From Verrucomicrobiota bacterium (GTDB taxonomy: Bacteria; Verrucomicrobiota; Verrucomicrobiia; Opitutales; UBA953), in contig VHCL01000004.1 of assembly GCA_016871725.1 (NCBI GenBank), positions 56,366 to 120,365 on the forward strand: a DNA stretch of 64,000 bases, written 5' to 3'. Both the position numbers and the translations under genes were made by a program. Every line of letters starts with the position of its first letter. The first letter of the stretch is position 1. Positions 1 through 64,000 of the stretch are shown here, one piece after another. The notes below the pieces were generated by a model, which did not search any database, had not been told where the DNA came from, and was given only the letters and a program-made list of their open reading frames with translations.

Positions 1-1
1 C

Positions 2-628
2 GCGATGTTCAAGGCCTACCGCGCCAAGGGCGCGCCGATCGGCTTCGCTCCGGACCCCCTCACCTCGCACCAGACGGGCGACCAGCGCTACGCCGCCATC
101 GCGTTCTTCGACGCCTGCCTTGAACTGCGTCTGCCGGCGTCGGGCAACGTCCTCCGCAAGATCGACCAATCGAAAGGCTGGCTCTCGCCGCTGCTCGGCA
201 ATGAAGCCAAGCCCGCCGGCGAATACGCGGGTGACAAGGCCGAGTCCAACTGGCTGCCGAACGCCGCCTTCGCCAAGGCTTGGAGCGAATACGTCAAGAC
301 CGGCGCCACGAACGACACCACCCCGCCGCCCGCGCCTTTCAACGTCGCGACCAAGGCCGTCGCCGAAAGCGTCGAAGTGACGTGGGATGCGCACGCCGAC
401 TTCGAGAGCGGCCTCCGCCAGTTCCTCATCAAGAAAGATGGCCAGGTCGTCGGCCGCGTGCCGGAGAAGCTCGCCAATCCCTTCGGACGACCGCTCTTCC
501 AAGGCATGACCTACGGCGACACGCCGACGCAGCCGCAGGCGCTGATGCGCTTCGTCGACAAGGGCGCGAAACCCGGCGCGAAGTACGAAGTCGTCGCGGT
601 GAACTCGGTCGGCCTCGAGTCGAAGTAA
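2..628 (+). CDS. C-terminal fragment of a protein with a fibronectin-III-like tail (truncated by window edge)
   Basis: Open from window start in frame 2; TPPPAPFNVATKAVAESVEVTWDAHADFESGLRQFLI...GAKYEVVAVNSVGLESK resembles an FN3-type beta sandwich. Confidence 0.6.
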   Translation, partial: AMFKAYRAKGAPIGFAPDPLTSHQTGDQRYAAIAFFDACLELRLPASGNVLRKIDQSKGWLSPLLGNEAKPAGEYAGDKAESNWLPNAAFAKAWSEYVKTGATNDTTPPPAPFNVATKAVAESVEVTWDAHADFESGLRQFLIKKDGQVVGRVPEKLANPFGRPLFQGMTYGDTPTQPQALMRFVDKGAKPGAKYEVVAVNSVGLESK

Positions 629-645
629 ACGACATCAGGCCGGCG

Positions 646-1482
646 TCACCGGCCCTGCGTCAGACGTTGCAGGTAGGTCGGCGCGAGCCCGGTCGAACAT
701 TGGCGGTCGTAGGCGAGCAGCGCCTGCATCGCCAGGTCGAAAGAGCCGTACACCATGTGCAGGATGACCGCCATTCGCAGGAGCTTCTCCGACGGCAGGT
801 GGTCCAAGGCCATGAAGTCCTTCACGTAGACCGCATCGGCCCAGAGCATCTGGCTCAGGCACTGGTTGACGTCGTTGTTCACGATGAGCGGCTTGAAGGT
901 GCGGCCGGCGAGCCCGGCGAACTTATGGAAGACGAAGCCGCTGCGGCGGAGCCGCTGATCCACTTCCGCGAACAACGGCTGCCCCTTGTACATCTCGACG
1001 AACTCGACCTCGGTATGGACGACCACCGCGTCCGTCAGGACCCGGTCACCGCCGTTCAGCACGTCCAGCTCGGCGCCCTGCACGTCCAGCTTGAGGAAAT
1101 CCGCCCCGGTGATCTGAGGGATGTCATCGAGCCGCTTCGTCGCGAACGTATGCTGCTTCACCACCTGCGTCAGGTTCTCAAGGTTCTGAAACCTATCCAG
1201 CAAGGCGGAATTAGGCTCCAGCAAGGAGGACGTCATCGGATAATTGCATTCATGGAACGCGCGCGTCGTACCGTCGCCGATCGCGTAGGGCAGATAGGTC
1301 CGGGACTCCCGGGACATCGCGTTCAGGCGGTCACACTCGGCCTGCACGCATTCAAAGCCAAGCACGCTGGCGACGCCTGCCTTAAGGAGCGGATCGTAGA
1401 TCTCGGCACCGAGATCCATCGCGCCGACATCGATGACCTGGACTTTCCCGACAGGGGGTAGGATTTCGAGGATGTTGAACAT
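646..1482 (-). CDS. FkbM family methyltransferase
   Basis: VQVIDVGAMDLGAEIYDPLL...FLKLDVQGAELDVLNGG typical of FkbM-type SAM methyltransferases; start chosen at internal MFNILEILPP. Confidence 0.75.
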   Translation of the reverse strand: MFNILEILPPVGKVQVIDVGAMDLGAEIYDPLLKAGVASVLGFECVQAECDRLNAMSRESRTYLPYAIGDGTTRAFHECNYPMTSSLLEPNSALLDRFQNLENLTQVVKQHTFATKRLDDIPQITGADFLKLDVQGAELDVLNGGDRVLTDAVVVHTEVEFVEMYKGQPLFAEVDQRLRRSGFVFHKFAGLAGRTFKPLIVNNDVNQCLSQMLWADAVYVKDFMALDHLPSEKLLRMAVILHMVYGSFDLAMQALLAYDRQCSTGLAPTYLQRLTQGR

Positions 1483-1596
1483 GCTTCGGGCGGGTGGATG
1501 ATCAGGAGCGGGGCACGGAATGACTACCGCTCCCGCGGAGGCCTGGCAACCTATCGCTTGCGCGGCCGCGACCGTCGCGGGTGAGGCGGGCAACAA

Positions 1597-1626
1597 AAAG
1601 GGCCGCCCATCGGGCGGCCCTTCGCT
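1597..1626 (-). terminator. Rho-independent terminator downstream of enolase
   Basis: Minus strand GGGCCGCCCGATGGGCGGCCC followed by TTTTTG. Confidence 0.8.
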
Positions 1627-1643
1627 TCGCCTACGACCCGGGA

Positions 1644-3193
<1,550 letters not shown>

Positions 3194-3242
3194 GTGAAAG
3201 AGGAAGGTGAACAAAGGGAGCGGACCGCCCTCTGGCAAGCCT

Positions 3243-3737
3243 TCAATGCACGTCCCCGAGATAGGTGGCCGAACCGTCCCTCAGGGCCTTGGCGATGATG
3301 TCGCCCAAGCCCTTGGGCGAAAGGGGGTAATCCGCCAGCCGAGCCAGCGGCAGCCACTCGAAACCGACCTGCCGACGGTCACGCTCCCGGCCCTCCCCGA
3401 TCGGCCCGAGGTCGTCGCAGCGGCAATGGAAGACGGCTTCCACCTGGTGGAAGTGCCCGTGGATCCGATGCATGGCATGGTTCTTGCCGACGTACTCCCG
3501 GAGGTAGACCAGGCCCAACGGCTCGACGCGCAGGCCGAGCTCCTCGTGGACCTCGCGACGGACGGTGTCCCGCAACGTCTCGCCATGGTTCTGGCCGCCG
3601 CCCGGCAGGACGAGGAACTCGCCCTCCTCGGTACGGATCCGGACCGCCAGGATCTCCTCGCCGCGCAGGATGACGGCGCGGGCGGCCGTCCGGACCCCGG
3701 AAGACGCGCTGCCTGACTGACGACGAGGAGGAGACAC
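3243..3737 (-). CDS. NUDIX hydrolase
   Basis: Nudix box GGGQNHGETLRDTVRREVHEELGL. Confidence 0.88.
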   Translation of the reverse strand: MSPPRRQSGSASSGVRTAARAVILRGEEILAVRIRTEEGEFLVLPGGGQNHGETLRDTVRREVHEELGLRVEPLGLVYLREYVGKNHAMHRIHGHFHQVEAVFHCRCDDLGPIGEGRERDRRQVGFEWLPLARLADYPLSPKGLGDIIAKALRDGSATYLGDVH

Positions 3738-3802
3738 GCGGCCACACTACCGGGATGACCCGGACAGTGAAGCCGTAAAGCGTGGGCGGTAATCCGCCCG
3801 GC

Positions 3803-4543
3803 TTACGACAGCAGCTTCTCGTCGATCTCCTGGTTGCCGTGGACGGCCTTGACGTCGTCCAGGGCTTCGAGGGCGTCGATGAGCTCCATCACCTGCTTGG
3901 CCACGGCGGCGTCGCCGACCGGGACCGGGATGCTGGAGATGTAGGAAAGCTCGGCCGACTCCGGCTTGAGGGACTTCTCCTGCAGGGCCTTGGAGACGGC
4001 GTCGAAGGCAGCGATCGGGCAGAGCACCTCGAAGTGGTCGCCGTGGTTGACGACGTCTTCGGCGCCGGCCTCGAGGACGAGCTCCATCAGGGCGTCTTCG
4101 CCGATCTGGGCGGAGCCGATGAGGAACTGCCCCTTCTTCTGGAAGCTGTGGGACACGGCGCCGGTCTGGGCCATGTTGCCGCCGTTGTCGTTGAAGGCCT
4201 GACGGACTTCGGCCGCGGCGCGGTTCTTGTTGTCGGTGGTGACCTCGACGATGAGGCCGACGCCGCCGGGGGCGTAACCTTCGTAGACGATCTCCTCGTA
4301 GGTGACGCCGGGGATCTCGCCGGTGCCCTTCTGGACCGCGCGCTTGATGTTGTCCGAAGGCATGTTGGCCGAACGGGCCTTGTCCATGAGCGTGCGCAGG
4401 CGCGCGTTGGACTCGGGATTGCCGCCGCCGGCGCGGGCCGCGAGGGTGATCTCCTTCGCGAGGACGGAGAAGATCTTGCCGCGCTTGGCGTCAATGACGG
4501 CCTTGTGCCGCTTCGTCGTGTGCCACTTGCTATGACCGGACAT
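3803..4543 (-). CDS. yebC: YebC/PmpR family (TACO1-like) protein
   Basis: MSGHSKWHTTKRHKAVIDAKRGKIFSVLAKEITLAAR...NMPSDNIKRAVQKGTGE. Confidence 0.95.
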   Translation of the reverse strand: MSGHSKWHTTKRHKAVIDAKRGKIFSVLAKEITLAARAGGGNPESNARLRTLMDKARSANMPSDNIKRAVQKGTGEIPGVTYEEIVYEGYAPGGVGLIVEVTTDNKNRAAAEVRQAFNDNGGNMAQTGAVSHSFQKKGQFLIGSAQIGEDALMELVLEAGAEDVVNHGDHFEVLCPIAAFDAVSKALQEKSLKPESAELSYISSIPVPVGDAAVAKQVMELIDALEALDDVKAVHGNQEIDEKLLS

Positions 4544-4563
4544 GGTGGGATGGGGGTTGAAAA

Positions 4564-6324
4564 TCAGCCTTTGACCTTCTTCGGCGCGGGCGCGATCACC
4601 TCGACGTCCGGCTCGTCCTTGGTAAGCCAGGTCTGCAGCATCGTCAACAGGTTCTGGATCGTCATGTACAACGTCAGGGCCGAGGCCATCGGGTAGCAGA
4701 TGACCGGGAACAGCAGCGTCATCATCAGGAAGATCATCTTCTGGGAGCCGTCGCCCGAGGGCTGCGGGCTCATGCGCATCGAGAGCCACATGGTGACGCC
4801 CATCAGGACGGGCAGGAGGTTCACCGGGAAGCCGCCGAGGTGGAAGAGCGTGTCGGGCGCGGAGAGGTCGGCGATCCAGAGGAAGGAATGGAGACGCAGC
4901 TCGACGGTGGTCTGGAAAGCGGTGTAGAGGCCGAAGAAGATCGGCATCTGGATGAGGATCGGGAGGCAGCCGGCGAACGGGTTGATCTTGTTGTCGGTGT
5001 AGAGCTTCATGAGCTCCTTCTGCATCTTCTCCGGGTTGTCCTTATGCTTCTCGCGGATGTCCTGCATCGGCTTCGCGAACTTCTGCATCTTCTTGGCGGC
5101 ATTCATCTGGATCGACGTCAGCGGCCAGGTGATGACCTTGATCAGGCAGGTGAGCAGGACGATCGCCCAGCCCCAGGACCAGGCGCCGCTCCATTCCAGC
5201 AGCCAGTGCACGCCGCCGAGGACGGCGAGCAGGAGCTTGCAGATGGCGCCGAAGGAGATGAAGCCGAGGAGCTTCGAGAACTGCAGCACGGCGACCTGGC
5301 CGTCAGGCAGGGCGGCGACGCGGGCGTACTCCTTGGGGCCGACGAAGAACTCACCGGCGAAGGTCCGGGAGAGGTCGGCGGCGGGGACGGGTTCCCAGGA
5401 GGCGAAGGCCTGCAGGCCGCGCTTACCGGCGTCAAGAGCGACGGGCAGGACGAGGACTTCCGTGCGCGCGCCGCGGGCGGAGGCGTCGGCCGGATGGATG
5501 ATCGAGGAGAAGAACTGGTTGCCGGAGGCGACCCAGAGCAGCGGCTTGGCGACGGAGGCGACGGCGTGCTCGGCCTGCGCCTTATGGGCGCCGAGGCCGA
5601 AGAAGCCGCTGGAGTCGGTGAAGACGTCGAGGCCGACGCGGGTCAGGTCCTCGCCGTCGTAGGCGAGCACCGAGAGGAACTGGTTGGCGGAGTCGCCTTC
5701 GGTCGGCTGCCAGCAGCCGGTCGAGACCCAGACGGAAGCGGCCGGCTTGCCGGCGGGCGGGATGACCTTGGTGACGAAGCGAAGGGCATACGGCTCGGCG
5801 ACCGAGTCGACCGGGTGCGCCAACGAGAAGGTGCGCTCGATGCGGGTGCCGTCGGCGAGGGCGCCGACGAGCGTGATGGCTTCGGCCGAAGCACCGGGCT
5901 GGGCGACGAACTCGGAGAGGAGCGTCTCGAGCCTGCCGGTGACGGGATTCTTCACCGCGAGCGCGAGGGCCGATTCGTCGTTGCCGGCGTTGAAGACGAC
6001 GACGCCCTGCTTGGTGACGTCGGCGAACTCCTTCTTCAGGCGGATCTCCCGGATGGCGCCGCCACGGTCGGTGAGCGTCACCTTGAGCTTTTCGTTCTCG
6101 AGGACGAAGGATTTGGCCGACTCACGCGGCACCGGCCGGGCGGACTGGGCCGAGGCAGGCAAGGTCGTCGCCGGCTTGGCGACCAACGCCGGAGCGACGG
6201 GAGCGACGACGCCCGTAGGAGCCGGCTTGGCGCCCGGAGGCGGGGTCGCCGGAGCCGTGAAAAAGTAGAGGGCGAAGGCGCCGACGATGCAGGCCATGCC
6301 TAGGATGAAGTTCTTGCGATCCAT
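4564..6324 (-). CDS. yidC: Membrane protein insertase YidC
   Basis: MDRKNFILGMACIVGAFALYFFT N-terminus, periplasmic domain, and C-terminal INPFAGCLPILIQMPIFFGLYTAFQTTVELR. Confidence 0.95.
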   Translation of the reverse strand: MDRKNFILGMACIVGAFALYFFTAPATPPPGAKPAPTGVVAPVAPALVAKPATTLPASAQSARPVPRESAKSFVLENEKLKVTLTDRGGAIREIRLKKEFADVTKQGVVVFNAGNDESALALAVKNPVTGRLETLLSEFVAQPGASAEAITLVGALADGTRIERTFSLAHPVDSVAEPYALRFVTKVIPPAGKPAASVWVSTGCWQPTEGDSANQFLSVLAYDGEDLTRVGLDVFTDSSGFFGLGAHKAQAEHAVASVAKPLLWVASGNQFFSSIIHPADASARGARTEVLVLPVALDAGKRGLQAFASWEPVPAADLSRTFAGEFFVGPKEYARVAALPDGQVAVLQFSKLLGFISFGAICKLLLAVLGGVHWLLEWSGAWSWGWAIVLLTCLIKVITWPLTSIQMNAAKKMQKFAKPMQDIREKHKDNPEKMQKELMKLYTDNKINPFAGCLPILIQMPIFFGLYTAFQTTVELRLHSFLWIADLSAPDTLFHLGGFPVNLLPVLMGVTMWLSMRMSPQPSGDGSQKMIFLMMTLLFPVICYPMASALTLYMTIQNLLTMLQTWLTKDEPDVEVIAPAPKKVKG

Positions 6325-6438
6325 GGAAAGTGAGTGGTTTGGCGTAGGGAAGCCCCCGCCTTGGTGCAAGGCACAAGGCGTCGAACGACGGCACAGCCCT
6401 CGTTTTTCGTCAAAAAAGGCGCCCGTCGGGACGGCGGC

Positions 6439-7008
6439 TCAGGACCCCGGCTTGGTCGCCGGAATCTTCGCCAGTTCGGCGGGGACGGCGTCCGCGGCGT
6501 AGGTCGGGAAATTCAGCTCCAGGAGGGAGACGAAAGGCACGCTGAACTTGGTCTGCCCGGCCGAACGGTCGACCAGCGAGGCCACCGCCACGGGGGTGGC
6601 GCCGGCGGCGTTCAGGATGTCCAGGCACTCCTGCGCGCGGCCGCCGCGGGTGACGACGTCCTCGGCGACGATCACGCGTTCGCCGGGACGGAAGGTGAAA
6701 TTACGGCGCATGACCAGCTTGTCGTTCTCCTTTTCCGCGAACACGAAACGGACCCCGAGCTGGCGGGCGATCTCCTGGCCCACCACGAGCCCGCCCATCG
6801 CCGGCGCGAGGACGGTGTCACACGGATGGGCCGCGAGCTTCGGGCGGAGCAGCTCGATGAGGCGGGTGACCTTGTCCATGTGCTGGCAGACCTGGGCGCA
6901 CTGGAAGAAATGGCCGCTATGCAGGCCGGAGCGGAGGACGAAATGGCCGGTCAGCAGGGCCTTGGAATCGCGGAAGATCTGGAGGACTTCTTCTTGGGTC
7001 GAACTCAT
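6439..7008 (-). CDS. pyrE: Orotate phosphoribosyltransferase
   Basis: VIVAEDVVTRGGRAQECLDIL PRPP-binding motif; HFVLRSGLHSGHFFQCAQV. Confidence 0.9.
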   Translation of the reverse strand: MSSTQEEVLQIFRDSKALLTGHFVLRSGLHSGHFFQCAQVCQHMDKVTRLIELLRPKLAAHPCDTVLAPAMGGLVVGQEIARQLGVRFVFAEKENDKLVMRRNFTFRPGERVIVAEDVVTRGGRAQECLDILNAAGATPVAVASLVDRSAGQTKFSVPFVSLLELNFPTYAADAVPAELAKIPATKPGS

Positions 7009-7111
7009 GCGCCTTGGATAAGGCAGAAAAGTCCCGCGGGGCGAGGCGATATCCGCCCCGCCCCGCAAAAGGTTCGCCCTCCCCCACCCTCTGCCTAATA
7101 AAGGTCAACCC

Positions 7112-8185
7112 ATGGAAACCGACGCCCGCCCCGGCCCCGCGAGCCAGGCCAAGACCTGGATCATAACGATCGCCATCGTGCTCATGGCCGCCCCGTTCGT
7201 GGTGCTGGCCCTGCGCCCCCCGGCGGCGACCCCGGCGAAGGCGGGCGAGACCGACCTGACCGGCATGGTCTGGATCCCGGGCGGGGAGTTCACCATGGGG
7301 ACGGACAAGGCCGACGAGAAGCACGCGGAAGAAGCGCCGGCGCACGCGGTCGTCGTCAAAGGCTTCTGGATGGACGTCACCGAAGTGACCAACGCTCAGT
7401 TCAAACGGTTCGTCGACGCCACCGGCTACGTGACCGACGCCGAGAAGGATCTCGATCCGCGAGAATTCCCCAAGGCTCCGCCGGAAATGCTCAAAGGCGG
7501 CGCCCTGCTTTTCCAGCGCGTCTCCGGCGTGAACCCCTTCCAGTGCGGCGGCGCCGACCTGCCCTGGTGGAAGTTCACCGCCGGCGCCAATTGGCGGCAC
7601 CCGGACGGCCCCGCGTCCTCGATCGAGCAGCGCATGGACCACCCCGTGGTGTGCGTCACGTACAAGGACGCGCAGGCCTACGCCAAATGGGCGGGCAAGC
7701 GGCTGCCCACCGAAGCCGAGTGGGAGTTCGCCGCGCGCGGCGGCCTCAAGGACAAGCCTTACGTCTGGGGTGACGAAGAGCGTCCGAACGGGCGGATCAT
7801 GAGCAACCATTGGCAGGGGAAATTCCCCGAGCGCGACAGCGGCGCCGACGGCTTCACCGCGGTGGCCCCGGTGAAGTCCTTTCCGCCCAACGGTTACGGC
7901 CTCTACGACGTCTCCGGCAACGTCTGGGAGATGTGCGAGGACTGGTACGGCCTCGACTACTACAAGGTCTCGCCCAAGGATGGTCCGGTCGGCCCGGCCA
8001 TCGGCCACGACCCCGAGAAGACCGGCTTCGGCCAGCACGTGATCCGCGGGGGCTCCTGGCTCTGCGACGAAGGCTACTGCTTCCGCTACCGCCCGGCTTC
8101 GCGCCAAGGCCTCGACATGCTGACGTCGACGAACCACGTCGGCCTGCGTTGCGTCGCCGACGCGCCCGCTCCGGCGAAGAAGTAA
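7112..8185 (+). CDS. Formylglycine-generating enzyme (SUMF1/FGE) family protein
   Basis: MVWIPGGEFTMGTDK...RLPTEAEWEFAARGG...VIRGGSWLCDEGYCFRYRPASR...NHVGLRCVAD; N-terminal TM/signal anchor. Confidence 0.9.
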   Translation: METDARPGPASQAKTWIITIAIVLMAAPFVVLALRPPAATPAKAGETDLTGMVWIPGGEFTMGTDKADEKHAEEAPAHAVVVKGFWMDVTEVTNAQFKRFVDATGYVTDAEKDLDPREFPKAPPEMLKGGALLFQRVSGVNPFQCGGADLPWWKFTAGANWRHPDGPASSIEQRMDHPVVCVTYKDAQAYAKWAGKRLPTEAEWEFAARGGLKDKPYVWGDEERPNGRIMSNHWQGKFPERDSGADGFTAVAPVKSFPPNGYGLYDVSGNVWEMCEDWYGLDYYKVSPKDGPVGPAIGHDPEKTGFGQHVIRGGSWLCDEGYCFRYRPASRQGLDMLTSTNHVGLRCVADAPAPAKK

Positions 8186-8195
8186 GCGGCGAAGC

Positions 8196-9515
8196 TTACT
8201 TCTGTTCCTGGTAGTCGAGGTCCTTGCCGAAGGTCTCTTCCATGCCCCAGAGGGCGTAGAACGCCGCGCCGAAGCAGATGACGCCGAGCACCGCTCCCGC
8301 GAGCGAAGGCGCGAGGAACGGCGCGTCCTTGGCGCCCGTGAGCTGCGTGAAGCCGAAGGTGAGCAGCACGAGCGAGCCGCGGGCGAAGTTCGGGACGGTG
8401 GTCGCGACCGTGGCGCGCAGGTTGGTCCCGAACTGCTCCGCGGCGATGGTCACGAAGAGGGCCCAGTAGCCCATGCCCAGGCCCATCAGGAAGATCAGCC
8501 GGTAATAGGCCGCGGACGTCCACCCGTCGGCGCCGAAGAGATAGAGGACGACGCAGGCGAGGCTGAACGCGAGGAAACCGGCGACCACCTTGCGCCGCGA
8601 ACGGAGCAGCTGGCTGCCGACGCCGCTGGCGAGGTCGCCGAACGTCAGGCCGAGGTAGAAGGCCGCGACGGCCCAGTTCGTCTTCACCGGCTCGCCGGTG
8701 ACGCCGGCGGCCGGCGCGAAGACCGTGGCGGCGCGCTGGACGAGGATGCCGATCATATACCAGGTCGGCAGGCCGATGAGGACGCAACGGGCGTAACGGA
8801 CGAAACGGTCGCGGGAGGTGAACAGCGCGAGGAAATCACCGCGCTTCACGTCGCCGTCGGCGCCGTGCTCCTTGGCGTGATGGAACATGCCGGACTCATG
8901 GACGCCGACGCGCAGCAGCAGGAGCAGGAGGCCGAGACCCCCGCCGATGAAGTAGCTCATGCGCCAGCCGTCCGTGCCGACGAGGGCGCCGATGGCGTCG
9001 ACGTGGTCCGCCATGTAGCCGGCGACGACCGCGCCGAAGACGCCGACCGTGGCCACGACCGCCGTGCCGTAGCCGCGTCGCTCCTTGGAGAGGGATTCGG
9101 AGACGAGCGCGATGCAGCCCCCGAGCTCGCCGGCCAGGCCGAGGCCGGCGACGAAACGCCAGAACGCATAGGCCCCGAAGCTGTCGACGAGGCCGTTGGC
9201 GATGTTCGCGACGGAATAGAGGAGGATGGACCCGAAGAGCGTGGTCAGGCGGCCCATGCGGTCGCCGAGGACGCCGAAGAAGATGCCGCCGAGGAGCATG
9301 CCCATCATCTGCCAGGAAAGGAGGTCCTGGTACCAAGGGGCGCCGGTGATGAGGTGACCCAGGCCGAGGCCGTTGAGGCTCTTCTCCCGCACGGTCATGA
9401 ACAGCGTGAGGTCGTAGATGTCGACGAAGTAGCCGAGGGCGCCGACGACGACGGCGGGATGGAGCAGATCCTTCCAGAGAGGGCGCGGCTCGGCCGGGAA
9501 TGCGGGGGTGCTCAT
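8196..9515 (-). CDS. MFS transporter
   Basis: Multiple TM segments; GGIFFGVLGDRMGRLTTLFGSILLY signature loop 2-3. Confidence 0.88.
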   Translation of the reverse strand: MSTPAFPAEPRPLWKDLLHPAVVVGALGYFVDIYDLTLFMTVREKSLNGLGLGHLITGAPWYQDLLSWQMMGMLLGGIFFGVLGDRMGRLTTLFGSILLYSVANIANGLVDSFGAYAFWRFVAGLGLAGELGGCIALVSESLSKERRGYGTAVVATVGVFGAVVAGYMADHVDAIGALVGTDGWRMSYFIGGGLGLLLLLLRVGVHESGMFHHAKEHGADGDVKRGDFLALFTSRDRFVRYARCVLIGLPTWYMIGILVQRAATVFAPAAGVTGEPVKTNWAVAAFYLGLTFGDLASGVGSQLLRSRRKVVAGFLAFSLACVVLYLFGADGWTSAAYYRLIFLMGLGMGYWALFVTIAAEQFGTNLRATVATTVPNFARGSLVLLTFGFTQLTGAKDAPFLAPSLAGAVLGVICFGAAFYALWGMEETFGKDLDYQEQK

Positions 9516-9525
9516 GAAGGCGGGG

Positions 9526-10947
9526 TTACGCCTTCAGACCGTGCAGGTTGGCCATGGAAATGCCAGACAACATTGCGCCGGTGACCCCCAGGAAGCCTTG
9601 GTCCGTGCCGATGAGGAAGAGGTTGGCGAGGTCGGTCCGCCCGTCGCGGCGCTTGACCGTGGCCCCGTAGATGGCGCCGTTGAGGTGGCCGGTGAACTTG
9701 CGGACGGTCCGCGGCGTGAAGACGTCGGTCGAGGTCAGCGCGGCGTCGTGCGCGGCGTCCGTGACGGCGGGCAGATGCGCCCGGGCCACGCGGTTGAGCC
9801 GGCCGCACCACTCCTGCTTGCGGGCCTGATACTCGGCTTCGGGCAAGGCGCACCAGGCGTCGTGGTTGGCCAGCGAGGTGACCCGGAGCCAACCTTCGTC
9901 CAACGCCCTGCCCTCCCCGTATTGATAATTATTCGGGATGCAGACGACGCCGGAACGCGGGTCGACGAGGTCGGCCGGCGCCCGGTAGCTGAAGCGCTCG
10001 GCGTCGCAGAAGAAGACGATGGTGTCCTGCCAGCCGAAGCCGGCGAAGGCGGCGGCGTCATAGGTCGCGATCGTCTCGGCGTAACCCAGCCGGCCGATCT
10101 CGGCCGCCGCGGCCGCGGGCGGGGCGTCCGAACGCAGCCGCATCGTCTCGACCGCGCCCGCCGAGGAGTAGACCGCCTCGGCGGTGACTTCGCTGCCGTC
10201 GTCGAGGACGAGCGCGGCCGCGCGGCCGGCGCGCACCTCGATCCGCGTCACGCCGCACTTCATGCGTCGCTCGACGCCGTGCTCGCGGCAACGGTCGGTG
10301 AGCAGGCGGATGACCTGACGCACGCCGACGAAGGGACGCGCGAAGCCCTCGCGGAAAAGCGAACGCCACATCACGGCGAACTGCGAGACCTCGATGTCGT
10401 CCTCCAGGGCGCTGCCGTAGAAACACGTCGGCAGGAGGAGCATGTCGCGCAGCAGCGGATCCCCGAGACGCTCGTCGAGGAGCGCGCGGGCCGAACCGCC
10501 GTGGGCCTCCAGCGCCGCCTCGTCGAGCCCGGCGATCCAGGCGTCGAGCGCACGGAACCGGTCGACGGAACGCGGGAACTCGCGGGCGACGTCCGCCAGC
10601 AGGGCCTCGTAGTCGTTGTTCAGGCGGAGGTTCTTCCCGGCGATCGTCACGCGCGAGCCCCGCTGCGGACAGAGGTCGAGCTCGTCGCGGCGGATGCGCA
10701 GCTGACGCATCAGCTTCACCAACGGCGCGCCTTTCGCGCCTTCCGGCACCCAGTTGGTCAGCGCGTGCAGGCCGACGTCATACTTCCGCTTGCCGCGGGC
10801 GTAGAAGGAATTCAGGCCGCCGGGGGCGTTATGCCGCTCCAGCACCAGGACCTTGCGGCCGAACATCCCCAGCCGGACGGCGGCGGCGAGGCCCGACATG
10901 CCCGCCCCGATGATGACGGCGTCATAATGGGCGGCGGCGGTGGGCAC
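9526..10947 (-). CDS. FAD-dependent oxidoreductase of the phytoene desaturase/carotenoid isomerase-like family
   Basis: DAVIIGAGMSGLAAAVRLGMFGRKVLVLERHNAPGG dinucleotide-binding motif; C-terminal LFLIGTDQGFLGVTGAMLSG. Confidence 0.8.
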   Translation of the reverse strand: MPTAAAHYDAVIIGAGMSGLAAAVRLGMFGRKVLVLERHNAPGGLNSFYARGKRKYDVGLHALTNWVPEGAKGAPLVKLMRQLRIRRDELDLCPQRGSRVTIAGKNLRLNNDYEALLADVAREFPRSVDRFRALDAWIAGLDEAALEAHGGSARALLDERLGDPLLRDMLLLPTCFYGSALEDDIEVSQFAVMWRSLFREGFARPFVGVRQVIRLLTDRCREHGVERRMKCGVTRIEVRAGRAAALVLDDGSEVTAEAVYSSAGAVETMRLRSDAPPAAAAAEIGRLGYAETIATYDAAAFAGFGWQDTIVFFCDAERFSYRAPADLVDPRSGVVCIPNNYQYGEGRALDEGWLRVTSLANHDAWCALPEAEYQARKQEWCGRLNRVARAHLPAVTDAAHDAALTSTDVFTPRTVRKFTGHLNGAIYGATVKRRDGRTDLANLFLIGTDQGFLGVTGAMLSGISMANLHGLKA

Positions 10948-10990
10948 GGGGCTAATGTCAGGGAAGCAGGGCCGAGGTCAAGCGACGCCC

Positions 10991-11989
10991 TCAGGGCGCC
11001 GTGATCCGCAGGACTTCCTCCGCGGCCTGCGTGACCTGCTGGGGCGTGATCCGGGCCAGCGCCCGGTCCATGCGGGCGAGATATTCGGCGCGGGGCTCGC
11101 CCGCGAACATCGTCGTGTCGACCCGCACGACCCGATGCACGGCCCCCCACGGACGGGCCCGGGCGTAATCGGAAGGCCCGAAGACGCCGACGACCGGCGT
11201 GCCGACCGCCGCGGCGAGCTGCAGGACCGAAGAATCGGCCCCCAGGAAAAGCCGCGATTCCTTGATGAGCCGGGCGAGCTGGGCGAAGCGGAGGCGACCG
11301 CCGGTCGACATCGCGACGGGACCGATCAGCCCGCAGAGGGCTTCGGCCATGATCCGCTCGGCGCCGCCCGGGCCGGCCGAGACGACGATGCGCTCGACCG
11401 CGCGCGAGGCGACGAGCTCACGGGCGACGACGGCCCACTTGTCGATCTCCAGGATCCGCTCCGGCCGCGTGGCGCCCGGATGGATGACGGCGAAACGCCC
11501 CTCTTCGAGCATGAGCCCGTGCTCCTGCATGCGCGAAGGCGCGAACCACATCGCCGGGGTCTCGGCATGGAAGCCGAGCACGCGCGACAGCACCTCGTGG
11601 TCGCGGGCGGCCTCGTGCGGATCGACGGCGGCGCCGAAGACCTGCTGATGCATGAGCGGGCGGAGGAAGAACGGCGCATGGCCGCCGCAGGCCCGCACCG
11701 CGGCGCCGCTGAGGGCCACGAGCCGGCTCGCCAGCGGATGTCCGCCCAACGCGACGGCGTGATCGAACCGACCGCGGCGCAGCCGGGACAGCAGCGCCAG
11801 GACCGAACCTTCGGCGCCGAAGCCGATGGTCTCGACGACCGCCGGACATCCCTCCAAGGCGGGCTCGGAGCCCGGCGAGGTCACGAAGGTCACCTGGGCG
11901 CCCGGGTGCCGCTCCCGGATCGTGCGCAGTCCCGCCGTCGCGGCCAACGCGCCGCGCAGTCCGGTGAACTTGACGACCAGCAGCCGCAT
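10991..11989 (-). CDS. Glycosyltransferase family 9 (heptosyltransferase-like)
   Basis: MRLLVVKFTGLRGALAATAGLRTIRERHPGAQVTFVT...FLGADSSVLQLAAAVGTPVVGVFGPSD. Confidence 0.85.
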   Translation of the reverse strand: MRLLVVKFTGLRGALAATAGLRTIRERHPGAQVTFVTSPGSEPALEGCPAVVETIGFGAEGSVLALLSRLRRGRFDHAVALGGHPLASRLVALSGAAVRACGGHAPFFLRPLMHQQVFGAAVDPHEAARDHEVLSRVLGFHAETPAMWFAPSRMQEHGLMLEEGRFAVIHPGATRPERILEIDKWAVVARELVASRAVERIVVSAGPGGAERIMAEALCGLIGPVAMSTGGRLRFAQLARLIKESRLFLGADSSVLQLAAAVGTPVVGVFGPSDYARARPWGAVHRVVRVDTTMFAGEPRAEYLARMDRALARITPQQVTQAAEEVLRITAP

Positions 11990-11990
11990 C

Positions 11991-13796
11991 TCAGGCGAGA
12001 TTCTTGGACTGATTGTCCCAGAGGCGGCGGAACAGTTCGGACGAGGCGTAGACCTCCTCGCGCGAGCCGTCCGCCACGATGCGGCCGCCGTCGAAGACGA
12101 GGACGCGGCCGACGTCGCGGATGGTGCTGAAGCGGTGCGCGACGATGAGGGTCGTGCGCCCCTTCATGAGGAGCGCGAGCGACTGCTGGATGCTGCGCTC
12201 GGTGTCGGTGTCGAGGGCCGACGTCGCCTCGTCGAGGATCAGCACGGGGGCGTCCTTGAGGAAGGCGCGGGCGATCGAGACGCGCTGGCGCTGACCGCCG
12301 GACAGGCGGCCGCCACGCTCGCCGACCTTCGTATGGAAACCTTCCGGCTGGGCCCCGATGAACTCGAGCGCGCCCGCGAGCCGGGCGGCCTCGCGGACCT
12401 CGGCGTCCGTCGCCGTCGGCCGGCCGAGACGGATGTTCTCGAGGATCGATTCGTTGAAAAGCACCGGCTCCTGGGAGACCAGGGCGATGTTGGCGCGGAG
12501 GTCGGCCTGGCGCACGGCGCGCAGGTCCTGGCCGTCGATGCGGATCGCGCCCCGCTGCGGATCGAAGAAGCGGGGCACCAGGTTGACGAAGGTGCTCTTG
12601 CCGGCGCCGCTGGGACCGACGAGCGCGACGGACTGGCCGGCCGGGATGCGCAGCGTCACGGAGGCGAGGACGGGCTCGGCGCCGTAGGCGAAGCTCACGT
12701 CCGCGAATTCGAGGTCACCGCGCACGCGCGCGAGCGGACGGGCGTCGGCCGCGTCCGCGACCTCGATCTCGGCCCGCAGGACCTCCTCGAGGCGGGCCAG
12801 GCCGGGCGCGGCCATGCTCAGGCGGCTGGTGACGTTGCCGAGCCGCTTGACCGGGCCGTAGGCGAAGTAGAAGGCGACGATGAGCGAGAGCAGCTCCGGC
12901 AAGGTGAACCCGCCCGCCGCCCCGAAGCCGATGGCGGCGGCGATGCCCGACGCCGCGGTCAGCTCGATGAGAGGCGAGAGCGCCTTCTCGTAACGGACGA
13001 GCTTGCCTTGGATCCGCAGGCCTTCGCGGCTGGCCTCGCCGAAACGACGCTCTTCACGCTCCTGCAGGCCGTAAGCCCGGATCTCCCGGGCGGACTGCAG
13101 GTTCTCCACGGCGATGGCGTTCAGGTCCGAGGACGAGACCAGCCCCTGCTGGGTGCGCCGCTGGATGCGGCGCGCCACCGAGCGGACCAAGAGCACGGCC
13201 AGCGGCACGACGAGGAGGCAGGTGAGGAACCAGAAGCCGGCGTCGTGGGATAAGCACACCCAGACGACGTAGCCGAGGGCGAAGGCCAGCGTCAGCGGCT
13301 GGACGATCAGGTCGTTGGAGACGTCGACCAGCACCAGCCGGACCGAATTGGCGTCGGCGATCAGCCGCGCCATCAGGTCGCCGACGGAATGCCGGCCGAA
13401 GAAACCCAGGTGCATCTGCTGCAGCCGGCCGAAGACGTCGCGCCGGACGGCCTCGATGACGCGCAGCCCGGCGAGGTTCAGCAGATAGGTCGAGAAGAAC
13501 TCGCCCAGGCCCCGGATCAGCATGACCACGGGGAGGAACGCGACCGCGAAGAGCATCTCGTGCCCTTTCGGCAGGTAAAGGATCGCCCCGCCGCCGAAAC
13601 GCTCCGGCCAGGAGAGCAACGGGGCCGCGCGGGCGGACTCGTCGCCGAAGACCGAGGGCAGGACCTTGCCCATCAGGAAAGGCAGGCCGAAGGCGTTGGC
13701 GGCCGCGAAGACGACGGCGGACAGCAGGGAAAGGACCAGCAGCGTCCGGCTCCCTTTCAGGTAAGGCAGGTAGAGCTGGTAACGGCCTCGGAACAC
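11991..13796 (-). CDS. ABC transporter ATP-binding/permease (MsbA-like exporter)
   Basis: TM domain plus Walker A GPSGAGKST, signature LSGGQRQRVSIARAF, Walker B VLILDEATSALD. Confidence 0.92.
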   Translation of the reverse strand: MFRGRYQLYLPYLKGSRTLLVLSLLSAVVFAAANAFGLPFLMGKVLPSVFGDESARAAPLLSWPERFGGGAILYLPKGHEMLFAVAFLPVVMLIRGLGEFFSTYLLNLAGLRVIEAVRRDVFGRLQQMHLGFFGRHSVGDLMARLIADANSVRLVLVDVSNDLIVQPLTLAFALGYVVWVCLSHDAGFWFLTCLLVVPLAVLLVRSVARRIQRRTQQGLVSSSDLNAIAVENLQSAREIRAYGLQEREERRFGEASREGLRIQGKLVRYEKALSPLIELTAASGIAAAIGFGAAGGFTLPELLSLIVAFYFAYGPVKRLGNVTSRLSMAAPGLARLEEVLRAEIEVADAADARPLARVRGDLEFADVSFAYGAEPVLASVTLRIPAGQSVALVGPSGAGKSTFVNLVPRFFDPQRGAIRIDGQDLRAVRQADLRANIALVSQEPVLFNESILENIRLGRPTATDAEVREAARLAGALEFIGAQPEGFHTKVGERGGRLSGGQRQRVSIARAFLKDAPVLILDEATSALDTDTERSIQQSLALLMKGRTTLIVAHRFSTIRDVGRVLVFDGGRIVADGSREEVYASSELFRRLWDNQSKNLA

Positions 13797-13844
13797 GCCC
13801 CCAGCGTGGCGGACGGGGGCTGGGGAGGAAACACCAAACCGAGG

Positions 13845-14897
13845 CTATTTCTTCTTCGGGAAGGCCACGGAGAACGCGATGGCCAAGGCCAGGGTGAGGC
13901 CGATGACCGAGAGCGACAGCTCGGTGGGGAAATGCACGCGGCCATGGTCGACGAAGCGCGCGGGCATCCACGCGGCGAACTGGCCGGCGGGCTGCCCCAG
14001 CCCGGCCGCCCAGGGTAGGATCATCTTCAGCCCGATGAAGACGAGCACGAAGGCGAGCGCCGGCTTGAGGAAGCGGAAATACTGCATGAAGCCGGCGAGG
14101 GCGAAATACATGGAGCGCAGCCCCATGATCGCGAAGATGTTCGAGGTGAAGGCGACGAACCGCTTCTCCTCGATCGGCAGGTTCGGCGGCAGGATGCCGA
14201 GGACGGCCGGGATGGAATCGATCGCGAAGATCAGGTCCGTGCCTTCGACGACGAGGAGGACGAGGAAGAGCGGCGTGAAGCGGCGGACGCCGTCTTCCTT
14301 GACCCAGAACTTGTTGCCGTGCAGGTGCGGCGTGAGCGGGAAGAACTTCCGGGCCACCCGGACGAACAGGTTCTCGTCCATGCCCTTGCCTTCATGCTCG
14401 TCGCGCGAGACCGCGAGCTTGACCCCGGTGAACAGGAGGAACGCGCCGAAGATCGGCAGCAGCCACGTGAAGCTCTCGACGGCCGCGACGCCGGCGATGA
14501 TGAAGAGGGCCCGCATGGCGACCGCGCCGATGATGCCCCAGAAGAGCACGCGGTGCTGCAGGTGGTCCGGGATCTTGAAGTGGGCGAAGACGAGGATGAA
14601 GATGAACAGGTTGTCGACCGAGAGGGCGAGCTCGAGGACGTAGCCGGCGGCGAACAGCTGGGCGTCCTCCGCGCCGCGCCAGGCCGACAACAGGAAGCCG
14701 AAGGCTACCGCCAGCGAGACCCAGACGACGCACCACGCCACGGCCTCCTTGAAGGAAGGCTTGTGGTCGGTCTTGTTGAAGACCCCCAGGTCGAGGGCCA
14801 GCATGCTGACGACGAAACCCAGGAAGGCCACCCAGGCCCACGCCGGGATCACCAAAGGAGCGTCGGCCTGGACGGCAAGAGGGAGGACCATGCCCAA
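13845..14897 (-). CDS. TerC family integral membrane protein
   Basis: LALDLGVFNK...ELALSVDNLFIFILVFAHFKIP...EGTDLIFAIDSIPAVL. Confidence 0.92.
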   Translation of the reverse strand: MGMVLPLAVQADAPLVIPAWAWVAFLGFVVSMLALDLGVFNKTDHKPSFKEAVAWCVVWVSLAVAFGFLLSAWRGAEDAQLFAAGYVLELALSVDNLFIFILVFAHFKIPDHLQHRVLFWGIIGAVAMRALFIIAGVAAVESFTWLLPIFGAFLLFTGVKLAVSRDEHEGKGMDENLFVRVARKFFPLTPHLHGNKFWVKEDGVRRFTPLFLVLLVVEGTDLIFAIDSIPAVLGILPPNLPIEEKRFVAFTSNIFAIMGLRSMYFALAGFMQYFRFLKPALAFVLVFIGLKMILPWAAGLGQPAGQFAAWMPARFVDHGRVHFPTELSLSVIGLTLALAIAFSVAFPKKK

Positions 14898-14983
14898 GAA
14901 GTTGGCCGAAACCGGGGGGAGTCAAGCCAGCCCGCCGATGCGGGCTTGCCCGCCCGCCCGGGAGCGGGCTAAATCAGAGCCGC

Positions 14984-15055
14984 GTTCCCGTAGTTCAACG
15001 GATAGAACATTGGTTTCCTAAACCGAGGATGTGGGTTCGATTCCCGCCGGGGACA
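14984..15055 (+). tRNA. tRNA-Arg (CCT), CCA not encoded
   Basis: GTTCCCGTAGTTCAACGGATAGAACATTGGTTTCCTAAACCGAGGATGTGGGTTCGATTCCCGCCGGGGACA folds as cloverleaf; loop TTCCTAA. Confidence 0.93.
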
Positions 15056-15073
15056 GCGCCGCGCCGGCCGGCG

Positions 15074-16234
15074 TCACTGGCCTTTGAGACGATACCCTTG
15101 GACGCGGGTGTCGGCCGACCGCCGGTAGATGTCGTCGACGTCCTTGAGCGACATGAAGGTCCAAGGAGCCAGGATGCTCTCCCCGTTCTTGGTCAGGACG
15201 ATGTCGTCCGCGACATGGACGCAGGTGTGCAGTCCTTCGCCGCCGTCCAGGAAGCACAGGACGTCGCCGAACTTATAGGGCGGATCGACGGCCACGTAAG
15301 CCGAAAGCAGGTGCTCCGAGGCCTTGGCGCTGTCGAGGAAGAGGTCCTTCGGCTCCTCCTCGAAGAAGTTGAGCGACGTCCAATGGCAGTCCGGCAGGCG
15401 GCCTTTCAGCCCCATGGAGGCGGTGGGGAAGGTGTAGACGCGCCGACGGGCCAGGGTCGGCAGGAACTGGGTCGCGTCGATGAGCTGCGGCGCACGGCGA
15501 CGCGTGATCGCGACGAGGAAGGGAACGCGCTCGGTGTTCAAGGTGCCGGCGCTCCAATAGTCGATGAAAGTCGCGCGGCCGTCCTTGAGCGGGAGCTTGA
15601 GCTCGACCAGCAGGCTGCGGACGCGCGTGATCGTGCGGAAGACGGCGGCGACCTCTTCCGAGTTCTTAGCCAAGGTCAGGAGGGCCTGGATGTCGCTGAA
15701 GACCAAGGCCGAGCCCCGACGCCAGAGCAGCTTGCGCATCAGTTCCTGCTGCGGCTTGGTGATCTCGGTCTCGGCCAGCCAGTCATCGATGTCGCCGCCA
15801 TGGATGAACACCGGGTCGCGCTGGTACTCGTTCGCGGAAGACTTCGCGAGCTCGGCGTAGAGGGCCGAACGGGCGGCCTCGCCCAAGGCCACGAGGTCCT
15901 CGACCTTGGGCAGCACGACCACGTTGTTGCCGCTCGCGACCACCTGCGTCGGCCCGAGGAGACGCGCCACGACCTCGGCCGGCACGCCGGCCTTCTCCAT
16001 GACCTCGCGGACGCCCTTCTCGGTGGTCTGCTCGAAGGTCCAGCGGGTCACCGAAGACGGCTTGGCGACGACGGCGAGGATGTTCTCCGGCGGCTCCAGG
16101 TAGACGGCGCGCACCTGCAGATCGCCCCACGGTCCCGGCTTGGCGATCCAGACGGGCTCGGCCGCGGACAGGTGCGCGGCGGCGAAGGCCAGCAAGGCGG
16201 GAAAGACAAAGGACAGCGACGACCGGAAAGCCAC
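15074..16234 (-). CDS. Secreted hypothetical protein, possible C-terminal papain/NlpC-P60-like fold
   Basis: Signal peptide MAFRSSLSFVFPALLAFAAAHLSAA; C-terminal CHWTSLNFF ... GLHTCVHVADDIVLTKNG. Confidence 0.6.
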   Translation of the reverse strand: MAFRSSLSFVFPALLAFAAAHLSAAEPVWIAKPGPWGDLQVRAVYLEPPENILAVVAKPSSVTRWTFEQTTEKGVREVMEKAGVPAEVVARLLGPTQVVASGNNVVVLPKVEDLVALGEAARSALYAELAKSSANEYQRDPVFIHGGDIDDWLAETEITKPQQELMRKLLWRRGSALVFSDIQALLTLAKNSEEVAAVFRTITRVRSLLVELKLPLKDGRATFIDYWSAGTLNTERVPFLVAITRRRAPQLIDATQFLPTLARRRVYTFPTASMGLKGRLPDCHWTSLNFFEEEPKDLFLDSAKASEHLLSAYVAVDPPYKFGDVLCFLDGGEGLHTCVHVADDIVLTKNGESILAPWTFMSLKDVDDIYRRSADTRVQGYRLKGQ

Positions 16235-16325
16235 GCCGTTTTAACATCCGTAAAAGGCGGAAGTTCCAACAAAATAATATGACGGCGGGCCGGCGCGGCC
16301 GCCGGCGATTTCGCATTGTAGAGAC

Positions 16326-17501
16326 ATGGCTTCCGCCGCAGGGATAGGACGCCTCCCTACCGTGACCCGTCCCAAAGCCAAGAAGACCACTCCCGCCCGC
16401 CGCGCCGCCAAGCCCGCCGGCCGGCGCGCCGCCAAACCGGCCAAACGCCAGGCCGACGCCGCCTCGACCTCGACGCCCGAAGCCGCGAAGGCCCAGCCGA
16501 ACCAGCGCATCGGCGTGCTCATCGACGCGGACAACGTCTCGCACCAGCACCTTCCCACCCTGCGTCGCTTCATCGGCGACACGGCGATCGCCGCGGCCAA
16601 GGCCTACGGCGACTTCCAAGGCCGCCTCAGCGGCTGGCGCGCGGCCGCGCAGGAATGGGTCGAACTCGAGCTCGTCGACCAGCGCAGCTACACGCCCGGC
16701 AAGAACGCGGCCGACATGCGCCTGACGATCGACGCGGTGAAGCTGATGGCCGGTCCGACCCCGCCGACGACCCTGATCTTCGTCACCAACGACAGCGACT
16801 TCACCCCGGTCGTCGAGGACGCCAAGCGCCTCGGCGTCCGCATCATCGTGATGGGCGAGCGCACCCACAAGGCCCTGCGCTCGACGGCCCACCACTACCT
16901 GAACCTCTCCGAACTCCGCGACCGGATGGACGCCGAACAGGCCGCGAAGTCCGACCCGCGCAAGGCCCTCGCGCTCCTCGCCCAGGCCCTGCGCGCGGTC
17001 CTGCCGAAGACGAACAAGGAAGCCGCCGCGTTGCTCGACCAGTTCGAGCAGATGCTGCCCGACCTCCGCTTCGCCGACGCGGCTCGCCCGCCACGCGAGG
17101 CCGTCGCCCGCCGCGAGCCCCGCCCCGAACGCGCTCCGCGCGAACCACGCGCGGCCCGCGATGCCCGCCCCGCCCCGGACAACTCCGGCCAGGATTACCG
17201 CGACCGCCCGAACCTCTCGTCCGCCCAGCAGGCCCAAGGCAAGGCCGAGGCCGACCAGCGCCGCGCCCAGCTGCAGCAGCGTCAGGACATCATCGACGCG
17301 CTCGTCGACGTCGCCACCGGTCTCGCCCCCGCCGGCGAATGGCTGAAGGTCGAGGTCATCAAGAAGTTCCTCCTGCAGGAGCATCCCGGCCTCGAGGCGA
17401 ACGCCCCGCGCTACGCGAAGTTCTACCGCATGCTCGAGGACACCGGCCGTTTCGACGTCCAGCTCCAGGGCTCGACGGTGATGGCCCGCCTCAAGGAGTA
17501 A
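16326..17501 (+). CDS. NYN (LabA/DUF88-like) domain protein with basic N-terminal tail and possible C-terminal OST-HTH/LOTUS domain
   Basis: RIGVLIDADNVSHQHLPTLRRFI...YTPGKNAADMRLTIDAVKLM...FVTNDSDFTPVVEDAKRLGVRIIVMGE; Lys/Ala/Arg-rich N-terminus; winged-helix-like C-terminus. Confidence 0.85.
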   Translation: MASAAGIGRLPTVTRPKAKKTTPARRAAKPAGRRAAKPAKRQADAASTSTPEAAKAQPNQRIGVLIDADNVSHQHLPTLRRFIGDTAIAAAKAYGDFQGRLSGWRAAAQEWVELELVDQRSYTPGKNAADMRLTIDAVKLMAGPTPPTTLIFVTNDSDFTPVVEDAKRLGVRIIVMGERTHKALRSTAHHYLNLSELRDRMDAEQAAKSDPRKALALLAQALRAVLPKTNKEAAALLDQFEQMLPDLRFADAARPPREAVARREPRPERAPREPRAARDARPAPDNSGQDYRDRPNLSSAQQAQGKAEADQRRAQLQQRQDIIDALVDVATGLAPAGEWLKVEVIKKFLLQEHPGLEANAPRYAKFYRMLEDTGRFDVQLQGSTVMARLKE

Positions 17502-17504
17502 GCC

Positions 17505-18494
17505 TTACCTCCCGATCGTCCGGGCCAGGAAGTCGAGCGTCGGCGCGACCAGGTCGGGGTTGTCGGACGAGCCCGCGGCCTCGGTTCCGCCGAAGACGCC
17601 CGTGCGCTTCCAGGACTTGCCCTTCGGGTGCAGGTCGAAGGTATGCGGCGCGCCGTCGACGACGACGTATTCATGGGGCACCTTCGCCGCGCGCAGGGCC
17701 TTGGCCATCTCCTCGGACTGCGCGATGTCGACCGTGGTGTCGGCCGTGCCGTGCAGGATGAGCACGGGCGGATCCTGCGGATCGCACTGGTTGGCGGGCA
17801 GGTAGGCGGCCTGCTCGGCGGCCGCCGCGCCCGGGACCAATCCTTTGCCGTGCTTGGAGAAGTTCACGACGCCGTAGAAATCGATGACCGCGGAGACCTT
17901 GGCGGAGACCTTCGCGGCCGGATCGCCACCGGGACCGGTCTTGTCGTCGGACAGTCCGACCATCAAGGCGAGGTAGCCGCCGGCGGAACCGCCCGCCACG
18001 GCGACCTTGTCGGGATGCACGCCCAGCTCCTTGGCGTGCGCGCGGACCCAGCGGACGGCTTCACGGCAGTCCGCGATGTTCTGCGGCCAGACGCCCGCCT
18101 TGTCCTTGGGACCGAGCACGTAGTTGCAGCTGACGACGACATAGCCGGCCCGACAAAGGTCGGCGCTGACGCTGGCGGAGCGATACTCGGCCTTGTCGCC
18201 GCCGGTGAAACCGCCGCCATGGATGAAGACGACGGCGCCGCGGTCGGCACGGAAGCTCCCCATCGGGTAATACAGGTCGAGCTTCTCCTTGCGGTCGGCG
18301 CCAAGGAAGGGGATGTCGCTCAGGCGGTAGACCGGCGCGGCCGAGTCGACGGAGGCGTAGGCCTTCGCGGCGAGCGCGGGAACCTTGGCGACCTCGACGA
18401 CCTCTCCGGCCTTGGCCAGTTCGCGGATGCCGAGCTTGGAGATATCGGCGGCGGAGACAGCCGCGGCGACGAGGAGCAGGAGGAGCGGGCGCAT
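17505..18494 (-). CDS. Secreted alpha/beta hydrolase (esterase/lipase)
   Basis: VVFIHGGGFTGGDKAEY oxyanion motif; VAVAGGSAGGYLALMVG nucleophile elbow; signal peptide. Confidence 0.87.
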   Translation of the reverse strand: MRPLLLLLVAAAVSAADISKLGIRELAKAGEVVEVAKVPALAAKAYASVDSAAPVYRLSDIPFLGADRKEKLDLYYPMGSFRADRGAVVFIHGGGFTGGDKAEYRSASVSADLCRAGYVVVSCNYVLGPKDKAGVWPQNIADCREAVRWVRAHAKELGVHPDKVAVAGGSAGGYLALMVGLSDDKTGPGGDPAAKVSAKVSAVIDFYGVVNFSKHGKGLVPGAAAAEQAAYLPANQCDPQDPPVLILHGTADTTVDIAQSEEMAKALRAAKVPHEYVVVDGAPHTFDLHPKGKSWKRTGVFGGTEAAGSSDNPDLVAPTLDFLARTIGR

Positions 18495-18556
18495 GCAGGG
18501 GTGGGGCAGACATTTCTACCCCACCCCTGAAAGCAGTCAACGCGTCAGCCTACGGC

Positions 18557-20116
18557 TCAGGACAGCGCGTGGGCGTAGCCGTCGACGATCGCCTGCAGGG
18601 AGGCTTCGACGAGGTTTTCACTGACGCCGACCGTGCCCCAGGAGGCCTTGCCGTCGGAGGAACGGATGACGACGCGGGTCTTGGCCGCGGTGCCGTCGCC
18701 CCCGCCGAGGATGCGGACCTTGTAGTCCACGAGGCTGACCTTCGCGAGCTTCGGGAACGACTTCACGAGGGCCGAACGCAGGGCTTGGTCGAGGGCGTGG
18801 ACCGGACCGTCGCCTTCGGCGACCGTGAGGGTCTCCTTGCCGGCGATGCCGACGCGGACCACGGCTTCGCAATAGGCCGATCCCTTGGCGCCGCGCGCGG
18901 TGACGTGGTAGGAAGCGACCTCGAACGGCGCGGCCTTCGTCTTGCCGAGGTGGCGGCGGAGCAGGAGCGCGAGCGAGGCCTCGGCGTCCTCGAAGCTCCA
19001 ACCGCCGTGCTCGAGCTTCTTGAGCTCCTCGAGGGCGGTGGCGGTGGCGGGGGAATCGCGATCGAGGTCGATGCCGAGGGACTTCGCCTTGAGGACGATG
19101 TTGCTGCGGCCGGACTGGTCGCTGACGAGCACGGTGCGCTCGTTGCCGACGACGGTCGGGTCGACGTGCTCGTAGGCGGCGGAGAACTTGCGGACGGCGT
19201 CCACGTGCGTGCCGCCCTTGTGCGCGAAGGCCGCGGTGCCGACCCACGGGCGACGCGGGTCGGGCGCGAGATTGGCGACGCCGTCGACGAAACGGGACAG
19301 GCCGGCGAGGCCCTTGAGCGAGGTCGAGGAGACGCACTTCCAGCCGAACTTCAGCTGCGCGCACGGGATGACCGCGGTGAGATCGCAATTGCCGGTGCGC
19401 TCGCCGATGCCGTTGACGGTGCCCTGGACGTGCGAGGCGCCGGCTTCGAGCGAGGCGAGGGCGTTGGCGAGGCCGAGGCCGGCGTCGTCGTGCGTATGGA
19501 TGCCGACGGGCGTCTTCTTGAGCGCGGCGAGGGCGGCGCGGGTGGCCGCGGCGACTTCCGAAGGCAGGGAGCCGCCGTTGGTGTCGCAGAGCACCACGCG
19601 GTCGGCGCCGCCTTCGACGGCGGCGAGCATGGAGGCGAGGGCGTAGGCCGGGTCTTCCTTCCAGCCGTCGATCGCGTGCTCGCAATCGTAGACGACCTCG
19701 CGGCGATGGGACTTCAGGAAGGCGACCGTGTCGCGGATCATCTCCAGGTTCTCTTCGGGCGAGCAGCGGAGCACTTCGCGGACGTGGAGGGCGGAGGTCT
19801 TGCCGTAGATCGTGACGACCGGGGTGTCGACCTCGAGCAGGCCGCGGACCTGGGCGTCCTCGGAGGCGCGCACGCCCTTGCGGCGGGTCGAGCCGAAGGC
19901 CGCGAGCTTGGCATGCTTGAACTTCAGTTTCTTGGCGCGGGCGAAGAACTCGACGTCGCGGGGATTGGAACCCGGCCAGCCGCCTTCGATGTAGGCCATG
20001 CCGAAGCGTTCGAGCTCGGCGGCGATGCGCAGCTTGTCATCGACGGAGAAATGAATGCCCTGCCCCTGCGAGCCGTCGCGGAGGGTGGTGTCATAGATTT
20101 CGATGGAGCGTGCCAT
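18557..20116 (-). CDS. cimA: Citramalate synthase
   Basis: MARSIEIYDTTLRDGSQGQGIHFSVDDKLRIAAELERFGMAYIEGGWPGSNPRD...GTVNGIGERTGNCDL plus LeuA-type regulatory C-terminal domain. Confidence 0.93.
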   Translation of the reverse strand: MARSIEIYDTTLRDGSQGQGIHFSVDDKLRIAAELERFGMAYIEGGWPGSNPRDVEFFARAKKLKFKHAKLAAFGSTRRKGVRASEDAQVRGLLEVDTPVVTIYGKTSALHVREVLRCSPEENLEMIRDTVAFLKSHRREVVYDCEHAIDGWKEDPAYALASMLAAVEGGADRVVLCDTNGGSLPSEVAAATRAALAALKKTPVGIHTHDDAGLGLANALASLEAGASHVQGTVNGIGERTGNCDLTAVIPCAQLKFGWKCVSSTSLKGLAGLSRFVDGVANLAPDPRRPWVGTAAFAHKGGTHVDAVRKFSAAYEHVDPTVVGNERTVLVSDQSGRSNIVLKAKSLGIDLDRDSPATATALEELKKLEHGGWSFEDAEASLALLLRRHLGKTKAAPFEVASYHVTARGAKGSAYCEAVVRVGIAGKETLTVAEGDGPVHALDQALRSALVKSFPKLAKVSLVDYKVRILGGGDGTAAKTRVVIRSSDGKASWGTVGVSENLVEASLQAIVDGYAHALS

Positions 20117-20153
20117 GGTGGTGTGGGTGGGAAAGAGATGTAAAGGGAGGGGG

Positions 20154-20219
20154 CCGTTCCGGGCGCCGCGGAACGGGGAGTCGCCCGTCGGGCGTTCCGT
20201 TCAGCGGGCTTAGAGCCCG
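20154..20219 (-). promoter_or_regulatory. Overlapping alternative hairpins between leader ORF and cimA (candidate attenuator)
   Basis: Plus-strand inverted repeats: ccgttccg(20154-20161)/cggaacgg(20169-20176); the latter can also pair with cgttccg(20193-20199); separate cgggct(20205-20210)/agcccg(20214-20219) spans the leader stop codon. Confidence 0.5.
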
Positions 20220-20299
20220 ATGATGGTAATCATCGCCGGAATGATGGCACGACCGGCCGCGGAGCGGAGGGAGGTCGAAGACTGGGCCAGGGATTCCAT
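20210..20299 (-). CDS. Putative 29-aa leader peptide upstream of cimA (MESLAQSSTSLRSAAGRAIIPAMITIIGL)
   Basis: ATG at 20299 and TAA at 20212..20210; five Ile codons in the last 12 sense codons. Confidence 0.4.
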   Translation of the reverse strand: MESLAQSSTSLRSAAGRAIIPAMITIIGL

Positions 20300-20376
20300 G
20301 ACGAAGGGCCTGACTTCAAGGGCGGCGGCTCGGAGAGTCAAAGGCAAAGGAAGCCAGGGTCGGTCGAGGCTCGCCA

Positions 20377-20396
20377 AAAGGCCAATAAAGGCCAAT
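20377..20396. repeat. Two perfect tandem copies of AAAGGCCAAT
   Basis: aaaggccaat aaaggccaat read directly, 10 bp upstream of the ATG at 20407. Confidence 0.9.
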
Positions 20397-20406
20397 TAAT
20401 AAGCCC

Positions 20407-21159
20407 ATGCGACGCCTCGCAGCCCTCTTCCTGCTCTTGGCGGGCGTCGTCTCCGCCCCCGCCCAATGGCAGGTCTTCGCGGAGAAACTCCCTGCGGCCG
20501 GAGCCTGGGCCACTTACCGGATGGAGACGATTCGCGACGGCGCAGCGGCCTCGACCAGCGAAGTGCGCTTCTCCGTCCGGCCCGGCCGGGACGTCGACGG
20601 GCGGGCGCACGTCTGGTTCACCGTCGAACCGGTCATGTGGCTGGGCTCCCGCGAACGGGCGCCGCTCCGTCTGCTCGTGCGCCCCGACATGGACCGGGCC
20701 GCCGCGAGCCGGCTGATCGAGAACTCCGCGGAGATCGTGTTCTCCAACCCGGTGAAGGGCGCCTACCATATGACGCGTGAGGACATCGCCTGGGTCTCCG
20801 ACTGGGCGAAACTGACTTACACGAGCGAACTCACGCCGGATGAACCGGCCAAGGAGGAGATCGCCGCCGCCGGCCGCGGCTTCGCCTGCGAGCGGCTCCG
20901 CCTGCGAGCGACGACCGTCACCGATCCGCCGATGGTGACCAAGCAGGTGCTGGCGTTCCGCGGCAAGGTCTGGCGCAGCGACGAAGCCTCCTTCGGCATC
21001 GTGCGGGCCGAATGGGACGAAGAGACGACCAAGGGGTCGAAGACGAAGTCCGAGACCAAGCGGCTGACCCTGCTCGCCCAAGGCAAGGAGACCCCGCCGA
21101 CCGACCCCGTCGACCGCGGCAAGGAGTTCTCCGTCTGGCGCCTGATCTTCGGTCGCTGA
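20407..21159 (+). CDS. Secreted hypothetical protein
   Basis: MRRLAALFLLLAGVVSAPAQ signal peptide; complete ORF in coding-biased frame. Confidence 0.75.
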   Translation: MRRLAALFLLLAGVVSAPAQWQVFAEKLPAAGAWATYRMETIRDGAAASTSEVRFSVRPGRDVDGRAHVWFTVEPVMWLGSRERAPLRLLVRPDMDRAAASRLIENSAEIVFSNPVKGAYHMTREDIAWVSDWAKLTYTSELTPDEPAKEEIAAAGRGFACERLRLRATTVTDPPMVTKQVLAFRGKVWRSDEASFGIVRAEWDEETTKGSKTKSETKRLTLLAQGKETPPTDPVDRGKEFSVWRLIFGR

Positions 21160-21211
21160 GGCCCCAGAAGGACCAGCCCACCCGGGTTGAGACGGATGGG
21201 CTGGCGTTAAA

Positions 21212-21287
21212 TGGTGGCCTGAGTCGGAATCGAACCAACGACACGACGCTCTTCAGGCGTCTGCTCTACCAACTGAGCTATCAGGCC
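21212..21287 (-). tRNA. tRNA-Phe (GAA), CCA encoded
   Basis: GGCCTGATAGCTCAGTTGGTAGAGCAGACGCCTGAAGAGCGTCGTGTCGTTGGTTCGATTCCGACTCAGGCCACCA; loop CTGAAGA. Confidence 0.95.
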
Positions 21288-21363
21288 AATCAACTGGACG
21301 TTCAGAAGGACAAAGCCCCCCTCCCCTGTCAATCCGACAAGGAAGGAGAGGCCAAAAAGGCCC

Positions 21364-22608
21364 TCAGAAGCTGAATTTCCAAGCCGAGAGGCGGCGTTCG
21401 ACCTCGGCGATGACTTCGCCTTCGCCGGCCTCGCCCTTGTCCGAGACGAAGGTCACGGAGAAGCGGACGAACGAACCGCAGTCATCCCACGGCACGGTGG
21501 AGATGAGGTGCTCGGTGATCATCCACTGCGAGAACGCTTCGCCGGAGTCGAAGTTCACCGTGCCGGACGGGCCGGTGGCGGACTTCGGGGCGGGCATGTA
21601 CAGGAAGAAACCGGCGCCGGGCTTGCGGACCTGGAAGCCGAGCTTGGCGAGCACGCCGACGAGCTTGTCCATGCGGCGGGAATACTTGGCGGCGATGGCC
21701 TTCGGGATGGAGACTTCGTCGAGGCCCGCGGCGCCGGCCTTCTGGATGCCGAGGAACTGGCCGGAGTCGGAGTTGTCCTTCACGTCGCCGTAGGCGCGGA
21801 CGAGCAGCGCGTTGCCGGCGACGAAGCCGATGCGCCAGCCGGTCATGTTGTGGCTCTTGGAGAGCGAGTGCAGCTCGAGGGCCACGTCCTTGGCGCCCGG
21901 GACCTGCAGGATCGAGACCTGCTCGGCGCCGAAGTGGAGCGAGCCGTAGGCGGCGTCCTGGATGACGACGAGGTTGTGCTGCTTGGCGAAGGCGACGACT
22001 TCCTCGTAGAACTTGAGGGTGGCGCAGGCGCCGGTCGGGTTGTTCGGGTAGTTGATGACGAGCACCTTGGCCTTGGCCAGGACGTCGGCGGGCACGGACT
22101 TCAGGTCCGGGAGGAAGTTGTTCTCGGCGGTGAGCTTCAGGTTGTGGACGAGGCCGCCGTAGTATTTGGCGTGGGTGCCGAACACCGGATAACCCGGGAC
22201 GGTCATGAGCACGTAGTCGCCCGGATTGATGAGGCAGGCCGGCAGGATCGAAAGCGCGGCCTTGGAGCCGATCGAGTGCAGGACCTCGGCGTCCGGGTCG
22301 ACGGTGACGCCGAAGAGGTTCTTCATGTAGCGGGCGGCGGCCTGCTTGAAGTCCGCGCCGCCGTTGTCGGCGTAGCCGCGGTTCTCGGGCTTGGCGGCTT
22401 CGGTCTGGAGCGCCTTCACCACCATCGGGAACGCCATCTCGTCGGGCTCACCGACGCCGAGGTCGATCAGGGCCACGTCCGGCTTGGCCTTCTTGGCGGC
22501 GGCCTTGGCGCGCTTGATCTTCTCGAACTTGTAGATCGCGGTCGATTTGCCGTAATTGACGCCGCCGATGCGTTCGGCGAAGAGCTGCTGGATGTAAGGG
22601 TCGGACAT
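21364..22608 (-). CDS. dapL: LL-diaminopimelate aminotransferase
   Basis: MSDPYIQQLFAERIGGVNYGKSTAIYKFEKIKRAK...LIDLGVGEPDEMAF...HSLSKSHNMTGWRIGF PLP-Lys region. Confidence 0.88.
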   Translation of the reverse strand: MSDPYIQQLFAERIGGVNYGKSTAIYKFEKIKRAKAAAKKAKPDVALIDLGVGEPDEMAFPMVVKALQTEAAKPENRGYADNGGADFKQAAARYMKNLFGVTVDPDAEVLHSIGSKAALSILPACLINPGDYVLMTVPGYPVFGTHAKYYGGLVHNLKLTAENNFLPDLKSVPADVLAKAKVLVINYPNNPTGACATLKFYEEVVAFAKQHNLVVIQDAAYGSLHFGAEQVSILQVPGAKDVALELHSLSKSHNMTGWRIGFVAGNALLVRAYGDVKDNSDSGQFLGIQKAGAAGLDEVSIPKAIAAKYSRRMDKLVGVLAKLGFQVRKPGAGFFLYMPAPKSATGPSGTVNFDSGEAFSQWMITEHLISTVPWDDCGSFVRFSVTFVSDKGEAGEGEVIAEVERRLSAWKFSF

Positions 22609-22704
22609 GGTGAGAAGGCCTTAAAAAGAGGGGGAAGACGGCCGATGGCAAGCGGACTCCTCCCCCGGCCTTGCCATGGGGCCGGCGCCGTCGAGGATGA
22701 AGCC

Positions 22705-23208
22705 ATGGAACCCAGCCTCGCCGACCAGGCCCGTGAACGGCGCGCCCGATGCAACCCGGGATTCCCCTGGCGGCTCATCGGCCTGATCGCGCTCTGCCTG
22801 GCGGTCGGCGGCCTGGGCTCCGCCGCCACGATGCCCGAGATCAAAGGATGGTATGCCGGCCTCGTGAAGCCCTCCTTCAACCCGCCCAACGGGATCTTCG
22901 GTCCGGTCTGGTCGACTCTGTACGTCCTGATGGGCGCCGCCGCGGCCGCCGCCTGGGAGGACCGTCAGGCCCGCCGCACGTTCTTCATCATCCTGCTCGT
23001 GAACGCGCTCTGGTCCCTGCTCTTCTTCGGGCTCCATCGGCCGGACCTCGCGCTCCTCGACATCCTCGCCTATCTCACGCTCCTCGTCCTCTGGATCCGC
23101 CAGCTGTGGCCGCGACATCGCCTGACCGCCCTGCTCCAGCTCCCCCACCTGCTCTGGGTCGGCTTCGCCACCGTGCTCAACGCCAGCATCTGGCGGCTCA
23201 ACCAATAG
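22705..23208 (+). CDS. TspO/MBR family protein
   Basis: GGLGSAATMPEIKGWYAGLVKPSFNPPNGIFGPVWSTLYVLMGAAAAAAWE; ATG at 22705 inside the longer ORF. Confidence 0.92.
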   Translation: MEPSLADQARERRARCNPGFPWRLIGLIALCLAVGGLGSAATMPEIKGWYAGLVKPSFNPPNGIFGPVWSTLYVLMGAAAAAAWEDRQARRTFFIILLVNALWSLLFFGLHRPDLALLDILAYLTLLVLWIRQLWPRHRLTALLQLPHLLWVGFATVLNASIWRLNQ

Positions 23209-23233
23209 GCAGGCCCCGGAGACCGGGGCCTGC
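23209..23233. terminator. Strong 11-bp hairpin between convergent genes
   Basis: GCAGGCCCCGG AGA CCGGGGCCTGC; no T-tract. Confidence 0.6.
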
Positions 23234-23253
23234 GCGGACGGCTGGCGGACGGC

Positions 23254-24423
23254 TCAGACGTCGAGCTTGGTCCAGCGGGCGTTGCCCTTCGAGGACTTCA
23301 CCGCGGCCTCGATGAAGGCCATGCCGGTGACGCCGTCGTCGATCGACGGGAAGTCGTAGCCGCCCTTCGGGGCCTTGCGGCCTTCGAGCCGGTCGGTGAT
23401 GGCTTCCGCGGCGGCGCGGTAGATGTTCGCGAAGGCTTCGATGAAGGCTTCCGGGTGGCCGAACGGCGTGCGGGTGTACTTCTTGCAGGCGGCGCCGTTG
23501 TAGGAATTGCCGCGACGGTGCACCTGACGGGGCTGGTCGAGATACTTCACGATCAGCTCGTTCGGGTGCTCCTGATGCCACTCGAGCGAGGCCAGGGTGC
23601 CGTAGACGCGGATGTTGAGGTTGTTCTCGTCGCCGGTGGAGATCTGCGAGGCGTGCAGGACGCCCTTCGCGCCACCCTTGTAGCGGACGAGCATGTTGGC
23701 GTCGTCGTCGAGCAGGCGGCCGGGGACGTAAGTGCTGAGGTCGGCGGCGATCTCCTTGACCTCGAGGCCGGTGACGTACTGCACCAGGTTCTCGGCGTGC
23801 GTGCCGATGTCGCCGACGCAGTTGGAGACGCCGGAGCAGTTCGGATCCATGCGCCAATTGGCGATCTTCTGGATCTTTCCCGACTGCAGGGCGCCGATGG
23901 CGTAGCCCTGGGGGTACTCGACGACGACCTTGTTGATCTTGCCGAGCTTGCCGGCGGCCACGAAGTCGCGGGCCTCCTTCACCATCGGGTAGCCGGTGTA
24001 ATTGTGCAGCAGCGCGAAGACCAGGCCGCTCTTCTTGACGAGGGCGCGGAGCTTCTTGCCTTCGGCGAGGGAGAACGCGAGGGGCTTCTCGCAGATCACG
24101 TGGATGCCGGCCTCGAGGAAGGCCTTGGCCACGGGGTAATGCAGGTCGTTGCGGGCGACGATCGACACGAAATCGATGCGGTCGCCGAGCGGGCGCTTCG
24201 CCTCGGCCTTGGCCATCTCGGCGTACGAAGCGTACACGCGGGCGGGGTCGAGGCAGAGGTCCTGGCCGGAGAGGCGGGACTTCTCGGGATCCGAGGAGAA
24301 CGCGCCGGCGACGAGCTCGATCTTGCCGTCGAGGGCCGCGGCCATGCGGTGCACGCCGCCGATGAAGGCGCCGCGGCCGCCGCCGACCATGCCCATGCGG
24401 AGTTTGCGATTGAGGGATGCCAT
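23254..24423 (-). CDS. Gfo/Idh/MocA family oxidoreductase
   Basis: LRMGMVGGGRGAFIGGVHRMAA...HVICEKPLAFSLAEGKKLRALVKKSG. Confidence 0.9.
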   Translation of the reverse strand: MASLNRKLRMGMVGGGRGAFIGGVHRMAAALDGKIELVAGAFSSDPEKSRLSGQDLCLDPARVYASYAEMAKAEAKRPLGDRIDFVSIVARNDLHYPVAKAFLEAGIHVICEKPLAFSLAEGKKLRALVKKSGLVFALLHNYTGYPMVKEARDFVAAGKLGKINKVVVEYPQGYAIGALQSGKIQKIANWRMDPNCSGVSNCVGDIGTHAENLVQYVTGLEVKEIAADLSTYVPGRLLDDDANMLVRYKGGAKGVLHASQISTGDENNLNIRVYGTLASLEWHQEHPNELIVKYLDQPRQVHRRGNSYNGAACKKYTRTPFGHPEAFIEAFANIYRAAAEAITDRLEGRKAPKGGYDFPSIDDGVTGMAFIEAAVKSSKGNARWTKLDV

Positions 24424-24434
24424 AGGTGTGGGAA

Positions 24435-25517
24435 TCAGAGGGAGACGGGCTTGCCGGTCTTCGCCGAGGCGTAGATGGCGTCGATGACCTGCATCAGGCG
24501 GTAGGCCTGCTCAGGCGTGTTCAGGGGCTTCGCGCGGCCTTCGATGGCCTCGATGAAGTTCGCGGCGGAGGCGATGCGGCCCATGTCCTCGCACGCGGGC
24601 GTGACGATGGAGCGGTTGACGCTGTTGCCGTTCTCCTGGACGTAGAGCTCGCAGGTGTCGATGGCCGTGTCGTCGAGGCCGTCGATGCCGAAGAGGCGCT
24701 CGACCTTGCCGCCGGCCTTGGTGCCCTGGAAGACGACGGAGACTTCCTCGCGCTTGATCATCTCGGCCCAGGAGACCTGCAGGGTCAGCACCTGGCCGGT
24801 CTTGAAGGTCACGAAGCCGTGCGCGGCGTTCTCGACGTCGGTGACGCCGCCGACGCGGTCCGGGATGCCCCAGGGTCCCTTGAAGGACTTGTCCTGGATG
24901 AAGTCGTCGAAGGTCTGGCCGAGCACGTGCGCCGGCTCGGGGTAGCCCATGAAATACATGGCGAGGTCGACCATGTGCAGCAGGTCGATGAGGGGACCGC
25001 CGCCGGACAGCTCCTTGGTGGTGAACCAACCGCCGAAGCCCGGGATGCCGGTGCGGCGGATCCACTTCGCCTGGGCGGAGTTGATCTTCCCGACCTGACC
25101 CTGCTCGACGTACTTGATCATCGCCTGCGACTCGGGGCGGGCGCGGTTGTTGAAATTGAACATCACGTGCTTCCCGGCCTTCTTCGCGGCGGCGATGATC
25201 TCGAGGACCTCGGGCGCGCTGAGCGCCGGCGGCTTCTCGCAGAACACGTGCTTGCCGGCGGCGAGGCACTGGATGGCGAGCGAGGCGTGGAACTTGTTCG
25301 GGACGATGACGCTGACGGCGTCGAGTTCCTTGTGGGCCGCGAGCATCGCGTCCACGGATTCGTACGCGTTCGCGACACCCCACTTGGCGGCGGCCTTCTG
25401 GGCGGCGCCCGGCGCGGGGTCCGCGACGGCGACGATCTCGGCGCCCGCCTGCTTGAAGCCGGCCGCATGGTACTGGAGCATGCCGCCCGCTCCGATGACG
25501 CCTACTTTGGTGGCCAT
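24435..25517 (-). CDS. Gfo/Idh/MocA family oxidoreductase
   Basis: KVGVIGAGGMLQYHAAGFKQAGAEIVAVADP...HVFCEKPPALSAPEVLEI. Confidence 0.9.
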   Translation of the reverse strand: MATKVGVIGAGGMLQYHAAGFKQAGAEIVAVADPAPGAAQKAAAKWGVANAYESVDAMLAAHKELDAVSVIVPNKFHASLAIQCLAAGKHVFCEKPPALSAPEVLEIIAAAKKAGKHVMFNFNNRARPESQAMIKYVEQGQVGKINSAQAKWIRRTGIPGFGGWFTTKELSGGGPLIDLLHMVDLAMYFMGYPEPAHVLGQTFDDFIQDKSFKGPWGIPDRVGGVTDVENAAHGFVTFKTGQVLTLQVSWAEMIKREEVSVVFQGTKAGGKVERLFGIDGLDDTAIDTCELYVQENGNSVNRSIVTPACEDMGRIASAANFIEAIEGRAKPLNTPEQAYRLMQVIDAIYASAKTGKPVSL

Positions 25518-25541
25518 GATGTGGTCGTGGGTAAGGGGTGA

Positions 25542-26603
25542 TTACTTGCCCTGGGCGGACTTGTCGAAGGCGGCGTCGAAGGCGACCTTGTTGGTCGGGA
25601 AGGCGAGCTTCTTGACGTAGGCGGCGGATTCGGCGGCGCCGAAGAAGCGGTCCATGCGGCCGTCTTCCCACTCGACGGAGAGCGGGCCGGCGTAGCCGAC
25701 GTCGTTCAGGGCGACGATGACGTCCTCGAACTTGATGTCACCGCGGCCGACCGAGCGGAAATCCCAGGCGCGACGGGCGTCGCAGAAATCGGTATGTCCG
25801 CCGAACACGCCGACGGTGCCGTCGCCGTGGCCCCACCAGACGTCCTTCATGTGGGCGTGGTGGATCTGCTTGCCGAAAGTGCGGATGAATTTCACGTAGT
25901 CGACGCCCTGGTAGCCGAGGTGGCTGGGGTCGTAGTTGAAGCCGAAGCGCTTGTGGTTGCCGACGGCGTCGAGCGCGCGCTGGGCGGAGGCGATGTCGAA
26001 GGCGATCTCGGTCGGGTGCACTTCGAGGCCGAAGTAGACGTCATGCTTCTCGAAGGCCTCGAGGATGGGCTTCCAGCGACGGGCGAAGTCATCGTAACCC
26101 TTCTGCAGGTAGGCCTGGTTGGTGGGCGGGAAGGCGTAGAGCGCGTGCCAGATCGAGGAGCCGGTGAAACCGTTGACGACGGTCTTGCCGGAGCCCTTCG
26201 GCTTGCCGGCCATGTAGGCCTTGCCGGCGTCGAAGAACTTGCGGGCGGCCTGGGCGGTCAGGGCCATCTCGGCGCACGCGCGCTGGCGGACGCCTTCCGG
26301 ATCGCCGTCGCCCCAGACGTGGGCGGGCAGGATGCACTGGTGGCGCTCGTCGATGTTGTCGCAGGTGGCCTGGCCGACGAGGTGGGAGGAGATCGCCCAG
26401 CAGCCGAGGTCATGCTTCTTCAGCAGTTCCCAGACGGATTCGACGTAGCCCTGCTCGTTGACGGCGCGGACGACGTCGAAGTGGTCGCCCCAGCAGGCGA
26501 GCTCGACGCCTTCGTAGCCCATGGCTTTGACCTTGGGGAGCAGGTCGGCGATCTTGAGGTCGGCCCACTGGCCGGTGAAGAGGGTGACAGGGCGCTGTGA
26601 CAT
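25542..26603 (-). CDS. Sugar phosphate isomerase/epimerase (AP endonuclease 2-type TIM barrel)
   Basis: [19 protein letters not shown]...[13 protein letters not shown]...[20 protein letters not shown]. Confidence 0.88.
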
Positions 26604-26688
26604 GGTGATTAGGGGTGAGCCCCCAATGTCAGCCCATCAGCCCACAAGGTTCAAGTGGGCAATGCTCACAGGCGCGAATTTATGCCTT

Positions 26689-28215
26689 TCACGACAGCGA
26701 TTGGCCCAGTTCGGCCTCGAGCTTGTCGTAGGCCGCCCGGAGGGCCGGGTTCGGCTGGACGACACCGGGTGCCGGGGCGCAGAAAACGGGTTCCAGGTCG
26801 GCCATCCTGGCCCCGCAGGCGGCTTCGGCGGCGCGGAGCGCGGCGCCCAAGGCGGCGGAATCGGAGACGGCCAGACGCAGGACCGGGGCGCCGAAGACAT
26901 CGGCGAAGATCTTGGCCACGGAAGGGTTCTCGGAGGCGCCGCCGGTCAGCAGGAGCTGCGTGGTCGGGGTGCCGACCCAGCGGCTATGGTAACGGAGGCT
27001 GAGCGCCTGGCCTTCGACGGCGGCGCGCGGCAGGGTCGCCTTAGTGGCGGGGGCGCCGAGGGCGATGCGGCCGGCGGGACGACGCGGCGTGATCTCCGGC
27101 TCCTCCATCGGCAGGACGGCGGCGACGGCGGCGGGCGCGGCGTCGACGGCGGCGGAGAAAGCCGGCCAGTCGGCGTGACCGCATTCGCGGCGGACGGCCT
27201 CGCGGGCGAGCGAGCCGTTGCGGACGCAGACGAGGCTCATGCTGCCGCCCAGCGGATTGCCGAAGGCGTGGCCGAGGCCGGCGGAGTCGGTGCGGATGCC
27301 TTCGATCGCGGCGAAGAGCGTGTCGCTCGTGCCGAGGCTGATGACGACCTTGCCGGGCTTGGAGGCGCCCATGCCGACGAGGCTGGAGGGATTGTCGCCG
27401 GTGCCGATGACGACCCGGCACTTCGGTGAGAAGCCGTGGCGGGCGACGAAGTAAGCGGAGATGGCGCCGGCCACGGTCGAACCCGGACGGACGGGCGGAA
27501 GCTTGGCGGCGAGATCAGGAGCGGTCGCGGCGAGCGCGGCCGGAGCCCAGTCACCCTTGCGGATGTCCATCAGGTTCATGCCCGCGCCGTCACCGGTATC
27601 GATCGCGGCGTCCCGGCCGGCGAGCACCGAGGCGAAGAAGGAAGAGACCAGGTGGACGCGCCTGGTCCTGGCCCAGGCGGACGGGTCGAGCTTGGCGAAG
27701 CGACGGATCTGCGGACCCGTGAAACGCATCGTGGCGACCGAGCCGGTCAGGTCGCAGACGGCCTGGTCACCGCCGAGGGCGGCGGCGATCTCGGCGCATT
27801 CGGCCGCGGTGGACGAATCCATCCAGATCGGCGAAGAGCGCCGGGAGAGGACCGGGGCGATCTTCGCGGAGAGCGATGTGGCGCGATCGCCGTCGGCGAG
27901 CGCGGCCTCGTAGCCGGCGGCGAGATAGACGCTGCCGTGCTGCTGGCCGGACACGGAGACCGCGTCGACCTTCGACAGGTCGGTCAGCTTGGCGAGGCGG
28001 TCGAGCGCGAGCTCGAGGCCGTCGAGCCAGAGGAGCGGATCGGCGTGCACTTCGCCGCCCTGCCCCCCGCGGAGGAATCCTTCCGGATGCCCGCGGTCAG
28101 GGAAGTCGCCGCCGAACGCCGCGCGGGCGCGGGCGACCGTCGTGCCTTTCGCCGTGTCCAGCACGAGCGCCGTCGCGCTCTGCGTGGACAGGTCCAGACC
28201 CAGGACGATCGCCAT
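26689..28215 (-). CDS. xylB: Xylulokinase (FGGY family)
   Basis: MAIVLGLDLSTQSATALVLD...VSVSGQQHGSVYLA...VVIGTGDNPSSLVGMG...LLLTGGASENPSVAKIFADVFGAPV; adjacent to xylA. Confidence 0.88.
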   Translation of the reverse strand: MAIVLGLDLSTQSATALVLDTAKGTTVARARAAFGGDFPDRGHPEGFLRGGQGGEVHADPLLWLDGLELALDRLAKLTDLSKVDAVSVSGQQHGSVYLAAGYEAALADGDRATSLSAKIAPVLSRRSSPIWMDSSTAAECAEIAAALGGDQAVCDLTGSVATMRFTGPQIRRFAKLDPSAWARTRRVHLVSSFFASVLAGRDAAIDTGDGAGMNLMDIRKGDWAPAALAATAPDLAAKLPPVRPGSTVAGAISAYFVARHGFSPKCRVVIGTGDNPSSLVGMGASKPGKVVISLGTSDTLFAAIEGIRTDSAGLGHAFGNPLGGSMSLVCVRNGSLAREAVRRECGHADWPAFSAAVDAAPAAVAAVLPMEEPEITPRRPAGRIALGAPATKATLPRAAVEGQALSLRYHSRWVGTPTTQLLLTGGASENPSVAKIFADVFGAPVLRLAVSDSAALGAALRAAEAACGARMADLEPVFCAPAPGVVQPNPALRAAYDKLEAELGQSLS

Positions 28216-28219
28216 GGCC

Positions 28220-29530
28220 TCAGCGGATGTACTCGTTGATCAGGTTCTCGAGCAGCTCCTGGCGGCCGGACGCGAGCGTCGGCGCCTTGATGCCCTGGGC
28301 GTAGGCGTCGAGCTGGGCGAGGGTGACCTTGCCGGACTCGATCTTCTTGCCGATGCCGCTGTCCCAGGAGGCGTAGCGCTTCTCGACGAACTTGTCCATC
28401 TTGCCGTCCTTGATGATGGCGTGGGCGATCTTGAGTCCGCGGGCGAATGCGTCCATGCCGCCGATGTGGGCGTGGAAGAGGTCGACCGGCTCGTGCGATT
28501 CGCGACGGCGCTTGGCGTCGAAGTTGAGGCCGCCCGTGGTGAAGCCGCCCATCTTGAGGATGCGCAGCATGATGTTCGTCGTCAGGTACAGGTCGGTCGG
28601 GAACTGGTCGGTGTCCCAGCCGAGGAGCGTGTCGCCGCGGTTGGCGTCGACGGAGCCGAGGGCGTTCGCGCCGATGGCGACCTCCATCTCGTGCTCCATC
28701 GTGTGGCCCGCGAGGGTGGCGTGGTTGGTCTCGAGGTTCAGCTTGAAGTGCTTCAGCAGCCCGTATTCGCGGAGGAAGTTGAGGCAGGCGGCCGAGTCGG
28801 AGTCGTACTGGTGGGTCGAGGGTTCGCGCGGCTTGGGCTCGATGTAGAACTGTCCCTTGAAGCCGATCTTCTTCGCGTGGGCGACGGCGAGGTGGAGGAG
28901 CGCGGCGAGGTGGTCGAGCTCGCGCTTCATGTCGGTGTTGAGCAGGGTGGCGTAGCCTTCGCGGCCGCCCCAGAAGACGTAACCTTCGCCGCCGAGGGCC
29001 TTGGTGGCCTCGAGCGCGTGGCGGACCTGGCTGGCGCCGTAGGCGAACACGTCGGCGTTGGGCGAGGTGCCCGCGCCCTGCGCGTAGCGCGGGTGGGAGA
29101 AGAGGCAGGCGGTGCCCCAGAGGAGCTTCTTGCCGGTGGCCTTCTGGCAGGCCTTCAGCTCCTTGGTGACGCGGGCGAGGTTCGCATGGGTCTCGGCGAG
29201 GGTCTTGCCTTCCGGCGCGATGTCGCGGTCGTGGAAGCAGTAGAAGTCGATCCGGCACTTCTCGAGGAACTCGAAGAAGACCGGGACGCGGCGGAGGGCG
29301 TTGTCGAGGGAGTCGGAGCCGTCATCCCAGGGCATGAGGGCGGTGCCGGCGCCGAACGGGTCGGAGAGGCCGTTGCGCATCACGTGCCAGTAGGCGGCGG
29401 CGAAACGCATGTGGTCCTTCATCTTCTTCCCGCCGACCTTCTCGTCCGGGTTGTAGTGCTTGAAGGCGAAAGGATTCTTGGATTTCGGTCCTTCGAACTC
29501 GATGACCGGGACGTTAGGGAAGTGCGACAT
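28220..29530 (-). CDS. xylA: Xylose isomerase
   Basis: [44 protein letters not shown]...[10 protein letters not shown]...[16 protein letters not shown]. Confidence 0.97.
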
Positions 29531-29677
29531 GTCTGGTGGGAGGGAGGGTTCTGACATTGGAGACGCCCCCTCGACTGCCAAGTAAGGAATGACCCGGGCC
29601 TATGAACAAAACGACAGGCGGGGAGTCCGCGTACAACTGCGCCTTGCGCCCGCGGAGAGGCGGGATAGGTTGGCGGG

Positions 29678-30520
29678 ATGGAGGTCGTCCACACCATCCC
29701 CGAGTTGCGCGCCGCGGTCGCCCGGGCCCGTCAGGCCGGGAAGTCGGTCGGCTTCGTGCCGACGATGGGTTGCCTGCACGAAGGGCACCTCAGCCTCATC
29801 CGTCGGGCGAAGCAGGAGGCCGCCTACGTCGTGGTCTCGATCTTCGTCAACCCGACCCAGTTCGGACCCAACGAGGATTTCGCCAAGTACCCCCGGACGT
29901 TCGAGGACGACCGCCGCGGCAGCGAGCTCGCGGGCGCCGACCTTGTCTTCGCCCCGGCCGCGACCGACTTCTACCCGGCGGGCGCCTCCACCTGGGTGGA
30001 GGTCGAAGGCGTCTCCGCCGGGCTCTGCGGCGAGTTCCGTCCAGGTCATTTCCGCGGCGTGGCGACGGTGGTCGCGATGCTGTTCAACGCCGTCCAGGCG
30101 GACGTCGCCGTCTTCGGACGCAAGGACCTGCAGCAGCTCGCGGTGATCCGCCGCATGGCGCGCGACCTCCGCTTCCCGGTCCGCATCCTCGCCCACGAGA
30201 CCGTCCGCGAACCCAACGGCGTCGCGATGAGCTCGCGCAACCGCTACCTCTCGGCGGAACAGCTGGCCCAGGCGGCCGCCATCCCCGCGGCGATGGCGGC
30301 CGCGCGGGCGATGGCCCGGACCGGCGTCACCGACGCCGCGCGGCTTCGTTCCGCCGCGCAGGCCGTCCTGGCCGCGCAGCCCGCGCTGAAGCCGCAATAC
30401 TGCGAGATCGTCGACCTCGCGACGATGGCGCCGGTGGCCTCGACGGCCGGGAACAGCTGCGCCATCGCCATCGCCTGCCATCTGGGCGCGACGCGGCTGA
30501 TCGACAACGCCGACCTCTGA
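29678..30520 (+). CDS. panC: Pantoate--beta-alanine ligase
   Basis: GKSVGFVPTMGCLHEGHLSLIRRAK...SIFVNPTQFGPNEDFAKYPR...VAMSSRNRYLS. Confidence 0.97.
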   Translation: MEVVHTIPELRAAVARARQAGKSVGFVPTMGCLHEGHLSLIRRAKQEAAYVVVSIFVNPTQFGPNEDFAKYPRTFEDDRRGSELAGADLVFAPAATDFYPAGASTWVEVEGVSAGLCGEFRPGHFRGVATVVAMLFNAVQADVAVFGRKDLQQLAVIRRMARDLRFPVRILAHETVREPNGVAMSSRNRYLSAEQLAQAAAIPAAMAAARAMARTGVTDAARLRSAAQAVLAAQPALKPQYCEIVDLATMAPVASTAGNSCAIAIACHLGATRLIDNADL

Positions 30521-31399
30521 TCAGGCGAGGCTGAGATAGACCGCCGCGAGCAGGATCAGGGCGCCGATGAGGCGGCGCGTCATGATCGCGCCGCCCACCT
30601 GCTTCTCGGCGTTGGCGAACCAATGGCCGACGACCCAGACGAGCGCCACGCTCCACAGGCCGCGCGTGTTGTAGAGGACGTTGGTCACGGTGACCTCGTG
30701 GTAGACCGCGATGCAGTAGGCGATGCCCATCGCCTGGATGGTCAGCAGGGTGCCGCCGCCGAGGGCCCAGACCACCAGGGAGCGGGGCATCTCGCGCAAG
30801 GGGGCGGAGAAGAACGGGACCAGCGTGAACGAGAGCAGGCCGACCGTGGCGAACATCACCGGTCCGAAGTGGCCGAACCCGAAGGGACGGACCCAGAGCT
30901 GCTGCATCACGTCGGTCGCCGCGAAGGCGATCGAGGCGAGGAAGGCGAAGCCGACGCTGACCACCAGGCGGGCGCGGTTGGCCCGCCACTCCCCGCCCAG
31001 CAAGGCGAGGGCGAGCGTGGTCAGGAAGGTGGCCACCCACAGCTTCCAGCCGAGCTCCTCGCCGCCGGTGACGAAGACCAGCAGGGCCACGAAGATCACC
31101 TTGGTGCCGAGGACGGGGGTCGCGATGGAGATGTCGCCGCGGCTGATGGCGATGAAGGTGAAGACCTGACCGATGAAGAAGGCCGTGCCGGCCAGGACCG
31201 CATGGGTGACGTTGGCCGCCGTGAAGGGCTCGCCCCCGTGCAGGAGCCAGGTCTGGAAGAGGACGGCCCCGATGAGGTTGACGATGAAGAGGACCCGCCA
31301 GGGGTGCCCCCCGTCCATGGCCCGCTTCAGGGCCATCGCGGCGAAGGTATAGCCCACCGCCGAGCAGAGGGGGATGACGATGGAGGCGGGCGAGCGCAT
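30521..31399 (-). CDS. DMT/EamA-like transporter
   Basis: About ten hydrophobic segments; stop codon abuts panC stop (convergent). Start at internal MRSPASIVIPL. Confidence 0.75.
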   Translation of the reverse strand: MRSPASIVIPLCSAVGYTFAAMALKRAMDGGHPWRVLFIVNLIGAVLFQTWLLHGGEPFTAANVTHAVLAGTAFFIGQVFTFIAISRGDISIATPVLGTKVIFVALLVFVTGGEELGWKLWVATFLTTLALALLGGEWRANRARLVVSVGFAFLASIAFAATDVMQQLWVRPFGFGHFGPVMFATVGLLSFTLVPFFSAPLREMPRSLVVWALGGGTLLTIQAMGIAYCIAVYHEVTVTNVLYNTRGLWSVALVWVVGHWFANAEKQVGGAIMTRRLIGALILLAAVYLSLA

Positions 31400-31514
31400 C
31401 AGGCAGGCCCGAACGAACGCCCTTCCCTCCCCTCTGGCGAGTCCGAAGCAAGAAAACCCCCGCCCGACCCCGCCCCGACCTTGCTCCCGTCCGGGCGCCG
31501 GGCATGCTGGAGGC

Positions 31515-33341
31515 ATGGGTCATTTCTCCTACAAGACCGAGACGGTCGACCCGCATCGGAAGGTGCTTTCCGAGCAGCTCATCCTGGACCTGAACCATGT
31601 CGCGGACGGCCCCCTGCTCGCGTTGGCCAAGCTGATCCCCGGCGGCTACATCCACCGCAAGCCTTTCCTGCGCGACGCCAAGTGGCGCTTCAAGAAACGT
31701 CTCGCCCACCTCACCGAGGACGCGGCCGCCGTCGCGGACCATCTGCCTTGGTTCGGCGAAAGCCTCAAGGCCGACAAGGCGCGGCTGCTCGAGCACCTCG
31801 ACGAAGCGGCCGCCGTGCTCGGCGGCCCGCGCGCCGCCCTGCTGTGCCTGCTGTGGAACCATCGGGCCGAGAACAAGGAAGCCGCCCTGCCCGCCGACCT
31901 GCTGCCCCGCCTCCTCGCGAACGCGAAACCGCAGCCAGGGAAGCCGGACGCCAAGGCCTGGAAATCCTTGCTGGCCAAGCTCGGCGGCCCGGCGGAAAAG
32001 GAGACCCTCGACTCCGTCGACGCGCTGGACTCCGCGGGCAAGACCGTCCGCCGCCTGCTCCAGGAAATTTCCCAGGGCAAGGCCGCCCGCGAGAACGAAG
32101 GCCGCCAGATCCGCCGTCAGCACGCCAACGAGCTCGAGGCCAAGGAGGCCGAGATCCGCAAGGCGCGCGACGACGCGGCGCGCCAGGCGCAGGAAGCCGC
32201 GAAGCACGCCGCGGCGGCGGAGGCGAACCTCCAGGCGCTGCAGTCGAGGCTCGCCAACGAGGAGGCCGAAGTGGCCCGCCTCCGCGGCGAACTCGACCGC
32301 GCCCGCGAGCATGTGTCCAAGAAGGCCCGCGAGATCGCCGAAGTGCTCCTCTCCGAGGAGATCCGGCCCTGGCTGGCCGACGCCCGCACCCTGAAGTCCG
32401 CCTCGGAGGAGGTCGCCAAGCTGCGCCAGCTGACCACCGAGACCGTCGAGAAGGTCCGCAAGGCCCAGCGCGACGCCGACCCCTTCCTGGCCAAGGAACA
32501 CGAGCTCCGCCAGGCCATCCCGCAGATGGAGGAGATGCTCAAGCTGCTGCGCCGCTACCTGCGCACCGCCGGCCAGGCCCTGCCCGAGGTGGTCGCGCTG
32601 GAGAAACGCATCACCGAGCACATCGAGAAGGTCCGCTACGAACTGGAGAAGCGCGACCAGCCTTCCGACCCCTTCCTCGAGCGCATCTCGGCCCGCATCA
32701 ACGGGGCCGACGCGCGCGAGCTGAAGTCCATCGAAGGCGCCCTGCTCCTCGCCGAGCAGGCCGGCCTCGTCGACTCGCGCCACGCCGACCTTTACCGCCG
32801 GGACCTGCACCGCCGCCGGTCCTACCTGGCCGACCGCGACTTCCATGAGCAGAAACAGTCCGGCCCGCTCGCGCTGCTCGAACGGGCGGTCGCCACGGGC
32901 GAGCCCGCCCGCCTCGCCCTCGACGCCAACAACTTCGCCTGCCTCCGGCAGGATTACCTGGGCCTGCGCCTGCCGACCAAGAAGAACCCGCAGGGCGACA
33001 CCCGCTTCCTCCTGGACGCGCCCGCCCGGCAGAAGGTCGTCCAGCTCCTCGAGAAACTGGCCGACGACGCGCCGGGCCTGCATGTCTGGCTCAGCTTCGA
33101 CGGCCAGCAGACCGCGCTCAAGACCTCGAACTCGCGGGTGCGCGTGACCTTCAGCCGCGCCGGCGCCAAGGCCGACCACGACATCATGGACCTGGTGGCC
33201 AAGGACAAGACCGTCGAAGCGCCCTGGTTCGTCGTCTCCGACGACATCGAGGTGCGCGACGCGACCTCCCGCGAAGGCGCTTACATCATCTACAACGACG
33301 CGCTGATCCAGCTGCTGGTCAACCGCGGCATCCGGCCCTGA
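31515..33341 (+). CDS. Coiled-coil protein with C-terminal NYN (YacP-like) nuclease domain
   Basis: LALDANNFACLRQDYLGL...VRVTFSRAGAKADHDIMDLVAKDKT...FVVSDDIEVRDATSREGAYIIYND preceded by a long charged heptad-rich region. Confidence 0.75.
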   Translation: MGHFSYKTETVDPHRKVLSEQLILDLNHVADGPLLALAKLIPGGYIHRKPFLRDAKWRFKKRLAHLTEDAAAVADHLPWFGESLKADKARLLEHLDEAAAVLGGPRAALLCLLWNHRAENKEAALPADLLPRLLANAKPQPGKPDAKAWKSLLAKLGGPAEKETLDSVDALDSAGKTVRRLLQEISQGKAARENEGRQIRRQHANELEAKEAEIRKARDDAARQAQEAAKHAAAAEANLQALQSRLANEEAEVARLRGELDRAREHVSKKAREIAEVLLSEEIRPWLADARTLKSASEEVAKLRQLTTETVEKVRKAQRDADPFLAKEHELRQAIPQMEEMLKLLRRYLRTAGQALPEVVALEKRITEHIEKVRYELEKRDQPSDPFLERISARINGADARELKSIEGALLLAEQAGLVDSRHADLYRRDLHRRRSYLADRDFHEQKQSGPLALLERAVATGEPARLALDANNFACLRQDYLGLRLPTKKNPQGDTRFLLDAPARQKVVQLLEKLADDAPGLHVWLSFDGQQTALKTSNSRVRVTFSRAGAKADHDIMDLVAKDKTVEAPWFVVSDDIEVRDATSREGAYIIYNDALIQLLVNRGIRP

Positions 33342-33348
33342 GACGATG

Positions 33349-33372
33349 CGGGCGCGTCCTGCGACGCGCCCG
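33349..33372 (+). terminator. Hairpin after the coiled-coil NYN gene
   Basis: CGGGCGCGTC CTGC GACGCGCCCG, 10-bp perfect stem, no U-tract. Confidence 0.5.
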
Positions 33373-33396
33373 TGAGGCCGGCCACCGGAGCGCGGC

Positions 33397-34476
33397 TTAC
33401 TTCTTCTTCTTGGCGGGCGGCGGGGCGACGACCTGGGGCGGCAGCACGCCGGCGAAATCCTCGGCCTTGAGTCCGGGGTGGAACATATTGAAGGAATACT
33501 TGCTGGGTTTCCATTCGACGACCGGGGTGACGTCGGCCTTGGCCGGGACGTCGAGTCCGAGGCCCCAGTAGACGCCGTTGACGAGCAGGCGGCGGAGCGA
33601 TTCGTCGACGAGGTCGCTGGCCGAAGCCATGGTGGTGGTGAGCACGCGGTTCTTGGTGCCGCCGGCATTGGGGACCTCGCGGATCCAGGCCACGGCCATC
33701 GCGGGGGAATTGACGCCCTGCTCCTGCTTGTCGGTCGCGCGCTTCTTGACGCGTTCGCTGAGCGGGTCTTCCGGATTCATGCCCTTGAGCACCTGGCCGC
33801 GGAGGAGGACCTGCGCGTCAGCGGGCGGATAAGCTTCGTAGACGTCGGTGTCGCCGAAGATGACGCCCACGCCGTTAAGGATCGCGAGCCTCGCGGCGAT
33901 GGCTTCGAAGGTCGTGCGCGTGGCCTCGCCCTTATGGTTGCCCCAGTGGCTGACCCAGGTCTCGCCGAGCACCTTCTTGCCGAAGCCGCCCTGGTTGTTC
34001 CAGTTGTACCAGGCATAGGGGCTGTCCTTAGGGATGCCCGAGAATGCATGGGTGCTGGTGCGGGTGGCGACGATCGGCACGCCGCGGTTGAGGGCGGCGT
34101 CGAACTTCGCGAGCGCGGCTTCGTTCCACTTGCGGAAACGCAGGCCGAGCACGAGGGCGTCGGCGCTGTCGAGGGCCTCGGGCTTGCCGAGGGAAGCGCC
34201 GTTGTTCGGATTGATCACGCCGTCGTCGTGCGAGAAGAGGACGGTGCACCTGAAGCCGTGGCGTTCGGAAAGGATGCGGGCGAGCATCGGCATCGACTCT
34301 TCGGAGCGGTATTCTTCGTCTCCCGCGAGCAGGACGACGTGCTTGCCGGCGCCCGGGCCCTTGCCGGCGGGGAACTCGAGCCAGCCGGGTCCGGAGGTGA
34401 AAGCCTCCGCGGCGACGGCCGGGAGCGCGAGGACGAGGGCGGCCAAGGCGGCCCAAAGGGAGAGATGGCGCTTCAT
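33397..34476 (-). CDS. Secreted ThuA-like domain protein
   Basis: Signal peptide; HVVLLAGDEEYRSEESMPMLARILSERHGFRCTVLF...ADALVLGLRFRKW. Confidence 0.78.
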   Translation of the reverse strand: MKRHLSLWAALAALVLALPAVAAEAFTSGPGWLEFPAGKGPGAGKHVVLLAGDEEYRSEESMPMLARILSERHGFRCTVLFSHDDGVINPNNGASLGKPEALDSADALVLGLRFRKWNEAALAKFDAALNRGVPIVATRTSTHAFSGIPKDSPYAWYNWNNQGGFGKKVLGETWVSHWGNHKGEATRTTFEAIAARLAILNGVGVIFGDTDVYEAYPPADAQVLLRGQVLKGMNPEDPLSERVKKRATDKQEQGVNSPAMAVAWIREVPNAGGTKNRVLTTTMASASDLVDESLRRLLVNGVYWGLGLDVPAKADVTPVVEWKPSKYSFNMFHPGLKAEDFAGVLPPQVVAPPPAKKKK

Positions 34477-34540
34477 GGGGTGAAGACGCAGATTGACCGG
34501 ACGGAGGGCCGTTTCAAGCGCCCTGTGCGCGCGGCGGGCT

Positions 34541-35056
34541 TTATTTCCGCCCGTCCGCGGGCTTCTTCGGCGCGAACGGATCCGGCCGCACGACTTCCTG
34601 CCGGCCGTCCGAATAGGTCGTGACCTGGTTGCCGAACGGATCCTGGCGGGTGGTCGCGCGGGTGCCGTCGCTGAAGGTGGTAGTGGAACCGCCGAACGGA
34701 TCCGGACGCGTCGTCGCGGTGACGCCGTTGCTGTAACGCGTGGTGGCGCCCCCGAAAGGGTCGGGGCGCGTCGTCGCGGTGACGCCGTTGCTGTAGCGGG
34801 TCGTGGAGCCCCCGAAGGGGTCCGGCGTCTTCACCGCGGTGACGCCGTTGTCATAACGGACCTGCGTGCGGCCGAAGGCGTCGGCGCCCTTGACGCCCGA
34901 GCGGGGCGGCTCCCCCGTGCGCGGGTCCGCCTTGATGACGACGGACGGCTTCGGCTCCGGCTTCGTCGGTTCCTTGCGGACCTCCTCCTTCTTCGGCGCG
35001 GCCGAAGCGAAGACGGCGGCGAGCAGACCGACGGCGAGGAGCACGGGGATTCTCAT
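34541..35056 (-). CDS. Small secreted repeat protein (YD/RHS-like 20-aa repeats)
   Basis: MRIPVLLAVGLLAAVFASA signal; repeats DPFGGSTTRYSNGVTATTRP with exact 20-aa period. Confidence 0.85.
   Translation of the reverse strand: MRIPVLLAVGLLAAVFASAAPKKEEVRKEPTKPEPKPSVVIKADPRTGEPPRSGVKGADAFGRTQVRYDNGVTAVKTPDPFGGSTTRYSNGVTATTRPDPFGGATTRYSNGVTATTRPDPFGGSTTTFSDGTRATTRQDPFGNQVTTYSDGRQEVVRPDPFAPKKPADGRK
34583..34882 (-). repeat. Five tandem 60-bp imperfect coding repeats
   Basis: Residues 59-158 of the ORF at 34541-35056 align as five 20-aa units. Confidence 0.85.
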
Positions 35057-35120
35057 GGCGGCGCGTCTATAAGAATGCGAGAACGAGGAAACGCAAGCCG
35101 GCCGACCCTCCGAAAACAGG

Positions 35121-35150
35121 AAGGGCGGGCGCCTCGCGGCGTCCGCCCTT
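35121..35150 (-). terminator. Terminator-like hairpin downstream of DUF1501 gene
   Basis: AAGGGCGGGCGCC/GGCGTCCGCCCTT stem followed on minus strand by CCTGTTTTC. Confidence 0.65.
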
Positions 35151-35171
35151 CGCTCGCAGGACCCAGGTCCC

Positions 35172-36560
35172 TTAGGCGATGATCTTCTCGACCGCCTTGC
35201 CGAAGTTGTCGGTGAGGCGGAAGTCACGACCGTTGTAGCGGTAGGTGAGCTTGGTGTGATCGAAGCCGAGGAGGCGGAGGATGGTGGCGTGGAGGTCGTG
35301 CACGTCGACGCCGTCGGCGGCGACCTGGGAGCCGATCTCGTCGGTCTCACCGTAGTGCATGCCGCCCTTGACGCCGCCACCGGCCATCCAGCAGCAGAAG
35401 GCCTTGGAGTGGTGGTCACGGCCGGAAGCCTGATTGACGCGGCCCGCGGTGGTCGGGGTGCGGCCGAATTCTCCGCCCCAGATGATCAGCGTCTGGTCGA
35501 GGAGACCGCGCTGCTTGAGGTCGGCGATGAGGGCCGCGGCCGGGCCGTCGATGTTCTCGGCGCGCTGGGCGATCGAGGTGAAGTGGTTGGTGTGGTGGTC
35601 CCAGCCGCCGGCGTCGACCTGGACGAAACGGACGCCGCGCTCGACGAGGCGACGGGCGCAGAGGAGCTTGGCGCCGAGGTCGGTCTTGCCGTACATCTCG
35701 CGGACCTTCTCCGGCTCCTTGGAGATGTCGAAGGCGTCGGTGGCCGCGGTCTGCATGCGGAAGGCGAGTTCGAAGGATTCGATGCGGGCCTCGAGCTGCT
35801 CGTCCTTCTGGACGGTCTGCATGTGGCGCTCGTTGAGCTGGCGCACGAGGTCGAGCTGCTTGCGCTGCGCGTCCTGCGTGGTGAATTCGCTCTGGAGGTT
35901 GGCGATGATCTTGTTCGCCGGGGCGCCGGGACGGAAGGAGGTGTTGGCGCCCTGGTAGAGGGACGGGAGGAAGGCCGAAGCGCGGGCGTCGGAGCTGCCG
36001 CCGAGGGAGACGAAGCCCGGGAGATCCTGGCTTTCGGTGCCGAGGCCGTAGAGGACCCAGGAGCCGAGGGAGGGCTTGGAGAGGATCGCCGAGCCGGTGT
36101 GCATCAGCTTGGCGGCCGGACCGTGGGCCGGGAGATCCTGGTGCAGCGAGCGGATGACGCACATCTCGTCAGCGACGCCCTGGAGCTTCGGGAAGATCTC
36201 GGAGATCTCGAGGCCGGACTTGCCGGACTTCTTGAACTCGAAGGGCGTCGGGAAGAGGACGCCGTTCATGCCGGCGGCCGACATGTCGGCGAGCTCCTTC
36301 ATCTTCGGCTTCGGATCGAAGGTGTCGAGGTGCGAGGGAGCGCCGCCCGCGAAGATGTGGATGACGTGCTTGGCCTTCGCGGCGAGCGGGGCCTTGCGCG
36401 GCTTGAGGTTGGCCATCACTTCGGCCTGGGCGTCGCTGACGAGGTAGTCGGCGACCATGGTGCCGAAGGCGAGCGTGCCCATGCCGAGGCCGGTCTGGCG
36501 CAGGAACTCGCGGCGCGAGTTCGGGGTGGGGACGTAATTACCGCAGCTGGAGTCTTTCAT
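35172..36560 (-). CDS. DUF1501 domain-containing protein, Tat-exported
   Basis: SRREFLRQTGLGMGTLAFG twin-arginine signal; HIFAGGAPSHLDTFDPKP...WDHHTNHF...WGGEFGRTPTTAGR. Confidence 0.93.
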   Translation of the reverse strand: MKDSSCGNYVPTPNSRREFLRQTGLGMGTLAFGTMVADYLVSDAQAEVMANLKPRKAPLAAKAKHVIHIFAGGAPSHLDTFDPKPKMKELADMSAAGMNGVLFPTPFEFKKSGKSGLEISEIFPKLQGVADEMCVIRSLHQDLPAHGPAAKLMHTGSAILSKPSLGSWVLYGLGTESQDLPGFVSLGGSSDARASAFLPSLYQGANTSFRPGAPANKIIANLQSEFTTQDAQRKQLDLVRQLNERHMQTVQKDEQLEARIESFELAFRMQTAATDAFDISKEPEKVREMYGKTDLGAKLLCARRLVERGVRFVQVDAGGWDHHTNHFTSIAQRAENIDGPAAALIADLKQRGLLDQTLIIWGGEFGRTPTTAGRVNQASGRDHHSKAFCCWMAGGGVKGGMHYGETDEIGSQVAADGVDVHDLHATILRLLGFDHTKLTYRYNGRDFRLTDNFGKAVEKIIA

Positions 36561-36629
36561 GGGGAGGATGAGGTTGGTTAGAGTGTGATGGGGTCTTGAG
36601 GGAAAACAATACTTTCGAGCGTGGGGTGA

Positions 36630-39600
36630 TCAATTCAGGTAAACGAACTCGTTGGAGCAGACCATGGACTGGGCGAGCATGACCCAGGGGCTGGAGGGCT
36701 CCTTGCGGGAGACCATTTCCGTGTTATTCACGATTTTTCCGCCTTTAACCGAGGTTTCGAGCTTCACTTCCGGGGCCGTCGGGCCCTTGGCGACGGCCGC
36801 CTTGTCCGCCTTGGCCTTGGCCACGCGCTCGGCCTTGGCCTTGGCGGCACGGTCACCCTTGGAGGGCGCCTGGACGACGGGCTCGTCGATGTAGCCGGCG
36901 ATCCGGGTCACGAACTCGCGGGCGATCTGGCGCTCCTGGACCGTCGGCGAACGCTGGTACATGATGCGGTAGAGCTGGGTGATGCGTTCGTCGTCAGACG
37001 TGGCCTTGGTCATCTCAGGACGCGCGTTGACGTTGCGGGCGACCTCGATGGCCAGCGGGTTGTTCATGAAGAACAGCGCCTGCTGCGGCACGATGGTGGC
37101 GCTGCGGACGGAGTTGGTCATGTTCGGGTCGGCGAAGTCGAACTGCGACTGCAGTTCGCTGAGTTTGTCGCGGTCGATGAAGCCGTAGATGGTGCGGCGG
37201 TAGCTGTAGGGCTCGTCGGTGATGTTCACCGCGCGGCCGCCCATGGCGCGGTCGAGCTTGCCCGACAGCAGCAGCATGGAGTCGCGGATGCTCTCGAAGT
37301 CCAGGCGGCGCAGGTTGGCGTGCCACAGGAACTTGTTGCCGCCGTCGACCTTGGTCGGATCCACGGAGGACTTCTGGGTCAGCAGGATGTTCGAGTTCGG
37401 GTTGGCGGACTGACGGTAGGCGGCCGAGAGGAGGATGCGCTTGTGCATCTTCTTGATCGACCAGCCGCCTTCGACGAAGGCGTTGGCCATCCAGTCGAGC
37501 AGCTCGGGGTGCGTCGGCGCCTCGGACATGTTGCCGAAATCGTCCGGCGAGGACACGATGCCGGCGCCGAAGTGGTGCGCCCAGAGCCGGTTCACGAGCA
37601 CGCGGGCCGTGAGCGGATTGGTACGGCTGGCGATGGCCAGGGCGAGCTCACGGCGGCCGCTGCCTTCGTAGAACGGCAGGCGGTCCGGACCGGCGAGGAC
37701 CTCGAGGAACTGGCGCGGCGCCACGGGGCCGCGCTTGTTGCGGTCGCCGCGGATGTAGACGTTGCTGTCGCGGGGCTTCTCGACGTCGGTGATGACCATC
37801 GCCGTGCCGGGGCCGCCCGGGTGGGTGATGTCGAGCGCGTTGATGTCGGCGAACTTGAAATACTTCGCCGGCTTGTTGTTGTTGACGAAGGTCGAGCTGA
37901 TCGGGACCTGCCAGCTGGCGCAGAAGTCGCGGCTCTCGGTCAGGCGCTCGAGCAGGGTCACGGCCTTCACGTCCTCGACGTCGGGCAGCGGCCAGGGGAA
38001 GGCCGCGAGCTGGGCGAGCGCGGGATTATCCTTGTCGCCGCGGCGGCCCGGCTGGCTGCGCAGCTGGACGTGGGCGAGGATCTTGTCACGGTGCTTCTTG
38101 AAGGCGGCCTGGTAGGCGAGCGCGACTTCGTCGATGCTCTTGGGCTTCAGGCCGCGCAGGGCTTCGGCGATCAGCGGGTTGACGGGCGACTTGGCGTCGG
38201 CGAGCGTGGCCTCGAGGATGGCGGGGGCCTTCTGGGCGAACTCCTCGGCGCCGACGCGCTTCAGGCGGACCAGCGGACCGGTGATCGGATGGTCGGGCCG
38301 GGCCATGACGGCGGCGAAGGACGGGTCGAGCTCGCGGCTCTGGCCGAGGTCATACTTCTTGAGGAGGTCGAAGCCCGCGGTGCTCCGGAAGCCGCCGAGC
38401 ATCGCGGCCATGGCGCGCGGGGCGAACTCGCGGTGGAAGGCGGCCTGCATGCCGACGAGGTGCTTGTAGTAGCCCTGCGCGGTCTCGTCGATGAGGGCGG
38501 CGAGGCGCTTCTCGTAGTCGGCGCGGTAGGCGTTGCTCGGGGCGTTCTTGCCGACGAGCAGCGGATTGCGGATCACCGGGTTCTGCTGCGGCTCGGTCAC
38601 GGAGGCGAAGATGCCGTGGAGGGAGTAGTAGTCGGCGGCCGGGATGGGGTCGAACTTATGGTCATGGCAGCGCGAGCAGGCGACGGTGAGCCCCAGGAAG
38701 CCCTTCGTGGTGGCGTCGATGCGCTCGTCGATGGTGTCGTCGTTGTTCTGGAAACGCTTGCCGACGGTGATGAAGCCGAGCGCGGCGAGGCGCGGGTCGT
38801 CCTTGGCGAGGTCGGGCAGGCGGTCGGCCGCCAGCTGCTCGATGATGAACTGGTCGTAGGGCTTGTCGGTGTTGAACGCGTCGATGACGTAGTCGCGGTA
38901 GGTCCAGGAGCTGTCGAAGGTCTCGATGGTGCCGTTGCGCTTCAGGCCCTTGGTGTCGGAGTAGCGGGCGGTGTCGAGCCAGTGGCGGGCCCAGCGTTCG
39001 CCGTAGTGCGGCGAGGCGAGCAGGCGGTCGACGGTGCGTTCGACCACGGCGGCCACGGCGCGGACAGGCTGTCCTTTGCGCACGGCCATGGCGTCGTAGG
39101 CGAGCGCCCCGTCGTATTCGCGGGAGAAGGCGTCGACCTCGACGCTGGTGGGCGGCAGGCCGATCAGGTCGTAGGAAAGCCGGCGCAGCAGGGCTTCGCC
39201 GTCGGCGGCGGGACTGGGCTTGAGGCCCTTCTCGTCCAGCTTGGCCATGATGAAGGCGTCGATCTCGTTCTGGCACCAGGCGGGGTCGCTGAGCTTGGCG
39301 GGGACCGGGTAGGCCTGCACGGGCTGGAAGGCCCAGTGCGCGCGCGCCTTGTCGGAGAGACCGGTGAGCTTGGCGCCGCCGGCGCCGGCGGGCGCGGGCG
39401 CGCCCATCTTGATCCACTGTTCGATCAGGCCGATCTGCGTGGCGGAGAGCTTGGCGCCGGCCTTGCGCGGCGGCATCGAGATGTCCGGGTCGGACTGATG
39501 GACCGCGACGACGAGCAAAGACTTCTTCAGGTCGCCGGGCACGACGGCCGGGCCGAGGTCGCCGCCGGCCAGCATGCCCTGACGCGAATCCATGATGAGG

Positions 39601-39788
39601 CCGCCCTTCGAGACGCCCTTCTCCTTGGAGTGGCACTCGTAGCAACGCTCGGTGAAGATCGGGCGGATGTTCTTCTCGAAGAACTCCAGGCCGGCGGGGT
39701 CCATCTTGGCCTCGGGGGCGTCGGCGGCGGAGAGGCCGGCGGCGAAGGCGAGGGCAAGCAGACGAAGGCTGGCGGACGAGGGGGTCAT
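36630..39788 (-). CDS. PSD1 and cytochrome c domain protein (DUF1549/DUF1553)
   Basis: CYECH heme motif; GLPPTSVEVDAF; HYGERWARHWLDTARYSDTKG; NPLTARVLVNRLWAHHFGAGIV. Confidence 0.95.
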   Translation of the reverse strand: MTPSSASLRLLALAFAAGLSAADAPEAKMDPAGLEFFEKNIRPIFTERCYECHSKEKGVSKGGLIMDSRQGMLAGGDLGPAVVPGDLKKSLLVVAVHQSDPDISMPPRKAGAKLSATQIGLIEQWIKMGAPAPAGAGGAKLTGLSDKARAHWAFQPVQAYPVPAKLSDPAWCQNEIDAFIMAKLDEKGLKPSPAADGEALLRRLSYDLIGLPPTSVEVDAFSREYDGALAYDAMAVRKGQPVRAVAAVVERTVDRLLASPHYGERWARHWLDTARYSDTKGLKRNGTIETFDSSWTYRDYVIDAFNTDKPYDQFIIEQLAADRLPDLAKDDPRLAALGFITVGKRFQNNDDTIDERIDATTKGFLGLTVACSRCHDHKFDPIPAADYYSLHGIFASVTEPQQNPVIRNPLLVGKNAPSNAYRADYEKRLAALIDETAQGYYKHLVGMQAAFHREFAPRAMAAMLGGFRSTAGFDLLKKYDLGQSRELDPSFAAVMARPDHPITGPLVRLKRVGAEEFAQKAPAILEATLADAKSPVNPLIAEALRGLKPKSIDEVALAYQAAFKKHRDKILAHVQLRSQPGRRGDKDNPALAQLAAFPWPLPDVEDVKAVTLLERLTESRDFCASWQVPISSTFVNNNKPAKYFKFADINALDITHPGGPGTAMVITDVEKPRDSNVYIRGDRNKRGPVAPRQFLEVLAGPDRLPFYEGSGRRELALAIASRTNPLTARVLVNRLWAHHFGAGIVSSPDDFGNMSEAPTHPELLDWMANAFVEGGWSIKKMHKRILLSAAYRQSANPNSNILLTQKSSVDPTKVDGGNKFLWHANLRRLDFESIRDSMLLLSGKLDRAMGGRAVNITDEPYSYRRTIYGFIDRDKLSELQSQFDFADPNMTNSVRSATIVPQQALFFMNNPLAIEVARNVNARPEMTKATSDDERITQLYRIMYQRSPTVQERQIAREFVTRIAGYIDEPVVQAPSKGDRAAKAKAERVAKAKADKAAVAKGPTAPEVKLETSVKGGKIVNNTEMVSRKEPSSPWVMLAQSMVCSNEFVYLN

Positions 39789-39894
39789 GGTGGTTTTAAG
39801 GGGTCAGCAGCAGGGGGATTCCCGCTGGTACTTAATACTCTCCTAAGACCGGAAAGTTTCAACCACATCATGCGGCTTTGCGCCGACAAACACA

Positions 39895-39923
39895 GAGGCC
39901 GGCCCCTTGCGGGGGCCGGCCTC
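39895..39923 (-). terminator. Strong hairpin between the two tandem PSD1 genes
   Basis: GAGGCCGGCCCC..GGGGCCGGCCTC, followed on minus strand by TGTGTTTGTC; TTTTTTT also precedes it (plus-strand AAAAAAA). Confidence 0.7.
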
Positions 39924-39944
39924 GTAAAAAAACCGTCAAAAACG

Positions 39945-42900
39945 TCAGTTGACGTAGATGAACTCGTTCGAGAGCAGGAGCGAGTGGACGAGCAGCTCAG
40001 TCGGGTTCATCGGTTCGCGGGAGATCATCTCGCCCACGTTGCGCAGGACGCCTTCGGCGCCGCCGCCGGTCACGGCCATCATCATGCTCTCTTCGCCGTC
40101 CGGAGCCATCACAGCCGCGCCCTTGGTCGGGGGAGCGGCGGTACGGGCGACGGGGGCGACGGCCTTGCCGCGCTCGCCGGGGCGGGTGGCCGGACGCACC
40201 TTGGCGGAGGCGACGGTCATCTTCATCTTGGTCAGGAACTCCTGGGCCACGCGGATCTCGTTGGTGGACGGACGGCGCTGGAACATGCAGCGGAACATGG
40301 CGACGATCCGCTGATCCTCGGACATCGCGTTGACGACGTCCTTACGGGCGGCGACGGCGCGGGCGACGTCGACCGACAGGGCGTTGTTCATGAAGAACAA
40401 GGCCTGCTGCGGCACGATGGTCGAGTTGCGCTTGGTGTTGGACTGATCGGGGTCGCCGTAGTCGAACTGTGAGAGCGTGTCGCTGAGGCGGCGACGATCG
40501 ACGTAGCCATAGAGGCTGCGACGGTAGCTGAACGGCTCGTCCGTGATGTTCGCCGGCTGGCCGCCGACGGTGGTGGTCATCTTGCCGGTGAGCAGGATCA
40601 TCGAGTCACGGATGGACTCGAAGTCGAGGCGACGCAGGTTGCCGCGCCAGAGGAGGCGGTTGCCGGCGTCGACCTTGAGCGGATCCACGGGGCCCTTCTT
40701 GGCCACCAGGGGGTTGGCGGTCGGGTCGGAGTCCTGACGGAAGGTGTTGCTGAGCACGATCATGCGATGAAGACGCTTCATCGTCCAACCGTTCTCCATG
40801 AAGTCGCTCGACAGGTAGTCGAGCAGCTCCGGATGCGAGGGCTTCTCGGACATGTTGCCGAGGTCATCGGGGGTGTTCACGAAACCTTCGCCGAAGTGCT
40901 TCGTCCAGGTCCGGTTCACGGCCACGCGGGCGGTGATCGGGTTGTCCTTGGAGACGATCGACTGGGCGAACTCGTAACGGCCGCTGCCGTCGACATACGG
41001 ACGGCGTTCGCCGACGGTCAGGATCTCGAGGAACTGGCGGGGGACGATGTCACCCTTGTTGTTCTTGTCGCCGCGCTTGAACACGTAGCTGTCCTTGGCG
41101 CCCTCGGAGTCCTGGACGACCATCGCATGGCCAGGGACGCCGGGGTGGGAGAGGCGCAGTTCGTTGATCTGGGCGTGACGGAAATAGGCGACCGGGGCGC
41201 GGTTGCCGATGCCGCCGTAGATCGGGCGGTTCTGCCAGTCCTGGCAGAACTTGCGGGTGCTGAAGAGCGAGATCATCTCCTCGTTGTCGAAGATCTCGTC
41301 GTAGGACGGGATGGCCCACGGATAGCCGGTCATCTGGGCGATGGCCGGGGAGGTCTTCTTCCAGTCTTCGCCCGGCTTGGCCAGGAGGTTGAGGTGGGCG
41401 AGGATCGCGGCCTTGTTCTCATTGTAGACGCGCTGGTAGGCGGCGGCGACGTCATGCATGGTCTTCGGCTTCAGGCCACGCAGGCCGGCGGCGATGATCG
41501 GGTTCACGTTGTTCTCCGGGTCGTCGAGATAGTCCTTGAGGACGATCGGGGCGCGCTCGGCGAAGTAGACGACGGGGACGGCGGCCAAGGCGGCGAAGGG
41601 ACCGGTGATCGGCGAGTCCTTCTGGATGCGCATGGCGGCGAAATCGGTGTCGGACTGGAGGTCGATCTTGTAGCGCTCGGAGTATTCGCCGGCCTCAGAA
41701 GAACCTCCGCGGACGGTGGCGATCATGAGGCGGCCGGCCATCTCGTGGTCGTAACGAGAGCGGGTCTCGCGCATGTAGCGGAAGAAACCGGCGACCTGTT
41801 CATCCTGCAGCTGGTTGAGGCGCTTGAGGAAGTCGTTGCGGGCCGCGGCGGCGGTGCCGGTGGCCGCGATCGGGGTCTGGTGCAGCGGCTCGACGATCGA
41901 GGCGAAGATGCCGTGCAGGGAGTAGTAGTCCTTGATCGGGATCGGGTCGAACTTGTGGTCATGGCAGCGCGAGCACGCGACGGTGAGGCCGAGGAAGGCC
42001 TTGGTCGTCGTGTCGATGCGCTCGTCGATGGTGTCATGGATGTCGTCGAAGCGCTTGCCGATGGTGATGAAGCCGAGGGCGGCGAGACGGGGATCGTCCG
42101 GCGAGATGTCCGGGATGCGGTCGGCGGCGAGCTGTTCGACGACGAACTTGTCGTACGGCTTGTCCTCGTTCATCGCGTTGATGACGTAGTCGCGGTAGGT
42201 CCAGGCGTAAGCGTAGCGGTAGTCGCGGAAGAGGCTGTCGCCCTGGTCGACCTGCAGGCCGCGCGTGTCGGAGTAGCGCGCGGTGTCGAGCCAGTGACGG
42301 GCCCAGCGCTCGCCGTAGTGCGGCGAGGCGAGCAGCGCGTCAACCTGCTTGACGTAGACGGCTTCGACATTGCCGGCCGGGCGACCGCTGCGGGCGGCGA
42401 GCGAGTCGGCGAGCGAGGCGCTGTCACAGGCCTTGACGAAGGCGTCGACCTGCTCGGAGGTGGGCGGAAGGCCGATCAGGTCGTAGTAGACGCGACGGAG
42501 GAAGGTTTCGGGACCCGCGGCCGGATTGGGCTGCAGACCCTTCTCTTCGAGCTTGGCCAGAACGAAGGCGTCGATGGGATTCTTCACCCAGGCCTTGTTC
42601 TTCACCTCGGGCACCGGGTATTTCTTGACGGGCTGGTAAGCCCAATGTTCGCGGGCCTTGCCGGTGAGTCCGGTGAGCTTGGCGGCGCCGCCTCCGGGCA
42701 TCGGAGCACCCATCTTGACCCATTCTTCGAGGATGGCGATCTTGTCGTCCGGCAGCTTGCCGCCGGTCTTCTTGGGAGGCATCGCGAATTCCGGGTCGGT
42801 ATACTGGACGGCCTTGATCAGCAGGGACTTCTCGAGGTCGCCCGGAACCACGGACGGGCCTTCGTCGCCGCCTTTGTAGGCGCCGTCGCGCGAATCAAGG

Positions 42901-43088
42901 ATGAGTCCGCCTTTCGACGAGTTCTTCTCGGCTGAGTGGCATTCGTAGCAGCGGTCGATGAGAATCGGGCGGACGTTCTTCTCGTAGAACTCAAGGCCTT
43001 CCTTGGAAGGCTGCGCGTCGTCGGCCGCGACCGCGAAGGCGGAGGCGAGCAGCGAGAGCGCAAGGGTGGAATGACGGAGCGACAGCAT
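39945..43088 (-). CDS. PSD1 and cytochrome c domain protein (DUF1549/DUF1553), paralogue
   Basis: CYECHSAEKNSSKGGLILDSRDG; HYGERWARHWLDTARYSDTRGLQ; NPITARVAVNRTWTKHFGEGFV. Confidence 0.95.
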   Translation of the reverse strand: MLSLRHSTLALSLLASAFAVAADDAQPSKEGLEFYEKNVRPILIDRCYECHSAEKNSSKGGLILDSRDGAYKGGDEGPSVVPGDLEKSLLIKAVQYTDPEFAMPPKKTGGKLPDDKIAILEEWVKMGAPMPGGGAAKLTGLTGKAREHWAYQPVKKYPVPEVKNKAWVKNPIDAFVLAKLEEKGLQPNPAAGPETFLRRVYYDLIGLPPTSEQVDAFVKACDSASLADSLAARSGRPAGNVEAVYVKQVDALLASPHYGERWARHWLDTARYSDTRGLQVDQGDSLFRDYRYAYAWTYRDYVINAMNEDKPYDKFVVEQLAADRIPDISPDDPRLAALGFITIGKRFDDIHDTIDERIDTTTKAFLGLTVACSRCHDHKFDPIPIKDYYSLHGIFASIVEPLHQTPIAATGTAAAARNDFLKRLNQLQDEQVAGFFRYMRETRSRYDHEMAGRLMIATVRGGSSEAGEYSERYKIDLQSDTDFAAMRIQKDSPITGPFAALAAVPVVYFAERAPIVLKDYLDDPENNVNPIIAAGLRGLKPKTMHDVAAAYQRVYNENKAAILAHLNLLAKPGEDWKKTSPAIAQMTGYPWAIPSYDEIFDNEEMISLFSTRKFCQDWQNRPIYGGIGNRAPVAYFRHAQINELRLSHPGVPGHAMVVQDSEGAKDSYVFKRGDKNNKGDIVPRQFLEILTVGERRPYVDGSGRYEFAQSIVSKDNPITARVAVNRTWTKHFGEGFVNTPDDLGNMSEKPSHPELLDYLSSDFMENGWTMKRLHRMIVLSNTFRQDSDPTANPLVAKKGPVDPLKVDAGNRLLWRGNLRRLDFESIRDSMILLTGKMTTTVGGQPANITDEPFSYRRSLYGYVDRRRLSDTLSQFDYGDPDQSNTKRNSTIVPQQALFFMNNALSVDVARAVAARKDVVNAMSEDQRIVAMFRCMFQRRPSTNEIRVAQEFLTKMKMTVASAKVRPATRPGERGKAVAPVARTAAPPTKGAAVMAPDGEESMMMAVTGGGAEGVLRNVGEMISREPMNPTELLVHSLLLSNEFIYVN

Positions 43089-43247
43089 GGGCTTTTTGAT
43101 TTAAGTTGGGATAAGGAGCCGGGGAAGGCCACCCTGAGGGGCAGACCTTGAGGATGAATGTAAGTCCGACCCCCCGGAAATCAAGAGCGCTTCCCCATTC
43201 GGATTGTAAAGAGAAGACCCCAAGACGAGGATGCCAACCCCCGGCCG

Positions 43248-44360
43248 ATGCGCATCCTGATCGCGAACGACAAATTCAAGGGCTCCCTCGCCGCGGAAAA
43301 GGCCGGTTTTCATCTTAAAAACAGCCTCGAAGAGGTGTTCCCGGGGGCCGCCTGCGACCTCTGCCCCATCGCCGACGGAGGCGAAGGGACGGCCTCGGCG
43401 ATGACGACCGCCCTGGCCGGAGAATGGGTCAAAACCGAGACCCGGGATGCCCACGGTCGACCCCTCCAAGCCCCTTTCGGCTGGATTCCTACGTCAGCCA
43501 CGGCGGTCATGGAGATGAGTTCAGCCAGCGGCTTGGCTATCGTCCAAGATATCGAACTTAACCCATTTAAAGCCAGCACTTTAGGAACAGGAATCCTCCT
43601 CCAATCCGCCCTCCGTCGAGGGGCCAAGCACATCCTGATCGGCATCGGCGGCAGCGCCACCAACGACGGCGGACTGGGAGTCGCCCTCGCCCTGGGGTAT
43701 CAGTTCAAGCGCCAAGGTCAGGACTTCTCCCCCACCCTCGAGACGCTCCTCGAGGCCGACCAGATCGAACGGCCGGCCACCCTCCCCTCGTGTGAGCTCA
43801 TCGTGGCCTGTGACGTCGACAACCCCCTCCTCGGCCCCCGCGGCGCCACCCGGATCTACGGACCCCAGAAAGGCGTCCGTGACTTCGCTTGGTTCGAACG
43901 ACGGCTCGAACACCTGGCCGACCTCGCGCGTCGCGACCTGGGCGTCGATCCGCGCGACATCCCCGGCGCCGGCGCCGCGGGCGGCCTCGGCTTCGGCCTC
44001 ATGGCCTTCCTCGGCGGCCGCCTTGTCAGCGGCTTCGACATGGTCGCCGCCCAGGTCGGCTTGGAAGCGCGCGTCGCCGCCGCCGACCTCGTCATCACGG
44101 GCGAAGGTCGGCTCGACGAACAGAGCCTGCAAGGCAAAGGCCCGGTCGGCGTCGCGCGCCTCGCGCGGCGGCTCGGCAAGAAAGTCGTCGGCGTCGCCGG
44201 CTCGGTCGACGACTCGGCGGGGCTCCGCGCGCAGTTCGACCTGCTCATCGGCATCAAGCCCGCGACGATGCCGCTCGCCGAAGCGATGCGTCGCACCGGC
44301 GAGCTCCTCGAGTCAGCGGTGGCCGCCCACGCCGCGCCGCTGCGCGCCCTCAGCTCCTGA
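43248..44360 (+). CDS. Glycerate kinase
   Basis: MRILIANDKFKGSLAAEKAGFHLKNSLEEVFPGA...PIADGGEGTASAM...GIGGSATNDGGLGVALALG...TGEGRLDEQSLQGKGPVGVA. Confidence 0.95.
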   Translation: MRILIANDKFKGSLAAEKAGFHLKNSLEEVFPGAACDLCPIADGGEGTASAMTTALAGEWVKTETRDAHGRPLQAPFGWIPTSATAVMEMSSASGLAIVQDIELNPFKASTLGTGILLQSALRRGAKHILIGIGGSATNDGGLGVALALGYQFKRQGQDFSPTLETLLEADQIERPATLPSCELIVACDVDNPLLGPRGATRIYGPQKGVRDFAWFERRLEHLADLARRDLGVDPRDIPGAGAAGGLGFGLMAFLGGRLVSGFDMVAAQVGLEARVAAADLVITGEGRLDEQSLQGKGPVGVARLARRLGKKVVGVAGSVDDSAGLRAQFDLLIGIKPATMPLAEAMRRTGELLESAVAAHAAPLRALSS

Positions 44361-45807
44361 AGATCGGGATCGGCACGCCCTTGCCGTCGACGGTCGCGTA
44401 GAAGGGCCGGCCTTCGACGTCGAACGCAGTCTTGGGGCTGATGCCCATCGCGCGGAAGATGGTGGCGTGCATGTCGCTGATCGAGACGGGGTCCTTGATC
44501 GCGACGAGCGGACGCTCGTCCGCGGTGGCGCCGTGGACATGGCCCTGCTTCACGCCGCCGCCGAACATGACGACGCTCGTGCCGCCGGTGAAGTGACGAT
44601 GCAAGCCGTAATGGTCGGGGCTGGTGATGACGCCGGACTTGTTGAAGGCCTGGTCCTTGGCCTGCGAGCCGGGGCGGCCTTCGATCATGGCGTCGCGGCT
44701 GAACTCGCTGGCGATGATCACCAAGGTGCGGTCGAGCAGCCCGCGCTGCTCGAGGTCGCGGATGAGGCGCGCGATCGGGCGGTCGATCTCGGCGTGCAGC
44801 TTGGCGACGGTCTCGTGCCCCTTGCCGTGCGTGTCCCACTGGAAGAACGGGACGTATTCCGTGGTGACTTCGACGAAGCGCGCGCCGTTCTCGACGAGCC
44901 GGCGGGCCAGCAGGCAGCCGCGACCGAAGCGGCCGGTGTCGTAATCCTTCTGGACCTCGGGGGTCTCGAGCGAGATGTCGAACGCGGCGCGCTCCTTGGC
45001 GCTGAGCAGGCGGTAGGCGTTGTCCATCGAACGCAGCATGGACTGATGCTGGTGGTCGCTGAGCAGGTCGCGGTCGGGCGTCGCGTCGACGAGGCGACGG
45101 AACTCCCGGTCGCGGTTGACGAAGCGGCCGGCGTCCATGCCCTTGGGCGGACGCACGGCGGCGGCGGCCTCTTCCGGGAACGGGAGGTTCATCGGGCCGT
45201 ATTCGCCGCCGAAGAAACCGGCGGTGGTGAAGGCCTTGAGTTCCTCGCTCTCGCCGACGCCTTCGAGTCGCTGGCCGATGTTGATGAAGGCCGGCATGAC
45301 CGGATTGCGCGGGCCGAGCACGCGGGCCATCCAGGCGCCGATGTGCGGGCAGGCGACGGTCTGCGGCGGGACGTAACCGGTGTGCCAATGGAACTGGTGA
45401 CGCGAGTGCAGGATGCTGCCGAGATCCGGCTGCACCGCCGAGCGGATCAGCGTGCCGCGGTCCATGACCTGCGCGATATTCTCGAGACCCTCGCAGATGC
45501 GGACGCCGTCGACCGACGTCGGGATCGCCGGGAACGTGCTGAGCACGCGGTCGTAGGTGAGGCCCTTCTCGAAGGGCGCGTAACGCTTCGGATCGAACGT
45601 CTCGGGCGCGGCCATGCCGCCGGCGAGCCAGAGGAGGATGACGGCGTCGGCGGTCGCGGTCGGCCGCGCGAGCTCCTCGCTTTCGGCGAGCAGGCGCGGG
45701 GCGCCCATCGAGAGCGTCGCGGCGCCGGCGGCGCCGAGCATCCGGAGGAATTCGCGTCGGGCCAGCGGCTCGGGCAAGGACGGGTCAAGCGGGAGCGGGG
45801 AGGACAT
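44350..45807 (-). CDS. DUF1501 domain-containing protein, Tat-exported
   Basis: ARREFLRMLGAAGAATLSMGAPRLLA Tat signal; ILLWLAGGMAAPETFDPKRYAPF; IASEFSRDAMIEGRPG. Confidence 0.92.
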   Translation of the reverse strand: MSSPLPLDPSLPEPLARREFLRMLGAAGAATLSMGAPRLLAESEELARPTATADAVILLWLAGGMAAPETFDPKRYAPFEKGLTYDRVLSTFPAIPTSVDGVRICEGLENIAQVMDRGTLIRSAVQPDLGSILHSRHQFHWHTGYVPPQTVACPHIGAWMARVLGPRNPVMPAFINIGQRLEGVGESEELKAFTTAGFFGGEYGPMNLPFPEEAAAAVRPPKGMDAGRFVNRDREFRRLVDATPDRDLLSDHQHQSMLRSMDNAYRLLSAKERAAFDISLETPEVQKDYDTGRFGRGCLLARRLVENGARFVEVTTEYVPFFQWDTHGKGHETVAKLHAEIDRPIARLIRDLEQRGLLDRTLVIIASEFSRDAMIEGRPGSQAKDQAFNKSGVITSPDHYGLHRHFTGGTSVVMFGGGVKQGHVHGATADERPLVAIKDPVSISDMHATIFRAMGISPKTAFDVEGRPFYATVDGKGVPIPIFRS

Positions 45808-45811
45808 GGGA

Positions 45812-48253
45812 TCAGCGGATGGTCTGGAATTCAGGGAGCATGCACACGGCCCAGAGGAGGTCGGCGATGCCTTGCTCGGAAAGCTCCGGGCCGAGCAGGC
45901 CGGCGGCGACCGCGAGTTCCGCGGGCGCCGGCTCGCGGCAGAGCGCGGAGAGATAGAGCCAGCGGACGAGCTCGTCGGGCCTGGCCCAACGGCGCTGCCT
46001 GAGCTTCGCCGCGCCGGCGGCGAGGAGGTTCGTCAGCGCCTGGCCGTTGGCGAGGTCGATGGCCTCGAGCGTGCTGAGTTCGTTGGGCCGCATCGAGACG
46101 ATCTGCTCGCGGTTCGGGCGGCCGAGCGCGCGCTGCAGGAGGTCGGACTTCACGAGACCCGCGCGCGCGGGCAGGTTGCTCGTGCCCTCGGCGCCGGCGA
46201 GCATCTCGGCCATGCGGGCCTGCGCCTTGCGCCAGGCCTCGCCCTTGACGAGCGCGACGGGCTGCCAGACGGGCTCGGCGGCCTTCGTCCTGCCCTTGCC
46301 GGCGGCGAAGACGCCGCGGGCGTTGGGCACGTTCATCGTCCATTCCCAGGAGGCGTCGGTGGCCATCTTCACGCGCGCGCCGCCCTTGAGCGTGACGTTG
46401 ACCTGGAAGAAGAGCGCGGCGACGTTCGGACCGGAGCCGGCGTTGCGGCCGACGACGACGACCTGGTTCGCGCCCTTGAGGAGCGCGACGGAGAGGTCGA
46501 AGTTCTGCGGGTCGGCCCAGTTGTCGCCGCCGCCGATCTTCTTGCCGTTCACGAAGAGGTCGTAGCCGTTGTCGCAGGTCACCACGCACGACGCGGCGTC
46601 CACGTCGGCGTCGAGCACGAGCTGACGGCGGAAAGTGCGGACCTCGCCCGCGGCGGGCACGCGCCCTCCGGCGATGTCGCCCGACCAGATCGGCGCGGCG
46701 AGCAGCGGTTCGACGACCGGCTTCGGCCTGGCGACGGCGGACGGCGCGGCGCGCGGCACCTTGGGTTCGATCTTCGCCGGCGTGGTGCCGGTCAGCCGCC
46801 AGACGGCGTCGACGAACTGCTCGGCGGTCAGGCGCTTCGCGCGCGGACCACGGTAGGCGTAACCTTTGTCGTCGGCGTCGCGCGCGAGGACTTCGGAGCG
46901 GGACTGGTAGGCCTGCGAGGTCGCGATGAAGGCGAGCATGTCCTTGAGGTCGTAACCGGACTCGACGAGGCGGTTGGCCAGCACATCGAGGAGGTCCTGG
47001 TTCCACGGCTCGGTCTGCATCGCGTCGACGGGATGCACGATGCCGCGGCCCATCAGGCGATGCCAGAGGCGGTTGACGATGGTGCGCTGATATCGGCCGT
47101 TCTCGGGATGGGTGATGAGCGCGGCGAGCTGGGCGAGGCGCTCCTCGCGCGGCTTGGCGGGATCGACCTGGCCGAGCTCGGGGAACGGCCAGGCGGCGAC
47201 GGCCGGCTTGCCGGTCGGGATGTCGCACCGGACGAGCTCCATCGGCCGGTTCGCGTAGACGGCGGCGAGGCCGTAGGCGTCGCGCAGCTTCCAGCGGTCG
47301 GTGAAGCTGTCGTGGCACGAGGCGCACTTCATGTTGATGCCGAGGAACGTCTGCGAGACGCTCTGCGAGAACTGGAGTTCCGGCACCTGGCCCGCGCTCA
47401 CCGCGCCGCGCCAGACGATGCCCTTGGCGAAGCCTTCGCTGTCGGCGGACGGCGCGACGAGCTCGCGCGTGAACCGGTCGTAAGGCTTGTTGGTGAGCAG
47501 CGAGAGGTAGAGCCAGTTGGTGATCTGCTTGCGGCCGCCGTCGATGTAGCCGGTGCCGGCGTAGTCGTTGCGGAGCAGGTCGTTCCAGAAGACCATCCAG
47601 TGATCGGCGTAGTCGACGTCGCGGGCGAGGAGCGCGCGCACGAGCGCCTCGCGCTTGTCGGGCCGCGGGTCCGCCGCGAAGGCGCGGGCCTCTTCGGCGG
47701 ACGGGAGCAGGCCGATGAGGTCCAGCATGACGCGACGCTGGAAAGTCGCGTCGTCGGCCGCGGGGGGCGTGGGCGCGCCCTTGGCCGCGAGCCAGCCGTC
47801 GAGCACGCGGTCGATCGGGTGCGTGCGGCCGGACTTCGCCTCGGGGAGCGCCGGACGACGCGGACGCAGCGGCGGCTCATAGGCCGGCTGCTTGAAGGCG
47901 AAGCCTTCGGTCCAGACGGCGCCCTGCTCCACCCATGCGCGCAGGACGGCGACCTCGGCCGGACTCACGCGCGGTCCCTTCGGCGGCATGCGCTCGTCGG
48001 GATCGTCGGTGACGATCGACGCGAGCAGGCGTCCCTTCGAGGCCTGACCAGGGAAAAGCACCGCGCCGTTCTCGCCGCCTTCGAGCAGCGTGGCGCGCGT
48101 GTTCATCGAGAAGCTTCCTTTCTTCTTGTCGCCCGTGTGGCACTCCCCGCAGTGCTTACGCAGGATCGGCACCACCTCGTGGGCGAAGTCGACCGGCGCC
48201 GCCCCGAGGGAGGCGGCCAGCAGGCAACCGACGGACAAGAAGCCTCGGGACAT
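45812..48253 (-). CDS. PSD1-type cytochrome c/DUF1549/DUF1553 protein
   Basis: CGECHTGDKKKGSFSMNTRATLLEGGE; RVMLDLIGLLPSAEEARAFA; YQRTIVNRLWHRLMGRGIVHPVD. Confidence 0.93.
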   Translation of the reverse strand: MSRGFLSVGCLLAASLGAAPVDFAHEVVPILRKHCGECHTGDKKKGSFSMNTRATLLEGGENGAVLFPGQASKGRLLASIVTDDPDERMPPKGPRVSPAEVAVLRAWVEQGAVWTEGFAFKQPAYEPPLRPRRPALPEAKSGRTHPIDRVLDGWLAAKGAPTPPAADDATFQRRVMLDLIGLLPSAEEARAFAADPRPDKREALVRALLARDVDYADHWMVFWNDLLRNDYAGTGYIDGGRKQITNWLYLSLLTNKPYDRFTRELVAPSADSEGFAKGIVWRGAVSAGQVPELQFSQSVSQTFLGINMKCASCHDSFTDRWKLRDAYGLAAVYANRPMELVRCDIPTGKPAVAAWPFPELGQVDPAKPREERLAQLAALITHPENGRYQRTIVNRLWHRLMGRGIVHPVDAMQTEPWNQDLLDVLANRLVESGYDLKDMLAFIATSQAYQSRSEVLARDADDKGYAYRGPRAKRLTAEQFVDAVWRLTGTTPAKIEPKVPRAAPSAVARPKPVVEPLLAAPIWSGDIAGGRVPAAGEVRTFRRQLVLDADVDAASCVVTCDNGYDLFVNGKKIGGGDNWADPQNFDLSVALLKGANQVVVVGRNAGSGPNVAALFFQVNVTLKGGARVKMATDASWEWTMNVPNARGVFAAGKGRTKAAEPVWQPVALVKGEAWRKAQARMAEMLAGAEGTSNLPARAGLVKSDLLQRALGRPNREQIVSMRPNELSTLEAIDLANGQALTNLLAAGAAKLRQRRWARPDELVRWLYLSALCREPAPAELAVAAGLLGPELSEQGIADLLWAVCMLPEFQTIR

Positions 48254-48270
48254 GCGGGCGCGTCGTCGGA

Positions 48271-49440
48271 TCAGGGGACGAAGACGACCGCGGCGGCGGC
48301 CGGAGCCTCGACGGCCTGCTTCGTGTCGGTGAGCTTGCCGTCGCGACCGATCTTGTAGGCGTTGAGCGTGCCGGACTTCTGGCCGGCGCAGACGAGCCAG
48401 CGGCCGTCGGCGCTCAGGCCGAAGCCACGCGGCGTGGCGGGAGTGCCGAGCACGTGCTGGAGGAGGGCCAGCTTGCCGTCCTGGGCGATCGAGTAGACGG
48501 CGAGGGAGTCGTGGCCGCGATTGGAGACGTAGAGGGTCTTGCCGTCGGGGCGGACAAAGATCTCGGCGGTGGAGACGCCCTTCTTGTCGGCGCCGGCCGG
48601 CAGCGTGTCCAGGGTCTGGAACTCCTTGAGGCCGCCGTTGCGTTCGACCGTGAAGGCCGTGACGGTGAGCGCCATCTCGTTGTTCACGTAGGCGAACTTG
48701 CCGTTGGGGTGGAAGGCGAGGTGACGGGGACCGGCGCCGGCGGCGACACGGCCGGACTTCGGCTTGTTCGCGGCGAGCAGGCCTTTCTCGGCGTCGAACT
48801 TGTAGATGAAGATGTCGTCCGTCCCGAGGTCGGCGACGTAGACGCGGCCGCTCTTCGGGTGGAAGTAGGCGCCGTGGGCGTGCGGGCCGGACTGGCGGCC
48901 GGCGTTCGGACCGGAGCCGACGTGCTGGACCGAGGACGTGGCGGGGGCGAGGGAACCGTCGGCCTTGATCGGCAGCGAGGTGGTCGAGCCGGAGCCGTAA
49001 TTCACGACGACGAGGTTGCGACGGACGGCGTCGACGGCGAGGTGCGTCGGTCCCTTGCCCTTGGAGGCCTCGGTGTTGAGCAGGCGGAGCTTGTCGCCTT
49101 CGACCGCATAAGCGGCGACGGCGCCTTCGGCGGCCTCGGCGGTGGCGTAGAGGAACTTCGCGTCCAGGCTGAGCGCGACATACGAAGCGGACTTGGCCTC
49201 GGCGGCGACGGTCGGCGCGGAGATCTTGCCGGTCTTACCGTCGAGCACGCAACGGAGGACGCCCTGGGCCTTGGGACCCGAGGTGCCGACGTAGAAGACA
49301 TACTGGGCGGGGGCGGGCTTGGCCTTGCCCTTCGGCGCGGCCTTGGCGGCGGCCTTGGGGGCGGGCGCAGGGGTGTCGGCGGACTGACAGCCGACGAGCA
49401 GGGCCGCGAACGCGGCGAGGAGGAAGCGGGGGGTGTTCAT
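48271..49440 (-). CDS. Lactonase family (6-phosphogluconolactonase-like) beta-propeller lipoprotein
   Basis: FLLAAFAALLVGCQS lipobox; YVFYVGTSGPKAQGVLRC...HAHGAYFHPKSGRVYVADLGTDDIFIY...GPRHLAFHPNGKFAYVNNE. Confidence 0.9.
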   Translation of the reverse strand: MNTPRFLLAAFAALLVGCQSADTPAPAPKAAAKAAPKGKAKPAPAQYVFYVGTSGPKAQGVLRCVLDGKTGKISAPTVAAEAKSASYVALSLDAKFLYATAEAAEGAVAAYAVEGDKLRLLNTEASKGKGPTHLAVDAVRRNLVVVNYGSGSTTSLPIKADGSLAPATSSVQHVGSGPNAGRQSGPHAHGAYFHPKSGRVYVADLGTDDIFIYKFDAEKGLLAANKPKSGRVAAGAGPRHLAFHPNGKFAYVNNEMALTVTAFTVERNGGLKEFQTLDTLPAGADKKGVSTAEIFVRPDGKTLYVSNRGHDSLAVYSIAQDGKLALLQHVLGTPATPRGFGLSADGRWLVCAGQKSGTLNAYKIGRDGKLTDTKQAVEAPAAAAVVFVP

Positions 49441-49462
49441 AGGTTCAAAAACAGGGAGGCGA

Positions 49463-50812
49463 TCAGCGGCCGTCCCACCAGCCGTCGAGCTGGGCCGTCA
49501 GGCGCTTCACGTCGGCGGGCCGTTCGGCGGCGAGGTCACGGAGTTCGTACGGATCCGCCTTGAGGTCGAACAGACGGGGCGGCTCGGTGGCGTCGGCCGA
49601 ACCATGCTGGGTCGTGCCGGTCTTGAGTCCGCTGGAGACGATGAGCTTGAGGTCGCCGGCGACGAGCCAGCGGTAGCGCAGGCTGGCCGCGGGACGCGCG
49701 AGGTCGTGGATGTCGTGGGTCGAGTTCTGGCCGGCGACGAACGGGCGCGCCTTCAAGGCCGCGTCGTCGAGGAGGTCCAGGCCGTCGCCGCCGGCGGGCA
49801 CGGGCGCGCCGACGAGCTTCAGCAGCGTCGGCATGATATCCACCGCGCTGGCGGCCTCAGCCACGACGGCCGGCTTGATGCGCCCGGGCCAGCTGACGAA
49901 GATCGGCGTGCGCACGCCGCCGTCGAAGGGCGACTGCTTGGAGCGCTCGAAGTCGACCACGGGCTTGTCAGTCCGAGGAATCCAGCCGTTGTCGGCGACG
50001 TAGACGATGATCGTGTCGCGGGTGAGGCCTTCCTTCTCGAGATGGGCGCGGATCTCGCCGATGGTCTCGTCGAACCACTCCACCATCGCGTGGTACTTCG
50101 CGGCCTGCGGGGTCGGGGACTTGTCGCGGTATTTCGCGAGCAGGCGCTCCGGAGGCGTATGCGGGTCATGCGGCATCATCGGCGCGTACCAGACGAAGAA
50201 CGGCTTACCGGCCTTCTTCGACCGGCTGATGAAGTCCGTAAGCGGCGCCAAGGTCTTGCGGCCGATGTCGAGGCCGTCGTCGCCGTGGCGTCCGCCCTTG
50301 GTCATGCCTTCGGTGAAACCGCCGGTCTGATAAGGGCCCATCCACCACTTGCCCGTCTGCAGGCTGACATAACCCTGCTCGCCGAGGATGCGGGGCAGGA
50401 TCGGTGATTCCTGGAAGCGCTTGATCATCTGGGTACGACCATCAAGGAAGGCGGCGTTCTTCTGCCTGGCGGCGGCGGCCTTGGCGGCACCCTTGGCGCC
50501 GGCGGCGGCACTGACGGGGATGAACGGATCGTTGCCTGTCAGGCCGTGGCGATGGACGTGCCGTCCGGTCAGCATCGAGGCGAGGCTCGGCCCGCAGAGG
50601 GAGTTCGTGACATAACCGCGGGGAAAGAGGCGGGATTCCGCCGCGAGCTTATCGAGGTGAGGCGTGCTGACCGCCTTCGAACCCATGAAGCCGTAATCGA
50701 ACCAGGCGTGGTCGTCCGAGACGATCATCAGGATGTTCGGGCGGTCGGCGGCGGGCAGCGACAAGCCCAGGCAGGCGAGGACAGCGACGCAAAGAGGTAG
50801 GAGACGGGGCAT
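49463..50812 (-). CDS. Sulfatase-family protein with atypical CGPSL active-site motif
   Basis: RPNILMIVSDDHAWFDYGFMGSKAVSTPHLDKLAAES...NSLCGPSLASMLTGRHVHRHG...YVADNGW. Confidence 0.9.
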   Translation of the reverse strand: MPRLLPLCVAVLACLGLSLPAADRPNILMIVSDDHAWFDYGFMGSKAVSTPHLDKLAAESRLFPRGYVTNSLCGPSLASMLTGRHVHRHGLTGNDPFIPVSAAAGAKGAAKAAAARQKNAAFLDGRTQMIKRFQESPILPRILGEQGYVSLQTGKWWMGPYQTGGFTEGMTKGGRHGDDGLDIGRKTLAPLTDFISRSKKAGKPFFVWYAPMMPHDPHTPPERLLAKYRDKSPTPQAAKYHAMVEWFDETIGEIRAHLEKEGLTRDTIIVYVADNGWIPRTDKPVVDFERSKQSPFDGGVRTPIFVSWPGRIKPAVVAEAASAVDIMPTLLKLVGAPVPAGGDGLDLLDDAALKARPFVAGQNSTHDIHDLARPAASLRYRWLVAGDLKLIVSSGLKTGTTQHGSADATEPPRLFDLKADPYELRDLAAERPADVKRLTAQLDGWWDGR

Positions 50813-50872
50813 GTCTTATAGATTCCCCAAACCAAGACCCGTTCCCATCCAAAAAATCCGCCTCCGCCCCCT

Positions 50873-50900
50873 TTGACGAACCTCCGACCCCGGGTATAGT
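50873..50900 (+). promoter_or_regulatory. Putative sigma-70 promoter
   Basis: TTGACG-16 bp-TATAGT upstream of the sigma factor gene. Confidence 0.5.
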
Positions 50901-50977
50901 GGGCGACGTCGGTAGCCCTACGCCCCCGGTGACCCCCACCCCGGAGGCCCCTCTATAAAATATAATACGTTTTTATC

Positions 50978-50994
50978 TGACTGAATTTCAGTCA
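50978..50994. promoter_or_regulatory. 17-bp perfect odd palindrome in AT-rich leader
   Basis: TGACTGAA T TTCAGTCA. Confidence 0.6.
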
Positions 50995-51060
50995 CTTAGG
51001 GAAACCCTTCCCCGAAACCCCCTCTTTTTGCCCCTATATATACAGGCCCCTTTCTTTTCC

Positions 51061-52014
51061 ATGATCAACCACATCCCGCACCGCACCGCCAAGAACGACA
51101 CCCTCACCTCCCTCCTCCGCTCCGACTTCCCCGATCTCGGTGAAATCGAGGTCTCCCGTCTCGAGACGGCCCCCGTCCGCGCTGGCGAGGCGGACGGCCT
51201 GACGGCCTACCTTAACCAGGCCGCCCGCTGGCCCCGCCTCAGCGCCGAAGAAGAGCTCGCGCTCGGCCACCGCATCAAGGCCGGCAAGCTCGCCGACGGC
51301 ACCCTCACGCCGGCCGGCCAGTCCGCCCTCGACGAGCTGGTGCAGCGCAACCTGCGCCTGTGCTACCACGCTGCGAAGGAGATCAACGTGTCGCGAGAGG
51401 AGATGCTCGAACTCGTCGCGGCCGGCAACGTCGCTCTCATGGAGGCCGCCCGCGCCTTCAACGCCGACCTGGGTTACCGCTTCAGCACCTACGCTTATTG
51501 GGGCATCCGCAGCGCGGTGTTCCGCCACCTCAACTTCCTGCGTCGCACGGTGCGCCTCCCGCGCAACCTGCACGAGCAGATGGCCAAGCTCCGCAAGGCC
51601 GAAGCCGCCCTCCTCCAGAAGACCGGCCGCGAGGCGACGGAGGACGAATTGTCCGCGGTCCTGGATTGGTCGCCCGAGAAGATCGTCGAGCTGCGCTGCT
51701 ACCATCAGCACGGCCAGTCGCTGGACGCGCCGGTCGGCGAAGACAGCGACACGACCTTCGGTGAGACGCTCGCCGACCCGGAGGCGGCGACGCCGGCCGC
51801 CTACGCCGAAGCCGCCGACCGCCTGGCCGCGCTGGCCGAAGTGATGGCCCAGCTCACGCCCCGCGAACTCGAGGTGATCCGCCTGCGCGCCGGCCTTGAC
51901 GGCGAGGAGCTGACGCTCGACGCCATCGGCCAGCGGCAGGGGGTCTCCCGGGAGCGCATCCGGCAGATCGAAGCGGAAGCCCGTCGGAAGATGCGCCTCA
52001 TCATACGACGCTGA
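51061..52014 (+). CDS. RNA polymerase sigma-70 family factor
   Basis: Region 2 LVQRNLRLCYHAAKEIN...RFSTYAYWGIRSAVFRHL; region 4 LTPRELEVIRLRAGL...TLDAIGQRQGVSRERIRQIEAEARRKM. Confidence 0.93.
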   Translation: MINHIPHRTAKNDTLTSLLRSDFPDLGEIEVSRLETAPVRAGEADGLTAYLNQAARWPRLSAEEELALGHRIKAGKLADGTLTPAGQSALDELVQRNLRLCYHAAKEINVSREEMLELVAAGNVALMEAARAFNADLGYRFSTYAYWGIRSAVFRHLNFLRRTVRLPRNLHEQMAKLRKAEAALLQKTGREATEDELSAVLDWSPEKIVELRCYHQHGQSLDAPVGEDSDTTFGETLADPEAATPAAYAEAADRLAALAEVMAQLTPRELEVIRLRAGLDGEELTLDAIGQRQGVSRERIRQIEAEARRKMRLIIRR

Positions 52015-52056
52015 GCCGGGTCTTGTGTCCGGAGGAAGGCGCGCCATCATGGACGC

Positions 52057-53358
52057 GTGCCTTGCTCTTTCGTCCGCCCGCTGCTCCTCGGCCTCGCCGG
52101 CCTTGGCGTTCCGCATCTCATCGCCCAGCAGGTGGAGCCGTTCGAGGAACCGCCGATCAACTACTCGGCCACGGAGGCCAAGGATCCGGCGACGGCCCTC
52201 AACGCGGCGCACCGCGCCCGCGCCAACGCGATCCGTTCGCTGCCGGCCAAGCAGCGCCTGCGCTGGCTGCTCGACGAATTCAAGGTGCCGGTGGAATCCC
52301 AGATCTTCGTCTTCAGCAAGACGAGCCTGCAGCGCGACCTGATCACGCCGGAGACGCCCCGCGTGCTCTACTTCTCCGACGAGGCCTACGTAGGCTGGGC
52401 TCCGACAGGCGCCTTCGAGGTCACGGTCTTCGACCCTCAGCTGGGCGCGACGTTCTACGTCTTCGACGCGCATGAGACCGGCGACGCGCCCCTGCTCGCC
52501 CGCAGCAACGACTGCCTGCTCTGCCACGCGCGCCACGAACACACTCCCTCCCTCCGCGCCCGCACGGTCTTCCCCGACGCCCGCGGCGAGCCGCTCAGTG
52601 GCTCCGGCGGTTCCAACATCGCGCCGTCCACCCCGCTCGAGGAACGCTGGGGCGGCTGGTATGTAACCGGCGGCGGCCCCGGACTCCGCCACCGCGGCAA
52701 CCTGACCGGCCGGAACATCGAGGCCTTCGAAGGCCCCTCGGCGCAACCGACCCGCAACCTCGCCTCGCTCGAAGGCGTCATCGACACGCGCCGCTACCTG
52801 CTCAAGACGAGCGATGTCGTGCCGATGCTGCTGCACGACCACCAGGTGCACGTCCATAACGTGCTGTCCACCGCCCTCCAGGACGCCCGCATCGCCCTCC
52901 ACCGCTGGCCGGCCATGCGCGAGATCCTCGGCCTGCCCGCTTCGGCGCCGCCCCAAGGCTCCTGCCTCGTGGTCTTCGAAAGCCAGGCGGAGAAACTGCT
53001 CGACGCCCTGCTCTGCCGCGACGAGGCCCCTTGGCCGGCCGATGCGGTGCGTTCCGACGGCGTCTTCGCCGCCGCCTACGCCAAGACCCGCAAGGCCGAC
53101 GCCCAAGGCCGCTCGCTCCGCGACCTCGACCTGCGCACGCGCCTCTTCCGCTACCGCTGCAGCCCGCTCATCTACTCCGAAAGCTTCGCGCACCTGCCGC
53201 CGCAGCTCCGGGAGATCACCCTGCTGCGCCTTTCGTCCGGCCTGCGCGCCTTCCCGCCCGCCCCGGCCTTCGGCCACCTCGAGGAAGCGGAACGCGTCGC
53301 GATCCACGAGATCCTCACGGCCACGCTACCCGACCTGCCCGCCGGCTGGGGCAAGTAA
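52057..53358 (+). CDS. Secreted hypothetical protein with single CXXCH heme-binding motif (GTG start proposed)
   Basis: Signal-like N-terminus; RSNDCLLCHARHEHTPSLRARTVFPD. Confidence 0.75.
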   Translation: MPCSFVRPLLLGLAGLGVPHLIAQQVEPFEEPPINYSATEAKDPATALNAAHRARANAIRSLPAKQRLRWLLDEFKVPVESQIFVFSKTSLQRDLITPETPRVLYFSDEAYVGWAPTGAFEVTVFDPQLGATFYVFDAHETGDAPLLARSNDCLLCHARHEHTPSLRARTVFPDARGEPLSGSGGSNIAPSTPLEERWGGWYVTGGGPGLRHRGNLTGRNIEAFEGPSAQPTRNLASLEGVIDTRRYLLKTSDVVPMLLHDHQVHVHNVLSTALQDARIALHRWPAMREILGLPASAPPQGSCLVVFESQAEKLLDALLCRDEAPWPADAVRSDGVFAAAYAKTRKADAQGRSLRDLDLRTRLFRYRCSPLIYSESFAHLPPQLREITLLRLSSGLRAFPPAPAFGHLEEAERVAIHEILTATLPDLPAGWGK

Positions 53359-53372
53359 GGCGGACACGAAAA

Positions 53373-53399
53373 GGGCCGGCCCTCGACGAGGACCGGCCC
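53373..53399. terminator. Hairpin between convergent genes
   Basis: GGGCCGG...CCGGCCC inverted repeat flanked by AAAA and GGTTTC. Confidence 0.5.
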
Positions 53400-53421
53400 G
53401 GTTTCGGCGCCTACGCGCGGC

Positions 53422-54195
53422 TTACTTGACGAGCGCGGCGAGCGGCTCGCGGATGGCGTCGGCCCAGATCTGATAGCTGACGGCGTTCAGGTGCAGGAGG
53501 TCCGGCATGACGGACTTCTCGAGCGTGCCGTCGGCGGTGAGGAACTTGGCGCCGATGTCGAGGTAACGGACCTTCTGGCCGTCGTCGAACTTAGCGATGA
53601 GGGCGTTGACGGCCTTGTTCTTGGCGCGGCCGGGATTGTTCGCCTCGGTGGCGCCGCGCGGGAAGATCGCGAGGAGCAGGACCTTGGTGTCCGGCGAACG
53701 CTGGTGGATCGCGGAGATGATGGCCTTGATGCCGGCGGCGACCTGCGCGGGGGAATTGTCGGCGGCGCCGGAGTTGTTGGTGCCGATCATGAGCACGACG
53801 GCCTTGGGCTTGATGCCTTCGAACTCGCCGTTCTCGACGCGCCAGAGGACGTGCTGGGTGCGGTCGCCGCCGATGCCGAAGTTGGCGGCCTTGTACTGGC
53901 CGAACTCCTTTTCGAAGATGGCGGCCTGACGACCCCAGCCGGCGGTGATGGAATCACCAAGGAAGACGACCTGGGCCTCGCCCTTCTTGGCGATCTCGAC
54001 GAAAGACTCGTGCGACTTGAGGAAGCCGGCCTGCGGCTTGCCGTCGGGTCCGAGCTTCGGCGCGGCGACATCGGCGGGCTGGTTCACGGCAGGAGCGGCC
54101 GGCTTCTTGGCGGGAGCTTTCTTGGTCTCCTGGGCGACGAGGGAGGCGCCGCCGACAAGGCCGACGGCAAGGAGGAGGGACAGGATGCGTTTCAT
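53422..54195 (-). CDS. Secreted SGNH/GDSL hydrolase (PAF-acetylhydrolase IB-like)
   Basis: VVFLGDSITAGWG block I; VVLMIGTNNSG; DLLHLNAVSYQIWADA. Confidence 0.92.
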   Translation of the reverse strand: MKRILSLLLAVGLVGGASLVAQETKKAPAKKPAAPAVNQPADVAAPKLGPDGKPQAGFLKSHESFVEIAKKGEAQVVFLGDSITAGWGRQAAIFEKEFGQYKAANFGIGGDRTQHVLWRVENGEFEGIKPKAVVLMIGTNNSGAADNSPAQVAAGIKAIISAIHQRSPDTKVLLLAIFPRGATEANNPGRAKNKAVNALIAKFDDGQKVRYLDIGAKFLTADGTLEKSVMPDLLHLNAVSYQIWADAIREPLAALVK

Positions 54196-54293
54196 GGGGT
54201 GGGGGTGGCCGATGTTTTCGCCCAGCCACCGGAGGGTGTCAACGCCGGCCACCGGTGCTTGCCGAGGGCCGGGCGCGTGCGGTAGCCTGCGCC

Positions 54294-54704
54294 ATGACCA
54301 CCCCGCTGCGTTTCGTGACCAAGGCCGACGCCCTGAAGGAAGAGTATAAGGGCCGCACCAATTACTGGCTGACCCGCCCTGAACTCACCGGCGCCAAAGA
54401 CCTGCAGGTCTGCGAGGCGACCCTGCCCGCCGGCGAAGGCCACGCCTTCCATACGCACCCCGAGCTCGAAGAGATGATCTACGTCCTCGCCGGCGAGGTC
54501 GAACAGTGGGTCGAGCAGGAGAAGCGCATCCTGAAGCCCGGCGACGCCGCGCACATCCCGGCCGGCGTCGTGCACGCGACGTTCAACGTCTCGAAGGCGG
54601 ACGCGACGATCCTCGCGATCCTCTCGCCCGGCGCGAGCCAGGGCCCCTTCATGGTCGACGTCAGCGGCGAAGCGCCGTGGAAGGACCTGCGCCCCGGCGC
54701 ATGA
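54294..54704 (+). CDS. Cupin domain protein
   Basis: LPAGEGHAFHTHPELEEMIYVLAGEVEQW...LKPGDAAHIPAGVVHATFN. Confidence 0.9.
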   Translation: MTTPLRFVTKADALKEEYKGRTNYWLTRPELTGAKDLQVCEATLPAGEGHAFHTHPELEEMIYVLAGEVEQWVEQEKRILKPGDAAHIPAGVVHATFNVSKADATILAILSPGASQGPFMVDVSGEAPWKDLRPGA

Positions 54705-55345
54705 GCTTCTTCACCCGACATCGCGGCCTGCTCGTCTCGTCCACGCTGCTGCTGGCCGGCGCGATCATCCCTTGGATCATCTGGGGCGACGCGCTGGACG
54801 CGACGTTCACGGTCGAAGGCTCGCGCGCCTGGATCGCCGGCTTCGGCGCAGCCGGCGGCCTCGCCGGCGCGGGCCTGCTCGTCGCGGACCTGCTGCTGCC
54901 GATCCCGAGCACGCTCGTGATGTCCGCCCTCGGCCTCGCCTACGGCACGCTCATCGGCGGTCTCTACGCCGCCGCCGGCACGGTCGCGGCCGGCCTGCTC
55001 GCCTACGGCCTCAGCCGCTGGCTGGGACGGCCGCTCGCCGTCCGTCTCGCCGGTGCCGACGCGCTGGAGTCGGGCGAGAAGCTCTTTGCGGACGGGGGCG
55101 CTTGGCTGGTGGCGGGTTCGCGCTGCGTCCCGATCCTCCCTGAGGCGATCGCGTGCCTTGCCGGCCTGCACCGCATGCCCTTCCGGACGTTCGTCCTCGC
55201 GCTGCTCTGCGGCGGCGTGCCGACGAGTTTCCTCTTCGCGGCCATCGGCGCGCTCGGCCAGACCGAGCCCACCTGGGCGCTGGGGCTCAGCGTGGTCTTG
55301 CCGGTGCTGCTGTGGCTGGTCGCCCGCCGCTGGCTGCGCCGCTGA
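54701..55345 (+). CDS. TVP38/TMEM64-DedA-like (VTT domain) membrane protein
   Basis: ATGA overlap with cupin gene; LLLPIPSTLVMSALGLAYGTLIGGLYAAAGTVAAGLLAYGLSRWLGR. Confidence 0.8.
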   Translation: MSFFTRHRGLLVSSTLLLAGAIIPWIIWGDALDATFTVEGSRAWIAGFGAAGGLAGAGLLVADLLLPIPSTLVMSALGLAYGTLIGGLYAAAGTVAAGLLAYGLSRWLGRPLAVRLAGADALESGEKLFADGGAWLVAGSRCVPILPEAIACLAGLHRMPFRTFVLALLCGGVPTSFLFAAIGALGQTEPTWALGLSVVLPVLLWLVARRWLRR

Positions 55346-56011
55346 TCAGCGCAGCTCCTTGATCCGCACGTTACGATACCAGACGCGCTTGGCTTCGTCC
55401 TGGAAACCGACGTGGCCCTCGGCCGGACGGTCCTTCATCGGGGAGGTCGCGAGGTCGAGCACGATGGTGCGTTCGCCGTTGAAGTCGACGGTGAGACGGC
55501 GGTCCTTCAGCGTGAGCGTGTAGCGATTCCATTCGCCGGCGGGCTTCACCATGTTCTTCGCGGCGCCCATCGCGCGGATGATGCCGCCGCAGTCATGATG
55601 GCCGGGCTTGGCGAGGCCGTGCGTGTCGAGGATCTGGAGCTCGATGCCCTTCGCGACGGGATCGAGCGGATCGGCGACGCAGAAGAAGACACCGGAGTTG
55701 CCGGTGGGCTCGAACTTGAATTCGAGGTCGAGGACGAAGTCACGATACTTGCGTTCGGTGAAGAGGTAGGCGTCGAAACGCTTCCAGCCGGTCTCGCCCG
55801 CGCGCGGCTTCAGCGTGACGGTGCCGTCGGTTTCGTAGACCCAGTTGCCCTTGGTCTTCCAACCGGTGAGGTCCCGGCCGTTGAAGAGCGGCACGAAGCC
55901 CGGGGCGTCGGCCGCGGGGTGCGGCACGGGCGCGGCGGCGGGGCTCACGGGATAGGGTTCGGAGGCGGCCCCGAGGGCAGCGGCGAAAAACAACAGGAAG
56001 CAGGACTTCAT
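55346..56011 (-). CDS. DUF1080 (3-keto-disaccharide hydrolase-like) secreted protein
   Basis: GFVPLFNGRDLTGWKTKGNWVYETDGTVTLK...NSGVFFCV...GPIGFQDE-like end GHVGFQDEAKRVWYRNVRIKEL. Confidence 0.93.
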   Translation of the reverse strand: MKSCFLLFFAAALGAASEPYPVSPAAAPVPHPAADAPGFVPLFNGRDLTGWKTKGNWVYETDGTVTLKPRAGETGWKRFDAYLFTERKYRDFVLDLEFKFEPTGNSGVFFCVADPLDPVAKGIELQILDTHGLAKPGHHDCGGIIRAMGAAKNMVKPAGEWNRYTLTLKDRRLTVDFNGERTIVLDLATSPMKDRPAEGHVGFQDEAKRVWYRNVRIKELR

Positions 56012-56101
56012 CGCGAGGTCACGACATGGTGCCGAGGTCGCGACGGCAGGCGAGACAACTTCTGCGTTCCCAGCGCGGCGGGACAGGCCTAGCCTGCTGA
56101 C

Positions 56102-57532
56102 ATGCCCCTGCTGCTTCTCGCCGCCCTCATGCTCGCCGTGACCGTCCGGGCGGAGGCGCCCCGCCGACCGGACATCGTGGTCTTCCTCGCTGACGACCTC
56201 GGCCGGCTCGATTCTTCTCCATACGGGGCCACGGACATCCGCACGCCGAACCTCGCCGAACTCGCGGCCGCGGGCCTGACCTTCGAGCGGGCCTACGTAG
56301 CCTCCCCCAGTTGCGCGCCCAGCCGGGCCGCTTTGCTCACCGGACTCATGCCCGCGCGCAACGGCGCGGAGTCCAACCACGCCCGCCCGCGGGCGGAGAT
56401 CCGCAAGTGGCCTGCTTACTTCAAGGAACTGGGCTACGAAGTGGCCGCCTTCGGCAAGGTCTCGCACTACCGGCACACCGCCGACTACGGCTTCGACGTG
56501 TTCGCGCATGACGGCTTTCATGATCCCGAAGGCGTGCCGGCCGCGCTCCGCTACCTGCGCGCCCGGCCGCGGGACGCGAAGCCCCTCTGCCTGCTGATCG
56601 GCAGCAACTGGCCGCACGTGCCCTGGCCGACCGCCGACAGCGTCCACCGTCCGGATGCGGTCGCGCTGCCGGCGCTCAGCCTCGACACCCCGCAGACGCG
56701 GGTGTGGCGGGCGCGCTACGCCGACGCCGTCGCGCGCGGCGACGCCGAACTCGGCGACGTGCTGCGCGCGGTCCGCGAGGTCCTGCCCCCTGCGACACTC
56801 ACGGTCTTCACCAGCGACCACGGCGCCCAATGGCCCTTCGGCAAATGGAACCTCTACGAGGCGGGCATCGCCACGCCGCTCATCGTGCGCTGGCCGGGAG
56901 CCGTCGCCGCCGGCCGGCGCACGACGGCGATGGTAAGCTGGGTGGACCTCCTGCCGACATTGCTGGAGGCCGCCGGCGGCAAGGCTCCGGCGGACATCGA
57001 CGGCCGCTCCTTCCTGCCCGTGCTCCGCGGCGGCGACCGTCACCGGGAACAGGTCTTCGCCACGCATGCGAACGACAACCGGATGAACGTCTACCCCGCG
57101 CGCAGCGTGCGGGACGGACGCTGGAAGTACCTCCGCAACCTCCACCCCGAATGGGCCTTCACGACGCACATCGACCTGCAGGAAAGCCGGGGTGACGGCC
57201 TCGGCCAGCGGGCCTTCTTCGCGGAGTGGGAGCGACTCGCCCGGACGGACGCGCGCGCGGCGGCCACGCTGGACCGCTACCACCGGCGGCCCGCGGAAGA
57301 ACTCTATGACCTGGAGACGGATCCCGCCGAGACGCGGAACCTGGCGGCCGAGCCGGCGCACGCCGAAAAACTGGCCGAACTGCGCGCGGCGCTCACCGCC
57401 TGGATGAAGGCGCAGGGCGACGCGGGCGCGGTGCCGGTCGCGCCCCGCCTGCTGAGCGACCCCACCGCGTTCGGGCCGGGCGGGGCGGCCGCCACGACCA
57501 AGGCCGCCGCGCGCAAGCCGTCCGGCAAGTAG
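56102..57532 (+). CDS. Sulfatase (type I, Cys-type)
   Basis: RPDIVVFLADDLGRLDSSPYGATDIRTPNLAELA...SPSCAPSRAALLTG canonical CXPSR; TVFTSDHGAQWPFGKW. Confidence 0.94.
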   Translation: MPLLLLAALMLAVTVRAEAPRRPDIVVFLADDLGRLDSSPYGATDIRTPNLAELAAAGLTFERAYVASPSCAPSRAALLTGLMPARNGAESNHARPRAEIRKWPAYFKELGYEVAAFGKVSHYRHTADYGFDVFAHDGFHDPEGVPAALRYLRARPRDAKPLCLLIGSNWPHVPWPTADSVHRPDAVALPALSLDTPQTRVWRARYADAVARGDAELGDVLRAVREVLPPATLTVFTSDHGAQWPFGKWNLYEAGIATPLIVRWPGAVAAGRRTTAMVSWVDLLPTLLEAAGGKAPADIDGRSFLPVLRGGDRHREQVFATHANDNRMNVYPARSVRDGRWKYLRNLHPEWAFTTHIDLQESRGDGLGQRAFFAEWERLARTDARAAATLDRYHRRPAEELYDLETDPAETRNLAAEPAHAEKLAELRAALTAWMKAQGDAGAVPVAPRLLSDPTAFGPGGAAATTKAAARKPSGK

Positions 57533-57592
57533 CTGCCGGTCGCCCGGCAGATGGGATTGGACGGGGCCGAGTCGTCATAATAAACATACGGC

Positions 57593-59518
57593 ATGGGCCG
57601 CCCCTCCCTGCTCGCCATCCTCACGTGCCTCCTCGCCGCCGCCGTCCCCGGCGCGGTGCCGCCGAACATCGTCGCCGAAGGCGTCCCCCCCGTGCCCGCG
57701 GAACTGACCGCCGAGCTGGCGCCCTACCTCAACCTCGGCGGCGCGGGCTTCCGCGGCTGGCACGCGACGCGACGCGAAGCGATCGTCACGACCCGCGTCG
57801 GCGACGCCTCGCACCTCCACCTGATGGCCGCTCCCTTGGCGAAGCGCGTCGCGCTGACCGGCGGCGTCGAACCGGTGAGGAGCGGACGGATGCAACCGGG
57901 CGGGAGCCTCCTGCTATACTCCGCCGACGTCGGCGGGGACGAGAACTACCAGCTGTACCTCAAGGATCTCGCCGACCCCAAGGCGCCGCCGGTCCGGCTG
58001 ACCGACGGTAAGTCGCGCAATGTCGACCCCTGCTGGTCTCATGACGGCCGCCGCATCGCCTACGCGACGAACCGACGGAACGGCAAGGACGGCGACATCG
58101 TGGTCGTGGAGGCGCGGGCGCCGCGCGCCGAACGCGTCGTGCACCAGGGCGCCTCCACGGGCTGGGGACCGGTGGCATGGTCGCCCGACGGCACGCAGCT
58201 CCTCCTCCGCCAGTCGCTCGGCCAGGCCGAATGCCGGCTCTGGACGCTGGAGGTCTCCTCCGGCCAGAAGAAGCAGGTCACGCCGGCGACCGGACGCCAT
58301 TACTTCACGCAGGCCGGCTTCGCCGAAGGCGGCCGGGCGGTGTACGCGCTCTCGAACTTCGGCTCCGACTTCCTCACCCCGACGCGCGTCGACCTCACGA
58401 CGGGCGAGACCCGCCTCCTCGCCGGCGGTCCCGCCTGGGACGGCGAAGAGCTCGTGGTGTCGGAGGACGGCACCCGGCTGGTCGTCGCGTTCAACGTCGA
58501 AGGCTTCTCGGAGCTGCGTTGCTGGGACCTGACCACCGGCCGGCCGCTGCCCGCGCCCCGGCTCAAGGCGGGAGTGCTCAGCCAGCTCCAGTTCCGGCCA
58601 GGCAGCCACGAGGTCGGCTTCTCGCTCAACAGCGAGGATTCCGCGAGCGACGCTTGGTCGGCCGACCTCGACACGGGCGCGGTGACGCGCTGGACGGACC
58701 GCACGACGAAGCCGAAGAAGGCGATCGCCACGCCGGAGCCCCGGATCGTCCGCGTCACGAGTTTCGACGGCCTGAGCATCCCTTCGCTGGCGTACCACCC
58801 CGATCCGGCCAGGTTCCCGGGCAGGCGGCCCGTCCTGATGATCTTCCACGGCGGGCCCGAAGGCCAGTCGCGGCCGGGCTACCGCGGCAGTTTCCACTAC
58901 TACCTGAACGAACTTGGCGTGGCGCTGATCTACCCGAACGTGCGCGGCTCGACGGGCTACGGACGGAAATACCTCTCCCTCGACGACGGCTTGCGGCGGG
59001 AGGACGCGATCAAGGACGTCGCCGCGGTCCTCGACTGGGTGGCGAAGTCGGACCTTCTCGACGCGTCCCGGGTGGCGGCCTACGGCGGCAGCTACGGCGG
59101 CTTCATGAGCCTCGCCTGTCTGGTCAACTACCCGGAACGCTTCCGTTGCGGCGTCGACAACGTCGGCATCGCCAACTTCGGGACCTTCCTCCGCGACACC
59201 TCCGACTACCGGCGCGGCGCCCGTCGCCTGGAGTACGGCGACGAACGTAAGCCGGAGGTGAAGGCCTTCCTCGACCGGATCTCGCCCGCCAACCACGCCG
59301 CGCGCATCCGCGATCCGCTGCTCATCGTCCAAGGACGGAACGACCCGCGCGTGCCCTTCACCGAGGCTGAACGGATGCGCGACGCGGTGAAGGCCCAAGG
59401 CGGCACGGTCTGGTACGTGCTCGCAAAAGACGAGGGCCATGGGTTCGTGAAGAAGCCCAACGCCGACTATCAGTTCGCCGCCACGGCCCTCTTCCTCCGT
59501 ACCCACCTGCTGGACTAA
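57593..59518 (+). CDS. S9 family prolyl oligopeptidase-like peptidase
   Basis: Beta-propeller N-terminal half; AAYGGSYGGFMSLACLVNYPERF; LIVQGRNDPRVPFTEAERM; DEGHGF. Confidence 0.93.
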   Translation: MGRPSLLAILTCLLAAAVPGAVPPNIVAEGVPPVPAELTAELAPYLNLGGAGFRGWHATRREAIVTTRVGDASHLHLMAAPLAKRVALTGGVEPVRSGRMQPGGSLLLYSADVGGDENYQLYLKDLADPKAPPVRLTDGKSRNVDPCWSHDGRRIAYATNRRNGKDGDIVVVEARAPRAERVVHQGASTGWGPVAWSPDGTQLLLRQSLGQAECRLWTLEVSSGQKKQVTPATGRHYFTQAGFAEGGRAVYALSNFGSDFLTPTRVDLTTGETRLLAGGPAWDGEELVVSEDGTRLVVAFNVEGFSELRCWDLTTGRPLPAPRLKAGVLSQLQFRPGSHEVGFSLNSEDSASDAWSADLDTGAVTRWTDRTTKPKKAIATPEPRIVRVTSFDGLSIPSLAYHPDPARFPGRRPVLMIFHGGPEGQSRPGYRGSFHYYLNELGVALIYPNVRGSTGYGRKYLSLDDGLRREDAIKDVAAVLDWVAKSDLLDASRVAAYGGSYGGFMSLACLVNYPERFRCGVDNVGIANFGTFLRDTSDYRRGARRLEYGDERKPEVKAFLDRISPANHAARIRDPLLIVQGRNDPRVPFTEAERMRDAVKAQGGTVWYVLAKDEGHGFVKKPNADYQFAATALFLRTHLLD

Positions 59519-59777
59519 ACGACCGAAGCGAGCGTATCGCCGACCGGATCTCCCTGATTTCCCCCGTAAATCGGTGGGTTATTATTTTGCGGGCTATGAC
59601 GGGCGAGCCTCTGGACAACCCGGCGAGCCTGGGCATAGTAAGGGTCTCGAACAGTTCTCCGCCCACCCCGGCGCCCCTGTCCGAAACTCCATTCCACCGA
59701 CCACGATTCCAGCCGCGCACCGTTTTCCCACGGACCGCACGGCAGGGACACCCTCTCTTCCTTTTTCCAAACCCCTC

Positions 59778-60587
59778 ATGAAACGCCGCTCCGCCGCTCC
59801 TTCCCGCCCTCGCCCCCTCCTCCGCCGTCGTCTGCGCACTCCCTTCCCCGCCATGCAGCTCCGTGAACGCCTCGAGACCCTCGGCGGCGCAGGCGTAGGC
59901 CTGCCCACGTTCTTCGTGCTGCCGGCCATCGGCGACTGCGTCCGCCTGAGCGGACCGGATTTCCATGGCGACATCGGCGTGCGCATCGCCGCCGACGATT
60001 CGGGCCCGATGGGCGTCGATGGCCGGACGAACGAGCTCACCTTCGACTTCCGCGCCGCGGACAAGGCGGTCGTCCAGGCGATCGTGGCCGGCCTCGGACC
60101 GGAGGTCCGCGAAGAGAAGGTCCGCCGCCCGCGCCAGGAGGTCCAGGGCCACTTCGTGACGGGCCACCAGCCGAACGTCGGCCACTTCCTCGCCTGGGCC
60201 GCGCGCATGCCCAGCATGGCCGACCACGTCATCCTCGAGTCGGCCGTCGACGCCGGCTTCGCCTGCGAGTTCGACTGCTTCGAGCACATCCACGCCGCCA
60301 TGCGCGCGCTGGACTTCATGCGCATGGTCCGGATGGAAGGCGGCATCGGCAGCGCCTGCGACGGCGACGAGATCCCGCCGCACCTGCGCCACCCGACCCG
60401 TCAGGGCCTGATCGGCAAGGCGGCGATGGTCGTCGTGCACGCCGGCCGCAAGCTCACCCTCGACGCGACGATCGACTCCAAGCCGGACCCCGCGGGCAAA
60501 CGCCTGCGCATCCACTACGGCTGGTCCTCGCGCCTGCGGCGCTACGTGGTGGGCTGGGTCAGCGACCTGTCGCCGAAGGGTCAGTGA
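59778..60587 (+). CDS. Hypothetical protein
   Basis: ORF with native coding bias; start at internal MKRRSAAPSRPRP; no recognised family. Confidence 0.7.
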   Translation: MKRRSAAPSRPRPLLRRRLRTPFPAMQLRERLETLGGAGVGLPTFFVLPAIGDCVRLSGPDFHGDIGVRIAADDSGPMGVDGRTNELTFDFRAADKAVVQAIVAGLGPEVREEKVRRPRQEVQGHFVTGHQPNVGHFLAWAARMPSMADHVILESAVDAGFACEFDCFEHIHAAMRALDFMRMVRMEGGIGSACDGDEIPPHLRHPTRQGLIGKAAMVVVHAGRKLTLDATIDSKPDPAGKRLRIHYGWSSRLRRYVVGWVSDLSPKGQ

Positions 60588-61141
60588 CCCTCGGTGCGCT
60601 GCATCTTCTCGCCCCAGGCGAAGAGGATCATCGAGGCGAGGAACACCCCATGGATGATGGCCTGCCAGAGGATCACCTTCTCCTGGTTGGCGGACATCGC
60701 CACGCCGCTGCCGACGGAGTCGGTGATGGCGATGAAGCTCTTGAGGAGGTGGATGGCCGAGATGCTCGCGAGGCTGCCGGCGAGCTTCACCTTGAGGGTG
60801 TTGGCGTTGATGTGGTCGAGCCAGTCGGGGCGGTCGCCGTTGTCGCCGAAGTCGATGCGCGAGACGAAGGTCACGTAGCCGCCGACGACGACCATGTTCA
60901 CGAGGTTGGCCACCATCGAGATGTCCACCAGCGAGAGGATGCCCACCATGATGGAGCTCTCGGTGGCGGCGGCGAAGCCGTCGAGGAGGTGCAGGAGCTC
61001 CTGCACGCTCTTCCAGGCGTAGGCGAGCGCGGCGAAGATCAGCGCGACGTAGATCGGGGCCTGCACCCAGCGGCTGGCGAAGATGAAATACTCGAGGGCG
61101 TTCTCGAACTTCTTGGCGAAGGTCTCCTTGTCGTTGGCCAT
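60581..61141 (-). CDS. YqhA/UPF0114 family membrane protein
   Basis: LEYFIFASRWVQAPIYVALIFAALAYAWKSVQELLHLL...LSLVDISMVANLVNMVVVGGYVTFVSRI. Confidence 0.92.
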   Translation of the reverse strand: MANDKETFAKKFENALEYFIFASRWVQAPIYVALIFAALAYAWKSVQELLHLLDGFAAATESSIMVGILSLVDISMVANLVNMVVVGGYVTFVSRIDFGDNGDRPDWLDHINANTLKVKLAGSLASISAIHLLKSFIAITDSVGSGVAMSANQEKVILWQAIIHGVFLASMILFAWGEKMQRTEGH

Positions 61142-61323
61142 GCCGGGAGATTTGCCGAATCCCGCGGACCGTCAAGCCGACGAGAGGCAGGACGGACAGA
61201 AGATAATATAAGGCGGACGTAAGATGGACGATGGAAGACACGACGCACCAGGAGCCGGCGGACAGCCCAGGCATACTCTCTCCTCTGGCCTACTGGCCAA
61301 CCGTTCAACCGATCAACTAAGGT

Positions 61324-62814
61324 TCAGACTCCCGCGCTCGCCGCGGCGTCGCCGAGCGGATTGGCGTTCGGGTCGCGCAGGTAGGCGTCGGCCTTGGCGG
61401 AGACGATCACGCCGTAGTTGATCGTGCCGAGCCAGCCGGACATGATGATGCCGACGCTGCCGGCATGGTAGAAGCCGCCGACCTGCTCGGGCAGGGCCAT
61501 CGAGACCTTGAGGCCTTCGAACTTCGTGCCGAACGAGGTGCCGCCGACGTGGCGGACGTAGCGGTTGACGGTGCGCGGGGTCGCGGCCTCGGCGTGGTCG
61601 ACCTTCGAACGGATGTCGGGGATGAACTTCTCGAGTCCCTTGAAGGACTCCTCGATGACGCGCGCCTTGTTGGCGGCGTAGTCCGCGTCGGAGAGGTGCG
61701 CCCAGTCGTCCCACTTCTGGTTGACGGAGGTGACGATCGCGTAGCGCGGCTTCTTGGTGTGCGGACGGGTGTCCGGGTAATAGACCGAGTAGGTGCGCGA
61801 GGTGGTATGGAAGTCGACCAGCTCCTGGCTCGAGAACGGCTTGGCCTCGGAGGTGAACACGAGGTCGCCGATGTGCGGGATGGTCTCCCCTTCGCGCACG
61901 CCCATGTAGACCTGGCAGGACGAGGTGTTCACGCGGACCTTGCGGGCTTCCTCGAGGAACGGCGCCTCGAAGGCGTCTTCGCCGCCCATCTTGAGGACGG
62001 TGTCCTTGATGTTGGCGTTGGAGACGACCGTGGAGCAGGCGACCTCGGCTTCCTCGCCCTCGCGGGTGCCGCGGAGCTTCACGCCCACGACACGCCGGCG
62101 GCCGGAGGCGTCCTTCTCGACGTGGACCTTCTCGACGAGCACGTTGCGGCGGATGTCGACCCCGTTGGCCTTCATCTCGGCGGTCATGAGGTTGATCATG
62201 GTGTCCGTACCGCCCTGGAAGATGAACACGCCCTTCGACATGAAGTTCGAGAAGACGATGCCGAAGGTGATCGCAGGGTCGTCGAGCGTCGAGCCGTTGG
62301 CGTAGGCGATCGGCTCGAGGAGGAGGCGCTGGACGTCGGGGCGGCCGGGGAAGAACTGCTCGAAGAGCTGGCGCGTGGTGCGCGGGTCGTTGTCGTAGTA
62401 GTTCATCTCGCGCAGGTGCGCGAAGAAGGCCTCGACGGTCTCGGCCGGGAGCCTGAACTGCTCGATCAGGATGCGCGTGAAGTCGGCGCGGTCGAAGGTC
62501 GTGCGGACGTCGAAGTCGGGGTTGATGAAGCGGACGTCGTGCAGCTGGTGGATACGGTCCGAGATCTCCTTGGTCCAGTAGCGGCGGGTGGACTTGATCA
62601 TCCCGTGCGGGAAGCCGTGCAGGGAGATGTCGAAGACGTGGCCGCCGGCGCGCTTGAAGTAGGTGGCGAGGCCGCCGAGCTGGTAGTGGTGCTCGAGGAG
62701 CAGCACCTTGCGGCCGAACTTCGCGAGGTTGTTCGCCGCGGTCATCCCGCCGAGGCCGGCGCCGATGACGACGGCGTCATAGCGAGGGAGGAGGTTGTCG
62801 AACGGCGAGGGCAT
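61324..62814 (-). CDS. FAD-dependent oxidoreductase of the phytoene desaturase/carotenoid isomerase-like family
   Basis: [36 protein letters not shown]...C-terminal [26 protein letters not shown]. Confidence 0.85.
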
Positions 62815-62885
62815 TGCGGAAGCAGATGAAGTAGGATGAAGCAGGGGTTAAGGGGAAGTCGAAAGCGGTCAAACCGCCCCGCGGA

Positions 62886-63689
62886 CTACTTCGCGGTGAC
62901 GGCCAGCGACCAACCGTCCCTTCCCTTGGTCAGCCGGACCTCGCGGCCGAAGAGCTTCGACAGCGCGGCGGGCTGCAGGACGTCGGCCATCCGGCCCGCG
63001 GCGAGGGCGGACCCGTTCCGCAGCAGGAGCGCGTGCGTGAAGACGGGCAGGATCTCCTCGACGTGGTGCGTGACGAACACGATGGCCAGGCCGGGCTTCA
63101 GCTTCGGCAGGCGCTTCACCAACGAGAGGAACTCGGCGCGCGCGACGGGGTCGAGGCCGGCGCACGATTCGTCGAGGATCAGCAACGCGGGGTCGGAAGC
63201 CAGGGCGCGGGCGATGAGCACGCGTTGGCGTTCACCCTGTGAGAGGTGGCCCCACGGACGCGCGGCGAGGCCGCCGACCTTGAGCAGACGGAGCAGCCGA
63301 CGCGCGAGCGCGAGCGTCGCAGGCTTCGGACGGCGCCAAAGGTTGATGAGTCCGTCGACCCCGCCGGCCACGACGGCCAGGGCCGGTTCGGCGGGCTGGA
63401 TCATCGCCGCGACGGAAGGACCGACGAGCCCGATGCGGCGACGCAGCTCGCGCCAGTCGCTGCGACCGAAGGTCTCGCCGAGGACGGCGAGCGTGCCGGA
63501 GGTCGGCGCGAAATAGCCCGTCAGAGCGGCGAGCAGCGAAGACTTACCCGAGCCGTTCGGCCCGAGGATCACCCAATGCTGGCCCGTTTCCACTCGCCAG
63601 CTCAGCCCGCGCAGGATGACCTTGGCCTCGCGCGCGATGCGCAGGCGGGAGACTTCGAGCACGGGGACTGGAGCGGCGGGACGCGGCAC
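62886..63689 (-). CDS. ABC transporter ATP-binding protein (ModF/YlmA-like)
   Basis: Walker A LGPNGSGKSSLLAAL; signature LSQGERQRVLIARAL; Walker B LLILDESCAGLD. Confidence 0.92.
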   Translation of the reverse strand: MPRPAAPVPVLEVSRLRIAREAKVILRGLSWRVETGQHWVILGPNGSGKSSLLAALTGYFAPTSGTLAVLGETFGRSDWRELRRRIGLVGPSVAAMIQPAEPALAVVAGGVDGLINLWRRPKPATLALARRLLRLLKVGGLAARPWGHLSQGERQRVLIARALASDPALLILDESCAGLDPVARAEFLSLVKRLPKLKPGLAIVFVTHHVEEILPVFTHALLLRNGSALAAGRMADVLQPAALSKLFGREVRLTKGRDGWSLAVTAK

Positions 63690-63774
63690 GGCGTATGGCT
63701 ATGGAGCATGCCGAGGCCGCTTCCAAGCCGCAACCACGCTTGCCCTCGACGAGGTTCGCCCCTACCCCTTCGTC

Positions 63775-64000
63775 ATGCGCCGGCCCCTCGCCTTGATCTT
63801 TTCCCTCTGCGCCCTCGCGGCGTCGGCCGCCGATCCGGTCGCCCCGTCGCGGACGACCCCGCCCGACCTCGTCATCAAGGAAGGCGTCGAGACGCGCATC
63901 GCCTGCGACCATAACGGCGGCTATTCCAAATACGCCGACGTCTACCACTACCGCGTCATCCTGCCGAAGGGCTACCATGCGGACACCACCAAGGAATGGT
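63775..64000 (+). CDS. N-terminal fragment of a secreted protein (truncated by window edge)
   Basis: ATG at 63775, MRRPLALIFSLCALAASAADPVAPS signal peptide; open to window end. Confidence 0.65.
   Translation, partial: MRRPLALIFSLCALAASAADPVAPSRTTPPDLVIKEGVETRIACDHNGGYSKYADVYHYRVILPKGYHADTTKEW

Follow-up and report, generated by a model that had tools for sequence, protein, structure and literature searches.

The region upstream of cimA in the window (the whole stretch of DNA analyzed, 64,000 nucleotides) carries an element that we regard, with a probability of roughly 0.7, as an isoleucine-responsive, ribosome-mediated attenuator of cimA. A short isoleucine-rich leader and a set of mutually exclusive RNA folds would very probably turn cimA down when isoleucine is plentiful, and the helix of the off state most likely acts on transcription rather than on translation. 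We infer ribosome stalling, the direction of control and the transcriptional action of this helix from comparison of related genomes and from predicted folds.

Leader peptide and promoter-like element upstream of cimA

The regulated gene (positions 18557 to 20116, minus strand) had been taken for cimA in an earlier, sequence-only reading of this DNA. The identification was borne out by a match of its product to the NCBIfam equivalog TIGR00977, (R)-citramalate synthase, that scored 647 bits (cut-off, 450 bits). CimA opens the threonine-independent route to isoleucine. The regulatory domain of the threonine deaminase IlvA was found in none of 18 genomes of the genus, so isoleucine synthesis probably has no entry other than CimA, which makes this enzyme a sensible point for isoleucine control.

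The leader open reading frame (ORF), MESLAQSSTSLRSAAGRAIIPAMITIIGL (20210 to 20299, minus strand), starts with the ATG at 20299 and ends with the TAA at 20212-20210, 93 nt from the cimA ATG. Five of its last 12 codons specify isoleucine, as the sequence-only reading had stated. Given the 4.1% isoleucine in predicted proteins of the window's genus, such a count has a chance probability of about 7e-5. The frame and its isoleucine-rich end were also present in relatives. A covariance model of the element core built from the window's genus only (R1) was used to search 370 genomes of the order. The element was found before cimA in 44 of the 51 sampled genomes of the genus, which are freshwater Opitutales MAGs, and in no other genus among the 370. 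There is one copy per genome, with a second element-bearing contig in two genomes, and the R1 search of the window's own genome returned only the copy at cimA. Twenty-nine same-genus loci could be aligned from the promoter to the cimA ATG with the same layout. Every one of the 42 distinct leaders listed has three to six isoleucines in its last 12 codons (chance per leader, 0.012 to 4e-6), and divergent genus members keep isoleucine-rich ends, e.g., SDIIIIGL, ISKIIIIGG and RISAKITILGR directly before the stop codon.

The whole-region fold of the single sequence is only mildly more stable than that of shuffled sequences (z = -1.7), so evidence from one sequence alone would not be decisive. A chance ORF next to chance GC-rich hairpins, the latter a caveat of the sequence-only reading, would fit this z score. 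It is refuted by the comparative results, among them the recurrence of the same layout in 44 of 370 genomes of the order, all from one genus, and is hardly credible any longer. The comparison indicates that the leader, the stop-codon hairpin and the complementary segments are real. In the alignment of 29 loci, the length difference inside the isoleucine end amounts to one whole codon; the variable leader codons mostly change the amino acid, and the N-terminal part drifts. This pattern indicates that the isoleucine codons, and not the peptide as such, are conserved.

The drift bears on another explanation, in which the hairpins are of secondary importance and the ORF helps cimA by recruiting ribosomes or allowing reinitiation, or its peptide is itself active. 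A proposal that leader genes enhance translation downstream of them through reinitiation has been published (PMC4833913). In the window, however, the leader stop codon lies 93 nt from the cimA ATG, changes outside the isoleucine end are mostly amino acid changing, and there would be no explanation for exclusive helices that keep a fixed spacing to the stop codon. We consider this explanation very improbable.

A promoter-like element, inferred from sequence, was located at 20313 to 20341 (minus strand). It consists of TTGACT (20341-20336), a 17-nt spacer and TGAAGT (20318-20313) and ends 13 nt upstream of the leader ATG. The TTGACT box is present in all 46 distinct upstream regions, and the second box (TGRAGT-like, T..A.T) is present in about 43 of the 46 and is weaker in five regions; the distance from the element to the leader ATG is 8 to 13 nt throughout the 46 regions. 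Because of this short distance, the 5' end of the leader mRNA probably lies no more than a few nucleotides from the ATG, which would make the mRNA nearly leaderless, with a very short 5' UTR. The sequence-only reading had rightly missed a clear Shine-Dalgarno (SD) sequence. SD-like motifs before genes of the genus are rarer than their reverse complements (7 versus 23 of 129 and 3 versus 11 of 64), so their lack at the leader is normal here; the gene models behind these counts and behind the terminator statistics came from a simple ORF caller run on 460 kb, and the numbers are approximate. The sequence upstream of start codons in these 460 kb (from genomes G000 and G056) is C/U rich and G poor, and SD-like motifs are depleted.

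Leader peptides were not found before leuA or ilvB of the genus. At ilvB (loci L144 to L153), a short hairpin lies just before the ATG, with GCAGG/CCTGC in some loci and GCGGT/ACCGC in others, an apparent covariation, and some genomes carry long GGGGTA/TACCCC inverted repeats farther upstream. A second, differently built isoleucine leader precedes cimA in the Opitutales family f21 (L087, L090, L091, L093 to L095, L097 to L099, L102 and L103). Its peptides include GILIIISAQRIS, LGLIIGTLIIS and SALIDGDSLIIIS, each followed by the stop codon, at which a common ATTAGCTRAGGG-like motif is found; a helix GGGGCCGG/CCGGCCCC of these leaders is replaced by GGGATCGG/CCGATCCC in L094 and L099.

Conserved hairpins and mutually exclusive helices

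The leader stop codon lies in a hairpin, CGGGC-nnTRA-GCCCG (20205 to 20219, minus strand), formed by segment 1 and the 5' edge of segment 2, in which 99% of the alignment cells are paired and a C-G pair has become G-C, by a double change, in L074 and L075. The perfect 6-bp hairpin of the sequence-only reading exists in the window (CGGGCT-CTA-AGCCCG, 20219-20205), but only the outer 5 bp are conserved. Three further segments follow on the same strand. Segment 2, CCGC-T-GAACGG (20197 to 20207), is the 5' arm of the putative antiterminator. Segment 3, CCGTTCCGCGG (20166 to 20176), can pair with segment 2, through 10 bp, or with segment 4, CGGAACGG (20154 to 20161), the 3' arm of the terminal (off) helix. 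The sequence-only reading had proposed an 8-bp terminal helix, and this 3:4 pairing holds across the genus, in shifted form in L071 to L073. The 2:3 and 3:4 helices are each kept in 98% of cells, compared with roughly 20 to 50% for slid partners (25 distinct sequences). Between segments 2 and 3 lies an inner hairpin, CGCCC-GAC-GGGCG (20182 to 20194, minus strand), in which three of the four scored pairs have changed on both sides; double changes give TTGCCC/GGGCAA in L022 and GTGTC/GACAC in L075.

The three complementary segments of the sequence-only reading were thus recovered, but its antiterminator register, CGGAACG/CGTTCCG, occurs only in the window's closest relatives and was discarded. 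The conserved register pairs GAACGG (20202-20197) with CCGTTC (20176-20171) and CCGC (20207-20204) with GCGG (20169-20166). The CCGC:GCGG extension explains the conserved CGCGG that tops the 3:4 hairpin. Segments 2, 3 and 4 hardly vary, and the 2:3 and 3:4 helices themselves show no compensatory changes, as is expected where one segment must pair with two others. Lack of conservation in close relatives, which the sequence-only reading had named as fatal to its proposal, was not observed. Comparison of the related upstream regions revealed conservation of the isoleucine end of the peptide, both helices and the spacing to the stop codon; compensatory changes were confined to the stop-codon and inner hairpins. 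A pairing of leader GGTCGTGCC with ATGGCACG at the cimA start, seen by eye, has uncompensated breaks in L072, L074 and L075 and was dismissed as a coincidence.

The spacing of the element was compared with ribosome positions. GAACGG begins 7 nt after the stop codon (6 nt in three members) and 18 to 19 nt after the last isoleucine codon. At this spacing, the antiterminator arm would be covered by a ribosome at the stop codon but left free by one at the isoleucine codons. When 39 leaders were folded under constraint, with a 28-nt stretch masked to stand for the ribosome, placement on one of the last four isoleucine codons gave a mean 2:3 pairing of 0.76 to 0.86 and a 3:4 pairing of 0.10 to 0.19. 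With the ribosome on the stop codon, 2:3 pairing was 0.00 and 3:4 pairing was 0.79, an effect that in the model follows largely from the masking of segment 2. The ribosome-free leader was modelled as a mixture (2:3, 0.49; 3:4, 0.43), and only weak switching was predicted for a few members (L018, L074 and L077). End-product codons near the end of the leader and two exclusive helices that share one segment complete the picture. These results indicate a layout like that of an attenuator switched on by isoleucine starvation.

In the proposed mechanism, translation of the leader would start at once on the nearly leaderless transcript. With sufficient isoleucine, the ribosome would proceed to the stop codon, which lies within the CGGGC/GCCCG hairpin, and cover segment 2; segments 3 and 4 would then pair, and cimA expression would be lowered. 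With scarce isoleucine, the ribosome would stall on the isoleucine run, about 19 nt short of segment 2, and segments 2 and 3 would pair around the inner hairpin, block the 3:4 helix and allow cimA expression.

A homologous element in Pedosphaerales

A homologous element was found directly before cimA in Pedosphaerales (Verrucomicrobia subdivision 3), at loci L217, L220, L221, L235, L237 and L239 to L250. The genus-only model R1 reached L220 at an E value of 3e-5 and L237 at 1e-4 (3e-4 and 1e-3, respectively, over 169 kb). A second model, R2, built from five Pedosphaerales elements, revealed further elements in families f49 and f54, with the best matches before cimA. With the exception of L251, every R2 match with an E value below 1e-6 precedes a cimA reading frame; matches elsewhere with E values near 1e-4 were taken as ordinary terminators and left uncounted.

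Both forms share the core CGCTGAACG ... CCCCGTTCCGC ... CGGAACGG right before cimA and a leader ORF. The Pedosphaerales leader peptides, e.g., GSIIIAITISPDGRR, IPSLIASIIIGHPGR and MIRIRMIITAFQRR, each ending at the stop codon, are isoleucine rich in most members and contain few isoleucines in L217, L235 and L237. The Pedosphaerales form differs in its stop codon, which lies two codons later within CG(C/T)TGAACG, in its antiterminator arm, ACGAGTTTTC, and in its terminator, a strong U-tract terminator AAAACCCCGTTCCGC..GCGGAACGGGGTTTTT in which A/U pairs lengthen the helix and U's come after it. The Pedosphaerales stop position (CGC TGA ACG) is still visible in the window as an in-frame TGA two codons past the leader stop (20201 to 20203, minus strand), and TRA-NNC-CGC-TGA occurs in 36 of the 46 regions. 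The shared core, the mostly isoleucine-rich leaders and the classical U-tract terminator of the homologue indicate that the window carries a derived variant of a cimA attenuator of Verrucomicrobiota that has apparently not been described before. Pedosphaerales in which the attenuator is missing (L207 to L214, L218, L219, L226 and others) have TTTGC(C/A)-spacer-CGTAGAAA/GATA boxes before cimA, and many of them have a GC hairpin immediately before the cimA ATG.

CimA of the clade is 61 to 64% identical to Pedosphaerales CimA, compared with about 48 to 53% to the CimA of its own order, and in the CimA tree the clade stands beside Pedosphaerales, away from family f21 (support of 87 to 90 on the relevant branches). 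Although the branch is long, identities and tree position suggest horizontal transfer. CimA of the sister genus g23 nests among the leader-bearing ones. No leader is present there, and a promoter-like box lies about 10 nt before the cimA ATG, a configuration that indicates loss of the leader altogether.

The element could in principle be a relic, that is, an attenuator inherited with cimA whose terminator was lost in the genus and which is now a constitutive, non-regulating leader. The C's that replace the U-run of Pedosphaerales and the leader loss in g23 would agree with decay of this kind. On the other hand, segments 2, 3 and 4, the isoleucine codons and the spacings are near invariant while the flanks and the rest of the peptide drift, and compensatory changes maintain the inner hairpin. 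A relic is therefore quite improbable.

Off state of the proposed switch and relation to known attenuators

Segment 4 is followed by the tail CCCCCTCCC, a TTTAC box at +9 and a G-poor C/U/A tract that extends to the cimA ATG (20117 to 20153, minus strand). The first 8 nt past the 3:4 helix contain zero to three T's in the genus, and the warning in the sequence-only reading that a clean U-run is lacking applies genus-wide. In 42 of 43 members, segment 4 is followed at a distance of 8 to 10 nt by a TTT/TTA/CTAC box. The box keeps its distance to the helix and not to the ATG (box to ATG, 11 to 40 nt; helix to ATG, 21 to 49 nt). Its counterpart in the Pedosphaerales tail may be the distal ATTT; where that tail has its proximal U-run, the window's genus has become C rich. 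U-run terminators are used elsewhere in the genus, e.g., upstream of leuA. There (L127 to L138), a strong conserved U-run terminator, CCCACCCGG..CCGGGTGGGTTTTTT, follows a gene for a small basic protein, and the upstream region past it is pyrimidine rich. In the window, a terminator-like hairpin downstream of dapL (21316 to 21350) has a C/T tail instead of a pure U-run.

Rho was not found in 34 genomes of genus g1 (G000 to G033), in the well-assembled genomes G056, G162 and G150 or in the sister genus g23 (G127). Three other genera of the family (g22, g24 and g25) and the Pedosphaerales tested have it, as does most of the rest of the order. Rho thus appears to have been lost in the clade of g1 and g23, which rules out Rho-dependent termination through the C-rich tract. 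With neither a U-run nor Rho, neither known route of termination is evident for the off state. Since a U-run was looked for and not found, the genus element is classed as a variant that works like an attenuator, not as a plain member of the intrinsic-terminator class. The attenuator interpretation of the sequence-only reading is supported comparatively, without the antiterminator register that it had proposed.

The main rival to transcriptional action is that the same switch works on translation or mRNA stability, the 3:4 helix lowering initiation at cimA (because a standby site in the G-poor tract is lost) or altering mRNA decay. The missing U-run and Rho, the position of the helix merely 21 to 49 nt from the cimA ATG and the scarce use of SD sequences in the genus, where an unstructured 5' tract may matter, are in its favor. 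Yet the predicted accessibility of the cimA start is alike in both states (0.67 and 0.70 unpaired), which speaks against simple occlusion of the start in the off state; moreover, the distance from helix to ATG is not conserved, and the Pedosphaerales homologue is simply a transcription terminator. We regard translational or stability control as unlikely. For transcriptional action, the 3:4 helix would make RNA polymerase pause, or terminate without a factor, close to the TTTAC box. Our tentative and still doubtful proposal is that an inherited classical attenuator was rebuilt in a lineage that has lost Rho, so that the off-helix halts RNA polymerase with no U-run, through pausing or termination that depends on the hairpin and is linked to the TTTAC box nine nucleotides downstream. 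If true, this would be a mode of factor-independent termination not yet described.

A search of the window with Rfam 15 at gathering thresholds returned tRNAs only and no T-box, riboswitch or known leader; at the cimA loci, E values up to 0.1 yielded tRNA as well as miRNA matches, the latter far below their gathering score. The literature searched, in which most subscription papers are absent, contained nothing relevant on leader peptides in connection with citramalate synthase, with cimA or with Verrucomicrobia. The element would add a candidate isoleucine attenuator family for cimA in Verrucomicrobiota. It also offers an evolutionary series, from the U-run terminator of Pedosphaerales through the U-less form of a Rho-less Opitutales genus to leader loss in the sister genus, through which a stop of RNA polymerase without U-run or Rho becomes directly testable. 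The Streptomyces ilvB leader, in which codon mutants were reported to have no effect (PMC1262725), is a warning against attenuation inferred from sequence.

Leaders described in Actinobacteria include some without terminators (PMC1262725). Described leader peptides that are rich in the cognate amino acid and have no U-run terminator resemble the cimA leader in these respects; they also lack conserved hairpins, and Rho has been suggested for them, whereas the cimA leader has conserved hairpins and its lineage has no Rho. The ilvB-II motif of Corynebacterium (PMC10272879) shares a branched-chain leader peptide and alternative terminator and antiterminator stems with the cimA element, and the ilvB leaders of Actinobacteria (PMC1262725) share the branched-chain leader peptide. 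Both differ in the gene controlled and in terminators with U's, and no sequence relation was seen. The classical attenuators (trp, his, ilvGMEDA, ilvBN, thr and leu; theory in PMC1183508) have in common with it a leader rich in the end-product amino acid, a stop codon just before the antiterminator arm and two exclusive helices between which the ribosome position decides. In contrast to these, the element described here would control cimA from a nearly leaderless leader mRNA, in a genus with little SD use, through an off-helix without a U-run in a Rho-less lineage.
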